NCBI GenBank assembly: GCA_020201095.1
Contig: JAIVHM010000156.1
Location: 1-41,178 of the forward strand
Length of the DNA stretch: 41,178 nucleotides
Reading direction: 5' to 3'
Source of the DNA: Halomonas sp.
Lineage (GTDB): Bacteria > Pseudomonadota > Gammaproteobacteria > Pseudomonadales > Halomonadaceae
The notes below the pieces were generated by a model. It was not told the DNA's origin and searched no databases. It saw nothing but the letters and a program-made list of their open reading frames with translations. Positions 1 to 41,178 of this stretch are shown here, piece after piece. The position numbers and the translations under genes are program-made. Position 1 is the stretch's first letter, and each line of letters starts with the position of its first letter.

Positions 1-1
1 C

Positions 2-2653
2 CTGTCGATGATGGAAAAGCCCGATGTGGATCACATCGAAGGGCTTTCCCCGGCTATTTCCATCGAGCAGAAGTCCACCTCGCACAACCCGCGCTCGACC
101 GTCGGCACCATCACCGAAATTTATGACTATCTGCGCCTGCTATTCGCCCGCGCGGGCACACCGCGCTGCCCCGAGCACGGCGAAGATCTAGAAGCCCAAA
201 CGATTTCGCAGATGGTCGACCAGGTAATGAACCTCACCGAAGGTACCAAGCTGATGCTGCTGGCCCCGGTGGTCAAAGGCCGTAAAGGCGAGCACTTGCA
301 ACTGCTGGCGGAGCTTCGCGCTCAGGGGTTTGTGCGCGCATTGATTGATGGTCAAGTGCTGGAGCTGGACGATATCGCCCCGCTGGACAAGCGCAAAAAA
401 CACGACATCAGCGTGGTGGTCGACCGTTTCAAGGTGCGTGATGATCTCGCCCAGCGCCTGGCCGAATCCTTTGAAACCGCGCTAAACCTCGCCGACGGCA
501 CCGCCATGATCCACTTCATGGACGGTGGCCACGAGGATATCGCCTTCTCGTCGCGTTTCGCCTGCCCGGTGTGCGGCTACTCACTGGCAGAGCTTGAACC
601 GCGCATGTTCTCGTTCAACAACCCGGCCGGCGCCTGCCCGACCTGCGATGGGCTAGGTGTTCAGCAGTACTTCGACCCGGCCAAACTGATCAGCCACCCG
701 GAGCTATCTCTGGCTGAAGGCGTGATCAAGGGTTGGGACCGGCGCAATATCTACTATTTCACCCAGCTTCAGGCACTGGCCAAACACTATCGTTTTGAGC
801 TGGAAACACCCTGGAATGAGCTTGCTCGCCACGAGCAGGCGATCATTCTCGATGGCAGCGGCGATGAAACCATCCCGTTTGTCTATGTTGGCGACCGCGG
901 TCGCAAAGTCACCCGCGAACATGCGTTTGAAGGCGTGCTGCCCAATATGCAGCGCCGCTACCGGGAAACCGAATCCAACATGGTCCGCGACGACCTGGCG
1001 AAGTATATCGCGGTACAGCCCTGCGCCACCTGTAGCGGCTCGCGTCTGCGTAAAGAATCACGCCATGTGTATGTCGACGACCGCAATATTGCTGACATGG
1101 TGCATTTGCCGATTGGCGAGGCATGGCGCTACTTCGCCGACCTAAGCCTGCCGGGACGTAAGGGTGAGATCGCCGACAAGATCGTTCATGAAATTCATGC
1201 GCGGCTGGAGTTCCTGGTCAACGTCGGGCTCGATTACCTCAATCTGGAGCGCAGCGCCGACACCCTCTCCGGCGGCGAGGCTCAGCGCATTCGTTTAGCC
1301 AGCCAGATTGGCGCCGGCCTGGTTGGGGTGATGTACATACTTGACGAGCCTTCCATTGGCTTGCACCAACGCGACAATGACCGGCTGCTGAAAACCCTGG
1401 AGCGGCTGCGCGACCTTGGCAACACAGTGATCGTGGTCGAGCACGATGAAGATGCCATTCGCGCTGCCGACCATGTGCTGGATATCGGCCCCGGGGCTGG
1501 CGTCCACGGCGGTGAAATTGTCGCCCAGGGCACCCCGCAAGACGTCATGGACAATCCCAAGTCGCTAACCGGCCAGTATCTTTCCGGCACGCGGGAAATC
1601 GCCGTGCCGCCCTACCGCATTCCCGGTAATCCGGAAAAGCAACTTATCTTGCGCGGCGCTACCGGCAACAACCTGCAAGATGTATCGCTTAGCCTGCCGT
1701 TGGGGCTGTTTGTCGCCATCACCGGCGTATCTGGCTCGGGCAAATCGACGTTGATCAACGGCACCCTGATGCCCATCGCCGCGCGCGAATTAAACCGCGC
1801 CACTACGCTGACTGCCGCGCCCTATGAAAAGATCGAAGGGCTCGACCAGCTGGATAAGGTGATCGATATCGACCAAAGCCCGATTGGGCGTACACCACGC
1901 TCCAACCCGGCTACCTATACCGGCATTTTCACGCCTATCCGCGAGCTGTTTGCCGGCACTCAGGAAGCCCGTTCGCGGGGCTACAAGCCCGGCCGCTTCA
2001 GCTTTAACGTCAAGGGCGGGCGCTGCGAAGCCTGTCAGGGCGAAGGCATGATCAAGGTCGAGATGCACTTCCTGCCGGACATCTATGTGCCCTGCGACGT
2101 GTGCAAGGGCAAACGTTATAACCGTGAGACCCTGGATATCCATTACAAGGGCAAAACCATCCACGAAGTGTTGGCCATGACGGTGGAAGACGCCCTGGCA
2201 TTCTTCAGCCCGGTGCCAGCCATTGCCCGCCGCTTGCAAACCCTGCTCGACGTAGGCCTGTCGTATATTCGCCTGGGGCAAAGTGCGACCACGCTTTCCG
2301 GTGGCGAAGCCCAGCGCATCAAACTTGCCCGCGAGCTTGCCAAGCGCGATACCGGTAAAACGCTGTATATTCTGGATGAGCCGACCACCGGTCTGCACTT
2401 TGAGGATATTCGCCAGCTGCTAACGGTGCTTCACCGCCTGCGCGACCACGGCAACACCATCGTCGTGATCGAGCATAATCTGGATGTGATCAAGACCGCT
2501 GACTGGATTATTGACCTCGGCCCTGAAGGGGGGTCAGGTGGCGGCCGCATCATCGCTGAAGGCACGCCGGAGCAGGTCGCCAAACAAGCGACATCGCATA
2601 CCGGGCGTTTCCTTAAGCCGTTACTTAAACGCCAACAGCGCGCGTCCGCTTGA
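2..2653 (+). CDS. uvrA: UvrA, excinuclease ABC subunit A (5' end outside window)
   Basis: Damage-recognition ATPase of nucleotide excision repair; the UvrA dimer loads UvrB onto lesions. The frame is open from base 2, so the ATG at 8 is internal. By comparison with the remembered E. coli protein (940 aa), about 64 N-terminal residues, including the first Walker A motif, lie before the window. What remains is complete: the first zinc module (CPVC...CPTC), two ABC signatures (LSGGEAQRI), two Walker B segments ([10 protein letters not shown] and [10 protein letters not shown]), the second Walker A (GVSGSGKST) and the second zinc module (CEAC...CDVC). It ends with TGA at 2651-2653. No deletion is visible, unlike several flagellar genes further on. 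It is probably not functionally linked to its neighbours. Confidence 0.97.
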
Positions 2654-2773
2654 TAGTCAAGCTTAGCAGGGCTTGCGCGGGCTGCCGTCTCGCTGCGAGA
2701 CTCATAGGCTAAGCATTTTTAATCGGCGTCGTTTATAGTAGTGGTTGATATATAAGTGATCGTTTGAATCATC

Positions 2774-2789
2774 GATTTTAAACAAAATC
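2774..2789. promoter_or_regulatory. 16-bp inverted repeat before the Crp/Fnr gene, candidate operator
   Basis: GATTTT-AAAC-AAAATC is a perfect 6-4-6 dyad ending 5 bp before the ribosome binding site (AGGGG, 2795-2799) of the regulator gene. A looser dyad, TGAT-N7-ATCA, lies at 2757-2771. Crp/Fnr proteins bind dyads of about this size, so autoregulation is possible. Neither repeat matches the FNR (TTGAT-N4-ATCAA) or CRP consensus. This is inference only. Confidence 0.3.
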
Positions 2790-2806
2790 ATTTTAGGGGT
2801 CGTCAC

Positions 2807-3550
2807 GTGGGCCAGGAAAAAAGCTGCATCATTAAGCATTTCAGCCACTACTGTTCGTTGACTGAAGATGAAAAGCAATTACTCGACTCGCTCGAAGATA
2901 GCCCTACCAATATCAAGCAAGGTGCCTTGCTATGGAAAATGGGCGATGAGGCCAATGAGTTTTGCACGCTGCGCAGCGGCTGGGCTTATTCTTACCGGCA
3001 TATGGAAAATGGCGACCGCCAGATCCTGGAAGTCTTTTTGCCAGGCGATATCATTGGCCTGCGCGAATTTTCTTTTTCACAGCGCCTGGAAAACGTGCGC
3101 ATGATCAACGATGGCGTGATCTGCCACTTTCCCCATCGTCGCATGCTCGAGCTATTTCGCCAGTCGCTGCCGTTAACGTCGGTCATGTTTGCTATCGGTA
3201 GCCGTCAGCAAGCCCTCCTCACCGAACGACTTGTCAACTTGGCCAGACGTAACGCACGACAGAAAATGGCGCATTTTCTCCACGAAATGTATCTGCGGCT
3301 GCGCCAGACCAACGACGATATCGGCGGCGAGTTCCGCTTGCCGCTTTCCCAGGAGCAGCTAGCCGATATTTTAGGCTTGAGCCCGGTTCACGTCAGCCGT
3401 ACATTCAGCGCCCTCAGCGAGGACGGCTTAGTGTTCCGCGACCGTCATAACGTCACCATTCCGAACCTGGACGCCCTCTCGGTAGAAGGCGAATTTGATG
3501 CCGCCTACCTAACCGATAATCTGCGTCCATTGTTTGATGCTGCGGGATAG
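2807..3550 (+). CDS. Crp/Fnr-family transcriptional regulator
   Basis: Predicted DNA-binding regulator of 247 aa with an N-terminal cyclic-nucleotide-binding-type beta-roll (about residues 30-125), a long dimer helix (about 125-165) and a C-terminal winged helix. The recognition segment is near residues 178-209 (SQEQLADILGLSPVHVSRTF). The GTG start is preceded by AGGGG at 7 bp. Cysteines are at 7, 16, 53 and 106, which does not fit the Cx2Cx5C iron-sulfur cluster motif of true FNR. In the recognition helix the usual Glu of E-x-x-S-R is His, so its target site probably differs from the FNR box. The effector is unknown. It is a single-gene unit followed by a terminator, and any link to the adjacent nrdJ genes is speculative. 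Confidence 0.88.
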   Translation: MGQEKSCIIKHFSHYCSLTEDEKQLLDSLEDSPTNIKQGALLWKMGDEANEFCTLRSGWAYSYRHMENGDRQILEVFLPGDIIGLREFSFSQRLENVRMINDGVICHFPHRRMLELFRQSLPLTSVMFAIGSRQQALLTERLVNLARRNARQKMAHFLHEMYLRLRQTNDDIGGEFRLPLSQEQLADILGLSPVHVSRTFSALSEDGLVFRDRHNVTIPNLDALSVEGEFDAAYLTDNLRPLFDAAG

Positions 3551-3574
3551 GCCTTCCCTCACCTTCCCAACAGC

Positions 3575-3614
3575 AAAAAAAACGCCGAGGGCTGACTAAG
3601 CTCGCGGCGTTTTT
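3575..3614. terminator. Bidirectional rho-independent terminator
   Basis: AAAAACGCCG (3578-3587) pairs with CGGCGTTTTT (3605-3614) around a 17-nt loop. The A-run on one side and T-run on the other allow it to work on both strands. It lies between the convergent Crp/Fnr gene and nrdJb and probably ends both transcripts. Confidence 0.85.
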
Positions 3615-3633
3615 CATACGGCAATCACTTACA

Positions 3634-4416
3634 TCAACCGCACTTTGACCAGCCGCACCCTGCATAGCAGGTCGGGCAGCCGTCCATCATGATCAGCTCT
3701 CCGCGGCATTCAGGGCAGTGACCGACGATAGCTGGGCCGTTGTTTGTGGCACCTGCGGTGGAAGCATCTTGACCAATGGGCTCGACCGCGCCGTTTGCTG
3801 CCTCATCGGGGGTATCGTCGGCGGGCGGTTGCCAGGCATGGCCGTGCTGCATGCGATGGGCAAAGCGCTCCACCAGGGTTTCTACCGGCACCTGATTGCC
3901 CTCCTGATCCAGAAAGCCGCGGCGATAGAGGATCTGCTGGATCGACCAGGCAATGGCGGCCACTTCAGAATCGTGGAACATGGGCTTGTTCCAGCGATTC
4001 ATGCCACAACGCACCAACCCCTTGTCCCAGGCCACCTTGCGCAAGTCGGCCACTGCCTGCGTCACATAGCCACCCCGCGCCGCCAGTGACAGGCTGCGCA
4101 TGGTGGCCGTAATCCATTGGTGTTCGCTTGAAAGCTGCCCGGAGGGGAAGAAAAACTCTACCGGACGCTCGATAACCACACGTTTGCCGCCGACCACGCC
4201 CTCCACCGGCATGAAAGACACCAGCAAATAGACTTTTTTACGGCCTTCAGCGCCCACGTAAGAAATCTTCTCCGAGACGGCCTCCAAAGTGCCTTCGGGG
4301 CGCGATGGAATCCGCACTGTCAGCGGATCTTCTTCGAGCAGTGCCGGAGGCGAACCCGCCTGTTCTTTCTGCTTGATACGGTAACCGACGATTTTCGAGG
4401 TAATTTCAACAGCCAT
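3634..4416 (-). CDS. nrdJb: NrdJb, second subunit of split class II ribonucleotide reductase
   Basis: Partner of NrdJa in the adenosylcobalamin-dependent ribonucleotide reductase that is split into two genes in Pseudomonas and relatives. It carries the C-terminal redox-active cysteines thought to re-reduce the active site of NrdJa. The 260-aa reading starts at ATG 4416 (MAVEITSK) with GGAG 6 bp upstream; an in-frame TTG at 4434 has no better site. The C-terminus is a dense cysteine cluster (CPEC, CPTC, CGWSKCG) of zinc/redox type. The middle (residues about 30-165) is the TSCPD-like domain found in NrdJ proteins. A low-complexity Ala/Gly/Asp linker at about 200-230 precedes the tail. It follows nrdJa by 64 bp, presumably as one operon ending at the terminator at 3575-3614. 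Confidence 0.88.
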   Translation of the reverse strand: MAVEITSKIVGYRIKQKEQAGSPPALLEEDPLTVRIPSRPEGTLEAVSEKISYVGAEGRKKVYLLVSFMPVEGVVGGKRVVIERPVEFFFPSGQLSSEHQWITATMRSLSLAARGGYVTQAVADLRKVAWDKGLVRCGMNRWNKPMFHDSEVAAIAWSIQQILYRRGFLDQEGNQVPVETLVERFAHRMQHGHAWQPPADDTPDEAANGAVEPIGQDASTAGATNNGPAIVGHCPECRGELIMMDGCPTCYAGCGWSKCG

Positions 4417-4480
4417 GGTGTTCTCCATCAGCAAAGGCAGTGCAAAGGTAATCGGGCGATTATTTGTCAGACGCAGCGCG

Positions 4481-6592
4481 TTACCATTTGCCGTAGGTAC
4501 CTTCTTTTAAGCCATCAAACAGGTTGGCGGCGTTATGCTCTTCGCCGTCGTACATCACTTTCTCGTCGCCGGTTAGCTCGAGCGTTTCGCCATTTTCCAG
4601 CTCAAACACGTAAGTGGTATTTTTCAGGTCATCCTCACGCACCAGTACGCCCTGGAAAGCTTCCGGATTAAAGCGGAAGGTGGTGCAACCCTTCAGGCGG
4701 CTTTCATAGGCCTGCAAATACAAGTCCTGAAACTTTTCAAACGCAAAATCGGTAGGCACGTTGACCGTTTTCGAAATCGCCGAGTCGATCCACTGCTGGG
4801 CGGCTGCCTGCACCGCGACATGTTGCTCGGGAGTAACCGCATCGGCGGTAATAAAGTAGTCAGGCAGGTCGCTGTCCACCGCATCAGCGGCAATAAAGTG
4901 GCGATAGGCGGCCAGTTCGAAGGACACCACTTCGACCTGCTCTTTGGTTTTCTTGCCCGACTGGATGATATTGCGGAAATAACGGTGCGAGAACGACGGC
5001 TCGATGCCGTTAGACGCGTTGTTGCCCATCGACAGCGAAATCGTACCGGTCGGCGCGATCGAGCTGTGGTGGGTAAAGCGTGCACCGTGTTCAGCCAACT
5101 GCGCCACCAGCTCGGGTTCCAGTTCGGCCACTTTGCTCATGTACTGGCTATAGCGGGCATGCAGAATACGACCGGGCACCTTATCGCCCACTTCATAGCC
5201 GTCTTTGGCCAGTTGAGGACGCTCACGCATCATCTTCGGCGTAATCACGTGCTCTTCGGCAAGTACCGGCGCCATGCCTTTCTCTTGGGAAAGCGCCAGC
5301 GCCTGCTTCCAGCCTTCAATCGCCAGGTGACGACTGACTTCTTCCGTAAAGGCCAGCGACGCCTGTGATCCATAAGGAATCTTGAGCATGGTCAACGTCG
5401 AGCCCAGCCCCAAAAACCCCATGCCGTGGCGGCGTTTGGCCTCAATTTCACGCTGCTGCTGGGGCAGCGGCAAACCCGCAATCTCGACCACGTTGTCGAG
5501 CATGCGGGTAAAAATCGCCACCACTTTGCGATAGCGTTCCCAATCAAAGCGCGGCTGGTCGCTGAACGGCTCAATCACGAACTGCGTCAGGTTGACCGAG
5601 CCCAGCAAACACGCGCCTTCCGGCGGCAGCGGCTGCTCGCCACAGGGATTAGTGGCGCGGATATCTTCGCAGAACCAGTTGTTATTCATCCGGTTCACCT
5701 GGTCAATCAAAATGAACCCGGGCTCGGCATAGTCGTAGGTCGAGGACATGATGGTGTCCCACAGCTCCCGCGCCTTGATCACCTCGACAATGCGGCAGGC
5801 CACGCGGCCTTCACCATCAACCGTGTAACCTTCTTCGACCACCGGCCAGTCGCGATAGATCAGGTCTTCGTCTTTGACGTCGTCCTGCTCGCCGGGATGC
5901 AGCGGAAAGGCCAGCGGCCAGTCGGCGTTATGCTTGACGGCCTCCATGAACTCGTCGGTGATCAACAGGCTAAGGTTGAACTGACGCAGCCGCCCCGCTT
6001 CGCGCTTGGCCTGGATAAACTCGCGCACGTCCGGGTGGCCGACGTCGAAGGTGCCCATCTGGGCGCCGCGACGACCGCCGGCAGACGCCACGGTGAAACA
6101 CATCTTGTCGTAGATATCCATGAACGCCAGCGGGCCGTTGGTGCCTGCGCCCGCACCAAATACAAAGGCGCCCTTATGGCGCAGTGTGGAGAAGTCGTAG
6201 CCGATACCGGCGCCTGACTTGAGCGTCATGCCCGCGTCTACTACAGAATCCAGAATGTCACGCATCGAGTCGCGAATGGTGCGCGACACCGTGCAGTTGA
6301 TCAGGCTCACCGCGGGTTTATAGGCTTCAGCACCCGCGTTGGAGAGAATCCGCCCGGCAGGAATCGCGCCGTTTTCCAGCGCCCAGCGGAATTTCGGCAG
6401 CCACTCTTGCGCTTTATCGCCTTCCACATCCGCCAAGGCTTTCGCTACCCGTTCAAAGGTCGCGCCCAAGTCCTGATCCACCGGTTGGCTATGACGATCC
6501 TTAAGACGATACTTGGCATCCCAAATCTCCCGCGACGGCGCCTGCAGCGGGACATCGTTAGAGGTGTTCATAGCCTGGGTAGCAGTACTCAT
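4481..6592 (-). CDS. nrdJa: NrdJa, adenosylcobalamin-dependent (class II) ribonucleotide reductase, catalytic subunit
   Basis: Reduces ribonucleotides to deoxyribonucleotides using a thiyl radical generated from coenzyme B12, so it needs no oxygen. The protein is 703 aa. The redox cysteine C100 (SLINC), the radical/acid triad N315-C317-E319 (NPCGEQPLP), the glycine-rich loop SAGGRRGAQM and the C-terminal partner cysteine (KGCTTFRF) are all present. The ATG at 6592 has AAGGAG 9 bp upstream. No deletion is visible. The redox tail that single-chain NrdJ carries at its C-terminus is supplied by NrdJb downstream. Two NrdR-like boxes lie in the AT-rich leader, consistent with control by the NrdR repressor. 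No cobalamin riboswitch was seen. Confidence 0.95.
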   Translation of the reverse strand: MSTATQAMNTSNDVPLQAPSREIWDAKYRLKDRHSQPVDQDLGATFERVAKALADVEGDKAQEWLPKFRWALENGAIPAGRILSNAGAEAYKPAVSLINCTVSRTIRDSMRDILDSVVDAGMTLKSGAGIGYDFSTLRHKGAFVFGAGAGTNGPLAFMDIYDKMCFTVASAGGRRGAQMGTFDVGHPDVREFIQAKREAGRLRQFNLSLLITDEFMEAVKHNADWPLAFPLHPGEQDDVKDEDLIYRDWPVVEEGYTVDGEGRVACRIVEVIKARELWDTIMSSTYDYAEPGFILIDQVNRMNNNWFCEDIRATNPCGEQPLPPEGACLLGSVNLTQFVIEPFSDQPRFDWERYRKVVAIFTRMLDNVVEIAGLPLPQQQREIEAKRRHGMGFLGLGSTLTMLKIPYGSQASLAFTEEVSRHLAIEGWKQALALSQEKGMAPVLAEEHVITPKMMRERPQLAKDGYEVGDKVPGRILHARYSQYMSKVAELEPELVAQLAEHGARFTHHSSIAPTGTISLSMGNNASNGIEPSFSHRYFRNIIQSGKKTKEQVEVVSFELAAYRHFIAADAVDSDLPDYFITADAVTPEQHVAVQAAAQQWIDSAISKTVNVPTDFAFEKFQDLYLQAYESRLKGCTTFRFNPEAFQGVLVREDDLKNTTYVFELENGETLELTGDEKVMYDGEEHNAANLFDGLKEGTYGKW

Positions 6593-6678
6593 GTCGCAAA
6601 ACTCCTTAGCGGCGGTGAAAATAGCGCTTTGTCGGGATGATTATACGAGGCAACCGGGTGAAGTATAGCCTTGACTTT

Positions 6679-6725
6679 CCACTATATCGGCTGCTTTTTC
6701 ATATTTTTTCTACCATATATAGAAA
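6679..6725 (-). promoter_or_regulatory. Pair of NrdR-like boxes in the nrdJ promoter region
   Basis: Two 16-bp stretches, 6679-6694 (core CTATAT) and 6710-6725 (core ATATATAG), each match about 10 of 16 positions of the NrdR consensus acaCwAtATaTwGtgt. Their starts are 31 bp apart, the three-turn spacing typical of tandem NrdR sites. They sit in the AT-rich gap upstream of nrdJa, where its promoter must lie. The sites were found by eye; nrdR itself is not in the window. Confidence 0.55.
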
Positions 6726-6798
6726 AATCAGCGCGTTAGTCTTTTGTCCTCGAACATCAGACGATAGGCTAAGGGTTTTCCTGATAGTGGGTTTGCTC

Positions 6799-7362
6799 AT
6801 GCCGTTAATGTCACGCTTTTCTTCCGCGCTTGCTTACCCTGCACTTGGCGCTGCGTTGTTGTTTTCGCTTCCCTCAGCTCATGCCGCGTCGTTTAACATC
6901 GAAGACGACCAAACCCATGGCCGTTGGCAGTCAATGGCATTGACCCTCGGTGACGAACGTCATTTCCGAGCCGTGGAAACGCACAGCTATTCGGATGCCA
7001 CTTTAAGTGTGAATGCCACCCAGGGTGTATGCGACTTGCCGTGGCTCGAAATGCGCGTTGAGTTGGAGGACTATCAGGGCGAAAGCCGGACCCTTAATAA
7101 GGTGCCTGCGCGTTTGCGCGTCGATCGGCGTGAGCTTACTAACAGTGTCGCCGAATTTATTACCGAGCGTGGTGATAACGGTTTTTACGCCCACTTTTAT
7201 CTTGACGACATTGATCAGTTGGTTACCGATATGAGCGATGGTGAGCAGGTTTTCCTGGCGTTTGATCAGGGCGATGAAGACCCTTGGTACATGACCTTCG
7301 ATCTAGAAGGTGCGGGGGAAGCGCTAGCGCGGATGCAGCGCCTATGTCGGGATGCTTCCTAG
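6799..7362 (+). CDS. Secreted/periplasmic protein of unknown function
   Basis: I do not recognise the family. Read from ATG 6799 the product is 187 aa with a clear Sec signal peptide: SRF at the N-terminus, a hydrophobic core ALGAALLFSL, and a probable cut after A-H-A at residue 29. The mature part is acidic, contains two cysteines that could form a disulfide (ATQGVCDLPW and QRLCRDAS), and seems rich in beta strand. The frame is open back to 6637, but residues encoded before 6799 look like leader. A GTG at 6787 with AGGG about 11 bp upstream and an ATG at 6808 are alternative starts. It is divergent from nrdJa and convergent with motD, with only 14 bp between stop codons. It may belong to neither system. 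Confidence 0.7.
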   Translation: MPLMSRFSSALAYPALGAALLFSLPSAHAASFNIEDDQTHGRWQSMALTLGDERHFRAVETHSYSDATLSVNATQGVCDLPWLEMRVELEDYQGESRTLNKVPARLRVDRRELTNSVAEFITERGDNGFYAHFYLDDIDQLVTDMSDGEQVFLAFDQGDEDPWYMTFDLEGAGEALARMQRLCRDAS

Positions 7363-7376
7363 ACGATCAGCATTCT

Positions 7377-8057
7377 TTACTCGCGACTTGGCGGCTGCCT
7401 GAGTACGAGTTCGACCCGACGGTTGGCAGCTCGTCCCTGTGCCGTGTCATTACTCTCCATGGCTTGCGTATCGGCATAACCAACGGCCCGCATACGATCA
7501 ACCGCCAGCCCCTGGCTATCCAGGTGGCGGACAACCGCAATCGCCCGTGCCGATGATAGCTCCCAGTTGGAAGGAAAGCGCGAGGTTGAGATGGGCACAT
7601 TATCGGTATGTCCTTCGATCGACACCTGTCCGTCAAAGGCGCTGAGCACCCCGACAAGGCTTTCGATAAGATCACGGCCCTGCCCGGTGAGTTGCGCCCG
7701 GCCGCTATCGAACAACAGGCTGTCGTTGATGCGCAGCGTCACGCCTTGCTGGCCTTGAGAGACATCCACTCCAGGAATGCTGATGCCTTCAAAACGCGGC
7801 TGTACGCCACTGTGACGGGGCTTTATACCCGCCGCCAGTGACGCCAGGGGCAAATCAGCGATCGCTCCGGGGGGCGCCTCAGCGACGCTGGCCTGCGATC
7901 CGGCATCATTGCCGCCGGGCGGCGCCAGCGAGAGCAACAATACGAACAATGTCAGCAATAGCGTCAGTACATCCAGATAGCTGGTCAGCCAACCATCGTC
8001 GTCACTGGCCTTTGGCAGTGGCGCTTCCAATGTATGACGCGTATCCCTGTCAAGCAT
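7377..8057 (-). CDS. motD: MotD-like second flagellar stator subunit (MotB/OmpA family)
   Basis: Peptidoglycan-anchored half of an ion-driven flagellar stator. It is 226 aa with one N-terminal transmembrane helix (SYLDVLTLLLTLFVLLLSL) holding the essential ion-binding Asp, then a linker and a C-terminal OmpA-like domain (GHTDNVP, NWELSSARA, NRRVELVL). It is shorter than typical MotB. It lies 5 bp after motC, with AAAGGA before the ATG. The place next to fliA and the flhF group resembles motCD of Pseudomonas. Its transmembrane helix is intact, so it could be the only competent stator B subunit here given the damaged motB at 25040. Whether it is proton- or sodium-driven cannot be read from the sequence. 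Confidence 0.88.
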   Translation of the reverse strand: MLDRDTRHTLEAPLPKASDDDGWLTSYLDVLTLLLTLFVLLLSLAPPGGNDAGSQASVAEAPPGAIADLPLASLAAGIKPRHSGVQPRFEGISIPGVDVSQGQQGVTLRINDSLLFDSGRAQLTGQGRDLIESLVGVLSAFDGQVSIEGHTDNVPISTSRFPSNWELSSARAIAVVRHLDSQGLAVDRMRAVGYADTQAMESNDTAQGRAANRRVELVLRQPPSRE

Positions 8058-8062
8058 GCTGG

Positions 8063-8881
8063 CTATCCTTTGGCGGAAGCGCTACGCGAGACACGCGGCT
8101 TCTTGACCTCCGGCTCGCGGATTTCGTCATGATAGTTGGCGACGAAGGAATTAAGCGTTTCTTCAATGAAGGAAGGCAACCGCCGCTTGGTAATCAGTGA
8201 GATACCTTCCAACACCATGTTCATGGTGATCAAGCGCTCTTCGGTACGCCGCTCAAGCTTCACCGCAACAGGTTTAAACACCAGGTTCGCCAGCAGAATA
8301 CCGTAGAAGGTGGTCAGCAGGGCCACCGCCATGCGCGGGCCAATGACATCAAGATTACCGGAGTCCATGACTTCCAGCATATTGACCAGCCCGACTAGCG
8401 TGCCGATCATGCCAAACGCTGGCGCATAAGTCGCCATGGTGCGAAATATCTGCGCTTCGGCATGCTCACGCGCCTTCAGCCGCGCAATCCGCCAGCGCAA
8501 CATATCGAAAATTTCGTCTTCTTTGGTATTGGCAATTACCAGCTGGATACCGGTCCGCAAAAACGGATTGCGGGTATTTTCGAGCTCTCTTTCAACGGCG
8601 CGGACATCGCCCTTGAACCACAGCCGGGACATGGCCACCAGCTCATTGATATCATCACGTACGTAGGTGTTTTCGCGCCGGAAGACCAGCCCGACCAGGC
8701 GTACCACGCGCAACACTTCCTTGAGGGGATAGCTGATAAAGGTCGCGGCGAGCGTACCGGTAACCACGATGGCAAGCCCGGGGAGATTGAGGAAGCTACT
8801 CGGCGATTCGGCGGTGAAAAACAAGACGCTTACCAGCAGCAGGATGCTGGCAAAAATACCAATCAGCGTCGATGGGTTCAT
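8063..8881 (-). CDS. motC: MotC-like second flagellar stator subunit (MotA family)
   Basis: Inner-membrane channel half of the stator, paired with MotD. The 272-aa reading starts at ATG 8881 (MNPSTLIGI), where AAGGAG lies 6 bp upstream; a further 11 in-frame codons upstream are probably not translated. Four transmembrane segments can be seen: near residues 3-20 and 28-48, and two in the second half (YAPAFGMIGTLVGLVNML and MAVALLTTFYGILLANLVF). The charged cytoplasmic loop that contacts FliG lies between the pairs. The family-typical P-x-FGMIGTLVGL motif is present. It follows fliA by about 100 bp. Confidence 0.9.
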   Translation of the reverse strand: MNPSTLIGIFASILLLVSVLFFTAESPSSFLNLPGLAIVVTGTLAATFISYPLKEVLRVVRLVGLVFRRENTYVRDDINELVAMSRLWFKGDVRAVERELENTRNPFLRTGIQLVIANTKEDEIFDMLRWRIARLKAREHAEAQIFRTMATYAPAFGMIGTLVGLVNMLEVMDSGNLDVIGPRMAVALLTTFYGILLANLVFKPVAVKLERRTEERLITMNMVLEGISLITKRRLPSFIEETLNSFVANYHDEIREPEVKKPRVSRSASAKG

Positions 8882-8979
8882 GTCGTGCTCCTTAAGGCAA
8901 AATAACGGGGGCATCAGAATCGGGCGCTAAAACGTCTGCCAATTGCCGTTGCCCGGCCGTGAGCAAAAAGACGAAGCCC

Positions 8980-9681
8980 CTAAACCGAGTCGTTTAACTT
9001 GGCACGCAGACGGCTGACCGCCTGGCTATGTAACTGGGAAACGCGTGATTCAGTGACGCCGAGCACGGCGCCGACTTCTTTTAAGTTGAGTTCTTCCTGG
9101 TAATACAGCGCCATAAGCAGTTTTTCACGCTCGGGCAGCGCCTCAATGGCCGCTACCAAGGTTTCCCGCTGCTGGCCATCGAGCAAATGATCGAACGGTG
9201 AGCTCATGGCTTCACGATTATGCGGTTCACTGCCATCGGCCACCAGCTCTTCAAAGGGTAGCAACTGCCCGCTATTGGTGTCGTGCAGTAACTGCTGATA
9301 GTCGCCCAGCGGCATCTCCATGGCGTCGGCGATTTCGGTTTCTTCAGGGGCGCGCCCTAGCGATTGCTCCAACCGCCTGACGGTTTCATCAACGGCTCGC
9401 GCCGAACGACGAACACTGCGAGGCAGCCAGTCACGGGTACGCAACTCATCCACCATCGCCCCACGTATGCGCTGACTGGCAAACGTCGCAAACGTGGCAC
9501 CCTGTGTGGCATCAAAACGACCCAGGGCTTCCAATAGCCCCATCATGCCTGCCTGGATTAAGTCATCCAGCTCTATGCTGGCCGGCAACCTGACCTGAAG
9601 CGTCAAGGCCTGACGTCTCACCAGTGGCATGTACTCCGTCATCAGCTCACTTTGTTGTATCCTGCCTTGTGCTGTGTACAT
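8980..9681 (-). CDS. fliA: FliA, flagellar sigma-28 factor
   Basis: RNA polymerase sigma factor for late flagellar and chemotaxis genes. At 233 aa it has the usual length. Region 2 (SIELDDLIQAGMMGLLEAL), region 3 and region 4 (LNLKEVGAVLGVTESRVSQLHSQA) are all present. The ATG is preceded by GAGG about 8 bp upstream. It is the last clear member of the flhB-flhA-flhF-flhE run before motCD. Near-consensus target promoters are visible elsewhere in the window, before flaG, fliS and cheR. Its anti-sigma factor FlgM is not in the window. Confidence 0.95.
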   Translation of the reverse strand: MYTAQGRIQQSELMTEYMPLVRRQALTLQVRLPASIELDDLIQAGMMGLLEALGRFDATQGATFATFASQRIRGAMVDELRTRDWLPRSVRRSARAVDETVRRLEQSLGRAPEETEIADAMEMPLGDYQQLLHDTNSGQLLPFEELVADGSEPHNREAMSSPFDHLLDGQQRETLVAAIEALPEREKLLMALYYQEELNLKEVGAVLGVTESRVSQLHSQAVSRLRAKLNDSV

Positions 9682-9711
9682 CCTATTGCCTCGCGGCTAA
9701 ACCACCTTTGC

Positions 9712-10119
9712 TTACTGGTAATTCACAATCATCTGCAACCCTTTAACGCTAACAGGCCGCTGCCCTGGGCTTAGCGAAAATTGAAAATGCAGGGGCGTTG
9801 TCGCGCCTATTCCTGATAGCGCACGGGTTTCCCCGCGCATGCCCTGTAGCGGCACACAACGCTCAGGGTGACATAGCCAGGCCTGTAGCGCTGCCCCAGG
9901 CGCATGCTGGTACTGCCACTGGACTCGCTCAATGACCGCCGCTGGCGTGGTCGCCCCCGCTGGAGGACGAACCGACTCACTGCGGCTGGCACGATCGCTC
10001 ATGGCCACCATAAGCCCCGGCGCGGATGTCACCCAACTGCTGGAAGCACCCTGTGCAAACACACTGGGTCCCAAGGCTAGTACCAAAAAGCTAATCGCAT
10101 AACGCCAATAGCTTAGCAT
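9712..10119 (-). CDS. flhE: FlhE, periplasmic flagellar accessory protein
   Basis: This 135-aa protein has a signal peptide (cut probably near residue 22, VFA) and the pattern I remember from enterobacterial FlhE: a W-x-Y segment, LC...RCVPLQG with two cysteines, SGIGATTPLHF and a terminal IVNYQ. FlhE is a periplasmic protein that in Salmonella limits proton leakage through the flagellar export gate. AAGGA lies 7 bp before the ATG. In enterobacteria flhE directly follows flhA; here flhF and an FlhG-like remnant lie between them. Confidence 0.8.
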   Translation of the reverse strand: MLSYWRYAISFLVLALGPSVFAQGASSSWVTSAPGLMVAMSDRASRSESVRPPAGATTPAAVIERVQWQYQHAPGAALQAWLCHPERCVPLQGMRGETRALSGIGATTPLHFQFSLSPGQRPVSVKGLQMIVNYQ

Positions 10120-10184
10120 GCTTCATTCCTTCTCATGAGCGGATTAACCCCGATTGTTAGACGCTTTACCGACGTTAACTGCCG

Positions 10185-10552
10185 TCAGCGAGCCAGTAAC
10201 AGCAGCTCGATACCCAGATAGTCCCTGGCCGCTTGCTGGAGGTTGGCTAACAGGCCTTGCCTCGGCAGGTGCGGCTCGTGCAGGGCCCTAGGGCAGCCCA
10301 CTGGCCAAGACGTGCGCTAACCTTGTGCACTTCTATCGGCCCATCGCCAGCTAGCCCGACGACCATTAAGGGAGTTTTCGGCTTAGGCGGAGTGACAGGC
10401 GGCGACATCGCCGCAGCACTGGGCACGACGGGGGAGCGGTGGGCCATCGGCCCGGGTGATTCTGTTGCTTCGAGAGGCGCTTCATCGCCGCGCTGCTGGC
10501 GCTGTAGGTCCGCCCACTTACGCAGCCCGGCGGCCTGGTCTTGTGCACTCAT
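10185..10552 (-). pseudogene. FlhG-like FlhF regulator, reduced and frame-broken
   Basis: The ATG overlaps the flhF stop (ATGA), so the gene is translationally coupled to flhF. The product begins with D-Q-A-A-G-L-R, the N-terminal motif by which FlhG activates the FlhF GTPase. It continues through a Pro-rich linker to LMVVGLAGDGP, with no MinD Walker A. Frame one stops at 10247 after an uncharacteristic Cys/Arg-rich tail. A second frame (from about 10283 to a TGA at 10185-10187) reads ALHEPHLPRQGLLANLQQAARDYLGIELLLLAR in two parts joined here only for reference: it begins ALHEPHLPRQ and ends IELLLLAR, and looks like genuine coding sequence. The frames meet at the palindrome GCCCTAGGGC. A deletion or frameshift within a short gene fits best. 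The family assignment rests on the motif and the position. Confidence 0.6.
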
Positions 10553-12720
10553 GCCAAGCCCTCACGGTTAACGCTACCCAGCTGGCGGATCGCATCACGG
10601 GCCATAAAGGCGTACACCAGCGCATCCAGCAGGGCCGTATCTCGGCGACGGCGACGGCTGCTTAACAGGTTCAGGACGTCGCCGTGCAATGCACTGGCGG
10701 CTTCGTCCTCGGCACAGTCAAGGTGTCCGGCGATCGCCGCCATACCGCTGGCCATCAACAGACGCACTTCGGGGCTTACTTCGCCACTATCGGCATCTTT
10801 TAGCTGCTGCCAGGCACGCCGTGTCAGCGCTGCCAGACCCTCACTTTGCAGCTGGGACACCAGCAGGCTCAATACCTCGTTGCCCAATCGCGCTGGTGTG
10901 AGCCAGTAACGCCGGGTAACCACTTTAGCGCTTTCCGGGTCGCGCACTTCGCCATACCACGCCAGCAGCGCCCGCCCCTCTTGGTCGGTGACTTCGGCAT
11001 ACGCCGTCCACAGCGCCATCGGCTGGCCGCGGAAGCGTACATTGACACGGTGGTTAAGCGTACTTTCGACAAACAGCTGGCGTAGTGCATAGCGCTCGCC
11101 ATGCAAGTTTACTCTGAGTGCCGGGGGGGCCAGGCTGACCCAAGTCAGGTATTGACGCTCTAACCAGGTCAGCGCCTCGCTATCGGGTAACGCCGGTAGC
11201 AGATGCACAGCGACGCCATCGCGCTCACTTAAGGTGGCCATGCGCGGCTGCCAGCCAGCAGGTTGGCGATGCTGCAACCAAGGCAAGGCCATCCAGGCGC
11301 CCTCTGCATCAAGCCCCATATCGGGCATGGCCCAATCGCAGCCACGCTCATTGCGGCGTGGCGACCAGGCCATGCCCAGCATCCGCTGGGTCGGTGGGTA
11401 ATCCGCCAATAGTTCGTCCAGACGCTGATCCTGCAGCACGCTTGGCAGGTTAGCGATGTCCCAGACGCCTTCGAGGCGCTCAAAGCCCTCCATCCGCTCG
11501 CGCAGGCGCGCAAACAGCGATGACAGGCGGCGCCCTTGACCCAGTACATCCCGCGACCAGCGCGGCATGCTAATCGCTGCTGCCGGTGGCGACATGCTGC
11601 CTGACCTGGCGGCATCGGTATTCAGCGCCTGGTCGACCAGCGCGGCAGGATCCGCCACCGCCATATCTTCGGGGACCTGCTGCCCATAGGAGCCAAACAG
11701 CACGCGCATGCCATGGCGCATGACAATATCCAGGATGGGCGCCAAGCGTCCCGCTTCATCCTGCTTGGTGATAATACAGTCATCAAGCTCAGCACCCGCC
11801 GCGCGGGCGGCCTGACGATAGCGCAGCACCACCTCTTCGAGGGTTTCCGGCTGACTGGCAGCATTCAGCAACAGCACCAACCTGACGTTGGAGCGACCGC
11901 CCTGCAAGTGAGCGATCTGCTCGATCACCCGCTGGTCGCGCTGGCTCATGCCCACGGTATCGATGATGACCCACTGCTTGCCCTGCAGGCGACTCAGCAG
12001 ATCATCGATGGGCTGTTCGGCATCCAGCGCGTACATCGGGATATCCAGCAGACGGGCGTAAATACGCAGCTGCTCATGAGCACCGATACGAAAGCTGTCC
12101 GTCGTCACCAGGGCGACCGGACGAGTGCCGTGACGCATCACAAAGCGGGCCGCCAGTTTGGCAGTCGTGGTTGTCTTGCCGACTCCGGTGGGGCCAACCA
12201 GCGCAACAATGCCCGTTTGATCGAAGAACTCGGTCTCATCCTGAAGGACAGTCAGGCGTGACATGAGTCGTTTGCGCAACCATGCCAATGCCTTTTCACT
12301 GTCCGCGCTTTGCTCTGCCAGATCGCCCGGCAGGTTCATCAGCACGTCATCGGCCAGCTCGCGGCTGAAACCAACGCCGCAAAGCAGTTGCCGCCAACGC
12401 TCGGCACCGTTTGCGGAAGATGAGGCGTCTGTCGTCGTGCGGTCGGTTTGCTGAGAGGCAAGCAGCGAACGCATATCCTGCATTTCGCGCAGTAAGCGCT
12501 CACTCATCGATTCTAATGGGTCTTTCGTCTTGGCAGGTGACTCGTTGGCAGGGGGAGGCGAAGGCTCGAAATGATCAACGGCTTCATCGGCCATGGCGAG
12601 AATTTCAACGCCGCCTTCGGTTCGCCGGTTGGCGACAATCAGCGCGTCGTCACCCAGCGCTTCTCGCACCTGGCGCATCACATCGCGGCTGTTGGCGCCC
12701 ACGAAACGTCTAACACTCAT
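10549..12720 (-). CDS. flhF: FlhF, SRP-type GTPase, with a long C-terminal extension
   Basis: Signal-recognition-particle-type GTPase that places flagella in polar flagellates. The N-terminal basic domain (MSVRRFVGANSRDVM) leads into the NG domain, with G1 GPTGVGKT at residues 176-183, G3-like DTVG at 254-257 (usually DTAG) and G4 TKQD at 318-321 (usually TKLD). The GTPase domain ends near residue 370. Known FlhF proteins are roughly 370-500 aa; this one is 723 aa. The extra region from about residue 385 is Trp/Leu/Arg-rich and I do not recognise it. AGAGG lies before the ATG, 39 bp after flhA. The C-terminal extension runs in one open frame, so it is not a read-through artefact. Confidence 0.92.
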   Translation of the reverse strand: MSVRRFVGANSRDVMRQVREALGDDALIVANRRTEGGVEILAMADEAVDHFEPSPPPANESPAKTKDPLESMSERLLREMQDMRSLLASQQTDRTTTDASSSANGAERWRQLLCGVGFSRELADDVLMNLPGDLAEQSADSEKALAWLRKRLMSRLTVLQDETEFFDQTGIVALVGPTGVGKTTTTAKLAARFVMRHGTRPVALVTTDSFRIGAHEQLRIYARLLDIPMYALDAEQPIDDLLSRLQGKQWVIIDTVGMSQRDQRVIEQIAHLQGGRSNVRLVLLLNAASQPETLEEVVLRYRQAARAAGAELDDCIITKQDEAGRLAPILDIVMRHGMRVLFGSYGQQVPEDMAVADPAALVDQALNTDAARSGSMSPPAAAISMPRWSRDVLGQGRRLSSLFARLRERMEGFERLEGVWDIANLPSVLQDQRLDELLADYPPTQRMLGMAWSPRRNERGCDWAMPDMGLDAEGAWMALPWLQHRQPAGWQPRMATLSERDGVAVHLLPALPDSEALTWLERQYLTWVSLAPPALRVNLHGERYALRQLFVESTLNHRVNVRFRGQPMALWTAYAEVTDQEGRALLAWYGEVRDPESAKVVTRRYWLTPARLGNEVLSLLVSQLQSEGLAALTRRAWQQLKDADSGEVSPEVRLLMASGMAAIAGHLDCAEDEAASALHGDVLNLLSSRRRRRDTALLDALVYAFMARDAIRQLGSVNREGLA

Positions 12721-12759
12721 GTATTACCTCTGGCCGTGAGTCAAATAGCAGCGCTGGCA

Positions 12760-14841
12760 TCAGCGACCCCCTACCACAGTGGTTACCCGCAGCGTACGGT
12801 CATCGGGTATCTCAGCCTGGGACAGGATCGCCATGTGGCGCAAGCGACGGCGCAAAAACCGCGACAATACCGCGCGCAGGGAATGCTGAACCACCAGTAC
12901 CGGCGGCTCACCGCTGCTTTCGTGGCGCTCGAGTGCCTGCTGGGCCTGCGTCATCAGCGTTTCGGCAAGCCCTGGTTCCATCGCCCCGTTGCCATTCATG
13001 GCCTGCACCAATACCTGCTCCAGCTGAGCATCCAGGCCCATCACGTTCAAGGTGTCCTGACCGGCAAACCACTGTTGGGTAATCGCACGGCCCAGCGCAA
13101 CACGCACCAGGGCAGTCAGCTCGTTGGCGTCCTGCTGCTGGCCTGCGAATTCTGCCAGGGTGTCGAGAATGGAGCGCATATCGCGTATCGACACGTCTTC
13201 ATCCAGCAAGTTTTGCAGAATACGCTGCAGCACCGTGAGCGAAATGGCCTTGGGTACAACTTCTTCTACCAGCGACTTCTGGTCGCTGCCCAGCTTATCG
13301 AGTAGTTTCTGGACTTCCTGCCGGCCGAGCATTTCTGGCGAATGACGATGCAGCAGGTGATTGAGGTGCGTGGCGATCACCGTACTGGCGTCGACGACCG
13401 TATAGCCGTAGACCTGGGCGTGCTCACGCTGGCTGGCTTCAATCCACACTGCTGGCAAGCCAAAGGCAGGGTCTTCGGTTTGCGTTCCTTGAAGCTCTCC
13501 CGACACCTGCCCTGGATTAATCGCCAGCCACTTGCCCGGGTATGCTTCGGCACGGCCAATTTCGGCGCCTTTCATCGACAGCACATAGGCATTGGGCGAC
13601 AACTCCAGGTTGTCGCGTATATGTACGACCGGGGGCAAGAAGCCAACTTCCTGAGCAAACTTTTTACGCACGCTTTTCACCCGCGCCAACAGTTCGCCTT
13701 TTTGTCGTGAATCAACCAGCGGAATCAGGCGATGCCCCACTTCCAGGCCGAGTGTGTCGACCAGCTGGACATCTTCCCAACTGGCCTCGGGCGCTTCCTG
13801 GGTCGGCGGCGGCGCGGCAGAAATTTCCCCCTTGACCAACGCCTGCTCCTGGCGGCGCATAATGAACCAGGCAAGCCCAGCGAGCAGCGCGGTAAACAGC
13901 AGGAACACCATGTTGGGCATACCGGGCACGATGCCTAGCAGACCCATGACCATCGCCGCCAGGATCATCACCTGCGGGTTGACGAACAGCTGGCTGATCA
14001 TCTGCTGGCCAACGTCCTGGTCGGTATTGACCCGCGACACCGTCACACCAGCGGCCGTCGAAATAACCAGAGCGGGGATTTGCGCTACCAGGCCATCGCC
14101 AATGGCCAGCAGCATATAACTACGACCGGCATCGCCGAAGCTCATATCGTGTTGCAGCATGCCAATCATCAGGCCGCCAATGATGTTGACGACCATGATC
14201 ACAAGGCCCGCCACGGCGTCGCCGCGGACAAACTTGCTGGCACCATCCATTGACCCGTAAAAGTCGGCTTCCTGAGCGATTTCCGCGCGCCGGTTCTTGG
14301 CGTCTTCTTCGCCGATCAGTCCCGCATTAAGGTCGGCGTCGATCGCCATCTGCTTGCCAGGCATGGCGTCCAGGGTAAAGCGAGCGCCCACTTCGGCGAT
14401 ACGCCCTGCCCCTTTGGTGATAACCATGAAGTTGATGATGACAAGGATCAGGAAGACCACCAGACCCACGGCGAAATTACCGCCAACCAGAAATGCCCCG
14501 AAGGCCTCGATCACCTTACCGGCAGAGGCGCCGCCCTGGTGGCCTTCCATCAGCACCACGCGGGTTGACGCCACGTTCAGCGAAAGCCGCAGCAGCGTAG
14601 TGAACAGCAGCACAGCAGGAAAGGCAGCAAAATCCAGCGGCTTTTGGGCGAACATGCTGACCATCAGCACCATGATGGCCAGGGCAATATTGAAGGTGAA
14701 CAGCAAATCCAGTGCAAACGGCGGCATGGGCACGATCATCATGCCCAGAATCATCAGGATCAGCAGTGGCCCGGCGAGCAATTGGACTTTTACGTCGCTC
14801 ACCCAGTCACGCCGACTCATTAGTTGGCTAAAGCCTTTCAT
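12760..14841 (-). CDS. flhA: FlhA, flagellar export gate protein
   Basis: Large inner-membrane protein of the flagellar type III export gate. At 693 aa it has the usual length (E. coli about 692). The N-terminal half carries about eight transmembrane helices and the conserved FHIPEP-type region (FLILVIINFMVITKGAGRIAEV, seen in two parts either side of the FMVITKG core; then ARFTLDAMPGKQMAIDADLNAG likewise). The C-terminal half is the cytoplasmic ring that docks FliH/FliI and chaperones. It overlaps the end of flhB by 4 bp (ATGA) and no deletion is visible. Confidence 0.97.
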   Translation of the reverse strand: MKGFSQLMSRRDWVSDVKVQLLAGPLLILMILGMMIVPMPPFALDLLFTFNIALAIMVLMVSMFAQKPLDFAAFPAVLLFTTLLRLSLNVASTRVVLMEGHQGGASAGKVIEAFGAFLVGGNFAVGLVVFLILVIINFMVITKGAGRIAEVGARFTLDAMPGKQMAIDADLNAGLIGEEDAKNRRAEIAQEADFYGSMDGASKFVRGDAVAGLVIMVVNIIGGLMIGMLQHDMSFGDAGRSYMLLAIGDGLVAQIPALVISTAAGVTVSRVNTDQDVGQQMISQLFVNPQVMILAAMVMGLLGIVPGMPNMVFLLFTALLAGLAWFIMRRQEQALVKGEISAAPPPTQEAPEASWEDVQLVDTLGLEVGHRLIPLVDSRQKGELLARVKSVRKKFAQEVGFLPPVVHIRDNLELSPNAYVLSMKGAEIGRAEAYPGKWLAINPGQVSGELQGTQTEDPAFGLPAVWIEASQREHAQVYGYTVVDASTVIATHLNHLLHRHSPEMLGRQEVQKLLDKLGSDQKSLVEEVVPKAISLTVLQRILQNLLDEDVSIRDMRSILDTLAEFAGQQQDANELTALVRVALGRAITQQWFAGQDTLNVMGLDAQLEQVLVQAMNGNGAMEPGLAETLMTQAQQALERHESSGEPPVLVVQHSLRAVLSRFLRRRLRHMAILSQAEIPDDRTLRVTTVVGGR

Positions 14842-16004
14842 GTTGGGGCCTCATCGCCACCGGCACCGCGCCCGGGGGTTTCCATTTCCGGGGGAACCGG
14901 CAGATTATCGGGGGTAGGCGGCACTTCGCCTCCTTGTTGCGCTATATTTTTCAAGCGATATGCCCAGGCCATGACTTCGGCCACGGCCGTATATAGATTT
15001 GCGGGTATTTCGGCGTCCAGATCGACGTGATGATACAGGGCACGCGCCAGTGGTGCCGCCTCTAATCGTGGCACTTTTGCCTCATTGGCGATTTCCCGGA
15101 TGCGCTCAGCCACCGCATCGGTACCTTTAGCCACCAAGCGTGGCGCACCCATCTGGCCTTCTTGATACGACAGCGCCACCGCATAGTGAGTCGGGTTGGT
15201 AATAATGACGTCTGCCTCAGGCACTTTGCTCATCATACGGCCCCGCGCCATGGCCTGCTGCTGCTGGCGAATACGCGCCTTGACCTGCGGGTCGCCTTCG
15301 GATTCCTTGTGTTCGCGTTTGACTTCTTCCTGGCTCATGCGCAGCTTCTTGGCATTGCTCCAAAGCTGAAAGGGTACATCAATCAAAATCACCACAATCA
15401 ACGCCAGAACCATCAGTCCTGCCGCCTGGGCGGCCATCGTCAAGGCACTGGCCAACGCCTGCTGAATGGGCTGATTCATCAGCGACATGAACTTGCCCAC
15501 ATTCAGGTATAAAAACACCCCTCCCACACCGCCGACCAGCACTGATTTGGCAATCGCCTTGGCCAGTTCGATCAGCGCCTGGGTTGAGAAGAGGCGCTTT
15601 ATACCCGCTATCGGATTCAGCTTGGACAGTTTGGGCTGCATCGACTTGCCTGAAATCAAAAATCCGCCCAGCAGCGCAGGCGCTACCAGCGCGATCACCG
15701 CCAGCAGTAAAAACAGCGGCATCATTGCAAACAATGTACGCCTGCCGAGGTCTATTGCATGGGTCACCATCGGCATACTTTCCATGGCATGGCGGCGCTC
15801 AAATAGAAACGCCTGCTCCATTACCATGCCAAGCTGATTGTAGAGCATCTGCCCCATGGTCCAGAGGCCAATCACGCCGCCCAACAGTACAAGGAAGGTG
15901 GTCAACTCCCGCGAACGGGGTACCTGCCCTTCTTCACGCGCCTTGTCCAGTCGTCGGGGCGTGGCCTCTTCGGTCTTTTCCTGGTCGCTGTCGTCTTCTG
16001 CCAT
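14838..16004 (-). CDS. flhB: FlhB, export gate and substrate-specificity switch
   Basis: Membrane protein of the flagellar export gate that switches substrate class from rod/hook to filament. It is 388 aa. The N-terminal basic helix (EKTEEATPRRLDKAREEG) is typical. Four transmembrane segments follow, then the cytoplasmic domain with the self-cleaving N-P-T-H site (VIITNPTHYAVAL) and DLDAEIPANLY. The Pro-rich C-terminal tail ends at the overlap with flhA. A second, truncated copy of its cytoplasmic domain (fhlB) lies at 27859-28149. The terminator at 16043-16067 separates this gene from cheZ, so flhB probably starts its own transcript. Confidence 0.97.
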   Translation of the reverse strand: MAEDDSDQEKTEEATPRRLDKAREEGQVPRSRELTTFLVLLGGVIGLWTMGQMLYNQLGMVMEQAFLFERRHAMESMPMVTHAIDLGRRTLFAMMPLFLLLAVIALVAPALLGGFLISGKSMQPKLSKLNPIAGIKRLFSTQALIELAKAIAKSVLVGGVGGVFLYLNVGKFMSLMNQPIQQALASALTMAAQAAGLMVLALIVVILIDVPFQLWSNAKKLRMSQEEVKREHKESEGDPQVKARIRQQQQAMARGRMMSKVPEADVIITNPTHYAVALSYQEGQMGAPRLVAKGTDAVAERIREIANEAKVPRLEAAPLARALYHHVDLDAEIPANLYTAVAEVMAWAYRLKNIAQQGGEVPPTPDNLPVPPEMETPGRGAGGDEAPT

Positions 16005-16042
16005 GCGGTCATCCGGCCAGGTAAGTTATGGTGGCTCAACAC

Positions 16043-16067
16043 GAAAAGCCGCCCCTAAGGACGGCTG
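16043..16067 (-). terminator. Probable terminator after cheZ
   Basis: On the minus strand AGCCGTCC-TTAG-GGGCGGCT forms an 8-bp stem (one G-U pair) followed by TTTT. It lies between cheZ and flhB, and would end the che transcript. The T-run is short. Confidence 0.5.
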
Positions 16068-16099
16068 AGCGAAACGTCGTGTAACGGTTCTGCCGTGCG

Positions 16100-16795
16100 T
16101 TAGAAGCCCAATTCGTCCAACAGATCGTCAACCTGATCTTGCCCGGTCACGGTATCAGGTGCATTGTCCTTCACTTGAGGCCCATTCAAAAGCTCTTCGT
16201 TACGCCGTGCATTCTCGTTATTCCACTGATCTTCGGCCTTGCGTTGCATCGATTCTCGTGCCTGGGCCTCAGGAACGTTGTCGATGAGCACCTGAACCAG
16301 CTGGTGTTCGATTTCGCGAATAACGTCCATCATCTTCTTGATGACCTGACCGGTGAGGTCCTGGAAATCCTGTGCCATCATGATTTCCATCAATTCTTTA
16401 TTGGTCGCCGCCGTCATATCCGGCACGCTACCCAGGTAGCCACGCGTCTCTTTGACCAACGCTTTGGCGTCGTCCAACTCCTTGGGGGCTTCAAACCATT
16501 CTGCCCAGCGCTTATCCAGCGCCTGGGCCTGATCGCTAAGCTGATCCTGAAGCGGTTGCGCCCGGTCGATAGCATTCAGCGAGCGATCTGCTGCCTGCTC
16601 GGTCATGGTGGCCACGTAGTGCAAACGGTCACGCGCGTCTGGTATGGCTTCTGCCGCTCGCTCGATTTCCTTATCCAAACCCAGCTCGCGCATGTTTTCC
16701 CTCAACATGCGGGTCAGTTTGCCAACACGATGAATAAGGTCTTCGGCGGCCTCTTCAGACAGCTGGGTAGAACCGGACTGCTCATTCTGGCTCAT
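16100..16795 (-). CDS. cheZ: CheZ, CheY-P phosphatase
   Basis: Dephosphorylates CheY-P to end the signal. At 231 aa it has the typical long helical hairpin. The catalytic segment [15 protein letters not shown] carries the conserved D-x3-Q pair. The C-terminal CheY-binding peptide ([12 protein letters not shown]) is intact. GAGGAG lies before the ATG. It follows cheY by 42 bp and is probably the last gene of the cheR-cheB-mcp-cheY-cheZ run. Confidence 0.96.
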
Positions 16796-16837
16796 GGTGC
16801 TCTCTCCTCATAATCCCGGCCCGAAGGCCTCGCCGCG

Positions 16838-17227
16838 TTACTTACCCAATTTGTCAAAGATCTTATTGAGCTTTTCTTCCAGCGTCGCGGCCGTAAATGG
16901 CTTCACAACGTAGCCATTGGCGCCCGCCTGAGCCGCCGCGATGATGTTCTCTTTCTTGGCTTCCGCGGTCACCATTAAAACCGGTAGGTCTTTGAGGGCG
17001 TCATCCTGACGGATTTCCTTGAGCATCTCCAGACCATCCAGGTTGGGCATATTCCAATCAGACACCACAAACTCAAAGCCGCCAGCACGCAGCTTGTTCA
17101 AGGCATCCTGCCCATCTTCGGCTTCGTCAACGTTGGTGAAGCCAAGCTCTTTCAACAGGCTGCGTACAATACGGCGCATCGTGGGGAAGTCGTCCACCAC
17201 CAAAAAGCTCATGTTCTTATCTGCCAT
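16838..17227 (-). CDS. cheY: CheY, chemotaxis response regulator
   Basis: Single receiver domain of 129 aa. Phosphorylated by CheA, it binds FliM and reverses flagellar rotation. The acidic pocket D12-D13, the phospho-acceptor D57 ([12 protein letters not shown]), the conserved Thr (MVTAEA) and Lys (VVKPF) are all present. AGAGGA lies before the ATG. It lies between an MCP and cheZ as in E. coli-type clusters. Confidence 0.97.
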
Positions 17228-17255
17228 GGGGCATCCTCTTATCAGTTGGGTCTAG

Positions 17256-18959
17256 TTAAAATTCTTCCCAGTCGTCGTGTCCACTGGTTGATGACACTGG
17301 ACGGCTGGGCTGTGTAGATGGTGTTTTGGTGGCTGGCGCAGCCACTGCTTTAGGCGCTGAGCTCGAACTTACCTGTTGGGATTGCTGATGAGTCACCTGC
17401 ATGCCGACCAGTTTAAAGACAGCCACCGCTTCTTCAAGGCGGTTGGCTTGCTCTTCCAATGACGACGCCGCGACGGTGGCCTGCTGAACCAACGAGGCAT
17501 TCTGCTGGGTCACCTGGTCCATCTGGCCGACCGCTTGACTGACTTGCTCAATGCCGTCGCTCTGCTCCTGAGACGCCGCTGAGATTTCGTCCATGATATC
17601 GGTGACACGGCGCACGGACGTCACGACATCAGACATCGTGGCGCCTGCCTGCTCAACGAGCGTGGAACCCTGATGAATCTGGCTCACCGAATCGTCAATC
17701 AGGGTTTTAATCTCTTTGGCGGCATCGGCACTTCGGCTGGCGAGATTGCGCACTTCCCCGGCCACGACGGCAAAACCTCGGCCTTGCTCACCGGCACGGG
17801 CCGCTTCAACCGACGCATTGAGCGCTAGGATGTTGGTCTGAAAGGCGATTGAGTCGATCACGCTGGTAATGTCCGAGACTTTTTGCGAACTGCTGGAAAT
17901 GCCGTGCATCGTAGACACCACCTGCTGCACCACGTCGCCGCCACGCTCAGCTGTGGATGATGCGTCTGCTGCCAGCGTGCTTGCCTGGCGTGCATTGTCA
18001 GCATTCTGCTTCACCGTCGCCGTCATCTCTTCCATGCTGGAGGCCGTCTCTTGAATAGAGGCCGCCTGCTGTTCGGTACGCGATGACAGGTCGGCATTCC
18101 CGCTGGCAATTTCGCGGGTGCCATGATGAATCTCACGGCTGCCCTCACGCACCCGCGCCACGATATCATTGAGGCTGTTCTGCATACGCTGCATGGCGGT
18201 ATAAAGCTTGCCAATCTCATTTTTACCGCCGCTCGGGATCTTCCGAGTCAAATCCGCATCAGCGATACTATCCAGCATGTGCACGGCTTCTCTAAGCGGC
18301 CGAATGACCACGCTGCGCAGTCCAATATAGATCACCAGCACCAGCACCAGCGTCAAGGCCAGAATCGCCCATTCAATAAAGCTGTAAAACTGATTAATCT
18401 CGTCGAGTTCCTGCTGCAGGGCATCACCTCGATCTGAGGCGTAGCGCATAAATTCGGTCAGCGCAGCTTCTTGATCCGCAGCAATCGGGGCCATCTCGCT
18501 GCGAAGCTGGTTAAATTCTGTGGTGTTCATTTGATCAAGCGCTTCCGCCTGCTGGCGGGATAAATCAATAACCGCTGCAAACAGCGTATCGATTTCGTCC
18601 CCCAGCGCTGCATCCGCCTCGGTGCGCGGCACGGCAGAAAAGCTGTTAAAACGCTCCTCGGCACGATCAAGCTGATCGACCGCGGCTTCAAGTCGCTCAG
18701 TCGCCTGCCGATTCCGGCCTAACATGAATTCGTTAGAAGCGACTTCCAGATCAACGACGGCCCCGCTCCAAAGTGCATCGGCACGGTTAAGTTCGTTAAG
18801 CTGCTCCACATTTATCTGCTCAAGCGTACCTAACGTATTGATCGTTGCTCGCTCGGCAAGCACGCTCATCACCACATTGGATACCATCGCCAATACGAAA
18901 AAGAGCAGTGCCATGATCACCGCGACGTTGACACTCATATTGCGTAAAAATCGGTTCAT
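17256..18959 (-). CDS. Methyl-accepting chemotaxis protein with four-helix-type sensor
   Basis: Inner-membrane chemoreceptor of 567 aa. Transmembrane 1 is at about residues 11-33 and transmembrane 2 at about 195-215. The periplasmic part between them (about 160 residues, helical, no cysteine) resembles the four-helix-bundle class. A HAMP domain follows, then the methylation helices and the signalling tip ([20 protein letters not shown] in the hairpin region, split as [12 protein letters not shown] and [20 protein letters not shown]). A Ser/Thr/Pro linker ends in the pentapeptide D-W-E-E-F, a tether for CheR/CheB. The ligand is unknown. AGGGG lies before the ATG. Confidence 0.93.
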
Positions 18960-18997
18960 TTAGTTCCCCTGCAGCAAACGCTGACCCATTCTTGTCG

Positions 18998-20059
18998 TTA
19001 TACCCGCTGAGCGCGCCCCGACGAGGCAATCAGCGACATTAGTTTTGCCGGAATTTCATCCAGCGTAGTGACATCGGCGGCAGCGTTCATCGCAATCGCC
19101 TCGCGCGGCATACCAAAGACCACGCAGCTTTCTTCATTCTGGGCAATAGTGTCCGAACCAGCCTGGCGCATTTCAAGCAGCCCGGCAGCACCGTCTTTGC
19201 CCATGCCAGTAAGAATCACGCCAATGGCATTTTTACCGGCTTGGTCAGCGGCAGAGTGAAACAGCACGTCCACCGAAGGACGGTGACGATTGACTGGCGG
19301 CCCGTCGTCCAGCCGTACGACGTAGTTAGCGCCACTGCGCGCCAGCTTGAGGTGCTGATCCCCAGGGGCAATGTAGGCGTGGCCGGGCAGCACACGCTCG
19401 CCGTCGGTGGCTTCTTTGACGGTAATCCGGCATAGCCTGTCAAGGCGCTCCGCAAACGACCGGGTAAACCCACCGGGCATGTGCTGGGTAATTAAAATCG
19501 CTGGCGCGTTGGCGGGTAGCGGCTCGAGCACCGCCCGAATGGCTTCGGTTCCGCCGGTGGAGGCGCCGATGATGATCAGCTTCTCGCTGGATACCATGGG
19601 CGCTTTCAGTTGGGCGGGAGGCGGGGTATTTTTATGGCGTGCCTGGCGGGGTCGCGAACGCGCGGCTGCACGCAGTTTTTCAGCAATTTCGTTGGCGTAA
19701 TCCATCATGCCACTGCGAATGCCCAGGCTGGGCTTGGCAACGAAGTCCAGTGCGCCAAGTTCCAGCGCCCGCAGAGTGATTTCCGAGCCGCTTTGGGTCA
19801 GCGACGATACCATCAGTACCGGCATCGGGCGCAGGCGCATCAGGCGCTCAAGAAAGTCCAGCCCGTCCATACGCGGCATTTCAACATCAAGCGTCAGTAC
19901 ATCCGGATTATGCTGCTTGATAAGGTCGCGGGCAGCAATCGGGTCGGGGGCTACCGCCACGACTTCCATATCGGGTTGGGTATTAATAATTTCCGTCAAT
20001 AGATCGCGAATCAGCGCCGAGTCGTCAACACATAACACTTTTATTTTGGCTGCACTCAA
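18998..20059 (-). CDS. cheB: CheB, chemoreceptor methylesterase/deamidase
   Basis: Removes methyl groups from receptors for adaptation. The 353-aa protein has a receiver domain with D58 ([13 protein letters not shown]) and a C-terminal esterase domain with the catalytic triad S167 (GASTGG), H193 (TQHMPGG) and D289 (GMGKDG). The start is TTG at 20059, chosen because AAGGAGG lies exactly 6 bp upstream and no ATG is better placed. It follows cheR by 53 bp. Confidence 0.95.
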
Positions 20060-20112
20060 GGTACGCCTCCTTATCCGTCAAGCCGTTTGCCGCGCCAAGG
20101 CACGTAGTCGTT

Positions 20113-20994
20113 TTATTTATTTGCCAGGGTATAAACTGTTTGCCCACGCAGCTTGAAGGCGTCGCTGATGTAGGAAAAATTTTCCGAGTGACCAGCAAAC
20201 AGCAGTCCGTCGGGCTTGAGCAGGGGCGCGAAGCGTTTAAGGATTTTTGCCTGTGTATCTTTATCAAAATAAATCATGATGTTACGACAAAAAATCACGT
20301 CGAAAGGGCCTTTAACAGGCCACTGAGGCGCCAGCAGGTTCATGGGCATGAATTCGACCAGCGATGATACATCAGGCCGCACGCGGGCCAACCCAAGGTG
20401 ATTGCCTGTCCCTTTCTGGAAGAAACGCTTTACCCGTGCGTCTTCAAGCTTACGCACCTGCTCCTGGGGGTAAACACCCTTACGCGCTTTATCCAGGGCG
20501 TCGGTGTCGATATCTGTCGCGATAACGCTGGATTGAGAAGCGCGTCCACCCAGCGTTTCGAGCAGCGTCATGGCTATTGAGTAAGGCTCTTCGCCAGTGG
20601 ACGCGGCCGAACACCAAACCGACACAGGCCCCTGTTTATCCTTGATATGCTCAGCCAGTAGCGGGAAGTGATGCGACTCACGGAAAAACGCCGTGAGGTT
20701 CGTGGTTAACGCATTGGTAAACGCCTCCCACTCTTTGGCATCCGGCTGACGCTCGAGACGCGCAAGGTAATCGCCAAACCGAGTCATCCCGTGGTGACGT
20801 AGCCGCTTCGCTAAACGGCTGTAGACCATTTCGCGCTTATGTTCGGCCAGCACAATGCCTGCACGCAGGTAAATAAGCTCGCGCACACGGGTAAAGTCAG
20901 CATCTGTCAGCTCTAAGTCGCGCTCAATCTGGCTGCCGGATGCCCATTGGCCGATGTCGACTCGTTCACGTTGCTCGGTCAAAATATGCGCCAC
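20113..20994 (-). CDS. cheR: CheR, chemoreceptor methyltransferase
   Basis: Methylates receptor glutamates using S-adenosylmethionine. The 293-aa reading shows the N-terminal helical domain, the SAM-binding segment (CSAASTGEEPYSIAM), FFRE, and FDVIFCRNIMIYFD, all typical. The GTG at 20994 directly abuts AGAGGA, which is too close for normal initiation. TTG at 20982, 12 bp past the AGGAG, is an alternative; no start exists further upstream because of an in-frame TAA. A sigma-28-type promoter lies at 21150-21176. Confidence 0.93.
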   Translation of the reverse strand: MAHILTEQRERVDIGQWASGSQIERDLELTDADFTRVRELIYLRAGIVLAEHKREMVYSRLAKRLRHHGMTRFGDYLARLERQPDAKEWEAFTNALTTNLTAFFRESHHFPLLAEHIKDKQGPVSVWCSAASTGEEPYSIAMTLLETLGGRASQSSVIATDIDTDALDKARKGVYPQEQVRKLEDARVKRFFQKGTGNHLGLARVRPDVSSLVEFMPMNLLAPQWPVKGPFDVIFCRNIMIYFDKDTQAKILKRFAPLLKPDGLLFAGHSENFSYISDAFKLRGQTVYTLANK

Positions 20995-21149
20995 TCCTCT
21001 ACAAAGCCTTTACCCGCCCGCTAGTCTGCCAACGGGGTAGTTGCACGACACGGTGAATCTGAAAACATCCGATTGCTGGCACCAGAGACACGCCAATTGG
21101 TACGGCGACATGCCGCTGGTGGAGGTGCTGCTAAAACTCACTTTAAATA

Positions 21150-21176
21150 CTATCGGCTGGAAACTCGCTGACTTGA
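21150..21176 (-). promoter_or_regulatory. Sigma-28-type promoter before cheR
   Basis: On the minus strand TCAAGTCA (21176-21169), an 11-bp spacer, then GCCGATAG (21157-21150). The -10 matches 7 of 8 and the -35 5 of 8 positions of TAAAGTTT-N11-GCCGATAA, with the exact spacing. It lies in the 208-bp gap between the short MCP and cheR, pointing to cheR. I saw nothing else in that gap. Confidence 0.6.
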
Positions 21177-21202
21177 GCGCGTTTGTACTACATCTTTAAC
21201 GT

Positions 21203-22498
21203 TTAAAAAGCTTCCCATTCGTCCGCCGTTTCAGCTGGCGCTGGCGTGGCAGAACGGGGGGACTGAGCAGGTAAGGCAGTGGCTGCGCGTGGTTTGCTCG
21301 TGGGAACCGTCAGCGACTCGGCAACACGAAACCGCTCAACGGCTTCACGCAGTCGCCCGGCTTCGTCTTCCAGTTCGTTAGCACTGAACGCGGCTTGTTG
21401 CACTAACTCGGCGTTTTGCTGAACTACTTGATCCATTTGCGCCACGGCCTGGTTAACCTGACCAATACCATTACTTTGCTCTTCGGACGCACCCGCAATT
21501 TCATCCATGATGTTGCTGACCCGCTGCACCGCGGCCACCAGTTCCTGCATTGTCTTGCCGGCCTGATTGACCCGCTCAGTGCCGACATCGACGTTGCTCA
21601 ACGAGGTGTCGATCAGGGTTCGGATGTCCTTTGCTGCATTGGCGCTGCGGCTGGCGAGACTGCGGACTTCCTGGGCAACCACCGCAAAGCCTCTGCCATG
21701 TTCGCCTGCACGCGCAGCTTCAACCGATGCATTCAGCGCCAGAATATTGGTCTGAAAGGCGATATTGTCGATGAGCGTAATAATATCGGCGACCTGGTTC
21801 GAGCTGGCGCTGATTTCCTGCATGGTATCGACGATCTCGCTGACTTCCTCGCCGCTGCGACGGGCCGTCAAGGTGGCGTTTTGCGCCAGTTGGCTAGCCT
21901 GACGGGCGTTATCGGCGTTATGACCGACCGTTGAGGCAAGCTGCTCCATACTGGAAGCAGTTTCCTCCAATGAGGATGCCTGTTGCTCGGTACGTGATGA
22001 CAGATCGTTATTGCCACTGGCAATCTGTTGGGAACGCTCAAAGATTGACGCGCCACTGGTGCGTACCACGCCCACCGTATGCGACAACGACGCTTGCATG
22101 TGGGACATGGCAACGTACAGACGACCGATTTCGTTATTGCCCGGCGCGACAATCTGCTGATTCAGGTCGCCCTTCGCCATACGCTCGAAATAACCCACCA
22201 GATTGTCAAGCGGTCGCAATACATTCGCCGCAACACCCCAGACCACGGCGACTACCGTCGTAAACGTCACTAACACCACAGCCATCAGACTCCAGCGTAT
22301 TTGCGCAGCAAACGCTGTAAACGCCTGTTGCTGTGACGCTGCATCACTGCTGTTTTGCACGATATTTGCGCCATGATGCAGGGCGTACAGGCCAATACCA
22401 CACGCCACCAGCACCATCGCCGACAGCGTCACCAGCACCAGCCCCCAACTCAGTCGGACCGTCATGTTGTTCATTACTTGCCGAATTACCTGCGCCAC
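21203..22498 (-). CDS. Methyl-accepting chemotaxis protein with a very short periplasmic loop
   Basis: Chemoreceptor of 431 aa. Transmembrane 1 (about residues 17-40) and transmembrane 2 (about 68-91) are separated by only about 27 residues, so there is no ligand-binding domain of the usual 150 or so residues. HAMP, methylation helices, signalling tip ([19 protein letters not shown]) and the terminal tether D-E-W-E-A-F are intact. The GTG at 22498 has GAGGAG 8 bp upstream. An 8-bp inverted repeat lies inside the loop coding region (22339-22346 and 22374-22381). The loop may be natural (sensing membrane energy or temperature has been seen in minimal receptors) or the scar of a lost sensor domain. 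Confidence 0.88.
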   Translation of the reverse strand: MAQVIRQVMNNMTVRLSWGLVLVTLSAMVLVACGIGLYALHHGANIVQNSSDAASQQQAFTAFAAQIRWSLMAVVLVTFTTVVAVVWGVAANVLRPLDNLVGYFERMAKGDLNQQIVAPGNNEIGRLYVAMSHMQASLSHTVGVVRTSGASIFERSQQIASGNNDLSSRTEQQASSLEETASSMEQLASTVGHNADNARQASQLAQNATLTARRSGEEVSEIVDTMQEISASSNQVADIITLIDNIAFQTNILALNASVEAARAGEHGRGFAVVAQEVRSLASRSANAAKDIRTLIDTSLSNVDVGTERVNQAGKTMQELVAAVQRVSNIMDEIAGASEEQSNGIGQVNQAVAQMDQVVQQNAELVQQAAFSANELEDEAGRLREAVERFRVAESLTVPTSKPRAATALPAQSPRSATPAPAETADEWEAF

Positions 22499-22600
22499 TC
22501 ACCGCACTCCTCATCGTCAGCCGAGCCACCCACTCCATTGTGTGTGGTTCAGACGCTGACCGATTTATCCCTTGGCACCGCCCCCTGTGCCGCCGTTTTT

Positions 22601-23098
22601 TTAACCTTGGCTGGCACCTTCTACCAAGGCCATTTCTTCGCTGGTAAGCAACTTGTCGATGTCGACGATCACCAGCATGCGATCTTCCAGACTGCCGAGT
22701 CCGCTCAGGAAGTCGGAAGACAGGGTGACGCCAAATTCCGGTGCCGGCTTGATCTGATCGGGTGTCAGGGTCATCACGTCAGACACGCCGTCGACCACGA
22801 TTCCGACAACCCGGTCGGCCACATTGACGACGATCACCACGGTTTGGCCACCGTACTCGACATTCTCAAGGTGGAATTTAATGCGCAGGTCGACGATCGG
22901 CACGATCACGCCGCGCAAATTGGTGACCCCTTTAATAAAGTCAGGGGCGTTGGCGATGCGCGTAACGTTTTCGTAGCCGCGAATTTCCTGAACTTTCAAG
23001 ATATCAATGGCGTACTCTTCGTCGCCTAACGAGAACACCAGGAATTCGCTGTTATCCGCTTCTGTCGCGAGGACCGCCCCATTGTTTGCTTGACTCAT
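22601..23098 (-). CDS. cheW: CheW, receptor-kinase coupling protein
   Basis: Adaptor of 165 aa that links CheA to receptors at the cell pole. The double SH3-like fold is recognisable from [34 protein letters not shown] and VVDGVSDVM. The ATG overlaps the cheA stop by 4 bp (ATGA), indicating translational coupling. It is followed after 102 bp by the short MCP. Confidence 0.96.
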
Positions 23099-24993
23099 GA
23101 CGGTTCAGACTCCTTGTAAAAAGACATGGTTTGCGTGTTGGCTGGTTTCGCAGCCTCTTTTTTTGCCCGACTCAGTCGATGCAGGCCGGAAATATCCAGA
23201 ATCAATGCCACACTGCCGTCGCCGAGGATTGTTGCCGCCGAGATGCCGGGCACTTTGCGGTAGTTATCTTCCAGGTTTTTGACCACCACCTGCTGTTGGC
23301 CAACCAGTTCGTCGACCAGCATGGCATAGCGTCGCCCTTCACCTTGCACAATCACCGCAATGCTCTTGGTCGGGTCAGTAATGGCGTTTTCGACATCCAG
23401 CACTTCATGAATGGCGATCACCGGGAGGTATTCGTCGCGCACCTTGAGGACTACGTCATCGCCCGCCATGGCGTACATGTCATCTTTATTTGGCTGCAAA
23501 GACTCAAGCACCGTGGACAGCGGCAGAATAAAGGTTTCACCTCCCACTTTGATCGACATGCCGTCCAGAATGGCCAGCGTCAACGGCAACACGATACTCG
23601 TGGTGGTGCCTTCACCCTTCTTGGATTGAATCTCGACACGCCCGCCCATGCCCTGGATATTACGTTTGACGACATCCATACCAACGCCGCGCCCTGATAC
23701 ATCGGTGACTTCATTGGCGGTTGAAAAACCCGGCGCAAAAATCAGCTGGTAAACGTCTTCATCCGACATCGTATCCGATACGTTTATTCGCTCTACCAGG
23801 CTTTTATCCAGTTCGGTGGATTTGCCTTCGGTGACCAGCTCGATTTCCTTGCCCAGCTTGCCAGCGGTATCACGTACGACACGCGGAAAACGGCTAAACA
23901 CAAATTCCATGGGAATCATGCGGATCGACATGACCGATTCTTGCAGGTCCCGGGCATTGCGTTGTAGAAGGCTCATGCCGTTTTGCAGCGAGCTGCTGGC
24001 ACCCGACTGGTCATCCAGGTCGCTCACTGTTTGATCGAGCATCGACTGGGTGATGATCAGCTCACCGACCAGATTGATGATCTGATCGACCTTGTCCACC
24101 GATACACGAATCGACGCGGATTCGGGCGCGGCTTTTTTCGTTTTGCTCTTGGCCTGCGCACCAGCAGTCTCGGCTTTAGCAGACGATGCTGGCGACGCTT
24201 TTTGTTCGGCTGGCGGCGCTGCTTTCTGCTCGGCAGACGGCGCTGATGCCTCGGCCTCAGGTGACGCCTGGCCGGTTGCAAGCGTCTGAATATCGATTTG
24301 ATCGGGCTCGATAATAAAGCACATGACCGCTTCAATGTCGTCAGCGCTCACGCTACCACTGAGTACGACTTCGTAGCGCTTGTCGTCACCCGACTGGGAC
24401 TCGATATCACCTAACTGCTCCAGTTCCTCAACCAGCAGGAGACGGTCTTTGTCGTCAACGTTAATCAGCGCCACTTTCAAACGACCAGCATTACCCGACT
24501 TCGGTGTTTCGCCCGCAGACGTATTTTCAGCATGCTTCTCATCAGCGGTAGGTGCCGAAGTATTCGTCAGCGGCGTGGTTTCTGCTGGGGCATCGAGCGA
24601 CTGGCCAATTTCTTCAAGCGCGATCTGCTGGAGCGTGCGGGTGATTCGCTCGTATGTTTCCTGATCCGGCTCTTCCTCATTGCGGTAGGCGTTTAATTGT
24701 TCGTGCATGATGTCTTTGGCCTCTAAAAATGTATCAACGAGGTCAGCCCGCAGTTCCAGCTCCCCTTTACGCGCGTAGTCCAGAAGATTTTCGAGGATGT
24801 GTGTCGTTTTTTGCAGAACGCTGAACCCAAAGGTACCTGCCCCCCCTTTGATCGAGTGTGCGGCACGAAAAATAGCGTTGAGCTGCTCACTGTCAGGATC
24901 CTCAACATCAAGCTCTAACAGGTGCTGTTCCATATCCGCCAGCAGCTCTTCTGCCTCTTCAAAAAAGGTGTCAAAAAAATCGGCTATATCCAT
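23095..24993 (-). CDS. cheA: CheA chemotaxis histidine kinase, catalytic domain internally deleted
   Basis: Kinase that phosphorylates CheY and CheB. Seen in order: the P1 phosphotransfer domain with H46 (AAHSIKG), a P2 CheY-binding region (about 170-260), a long Ala/Lys linker, P3 dimerisation and part of P4, then the CheW-like P5. P4 is abnormal: residues L-V-E-R-I (to 403) run straight into [11 protein letters not shown]. In the remembered E. coli protein about 70 residues lie there, carrying the N box (H-L-V-R-N-S-x-D-H-G) and the G1 box (D-D-G-A-G). The F box (FAPGFSTA) and G2 box (GRGVGMDVV) remain. The frame is kept, so a 632-aa protein would be made, but it should not bind ATP. Missing sequence or assembly error is equally possible. 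Confidence 0.93.
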
Positions 24994-25039
24994 GCACCAT
25001 CCCCTACTTTTACGTCAAAGTATTAGCACAAGCGCGGCG

Positions 25040-25948
25040 TTATTCGTCGCTCGTTGGCTGTTGTTCTATGTCTGGTTGTTCTATGTCTAGCGCTTGTTCC
25101 GGGTCTATCACTTGTTCAGAGCTTTCCACCGGTGGCGCATCGTTGCTCATGCCACCTTCATCTTCTGCGGTTTCAGATAGCACTGTGGAAACATCAGTCT
25201 CCATTACCACCGGATTGCGGATGGCCTCGGCAATTTCAGGCAACAACACGATCAGCTCAATGCGCCGGTTAATCGGGTCGTCAGGTTCAGTGTCGGGCAG
25301 CAGCACCCGGTCTGCATAGCCTGAAACGCGCAACAGTTGACCAGGATCAAGCCCTCCCGCGACCAATTCACGCCGGGAGGTGTTGGCCCGGTCGTTCGAC
25401 AGCTCCCAGTTGCTATACCCACGATAGCCACCGGCATAAGGCACGTTGTCTGTGTGACCACCAATACTCAGGTCGTTGGGCAACTCATTAAGCAGCGGGG
25501 CAATGGTTCGCAACAGATTGCGCATGTAGGGGGCCACTTGATCGCTGCCCAACTCGAACATGGGACGCTGCTCGGTATCCAGAACCTGAATACGCAAGCC
25601 TTCTCGCATCAGGTCAAAACGCAGCTGTGAACGCAGCTGACGTAACTCAGGGTCGAGCTCAATGGCCCGCTCGATGCGCTCTTGTACATCCAAGAAGAAG
25701 CGCCGCTCTTGCCGGCTGGGACGCGTCGCCTGCATTAAATCAATGCGCGCGCGCTCACCATCGCTATGCGTCGGATCAGGACCGCCGCCTGGAATCGCAC
25801 TCGTGCTTCCAGAGCGGTCACCGCCGGTAATGGCGGTCAACGCCGTCATGAAATCAGCGAGAGCTATTTTCCATGCGCCACCGTGATGTGCGTGCACAAC
25901 CTTCTTGCGCCGGATAATGATCGGACGCTTATCTCCCACCGTACTCAT
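25040..25948 (-). CDS. motB: MotB stator subunit lacking its transmembrane helix
   Basis: Peptidoglycan-anchored partner of MotA, 302 aa. The N-terminal HHGGAWKIALADFMTA carries the ion-binding D32. After A36-L37 it joins directly to T-A-I-T-G-G-D-R, which in E. coli MotB comes about 30 residues later; the missing block includes nearly all of the single membrane helix and the start of the plug. The rest (IPGGG, GLRIQVLDTEQRPMF, GHTDNVP, NWELSNDRA) is a normal OmpA-like domain. The frame is preserved. The protein as read cannot span the membrane, so it should not form a stator. ATG overlaps the motA stop. The acidic Gln/Glu tail is ordinary for the family. Confidence 0.93.
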   Translation of the reverse strand: MSTVGDKRPIIIRRKKVVHAHHGGAWKIALADFMTALTAITGGDRSGSTSAIPGGGPDPTHSDGERARIDLMQATRPSRQERRFFLDVQERIERAIELDPELRQLRSQLRFDLMREGLRIQVLDTEQRPMFELGSDQVAPYMRNLLRTIAPLLNELPNDLSIGGHTDNVPYAGGYRGYSNWELSNDRANTSRRELVAGGLDPGQLLRVSGYADRVLLPDTEPDDPINRRIELIVLLPEIAEAIRNPVVMETDVSTVLSETAEDEGGMSNDAPPVESSEQVIDPEQALDIEQPDIEQQPTSDE

Positions 25949-26814
25949 GCACTACCAGCCTTTTTCGCGTCGCGTACGTAGTCTTCCAGCTCGTTAAAGG
26001 TAGGACGCTCGGTGCTGTGCAGCGCCTTTCTGCCAAACTCCACCGCCAACTGAGGCGCGTAGCCGTGAAGGCTCGCCAGTAGCGTCACGCGAACACACTG
26101 GAGCATTTTTTCGGCTTCTTTTGCCTGCCGTTCTATCGTGCTGGATACCGGGCTGATAAACCCGTAACCCAACAATATCCCAAGGAAAGTACCCACCAAC
26201 GCATGAGCGATCATTTCCCCCATCTGCTCAGGGCCGGCATCGGCATAGGTCAGCGCTTTTACAACGCCCATAACCGCCGCCACGATACCAAAGGCGGGCA
26301 TTGCATCGCCGACTTTGGCAATTGCGTCGATGGGTATGTGGGCTTCCTGCTCAAACGCTTCAATTTCATGCAGCATCAGCTCGTCGATTTCCATGGGCTC
26401 CATGCCCCCGCTGACCATCAGGCGCAGATAATCGGTAAGGAAATTCATGATGTGTGGATCTGCCAGCACCGTGGGGTGCTCCTGGAATAGTGGACTTTCC
26501 TGGGGGTTATCGATATCCCGCTCGATCCCCAGCATGCCTTCACGGCGAATCTTGGAAAGCAGCTTGTACTGCAACGCCATCAACTCCATATACATCGCTT
26601 TGTTGTACTTCTTGGTGCGCTTCAGCTTCGGCATGATTTTGAAGGTGGCCTTGATGGCTTTGCCGTTGTTAGAGGCAAGAAAGGCCCCCACTCCGGCACC
26701 ACCGATCATCAATAGCTCAAGCGGCTGAAACAGCGGGCCCATACTGCCACCGGCCAGCACGTAGCCACCAAATACCGAGAGTAATACAACGATGTAACCT
26801 AAGAGGATCAGCAC
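25945..26814 (-). CDS. motA: MotA, flagellar stator subunit
   Basis: Four-helix ion-channel subunit that pushes on FliG. It is 289 aa with the E. coli-type pattern (GGYVLAGGSMGPLFQP, the cytoplasmic loop, GDAMPAFGIVAAVMGVV, AHALVGTFLGILLGYGFISP). It starts with GTG at 26814, with AAGGA 8 bp upstream. It follows flhC after 66 bp. It appears complete, unlike its partner motB. Confidence 0.95.
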   Translation of the reverse strand: MLILLGYIVVLLSVFGGYVLAGGSMGPLFQPLELLMIGGAGVGAFLASNNGKAIKATFKIMPKLKRTKKYNKAMYMELMALQYKLLSKIRREGMLGIERDIDNPQESPLFQEHPTVLADPHIMNFLTDYLRLMVSGGMEPMEIDELMLHEIEAFEQEAHIPIDAIAKVGDAMPAFGIVAAVMGVVKALTYADAGPEQMGEMIAHALVGTFLGILLGYGFISPVSSTIERQAKEAEKMLQCVRVTLLASLHGYAPQLAVEFGRKALHSTERPTFNELEDYVRDAKKAGSA

Positions 26815-26880
26815 AGGCAGTGTCCTTCACTATTTCAATGGTCTATAACGGAACCGACGGTGATCCGTTACGTCAAAAAG

Positions 26881-27423
26881 TCATATGTTGCTTGATGCCG
26901 ATTTACACATCTGGCGCGTTTTGCCAGCCCGGGATGGCGGCTGGCAAATGCCGCATACATAATCGTGCATCGGGTTGTGAGCGTGCGCGACGAAGTGACC
27001 GCCGCAGCGGGTACATGGCGTCAGTTGTAGCAAATCGCTCTCAAAGAAACGCACCAGCGTCCAAGCGCGAGTGAGCCCTAATACGGGCTCTACACCCTCG
27101 ACATCAATCTGCTCGCCATACAGACGATAGGCCTTCACAAAGGCATCAATGCGCTCACAGTCAGTCTCTTGCACCAAGCTGGTATAAATGTTGTAAAACA
27201 AGGAAGAGTGAATGTTCGGCAGCCAGGTGATAAACCAGTCGGTCGAAAACGGCAGCATACCTTTCGGTGGCGACATTCCTCTTACTTCTTTGTACAGCTT
27301 GATGAGACGGGTGCGGCTAAGCTCTGTCTCCGTCTCCAATACCTGTAACCTTGCCCCAAGTTCAATCAGCTCAATAGCGAGCTGCACCTGGTGCATTTCG
27401 TCTACCAAGCTTTTTTGACTCAC
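26881..27423 (-). CDS. flhC: FlhC, master flagellar regulator subunit
   Basis: With FlhD forms the FlhD4C2 activator of class II flagellar operons. It is 180 aa. The zinc-binding cysteines CTRC and CGIC near residues 140-162 are present, as are LTRAWTLVRFFES and PPKGMLPFSTDWF. The GTG start overlaps the flhD stop (GTGA), with GGAGG 7 bp upstream. No deletion is visible. Confidence 0.96.
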   Translation of the reverse strand: MSQKSLVDEMHQVQLAIELIELGARLQVLETETELSRTRLIKLYKEVRGMSPPKGMLPFSTDWFITWLPNIHSSLFYNIYTSLVQETDCERIDAFVKAYRLYGEQIDVEGVEPVLGLTRAWTLVRFFESDLLQLTPCTRCGGHFVAHAHNPMHDYVCGICQPPSRAGKTRQMCKSASSNI

Positions 27424-27752
27424 GTGCTTTCCTCCGCCGGCAACGATTCATACTCCTCACCTGCCAGCAACAGCGACGCGTGCAAACTCGCGAGGCCTTG
27501 GTCACGCGGGTTTTCGGTCACTTGCTGCAATCGCTCAACGCTTGCCTGACCGAACCGACAAATCAACTGATTGGTTCTCGACAGCTTCGTCAGCTGCCGG
27601 GCGTTGAGCGATACAATAAGGTCTGCCACTTCGCCGTCGACTTTCAGACGGAACATGGCGGCCTCACGGTCTTCACTTAACAAGCGCTGCGCAAGTAGCA
27701 AGTACGCTAAGTTGATTTCCTGTATTTCATCTAGAAAGCTGGTTTGACTCAT
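27420..27752 (-). CDS. flhD: FlhD, master flagellar regulator subunit
   Basis: DNA-binding partner of FlhC. I start it at ATG 27752 (MSQTSFLDEIQEINLAYLLLAQRLL, read in two parts around the EINLAYL core), giving 110 aa, the usual length. About 40 further in-frame codons upstream have no family similarity and include an unlikely basic, Trp-rich stretch. The FlhD signatures EINLAYL and LNARQLTKLSRTNQLICRF are present. The gap of 106 bp to fhlB must contain the class I promoter; I could not pick its hexamers with confidence. Confidence 0.93.
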   Translation of the reverse strand: MSQTSFLDEIQEINLAYLLLAQRLLSEDREAAMFRLKVDGEVADLIVSLNARQLTKLSRTNQLICRFGQASVERLQQVTENPRDQGLASLHASLLLAGEEYESLPAEEST

Positions 27753-27858
27753 AATGGCCCATCGAACGAAACTGACGCCTCTGTTGCTGTGGTAGCGGCG
27801 CCATGAGTGATTTTTATATTGACCCAAACACCATGGTTGCATACCGCGTTTATATTGG

Positions 27859-28149
27859 CTAATCAGCGCTCTCACGCTTAGCTAGCCCAGCTTCCGACAG
27901 TTCAAATACCCATACCAGCAGTTCAGCTATGACCTGATACAAATTGGCAGGAATTTCCGCATCCAAATCCAACTGCATTAACAGCGCGACAAGCTCAGGT
28001 GCGTCATGTACATAAATACCCTGCCGCTGTGCCTCGGCCATGATGCGCTCGGCCAGATCGCCATAGCCTTTAGCCACCACCCGTGGCGCCCGCTCATGGT
28101 CCTGGTAAGCCAGGGCCACGGCTTGGCGTCTTGATTCACCCGATGACAT
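27859..28149 (-). CDS. fhlB: FhlB, truncated FlhB cytoplasmic-domain paralogue
   Basis: Soluble 96-aa protein equivalent to the C-terminal piece of FlhB after its self-cleavage site. It matches FlhB in AVALAYQ, RVVAKGYGDLAERI and DLDAEIPANLYQVIAEL, but has no N-P-T-H motif or membrane helices. In other bacteria such proteins can influence the hook/filament export switch. Its ATG lies inside the end of the FliK-like gene (14-bp overlap), with GAGG upstream, so the two are co-translated. Confidence 0.9.
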   Translation of the reverse strand: MSSGESRRQAVALAYQDHERAPRVVAKGYGDLAERIMAEAQRQGIYVHDAPELVALLMQLDLDAEIPANLYQVIAELLVWVFELSEAGLAKRESAD

Positions 28150-29443
28150 CCGAGGCCTCTTCTACATAGCGAGCACGCACTTGTACTTTGCGCAGATCCA
28201 GCGCCTCCAGGCGCGACTCGAGCGCAGGTGCGCCCGCATCAAGACGCTGATGCACTTGCGCATCACTGGCGGTTAAATCAATGTTCAAAACACCTCGATA
28301 TAGCCGCAATGACACACTAAAGGCGCCAAAACCGGGCACATCAAGCTGCATGTCAGACTGCCAGCCATCATCAGCTGATTCCTGCTCATCACCGCCTTCC
28401 TGGTGCTGCCCACGCGCCGGCAGGTTAATCATCAACGCCATAAAAATGCCCGCCCATACGTCACCTTCCCAACGAATGGTAGGCATCACCAGCATTTCAA
28501 GCTGCTGACGCACCAAACTTTGCAGACTTTCATGCACCACTTCGCGTGATTGACGGTTGGGCATGATATCCAGCGCATCACGGGCCAGACGCGCATCAAC
28601 ATTTGTTTGCTGAGCTTCTTTAGTATTAGTGGTGAGCTCAGCCGAGTTAAACGCTCCCGGATTCGCCATAGGCGGCTGAGAGGAAGATGGTGCATTGACC
28701 ACTGGCGAACGCGCCGCCGCAGATTCACTGGCAGCAGGGATTAACGATGTATTAGGTAATATGGCTGCATTACTCGGCGACGCGACCAGCAGTGGCGAAC
28801 TGCCGCTGGGCACCATACCGGCTGCAGGTATTCCGCTCCCTCCACCTTGAGGCACCACTCCTGCTCCCAGCGCCGTCGACACCAAAGGCATGGGTACCGA
28901 AGCGCGGGGGCCCGGCTGCATTTGCGGTTCTCTCAATAGCTGCTGGCGGCTGGTCTCGCCTTGAAACCAACGTTTGAGGTGTGCCTCATAAAACAGACCG
29001 CTATCCCGCACGCTAGCTTCGAGCCGCGTTGCCAACTGTGCTGATGACGGCGGTTCAGACGCATTCATCAAAGGCGCTTCGGCACGCATGACGGTGGGGG
29101 GTGCGGGGAAGCGCAGCAATACATCTGCAATACTGCGCGCCGCTGGACTAAAGTGTGTCTGTGTTGAACCGGGCGGCAGCGCCTGGGCATCGCCTCGTTG
29201 AGGCTGTCGTCCGCCGTCCAACTGAGACGGCAGCCCTCTCATATCCCGCAGTGCCGTATCACGCAGCGCCGTGGAAGTGGGGTCACGTCCATCCAATCGC
29301 GCATCCCCCATCAGGGCGCGCGGACCCTCTCCCGGCACAATCGGCTTGATTGGCTGGTCCATTAAGCGCTGATTCGACACATCGCCTCGTCGGCCTAGTA
29401 CCTGATGAAGCAGGGTGTCGATCAGCGGATTAATGGTACTCAC
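28136..29443 (-). CDS. FliK-like protein paired with fhlB
   Basis: A 435-aa protein with a low-complexity N-terminal two-thirds (Pro, Ser, Ala, Asn, Gln) and a compact C-terminal domain (from about residue 300: VRQQLEMLVMPTIRWEGDVWAG, read as VRQQLEMLV and PTIRWEGDVW, then FGAFSVSLRLYRGVLNIDL) that resembles the FliK C-terminal domain. A conventional fliK is at 38636-40015, so this is a second copy. It sits between fliT (4-bp overlap) and fhlB (14-bp overlap), as in other proteobacteria where the pair is found together. The role in export switching is inferred. Confidence 0.75.
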   Translation of the reverse strand: MSTINPLIDTLLHQVLGRRGDVSNQRLMDQPIKPIVPGEGPRALMGDARLDGRDPTSTALRDTALRDMRGLPSQLDGGRQPQRGDAQALPPGSTQTHFSPAARSIADVLLRFPAPPTVMRAEAPLMNASEPPSSAQLATRLEASVRDSGLFYEAHLKRWFQGETSRQQLLREPQMQPGPRASVPMPLVSTALGAGVVPQGGGSGIPAAGMVPSGSSPLLVASPSNAAILPNTSLIPAASESAAARSPVVNAPSSSQPPMANPGAFNSAELTTNTKEAQQTNVDARLARDALDIMPNRQSREVVHESLQSLVRQQLEMLVMPTIRWEGDVWAGIFMALMINLPARGQHQEGGDEQESADDGWQSDMQLDVPGFGAFSVSLRLYRGVLNIDLTASDAQVHQRLDAGAPALESRLEALDLRKVQVRARYVEEASDVIG

Positions 29444-29847
29444 GACGACCTCGGTGACTGATCATCTTCGCCTACCGGCACATTGCCTCTTGCCTGCTGA
29501 GGCGCATAGGCACGGTGTAAGCTTCGCTGACGTTGAGACACATTGATCAGCCGCCCCAACTCATCACGGCGGGCAATCAGCTGGCGACGAATCTCCACGT
29601 CATGCTCCAGAGTCGCTTCCAGCAGTTCCGTCTTTCGCTGCTGCGCAGAAGGCTCAAGCGTCACCGACGTTTCCAGCTCGCGCAACTTCTCCACCAGCAA
29701 AACGTAATGGGTGCGCTGATCGATCAGCTCTGCCCACTGGTCATTATCAGCCAGCTCGTGCATATATATAACGCTATCAAGAAGCGCCGCATAGGTATCA
29801 ATGAGCGTCTGTTGCGCGTCATTTCGCGTCGTCGTGGAAGCCACCAT
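29440..29847 (-). CDS. fliT: FliT, flagellar export chaperone
   Basis: Small helical chaperone, in enterobacteria for FliD, and a regulator of FlhDC. I start it at ATG 29847 (MVASTTTRNDAQQ), 7 bp after the fliS stop and with GAGG upstream, giving 135 aa. The 32 in-frame codons upstream overlap fliS and are not expected to be translated. The helix pattern TYAALLDSVIYMHELADNDQWAELI (seen as ALLDSVIYMHELA and QWAELIDQRTHYV) fits FliT. The assignment also rests on position after fliS. Confidence 0.82.
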   Translation of the reverse strand: MVASTTTRNDAQQTLIDTYAALLDSVIYMHELADNDQWAELIDQRTHYVLLVEKLRELETSVTLEPSAQQRKTELLEATLEHDVEIRRQLIARRDELGRLINVSQRQRSLHRAYAPQQARGNVPVGEDDQSPRSS

Positions 29848-29854
29848 TAGTGCC

Positions 29855-30271
29855 TCATGCCGATTGCTGTTGGCCAATTTCGCGCCATGCAGAAGCAATG
29901 TCCTCAAGAAGTCGCTCGGCTTCGTCCAGGCTCGCCTCGTCATTGCGCAGATTGGCTTTCAACAACAGGCGTGCAATATAGCTGTATAAAGCGCTCAATT
30001 GCTCTGCAATATCGCCGCCTTTCTCACGGTCGAGTGCCGCCGCCAGACCATTGTTGACAATATCGAGCGCTTTCGAAATGGATCGACCCTTCTCAGCAAC
30101 ATTACCCGCCTGCATATGGATACGTGCTGCGCGAATAGCGGCTTGCGCGCCGTCGAATAGCATAACGATCAGCTGATGGGGATCAGCCGACATGACACCG
30201 CTTTCAACGCCAACCCTTGCATACGCATTAGCCCCTCGGCCATAAGCGGCTGCACCGCGCGAGTATGTCAT
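29855..30271 (-). CDS. fliS: FliS, flagellin export chaperone
   Basis: Binds flagellin to prevent early polymerisation. It is 138 aa with the family signature ADPHQLIVMLFDGAQAAIR and LDIVNNGLAAALDREKGG. A near-consensus sigma-28 promoter lies at 30362-30388. fliC and fliD, which usually precede fliS, are not in the window; a PilZ-HD-GYP gene is upstream instead. Confidence 0.95.
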   Translation of the reverse strand: MTYSRGAAAYGRGANAYARVGVESGVMSADPHQLIVMLFDGAQAAIRAARIHMQAGNVAEKGRSISKALDIVNNGLAAALDREKGGDIAEQLSALYSYIARLLLKANLRNDEASLDEAERLLEDIASAWREIGQQQSA

Positions 30272-30361
30272 ACGTGATACTCCTCATCGCGTGGCGACCG
30301 GATGCGGTCAGCCACTAAACAAATAACCGACAAGCAAATCCGAATTGCCTGTCTTAAATGA

Positions 30362-30388
30362 TTATCGGCGAGTGCTAAAGCGACTTTA
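30362..30388 (-). promoter_or_regulatory. Sigma-28 promoter for fliS operon
   Basis: On the minus strand TAAAGTCG (30388-30381), an 11-bp spacer, then GCCGATAA (30369-30362). The -10 is a perfect match and the -35 matches 6 of 8 positions. It lies about 90 bp upstream of fliS and implies FliA control of fliS-fliT-FliK-like-fhlB. Confidence 0.85.
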
Positions 30389-30444
30389 ATACTTCAAGGT
30401 GTTTTTCTTCGCTTGGCACTTGCCGACTTTCAACAACGTCACCG

Positions 30445-32136
30445 TTACGTCGATACCGCGACCTCGCTCACTGGACGCCCCAGCTTTTCGACAACGTTAC
30501 CGCTGATTATCTTACCCATATTATCGCGCATCGGCGGACTTGCTGACGCCGTCAGCTGTACCTCTGTGGGATTGCCTTGCTCATCAATACGCAACACCCA
30601 GGCCAACTGTTCACTGGAAAAGCGCACCAAGGCACCAACCGGCAAGGCCTTGAAATGCCCTACATATCGCTTGATCCAGTGCTGGTCAAACTGGTGGGAA
30701 TGGGTCAGCAGATGGCGGTAAATTTGCTGTGTGGTTTTTGCGGGACGATCGCTTCGATCACGTCGCTGAGCTTCCATGACATCAACAATGGCGCTGGCCT
30801 TGGCGAGCTCGTTTAACGACGCTCCCGTCACACCCTCAGGATAGCCACTACCGTCCATTCGCTCGTTAATACCGCCGATGACGGCAGACGCTATGTTTGA
30901 AGATAACCACTGGCAACTATCCAATCGCTCAAGCACAAGCGGCACATGTTCGCTCAAGGCCTCGCGGTGCGTCGCCTCAAAGTGATCGGCTTTGAACAGC
31001 ACCTGCGGCACCAACGCCTTGCCAAGGTCGTGGACCAGACCACTGGCAACCACTGCTTTGCGCGCATCGCGGGGCATACCTGCGCCTACTAAATCCAACA
31101 AATGAACCGCCACCGCAATACCATGGCGAACCAGCAGCGGTTCGGGCGACAGGCACCGACAAGCGAAAAGCAGCGCTTCACGATCCTCTTCATGCAGATC
31201 CATTAGCCGGTCGGCGTACAAGGAAAGCTGGCGTGAATCGATATCACTGCCCTGTTGAAGCGCCAGCATTTGCCCATCCAGAAACGCGGCAATCTTGACC
31301 AGTCGGCGAGCCATAGGCGTGGCATAGCGCTTTACGTCGCGCCGACCAACATGCTCACCGGCACCCGTTCGACCAGCGGGCGAGGCAAACAAAGGTGATG
31401 GCTGACGCCCCTCCTGATTTTCTTTGGAATATCGGGCCGACTCCCGCTCAATCTCGCATACGAAGTACCAAACTTGGCGCTCCTGGTCGGCACTGCAGGA
31501 ACTGAAATAAAACCCGACGCGCAGTAAATTCCGCTCCGAGTCAGGTCGTTGATGGCGAGCCAAGGCCTGAATTTCAAAGTGCGTGCCATCGGGAAACTCA
31601 AAGGCAATATCCAATGGCCCCTCAGCGGTCGTCAGCATGCCGCTTGCCGTCATTGGCAGCTCCAACTGACAACCCCGCTGGGATAAGTCGCGCAGCTCGC
31701 CGTGGATCGCCTCCTGACCTGGCACGCTGACCTTGCCAGCTACCGGCATACCAATGCGGAGCTCGGCACGAAAAGCCTCACGCCGCTGAAGTACCTCCAG
31801 ATACGCCGGATAGTCACTGCAACATAAAAAACGCCCGCCGGCGCGACGAGTTTCAGTTAACGACAGCAATGGCGTGCGCAGCATCTTTCCTTGCGCTTCA
31901 CCCACCAGGTAAAAGGCCGCCCCCTTTTGAAGACGGCCAAGCAGATGGTCTACCGACGAAAGATCCAATACCAGCGTCTCGCCCGAATGCTGCTCCATTA
32001 GCACGACCGGCTCCGGCCGGCCGCTATCATCTTCCAAACAAAGCGACGCACCCCCGCTTTCCACCAATGTATCCAATAGCGACGCCACCGTTACCGGGTT
32101 TGCGACTCGCTCATATTCTTCCTCAAGGGCCACCAT
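30445..32136 (-). CDS. YcgR-like flagellar brake domain fused to PilZ and HD-GYP domains
   Basis: A 563-aa protein. Residues about 12-110 resemble the YcgR N-terminal domain. A PilZ c-di-GMP-binding domain follows, with R119-x3-R123 (RREAFR) and D150-x-S152-x2-G155 (DLSQRG) both intact. A linker leads to an HD-GYP domain (about 270-500) with H369-D370 (GLVHDLGK), H397 and G431-Y432-P433. In the usual H-H-E-x-x-D-G-x-G-Y-P motif the two His are I423 and N424 (INERMDGSGYP), so two metal ligands are missing and phosphodiesterase activity is doubtful. GAGG before the ATG gives a strong site. Position beside fliS suggests c-di-GMP control of motility. Confidence 0.85.
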   Translation of the reverse strand: MVALEEEYERVANPVTVASLLDTLVESGGASLCLEDDSGRPEPVVLMEQHSGETLVLDLSSVDHLLGRLQKGAAFYLVGEAQGKMLRTPLLSLTETRRAGGRFLCCSDYPAYLEVLQRREAFRAELRIGMPVAGKVSVPGQEAIHGELRDLSQRGCQLELPMTASGMLTTAEGPLDIAFEFPDGTHFEIQALARHQRPDSERNLLRVGFYFSSCSADQERQVWYFVCEIERESARYSKENQEGRQPSPLFASPAGRTGAGEHVGRRDVKRYATPMARRLVKIAAFLDGQMLALQQGSDIDSRQLSLYADRLMDLHEEDREALLFACRCLSPEPLLVRHGIAVAVHLLDLVGAGMPRDARKAVVASGLVHDLGKALVPQVLFKADHFEATHREALSEHVPLVLERLDSCQWLSSNIASAVIGGINERMDGSGYPEGVTGASLNELAKASAIVDVMEAQRRDRSDRPAKTTQQIYRHLLTHSHQFDQHWIKRYVGHFKALPVGALVRFSSEQLAWVLRIDEQGNPTEVQLTASASPPMRDNMGKIISGNVVEKLGRPVSEVAVST

Positions 32137-32461
32137 GTTCTCCTCACCTCTCCCATTGCCTCAGCGGATTATGCGCAAAGCGCTACACAATACCAGAAGC
32201 TGACGACAACCAGGATGCGCCACTCACACTCGATGCAAGGTTTCACTCAGCGACTATGCTGAGCGGGGTGGCAAAATTAACTTACTTACCTGCACGACTT
32301 CACTGTCGCTAAAGTTACCTTTAGCCAAGCCGATAAATTTTGCGTAAGTATCAGAAGCTAAATGCTTAAAAAAGCCGCTCCAATGAAACTTCGAGCCAGT
32401 ATTGATCATTAGCTAGTGCTGGCAAACCAGGGGTGGATACTCAAACAGGGGAACACAAACG
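32137..32461. other. Intergenic region between the PilZ-HD-GYP gene and flaG
   Basis: These 325 bp separate divergent genes. Apart from the sigma-28 promoter at 32310-32336 and the flaG ribosome binding site (AGGGGA, about 9 bp before ATG), I see no gene, repeat or RNA. The promoter for the PilZ-HD-GYP gene must be in the left half but was not identified. Confidence 0.6.
32310..32336 (+). promoter_or_regulatory. Sigma-28 promoter for flaG
   Basis: TAAAGTTA (32310-32317), an exact 11-bp spacer and GCCGATAA (32329-32336). This matches 15 of 16 positions of the FliA consensus TAAAGTTT-N11-GCCGATAA. It lies about 125 bp upstream of the flaG start. Confidence 0.92.
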
Positions 32462-32824
32462 ATGAACTCATCCAGCATTGACGCTATTAACCGCGTTCAG
32501 ACGGCTCAGCAAGGTACGCTTTCGCCACGTCAGCGACTTGATGACGTATTGGAAAATCTTCCCACGCCCGGAAGCCAACTCAGTGAGAGTCAGCAGACTG
32601 AACCCACCGCCGGGGAGCTTGTTGAGCCCATCCAGCGCATCAATGAGGTAATGCGAGAGCGAGGGTTAGAGTTTGAAATAAGCGAGAATTCATCACGGAT
32701 CATTACTCGTGTCGTTGACCGTGAGTCAGGCGATGTCATTCGACAGATACCTGCAGAGGAAATTATCCGCATTGCAGAACAATTACAGGATACGCGCGGC
32801 AGATTTGTCTCATTGGAAGCCTGA
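32462..32824 (+). CDS. flaG: FlaG family flagellar protein
   Basis: A 120-aa protein with the FlaG C-terminal signature (VVDRESGDVIRQIPAEEIIRI) after a flexible N-terminal part. FlaG proteins affect filament length in several bacteria. Its own strong sigma-28 promoter makes it a late gene. It is convergent with fliE (42 bp between stop codons). flaG usually lies beside fliC and fliD, which are not in the window. Confidence 0.88.
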   Translation: MNSSSIDAINRVQTAQQGTLSPRQRLDDVLENLPTPGSQLSESQQTEPTAGELVEPIQRINEVMRERGLEFEISENSSRIITRVVDRESGDVIRQIPAEEIIRIAEQLQDTRGRFVSLEA

Positions 32825-32866
32825 ACCACTGACGCAGCACCCAAAACAGGTATCACTTTATAGGGG

Positions 32867-33196
32867 TTACACCTGCATATTCATCACGTCGCGATAAGCA
32901 GACACCAGGCGATTACGCACCTGTAACCCCATTTGAGAAGCCACACTGGCCTTCTGCATATCGACCATGACATCGCCTAATTCAACATTAGGGTCTCCTG
33001 CCTGAAATGCCATCGCTTTGTTGTTGGCATCCAGCTTTAGCTGATTGATTCGCTGAATAGAGGCCTGGAGTTCGCCACCAAAACTACCATGCCCTGCCGA
33101 CTGGACGAGTGTATTGTTTTGCATTGGCTGATTTGCCGCCTGGCTGGCCAACCCCTGCATCTGCTGCAGCGCTGCCTGTATTGCAGGAGTGCTCAT
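32867..33196 (-). CDS. fliE: FliE, basal-body adaptor between MS ring and rod
   Basis: A 109-aa protein exported at the start of rod assembly. The C-terminal segment (VMVDMQKASVASQMGLQVRNRLVSAYRDVMNMQV, recognised through MVDMQKAS and AYRDVMNM) is diagnostic. It is divergent from fliF, as in enterobacteria. It is complete. Confidence 0.94.
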   Translation of the reverse strand: MSTPAIQAALQQMQGLASQAANQPMQNNTLVQSAGHGSFGGELQASIQRINQLKLDANNKAMAFQAGDPNVELGDVMVDMQKASVASQMGLQVRNRLVSAYRDVMNMQV

Positions 33197-33451
33197 ATTA
33201 TCGCCTCAATCAGTAAAATGGCTGAATGGAGAAAGCCTATCACCAGTATGACAAAGCTCATACGGACAATTACGCACAAAAAGCCAAGCTTTTCGTTCCT
33301 TTATGGTTGCACAGTCACCGGATAATAGCGTTCATCATAATTACGCCTCATCTTTTCGGCGGATAACCGCGATTGACGGATTTTAGCCTATGCCTTCTAT
33401 GGTGATGCGCCTGGGCAGTAACTTGTTTTGCTTGTCCCAAGGGAGGGATTC
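33197..33451. other. Divergent fliE/fliF regulatory region
   Basis: These 255 bp must hold the class II promoters of fliE (minus) and the fliF operon (plus). The best plus-strand sigma-70 candidate is TTGACG (33373-33378), a 17-bp spacer and TCTATG (33396-33401); the -10 is weak, as expected for an activator-dependent promoter. FlhDC binding sites could not be assigned by eye. Confidence 0.4.
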
Positions 33452-35069
33452 ATGAGCGAAGCAGGTGCTGCGGCGGGCCGTCAAACGAACACCACCACGC
33501 CTTCATCTCGTGACGGCACTGGGGGTGATAAAACGAAAACTTCATTTTCTGACCGCGTACTTTCACAGCTGCGCGGCAATCCGCTTGTCGCCTTACTGGT
33601 GGCTGGCGCCGCAGCCATTGCTGTCATTGCGGTACTGATGATGTGGGCGAGCAGTCCCAGTTATCGTGTGCTGTACAACAACCTTGACGAGGCCGACGGC
33701 GGTCGCATTATCACTGAACTTGACGCCCGCGGCGTGCCCTACCGCTTCAGCGACAACGGTCAAGCGTTGATGGTTCCAAGCGATCAGGTGCATTCACTGC
33801 GCCTTTATCTCGCTGAGCAGGGCCTGCCCCAAGGCGGCAACGTTGGCTTGGAGCTGATGGAAGATCAGGCATTCGGGATCAGTCAGTTTGCTGAGCAGGT
33901 CAATTACCAACGCGGCCTTGAGGGTGAGCTAAGCCGTTCCATTGAGTCACTGAGTCCTGTTATCGAGCAGTGTTCCTGAACTGGCACCCGAAGATGTCTC
34001 CGTGGTCGACCAGAACGGCCGCTTATTGTCAGCGGACACAGGCGGCAATAACGATCTTGATGGCAGCCAACTGGAATATCTGGCAGAGGTCGAAAGCTCT
34101 TATCAAAGGCGCATCGAAAATATCCTGACGCCAATTTTGGGCGAGGAAAACGTACGCGCACAGGTCGCTGCACAAGTCGACTTCTCCCGGCGGGAAGAAA
34201 CCTCTGAGCGCTACGGCCCCAATCAACCGCCCAACGAAGCCGCCGTTCGCAGTCGCCAGTTAAGCCTTTCGCTTGACGGCAATGACCCACTTGGCAACGG
34301 CATTCCTGGCGCACTCAGCAATACACCGCCAGGAACAGCGCCTTCGCCTATCAATCAACCTGACGAAGAGGGTGAAGATGGCGAAGAGGGTGAGGAAGCA
34401 CCTGACGATGATGCGCTGCGCAACCTTCAGCAGGACGACGTCGTCAATTACGAAGTTGACCGTAACATTGAACACATTCAGCACCGACTTGGTCGCGTCG
34501 AGCGTCTGACTGCGGCGGTTGTCATCAACTATCGTGAAACTACCAACGACGAAGGTGAGCCCGAGCAGGTCCCCCTCTCGAACGAAGAAGTTCAACAGAT
34601 CGAGCGCCTGGTGCGTCAGTCGATGGGCTTCTCTGACGCCCGTGGTGATGCGATTGATGTGGTCAACACGCCGTTTGCTGAAATCGAAGAAGATACCAGC
34701 GACACGCCAGAGTGGTGGCAGCGCCGGGGTATCCTGGAGCTCGCCGGTCAACTGGGCCGCTACCTGATGGTCGCGCTTGCCGCCTTGCTGCTCTATCTGT
34801 TGATTCTGAGACCGCTTATCAAACGCTACACCGAATCGCCGGTAATGGCGGCGGCCGCGCCTGGCACAGGCGTCCAGGCTCGCGTTGGGGACGACGCTGA
34901 GGAGTCGACTGAAGACGGGGAAGACACCGACGAGACGTACCAAAAGCCGAAACGCCGGCGCAAGCCTTCGCTCTACGAGGACAACCTCAACGACCTGCGT
35001 GAAATGGCGCAAGAGGATCCCCGCATGGTAGCGATGATTGTGCGCAGCTGGATGAATGCCAATGAGTGA
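33452..35069 (+). pseudogene. fliF: fliF, MS-ring protein gene, internally deleted and frameshifted
   Basis: FliF forms the membrane MS ring, the base of the flagellum. The ATG at 33452 follows AAGGGAGGG. The first frame is normal through the membrane helix and EGELSRSIESLSPV (about residue 168), then reads IEQCS and stops at 33979. The second frame takes over at about 33960 with SSVPELAPEDVSVVDQNGRLL and continues to TGA at 35069 through the second membrane helix and the FliG-binding tail (RSWMNANE). In family members about 45-50 residues lie between the two parts (the stretch containing V-H-L-A-x-P). So a block not divisible by three is missing. No IS or duplication is at the join (33955-33965). 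As written, MS-ring assembly is impossible. Confidence 0.88.
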
Positions 35070-36069
35070 TGTAGTTACCAAGATGGGCGGTGCTCGCAAG
35101 AGCGCCATCCTGTTGCTCGCCCTGGACGAGGACAGCGCTGCTGAAGTGTTCAAGTTTATGAACGCGTCGGAAGTCCAGGAGATCAGTATTGAAATGACGC
35201 GTCTTCAGCAAGTCTCCCACGATGACATGAAGGCGGTGCTCGAGGCTTTCCACAAGGAAACGGAAGAGTTTGTCGCCCTTAACCTGAACTCAAGCGAGCA
35301 TATTCGCTCGGTGCTTACCAAGGCGCTGGGCAATGACCGTGCCTCCAGTCTGATTGAAGACATCCTGGAAAGCAGCGCAGAAACCTCCGGGATCGACTCG
35401 CTCAACTTGATGGAAGCGTCAATGGTCGCCGAGCTCATCCGCGACGAGCACCCGCAGATCATCGCCACCATTCTGGTCCACCTGGAACGTCACCAGGCGT
35501 CAGATGTGCTTGAGCTATTCGAAGAAAAGCAACGTAACGATGTGGTCTTGCGTATCGCCACCTTCAGCGGCGTTCAACCCGCCGCCCTGCAGGAGCTGAC
35601 CGAAGTGCTTTCCAGCATGCTCGACGGCCAGAACCTCAAGCGCAGCAAAATGGGTGGCGTAAGAACAGCAGCAGAAATTCTCAACCTGATGAATTCATCT
35701 CAGGAAGAAACAGCGATCGAAACCGTGCGTTCGCACAGCGAAGATCTGGCGCAAAAGATTATCGACGAGATGTTCCTGTTCGAAAACTTGCTCGACCTGG
35801 ACAACCGCGCCATCCAGATGGTCCTGCAGGAAGTCGAGACCAATTCACTGGTGATCGCCCTCAAAGGTGCCCAGGACGCCCTGGTGGACAAGTTCCTGCG
35901 CAACATGTCCCAACGCGCTGCCGACTTGGTCCGCGAAGACATGGAAGCCCGCGGCCCGATCCGCGTATCTCAGGTTGAAGCCGAGCAGAAGACGGTTCTA
36001 CAGGTAGTACGTCGCCTGGCCGATTCGGGTGAAATCGTTCTGGCGGGTGGAGACGATGAATATGTCTGA
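35062..36069 (+). CDS. fliG: FliG, flagellar rotor switch protein
   Basis: Rotor component that meets MotA and converts ion flow into torque. The 335-aa reading starts at ATG 35062 (MSDVVTKMGG), overlapping the fliF end by 8 bp; ATG 35056 is also in frame. The three domains are complete, with the motif EHPQIIATILVHL and the charged torque helix region (DLVREDMEARGP). No damage is seen despite its position right after the broken fliF. Confidence 0.96.
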   Translation: MSDVVTKMGGARKSAILLLALDEDSAAEVFKFMNASEVQEISIEMTRLQQVSHDDMKAVLEAFHKETEEFVALNLNSSEHIRSVLTKALGNDRASSLIEDILESSAETSGIDSLNLMEASMVAELIRDEHPQIIATILVHLERHQASDVLELFEEKQRNDVVLRIATFSGVQPAALQELTEVLSSMLDGQNLKRSKMGGVRTAAEILNLMNSSQEETAIETVRSHSEDLAQKIIDEMFLFENLLDLDNRAIQMVLQEVETNSLVIALKGAQDALVDKFLRNMSQRAADLVREDMEARGPIRVSQVEAEQKTVLQVVRRLADSGEIVLAGGDDEYV

Positions 36070-36829
36070 GACCCAATCGCCGCAGTTCGATCGCCACCAC
36101 CAGTGGCGTCGCTGGCAGATGGATGAGCTCCTCCGCCCGGCAAGCCCTGGCGAAAACGAAGCGCCAGCATCTACATCGCCCCATCAACGGAAGATAGACG
36201 CAGCCCAAAAAGCCGCTAGGGAAGCACAGCGGCGCGAAGCGCAGGCTCGCCAGGAAGAATACGACAAGTTACGCGAGCAAGCCGAAGCGGACGGTTATCA
36301 GGCGGGCCTCGCCCGCGGCCATGAAGAAGGATTGGCCAAAGGCATTGAGGAAGGCCGCCAGCAGGCCGAACAGGAACTTGCTCAGCAAACAAAAGACACC
36401 TTGGCGCCGCTTGGCAGCCTTGCCAGGCAGTTTTCAGAAGCACTCACACAAATTGATGACGCCATCGCCCACGACCTGGTGGCGTTAGCCACTGCGACGG
36501 GCAAACAGCTTGCCGCCGAGGCATTGAATGAAACGCCCGAGCGTATTCTGACACTGGTTCGCGAGCTACTGCATACCGAACCCCCGCTTGTCGGCCAACA
36601 GCGGCTGTGGCTAAACCCCGACGATCACGCGATTGTCGAAGAATACCTGGGAACTGAGCTTGAAGCCGCCAACTGGAAACTCCAGCCCGATGATCAACTG
36701 GCCCGCGGCGGGTGTCGAGTAACCAGCGCCCAAGGCGAACTCGATGCCACCTTCGAGAGCCGCTGGCAGGCAGTGCAGGCTCAGGAACGCAAGCGCCAAT
36801 CCAACCCATCCAAGTCGTCGACACCATAG
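36062..36829 (+). CDS. fliH: FliH, regulator of the export ATPase
   Basis: Binds FliI and links it to the export gate. I start at ATG 36062 (MSETQSPQ), 9 bp after GGAG, rather than at 36056, which is only 3 bp after it; the product is 255 aa. The N-terminal Gln/His/Trp-containing tail, a central coiled coil with repeated G-x3-G (GYQAGLARGHEEGLAKGIEEG, i.e. GLARG, GLAKG, GIEEG) and the C-terminal domain (RLWLNPDDHAIVEE, GGCRVTSAQGELDAT) fit the family. It overlaps fliG by 8 bp and ends 8 bp before fliI. Confidence 0.93.
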   Translation: MSETQSPQFDRHHQWRRWQMDELLRPASPGENEAPASTSPHQRKIDAAQKAAREAQRREAQARQEEYDKLREQAEADGYQAGLARGHEEGLAKGIEEGRQQAEQELAQQTKDTLAPLGSLARQFSEALTQIDDAIAHDLVALATATGKQLAAEALNETPERILTLVRELLHTEPPLVGQQRLWLNPDDHAIVEEYLGTELEAANWKLQPDDQLARGGCRVTSAQGELDATFESRWQAVQAQERKRQSNPSKSSTP

Positions 36830-36837
36830 GGGCTTTC

Positions 36838-38167
36838 ATGACCACCTCGTGCCCCCACCAATTCCGCTGGCAAAAAGCCATCCGCCGCACAACGCAGCGG
36901 GTCGGTACCTTGCCGCGGGTGGGCACCAGCGGTCGCGTTGTGCGGGCGACCGGCACTGCCCAAAAACGATGCACATCATGAACAGCCTTATGCCGAAGCC
37001 GAAGTCGTCGGGTTCGCTGGGGATAAGCTCTACCTAATGCCCCTTGAGCAAATCTCAGGCCTGATGCCCGGCGCCCGCGTATCACCGCTGAGCGATGGGA
37101 GCGGCCACATCGCAAGACGCTTTCCCATCGGCGAGGAGCTGCTGGGTCGAGTGCTTGACGGTAACGGCAATCCGCTCGATGACCGTGAGCACCTGGATGA
37201 CACTGCCCGCGCCACCCTGGATACGCCACCGCTTAACCCGCTATCCCGGGCGCCTATCGAGTCTCAGATCGATGTCGGCATTCGCTCGATTAACGCACTA
37301 CTGAGCGTCGGCCGGGGTCAGCGTATGGGTCTTTTCGCAGGTTCAGGGGTCGGCAAATCGGTACTTTTGGGCATGATGGCACGCTATACCAAAGCGGATG
37401 TCATTGTTGTGGGCCTGATCGGTGAGCGTGGCCGTGAAGTACAGGACTTCATCGACAATATTCTCGGCCCCGAAGGCCGTCGTCGCGCCGTGGTCGTTGC
37501 CGCACCGGCCGATACATCGCCTCTGCAACGTCTCCAGGGGGCGTCTTACGCCACGCGACTGGCCGAAGGATTTCGCGATGAAGGCCGCGATGTGCTGCTG
37601 ATCATGGATTCCTTGACGCGCTTTGCCATGGCCCAGCGCGAGATTGCCCTGGCCATTGGCGAGCCCCCAGCCACCAAGGGATACCCACCGTCGGTTTTCG
37701 CCAAGCTGCCAGGTCTGGTTGAGCGCGCGGGCAACGCGGAACGTGGCGGCGGCTCAATTACTGCGTTTTACACTGTCTTGACAGAGGGTGACGATCAGCA
37801 GGACCCGATCGCGGATTCCGCCCGGGCGATTCTCGATGGTCATATTGTCCTTTCGCGTACGTTGGCCGAAGCAGGGCATTACCCGGCGATCGATATCGAA
37901 GCATCCATCAGCCGCGCAATGACCGCGATCACCGACGAAGCTCAGCAGCGTCAGTCGCGTGTCTTCAAACAATATTTCTCGCGTTATCAGCGTAATCGCG
38001 ACCTGATTAGCGTCGGTGCCTACTCACCGGGCCACGACCCACAGCTTGATGAGGCGGTAAAGCGTTTTCCCGAGCTCGAGCATTTTTTGCAGCAGAACAT
38101 TAATGAGAGCGCCACCATCGACGCTTCCCGACAAGCCCTGAATGCCTTGGTTGGAGAGTCATTATGA
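36838..38167 (+). pseudogene. fliI: fliI, export ATPase gene, internally deleted and frameshifted
   Basis: FliI is the flagellar type III export ATPase. The true start is ATG 36838, with AGGGG before it, reading [12 protein letters not shown] to GRVVRATG (ending near 36953). That frame then reads TAQKRCTS and stops at 36981. The second frame joins near 36953-36965 ([17 protein letters not shown]) and runs to 38167, including Walker A (GSGVGKS), [12 protein letters not shown] and the rest of the catalytic domain. In FliI proteins about 18-20 residues (L-V-L-E-A-x-G-x2-L-P-x-G type) lie between these parts. So roughly 55 bp not divisible by three are missing. A shorter 409-aa product could only start internally and has no good start site. 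Confidence 0.85.
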
Positions 38168-38616
38168 GCCGAACGCAATTGGAGATGCTTGCCGACTTAG
38201 CCCGCGAGGCCCGCGACCAAGCGGGCATCGTCCTGGCTCAGGAGCGGCAAGGTGAACAACAGACGACCGCACAACTGCAATCGCTCAAGCGTTACCGTGC
38301 AGAGTACGCAGAGCGTTTACAGCTGGCGATGCGCGACGGCATTGACCCGGCCACGATGTACAACTATCAGCAATTTCTCGGCTCGCTGGATGCTGCGTTG
38401 GAACGCGCCCGCCACACCCTGGCGGCACAGCAAAAGCGGGTGGAAAAACGCCAACAACATTGGCAACAGGAGCAGCGTAAACTGTCTTCCTACGATACAC
38501 TGACCTCACGACGGCTAGTTGAAGAACATCGACGCCTTGAGCGTTATGAACAGAAAACCAATGACGATTTGGTGACTAGCCGCTTGGCTCGCCAACGTAA
38601 TGAGACGCCGCAGTAG
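38164..38616 (+). CDS. fliJ: FliJ, export chaperone-escort protein
   Basis: A 150-aa coiled-coil protein that works with FliI and FlhA in export. ATG overlaps the fliI stop (ATGA). It is almost wholly helical, rich in Gln, Arg and Glu, with no globular domain, as in the family ([30 protein letters not shown]). Confidence 0.9.
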
Positions 38617-38635
38617 CGGTGCCAGGGAACTGAGT

Positions 38636-40015
38636 ATGAATATTCACCAGTTGCTATCAACGACGCAAGGTCAAGCGACTAGCAGTCAACAGGGCAGCAC
38701 CGCAACGGCTGACAGCGCGCGGGGATTCTTTCAGCAGGCGCTTTCCCAGGCCTCTGCTTCGCCTCACCAGCGCCTTGCCAATGCACAGGTTTCCGCGCCT
38801 TCAAACCAGGCAGGCAATAGCCCCATGGATACTGGCCAGCCGACGGAAGCCACATCCCTGACGGCGTGGCTGGAATCGCTTGGCTTGGATATCAGCCCCG
38901 AGGCCCTGGAAGCTTTGGTGGCACGCTTTGCCAACGACGGTGGCGAGTCAATGACTGAAGAAATGCCCCGTCTAGACGCTTCCGAGAGCCTTGATAGTGC
39001 CACGCTGGACGAAATTGCCCAACGCCTCGCGTTGATGGCTAATTTCAGTGATACCACAAGCGAGGCAGTAACGCTTCATGGCAATGAGGAAGCTGCGCCC
39101 ACCGCAGCTGAGCTTGCCGAACAGCTAGGCATTGAGGAAGGTGAAGCAGAGCAGTTGGTAAGTCTCCTAAGCGCTTTTGCCGCTTCACAGAGCCAGACGA
39201 CCAACACGGCTGATACCAAACAATCCGGGGCATCGCGAGGTCTGAGTGATATCGCGCAAGCACTCGGGGCTTCGTCTCAAACCGCTGAAACGAGTAAACC
39301 CTCGCGCGCAGAGAGCCTGTTAAGCCAGGTCGACGCACGGTCAACCTCTCGTCAGGGCCCTGATACCTGGGTTAATACGCTCGATACATCAGGACGCACG
39401 GCTGACGGATCTGCCAAAGCTAATCTGGTTCTGCCTACTTCATCCTCAGAAACACTATTGAACTCACTGTCGTCAAATAACGGCGGTCAGACCAACGGAC
39501 AGGCATCCGCACAAGCGGCTAGCGCTCAGCTAACGCCCACCACCAGCATGGGTAGCGCGGCCAATCCGACACCTGCTGCGGTCAACACCCCGGTAACCAG
39601 TCCCGCCTGGCCGCAACAATTAGGACAACAGCTCGTCCAGTTCGCCCAGCGAGGAGGTGACCAGCTTGTACAAATGCAACTGCATCCGGCTGAGTTGGGC
39701 GCACTTTCCATCTCCTTGAAGGTTGGCGAGCAAGGAGCCCAAGCACACTTCTTATCCAGCCACGCCCAGGTACGCCAGATCATTGAACAGGCCATCCCCC
39801 AGTTACGCGAGGCGCTCGCGGAGCAAGGTATTTCACTTGGCGAGACATCGGTTGGCGAGCAGCGCGAATCTAGCGAGCAGGGCTTTGCACAACAGCAGAC
39901 AGGCCCAGGTGGTCAGCCCGGCGTTGAAGGTGGCGAAGAAGGTAGCGGCAGTTTAGCGCCGACGATCCAGAATACACCTATCACACTGGATGGCAGGGTT
40001 GATCTGTACGCTTAA
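38636..40015 (+). CDS. fliK: FliK, hook-length control protein
   Basis: Measures hook length and triggers the FlhB switch. I start at ATG 38636 (MNIHQLLS), with AGGGAA upstream; the frame is open to 38600 but that part overlaps fliJ. The 459-aa product has a long low-complexity Ser/Thr/Gln/Ala N-terminal ruler region and a conserved C-terminal domain (LVQMQLHPAELGALSISLKV, read as MQLHPAELG and LSISLKV). It is complete. A second FliK-like gene is at 28136-29443. Confidence 0.93.
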   Translation: MNIHQLLSTTQGQATSSQQGSTATADSARGFFQQALSQASASPHQRLANAQVSAPSNQAGNSPMDTGQPTEATSLTAWLESLGLDISPEALEALVARFANDGGESMTEEMPRLDASESLDSATLDEIAQRLALMANFSDTTSEAVTLHGNEEAAPTAAELAEQLGIEEGEAEQLVSLLSAFAASQSQTTNTADTKQSGASRGLSDIAQALGASSQTAETSKPSRAESLLSQVDARSTSRQGPDTWVNTLDTSGRTADGSAKANLVLPTSSSETLLNSLSSNNGGQTNGQASAQAASAQLTPTTSMGSAANPTPAAVNTPVTSPAWPQQLGQQLVQFAQRGGDQLVQMQLHPAELGALSISLKVGEQGAQAHFLSSHAQVRQIIEQAIPQLREALAEQGISLGETSVGEQRESSEQGFAQQQTGPGGQPGVEGGEEGSGSLAPTIQNTPITLDGRVDLYA

Positions 40016-40087
40016 CCGACAACGCTACTAGACAGAACAGGTATTCCATCGCCATTGAGGTGGTATTTGGAAGCTAAGCCAAAAGAT

Positions 40088-40106
40088 AGGCTCGCCAAGC
40101 GAGCCT
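40088..40106. terminator. Hairpin between fliK and fliL
   Basis: AGGCTCGC-CAA-GCGAGCCT is a perfect 8-bp stem with a 3-nt loop, followed by GTTCATTTC with no real T-run. It could attenuate or terminate fliF-operon transcription, or protect mRNA. A new promoter for fliL would be needed in the 76 bp that follow; CATAAT at 40136-40141 is the only -10 candidate. Confidence 0.45.
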
Positions 40107-40182
40107 GTTCATTTCATCACTAGCATGCGCTTTAGGCATAATGCCACGTTAACGCCACGCATGGAGATTACGGGAACGAACA

Positions 40183-40656
40183 ATGGCTGAATCAAGCGGC
40201 GGACCAAAAAAACTACTCTGGGTAATGATCATTCTAGTGCTGCTCTCGTCTGCCGGTGCGGCAGCCGCCATTTACATGGTGCTGGATCAGGACGACGATA
40301 ACTCGGAAGACACTACCGAACAGGTTGCTGAGTCTAAGCCACCGGTATTTCTTACCATTGAGCCTTTCACTGTCAATCTGGCTGATGACCGTCATGGGAC
40401 ACGCTTGTTATATACGGGCATTACGCTGCGTGTTGAAGATGAGGACATGCGTGAACTACTGGAAGAACACATGCCACAGGTACGCAGTCGACTGCTTTCA
40501 GTGCTATCAGGTCAGGAGGCTGGCGAACTGACATCGTCGGAAGGCAAACAACAACTCGCCTCTACCATTAATGAAAGGCTAAGCGAGCCTTTCGACGAGA
40601 ACCAGCCACCGCTTGAACTGCGTGAAGTGCTGTTTACTGAATTCATTGTGCAATAA
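40183..40656 (+). CDS. fliL: FliL, stator-associated flagellar protein
   Basis: A 157-aa inner-membrane protein that rings the stator. It has one transmembrane helix at about residues 12-32 (LLWVMIILVLLSSAGAAAAIYMVL, recognised by its hydrophobic run), an acidic linker and a stomatin-like periplasmic domain (FLTIEPFTVNLADD; VLFTEFIVQ at the C-terminus). GGGAA precedes the ATG. It appears complete. Confidence 0.93.
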   Translation: MAESSGGPKKLLWVMIILVLLSSAGAAAAIYMVLDQDDDNSEDTTEQVAESKPPVFLTIEPFTVNLADDRHGTRLLYTGITLRVEDEDMRELLEEHMPQVRSRLLSVLSGQEAGELTSSEGKQQLASTINERLSEPFDENQPPLELREVLFTEFIVQ

Positions 40657-40677
40657 TTTCGGGAACTGGAGCCGTTC

Positions 40678-41178
40678 ATGTCGCAGGACGATCTACTGTC
40701 CCAGGAAGAAATTGACGCCTTACTTAAAGGGGTCAGTGGTGATGATGAGTCATCAGCTTCCTCGGCCCAGTCGCAGGATGAATCCAAGGTGCGCCCTTAC
40801 GATCCATCCACGCAGCATCGCGTTATTCGCGAGCGTTTGCATGCCCTGGACTTCATCAATGAGCGCTTCGCACGTTACTTCCGTACTGGCTTGTTTAATT
40901 TGCTTAGGCGCAGCGCCGACATAACGGTTGAATCGGTTCGATACCAGAGCTTCAGCAATTTCTCGCGCAATGTGCCCGTGCCGACCAACCTGAATATCGT
41001 TTCGATGCGCCCGTTGCGCGGCTCAAGTTTGATCGTCTTCCCACCTAATCTCGTCTTCATGGTGGTCGACAACTTGTTTGGCGGCGACGGACGTTTTGTC
41101 ACCAAATCGGACGGGCGCGAATTTACCAATACCGAGCAGCGCATTATTCATCGCCTGCTTGGTTTGGCAATTGATGCC
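40678..41178 (+). CDS. fliM: FliM, flagellar switch protein (3' end outside window)
   Basis: Receives CheY-P and sets rotation direction. The first 167 residues are present. The N-terminal CheY-P-binding peptide (LLSQEEIDALLKG) and the middle domain (LDFINERFARYFRTGLFNLLRR, seen as NERFARYFR; VVDNLFGGDGRF) are typical. GGAG lies 6 bp before the ATG, 21 bp after fliL. The rest, and probably fliN and fliOPQR, lie beyond the window. Confidence 0.95.
   Translation, partial: MSQDDLLSQEEIDALLKGVSGDDESSASSAQSQDESKVRPYDPSTQHRVIRERLHALDFINERFARYFRTGLFNLLRRSADITVESVRYQSFSNFSRNVPVPTNLNIVSMRPLRGSSLIVFPPNLVFMVVDNLFGGDGRFVTKSDGREFTNTEQRIIHRLLGLAIDA

Follow-up and report, generated by a model that had tools for sequence, protein, structure and literature searches.

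A YcgR-type PilZ protein joined to a degenerate HD-GYP domain in a flagellar locus of Halomonas

Domain organisation and gene neighbourhood

The window analysed here, a stretch of 41,178 nucleotides from a Halomonas sp. contig, carries at 30445-32136 on the minus strand a gene whose open reading frame specifies a protein of 563 amino acids, in which a YcgR/FlgZ-type half stands before a degenerate HD-GYP domain (all coordinates within this gene are on the minus strand). The protein begins with an N-terminal, PilZN-like domain of YcgR/FlgZ type (residues 12-116; 31789-32103), recognised through a phmmer alignment to PP4397 and through Foldseek, which leads into a PilZ domain (residues 117-222; 31471-31788; PF07238, E 2.7e-9, above the gathering score). 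This arrangement, together with the type-I motifs RxxxR and (D/N)xSxxG, is characteristic of the YcgR/FlgZ family, and both c-di-GMP motifs are present as R119-x3-R123 (R119-E-A-F-R123; 31768-31782) and D150-x-S152-x2-G155 (D150-L-S-Q-R-G155; 31672-31689), in keeping with the intact site that an earlier note on this DNA had ascribed to the PilZ part. The best phmmer match of the first half is FlgZ (PP4397) of Pseudomonas putida, with which it aligns over residues 12-240; FlgZ and YcgR of E. coli likewise combine PilZN-like and PilZ domains with RxxxR and DxSxxG, but are only about 245 amino acids long and have no HD-GYP domain. In paralogues the Pfam PilZN model comes just under its cut-off. 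With a score of 25 under the NCBIfam YcgR equivalog model, whose cut-off is 400, the fusion protein is not a YcgR at equivalog level.

Past a linker of low confidence (residues 238-272; 31321-31425), where pLDDT falls to about 50-70, lies the HD-GYP domain with its leading helices (residues 274-495; 30652-31317; PF13487, domain model and Foldseek), and the secondary structure of the model shows a small beta-rich domain at the C-terminus (residues 502-560; 30457-30633). The HD-GYP-type model HD_5 (PF13487) matches residues 353-485 (E 3.7e-11, above the gathering score), the HDxGK motif of the family is present (H369-D-L-G-K373), the fold is that of HD-GYP proteins, and in sequence comparison the second half aligns with the HD-GYP structures PmGH, DvhD, V-cGAP3 and PA4781. 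The domain search that the earlier note had proposed identifies the C-terminal half, by Pfam and Foldseek, as HD-GYP and not HDOD; Pfam gave no HDOD match in the 563-residue protein, and with the fold it also rules out a generic HD domain.

An AlphaFold model of the full-length protein, built with 62 homologues, has a mean pLDDT of 86.9, and the C-terminal 292 residues modelled alone reach a pLDDT of 95.2 and a pTM of 0.93. Foldseek matches of the first half include PP4397, YcgR and VCA0042, several of the structures being c-di-GMP-bound, as well as the PilZ transcription regulator MrkH, while the isolated second half returns DvhD at the top, followed by PA4781, PmGH and Bd1817. For these HD-GYP matches the TM-scores are moderate (0.39-0.68 by target length) and the rmsd is 5-7 in most cases, so that the HD-GYP fold is secure and its fine geometry is not. 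The lowest rmsd (3.7-3.9) belongs to Bd1817 of Bdellovibrio (PDB 3TM8), an HD-GYP fold of inactive type which, unlike the fusion protein, has no PilZ half and which keeps a binuclear iron; it has been cited as an inactive HD-GYP protein (PMC4159591).

The flagellar setting described in the earlier note is confirmed by Pfam, which gives the gene order motA-flhC-flhD-flhB-like-fliK-like-fliT-fliS, next to it the minus-strand fusion gene, and beyond that flaG, fliE, fliF and fliG. The neighbours from flhC to fliS lie at 26881-30271 on the minus strand, and in Vreelandella and Halomonas genomes the motA-to-fliS set accompanies the gene in all 49 genus-level loci and the flaG-to-fliG set in 48. Three other genera and a second family show the same arrangement on the fliS side. 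Several other genera have the orthologue outside flagellar loci, beside genes of topoisomerase IV/gyrase A, serB and leuA type, where no fixed partner gene was seen next to it; paralogues, too, lie outside flagellar clusters in many genera, some with an EAL or GGDEF gene as neighbour. An exact FliA-type box (TAAA-N15-GCCGATAA) precedes fliS (30362-30388, minus strand) and is found with at most two mismatches in 49/49 loci, and another exact box precedes flaG, divergent from the fusion gene (32310-32336, plus strand; 47/49 loci). No conserved FliA box stands before the fusion gene in the 49 genus-level loci, and a FliA promoter for it is ruled out, the box being conserved on the divergent strand only; flgZ, by comparison, is FliA-dependent and forms part of the flgMN operon (PMC6093933).

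Between the fliK-like gene and flhD lies a gene (27859-28149, minus strand) whose product of 96 amino acids matches only the C-terminal end of FlhB, and a full-length flhB is also found in the window (14838-16004, minus strand). Two genes encode the FliK-type hook-length domain Flg_hook, one at 28136-29443 on the minus strand and the other at 38600-40015 on the plus strand.

The HD-GYP metal site and its conservation

The feature of active HD-GYP phosphodiesterases, HHExxDGxGYP with both histidines, is absent from the fusion protein, in which the motif reads I423-N424-ERMDGSGYP433 (30838-30870), with I-N for H-H as the earlier note had it. PmGH of Persephonella marina (PDB 4MCW, 4MDZ) shares the HD-GYP fold and is an active trinuclear enzyme (PMC4159591). 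In the alignment five of its eight metal ligands are kept, namely H189 as H338 (31123-31125), the HD pair H221-D222 as H369-D370 (31027-31032), H250 as H397 (30946-30948) and D305 as D452 (30781-30783), as is K225 (K373), and three are lost, E185, H276 and H277 being replaced by L334, I423 and N424. As read from the sequence, the metal site is incomplete, thinned but not erased: its total loss is ruled out by the five persisting ligands, and with the HD pair among them a metal could still bind. In PmGH, activity is all but eliminated by H276A and likewise by H277A (PMC4159591).

Some of the residues that hold the nucleotide are kept. The guanine base is gripped in PmGH by R314 and K317 (PMC4159591) and in DvhD of Desulfovibrio vulgaris by the equivalent residues R650 and R653 (PMC13090378); their counterparts in the fusion protein, R461 and R464 (30745-30756), are both present, the second as arginine for lysine, and the GYP tyrosine, Y432, likewise corresponds to a c-di-GMP contact known from these structures. 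From DvhD, R650, R653 and Y621 are carried over as R461, R464 and Y432, and K582 is matched by the similar R391, whereas Y652, Y523 and E668 have become D463, L334 and H479; the position of M646 is methionine in most homologues and Q457 in the Halomonas sp. copy. With the DvhD contacts carried over only in part, binding of c-di-GMP by the HD-GYP half itself is plausible, although we would put its chances a little short of even.

The altered motif is a settled feature of the family. In 118 aligned homologues, from Vreelandella and Halomonas and from other genera of the same family, histidine occurs at neither position 423 nor position 424: the first is I, A, V, T or C, and the second is asparagine in 117 and serine in one. 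Invariant in all 118 are R123, G155, H338, H369, K373, E425, D428 and Y432; R119, D/N150 and S152 are each found in 117, as are H397 and R461, with D370 in 112, R464 in 111 and D452 in 109. The homologues fall into four rough groups, A (close orthologues, including the Halomonas sp. copy), B, C and D, and D452 is absent from the paralogues of group D and from two close relatives. It is mostly in group D, too, that the HD pair is altered: its members have either largely lost that pair (HT or HS) or lost D452, and have kept NER-LDGSGYP, which suggests that the loop is retained for a non-catalytic role. When the window gene is compared with four near relatives, dN/dS lies between 0.05 and 0.09 for the whole gene and between 0.03 and 0.10 for its HD-GYP part, which is under purifying selection. 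Because no homologue has either histidine and dN/dS is low, loss of the pair is not a local defect, and random decay or sequencing error is ruled out as its cause.

Distribution of the fusion

A survey in relatives, which the earlier note had also called for, finds a match to the fusion gene in 128 of 151 genomes of the family at E<=1e-10 (the weakest matches may span one half only), and a fusion unique to Halomonas sp. is ruled out by this number. By contrast with the fused domains, every one of the 42 stand-alone HD-GYP proteins whose motif was read, controls drawn from the same order, class and phylum, has HHE, and in a tree of 81 HD-GYP domains, whose root is arbitrary and whose alignment includes the columns of the H-H trait, a single branch with support 100/98 separates the 39 fused from the 42 stand-alone domains. 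None of 13 long frames from searches of the order and phylum joined a YcgR half to an HD-GYP domain of HH type, the frames with HHE having no YcgR half. In distant fusions from two other families of the order the sites are more eroded still (SHELLDGEGWP, SHERLDGSGLL, QNYERLDGSGIP).

Of 399 genomes from the phylum, 16 match the DNA pattern for NExxDGxGYP. Its matches outside the family are a second-family fusion, a group-D copy in an Enterobacteriaceae-like genome, one match outside any HD-GYP domain, one frame in which a stop interrupts the pattern, and short HD-GYP proteins of one distant genus. Group-D copies outside the family are represented by L178 (genome G586) and by Pantoea alhagi plasmid pPALTYR11Z (L215:3653-5371); one of the two sits on a mobilizable plasmid, with integrase genes and an EAL gene close by, and these copies are likely to reflect horizontal transfer. 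The short HD-GYP proteins of the distant genus (frames of 220-240 amino acids; L207-L210) read QNE(W/H/C)WDGxGYP without a YcgR half, from which it appears that asparagine at the second histidine position also arose independently elsewhere. In one fusion paralogue (L211; G015:C1:1911464-1913160) the frame breaks just past NERMDGSGYP, and this copy is frameshifted or a pseudogene.

In the genomes sampled, close homologues of the fusion and the plain YcgR-like protein do not overlap. Among 61 genomes of the family a stand-alone YcgR-like PilZ protein of 250-290 amino acids occurs in 10 and a close homologue of the fusion (best E below 1e-60) in 39, with no genome having both (Fisher p 7e-6, kinship ignored). 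FliM is absent from 14 of the 151 family genomes, and 13 of these also have no fusion (p 7e-12, kinship again ignored). Nine of the ten genomes that have the stand-alone protein encode FliM but not FlhC, and FlhC is present in most genomes that carry the fusion; which brake a genome has may depend on which type of flagellar master regulator it uses.

Candidate functions of the fusion protein

We consider it probable that the protein is a flagellar YcgR-type receptor whose HD-GYP half does not hydrolyse. In such a protein, as in YcgR and FlgZ, c-di-GMP would bind the PilZ site and expose a surface that acts on the stator or the motor. The HD-GYP half, no longer cutting c-di-GMP, would probably still bind it where the substrate once sat, by means of R461, R464 and Y432, and so change the packing of the domains or the oligomeric state, in which case the brake would read its signal twice. 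From the inactivity of the PmGH mutants, and with H-H missing in 118/118 homologues, hydrolysis is predicted to be absent. The receptor reading is also supported by DvhD, the top fold match, in which HD has become SQ and HH has become MN and which is a metal-free c-di-GMP receptor without hydrolysis (PMC13090378; PDB 9RBZ, 9RC0). It resembles the fusion protein in having x-N for H-H and the equivalents of R461, R464 and Y432, but it is a membrane protein of dCache-PAS-HD-GYP architecture that controls an adhesin protease (PMC13090378). Moreover, DvhD has also lost the HD pair that the fusion protein keeps next to its YcgR-type PilZ partner, and is to that extent an imperfect precedent; the partly shared DvhD contacts and the five remaining metal ligands count against the receptor reading. 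We infer the braking action from homology with YcgR and FlgZ and from gene context and co-occurrence, the same grounds that support the brake label in the earlier note: the synteny at 49/49 loci, the lack of overlap with stand-alone YcgR and the loss together with FliM speak for it, and the orthologues that lie outside flagellar loci in many genera of the family and the want of a conserved FliA box before the gene speak against it.

The main rival to this receptor is a docking platform, in which the HD-GYP half would bind no nucleotide and would instead hold other proteins, for example a GGDEF protein at the GYP loop, providing c-di-GMP locally to PilZ. E425, D428 and G431-Y432-P433 are invariant even without the metal ligands, and in Xanthomonas campestris RpfG uses its GYP motif to bind GGDEF proteins, which in turn bring a PilZ protein to the motor of the pilus, whether or not RpfG is enzymatically active (PMC3749722). 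There, too, HD-GYP and PilZ act jointly on a motility machine, but as separate proteins, with an active HD-GYP domain and on a type IV pilus instead of a flagellum (PMC3749722). We regard such docking as unlikely, given that R461 and R464, which correspond to the guanine-gripping residues of solved structures, have been retained too and that no constant partner gene accompanies the orthologues outside flagellar loci.

Less likely again are two further readings, which we hold equally improbable. The remaining ligands H338, H369-D370, H397 and D452 might hold one metal and allow slow cleavage of c-di-GMP, pGpG or another nucleotide; mononuclear HD enzymes exist, and the high conservation of these ligands and of K373 would fit. 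The weak degradation that the earlier note had offered as one option is nevertheless disfavoured by the near-dead H276A and H277A mutants of PmGH (PMC4159591) and by the failure of DvhD, with its x-N, to hydrolyse, by the further loss of the E185 equivalent, by the group-D copies, whose loop has stayed the same after loss of HD or D452, and by the fusions from other families in the order, whose sites are eroded further; the other option of that note, a PilZ part that senses and an HD-GYP domain that serves as a binding scaffold, is the one supported. Alternatively, the protein might be a c-di-GMP-responsive regulator of another output, such as gene expression or surface structures, that stands in the flagellar cluster of the genus by chance. 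In several genera the orthologues, and in many the paralogues, are placed away from such clusters, and MrkH is among the fold matches, but this reading sits poorly with the conserved flagellar synteny extending to a second family, with a fusion that is mostly absent when flagella are absent and that replaces stand-alone YcgR, and with FlgZ and YcgR as the best matches of the first half.

PilZ/HD-GYP combinations in general already figure in domain surveys, and it is well established that degenerate GGDEF and EAL domains serve as c-di-GMP receptors. For an HD-GYP pseudo-enzyme in that role DvhD (2026) is the clear published case found, and PilZ, YcgR, HD-GYP and the HD-GYP pseudo-enzyme receptor are each already known. 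A literature search turned up no case in which a YcgR half with a conserved non-HH HD-GYP domain serves a bacterial family as its flagellar YcgR-type protein, which is not proof of novelty, and no Halomonas paper on YcgR or on a PilZ/HD-GYP fusion was found in that search, which covered few subscription journals. More tentatively than the receptor itself, and at somewhat worse than even chances, we suggest a brake with two unlike c-di-GMP sites, the PilZ site and a retired phosphodiesterase as second receptor, cooperative or with a dual threshold; the fused pseudo-enzymes would form one clade in several families of the order that replaces plain YcgR/FlgZ in many Halomonadaceae. Such a clade would extend the principle of degenerate-domain receptors to flagellar braking, and the protein lets one ask how a single messenger is read at two unrelated sites of the same polypeptide.

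There is also a warning for annotation, in that fusion proteins of this kind get called phosphohydrolases. In the Halomonas sp. assembly, 90% complete in 284 contigs, HD-GYP is matched once and PilZ twice (the second time in a frame of 114 amino acids), and the 45 GGDEF matches indicate that c-di-GMP is made; the only HD-GYP protein found there probably degrades nothing.
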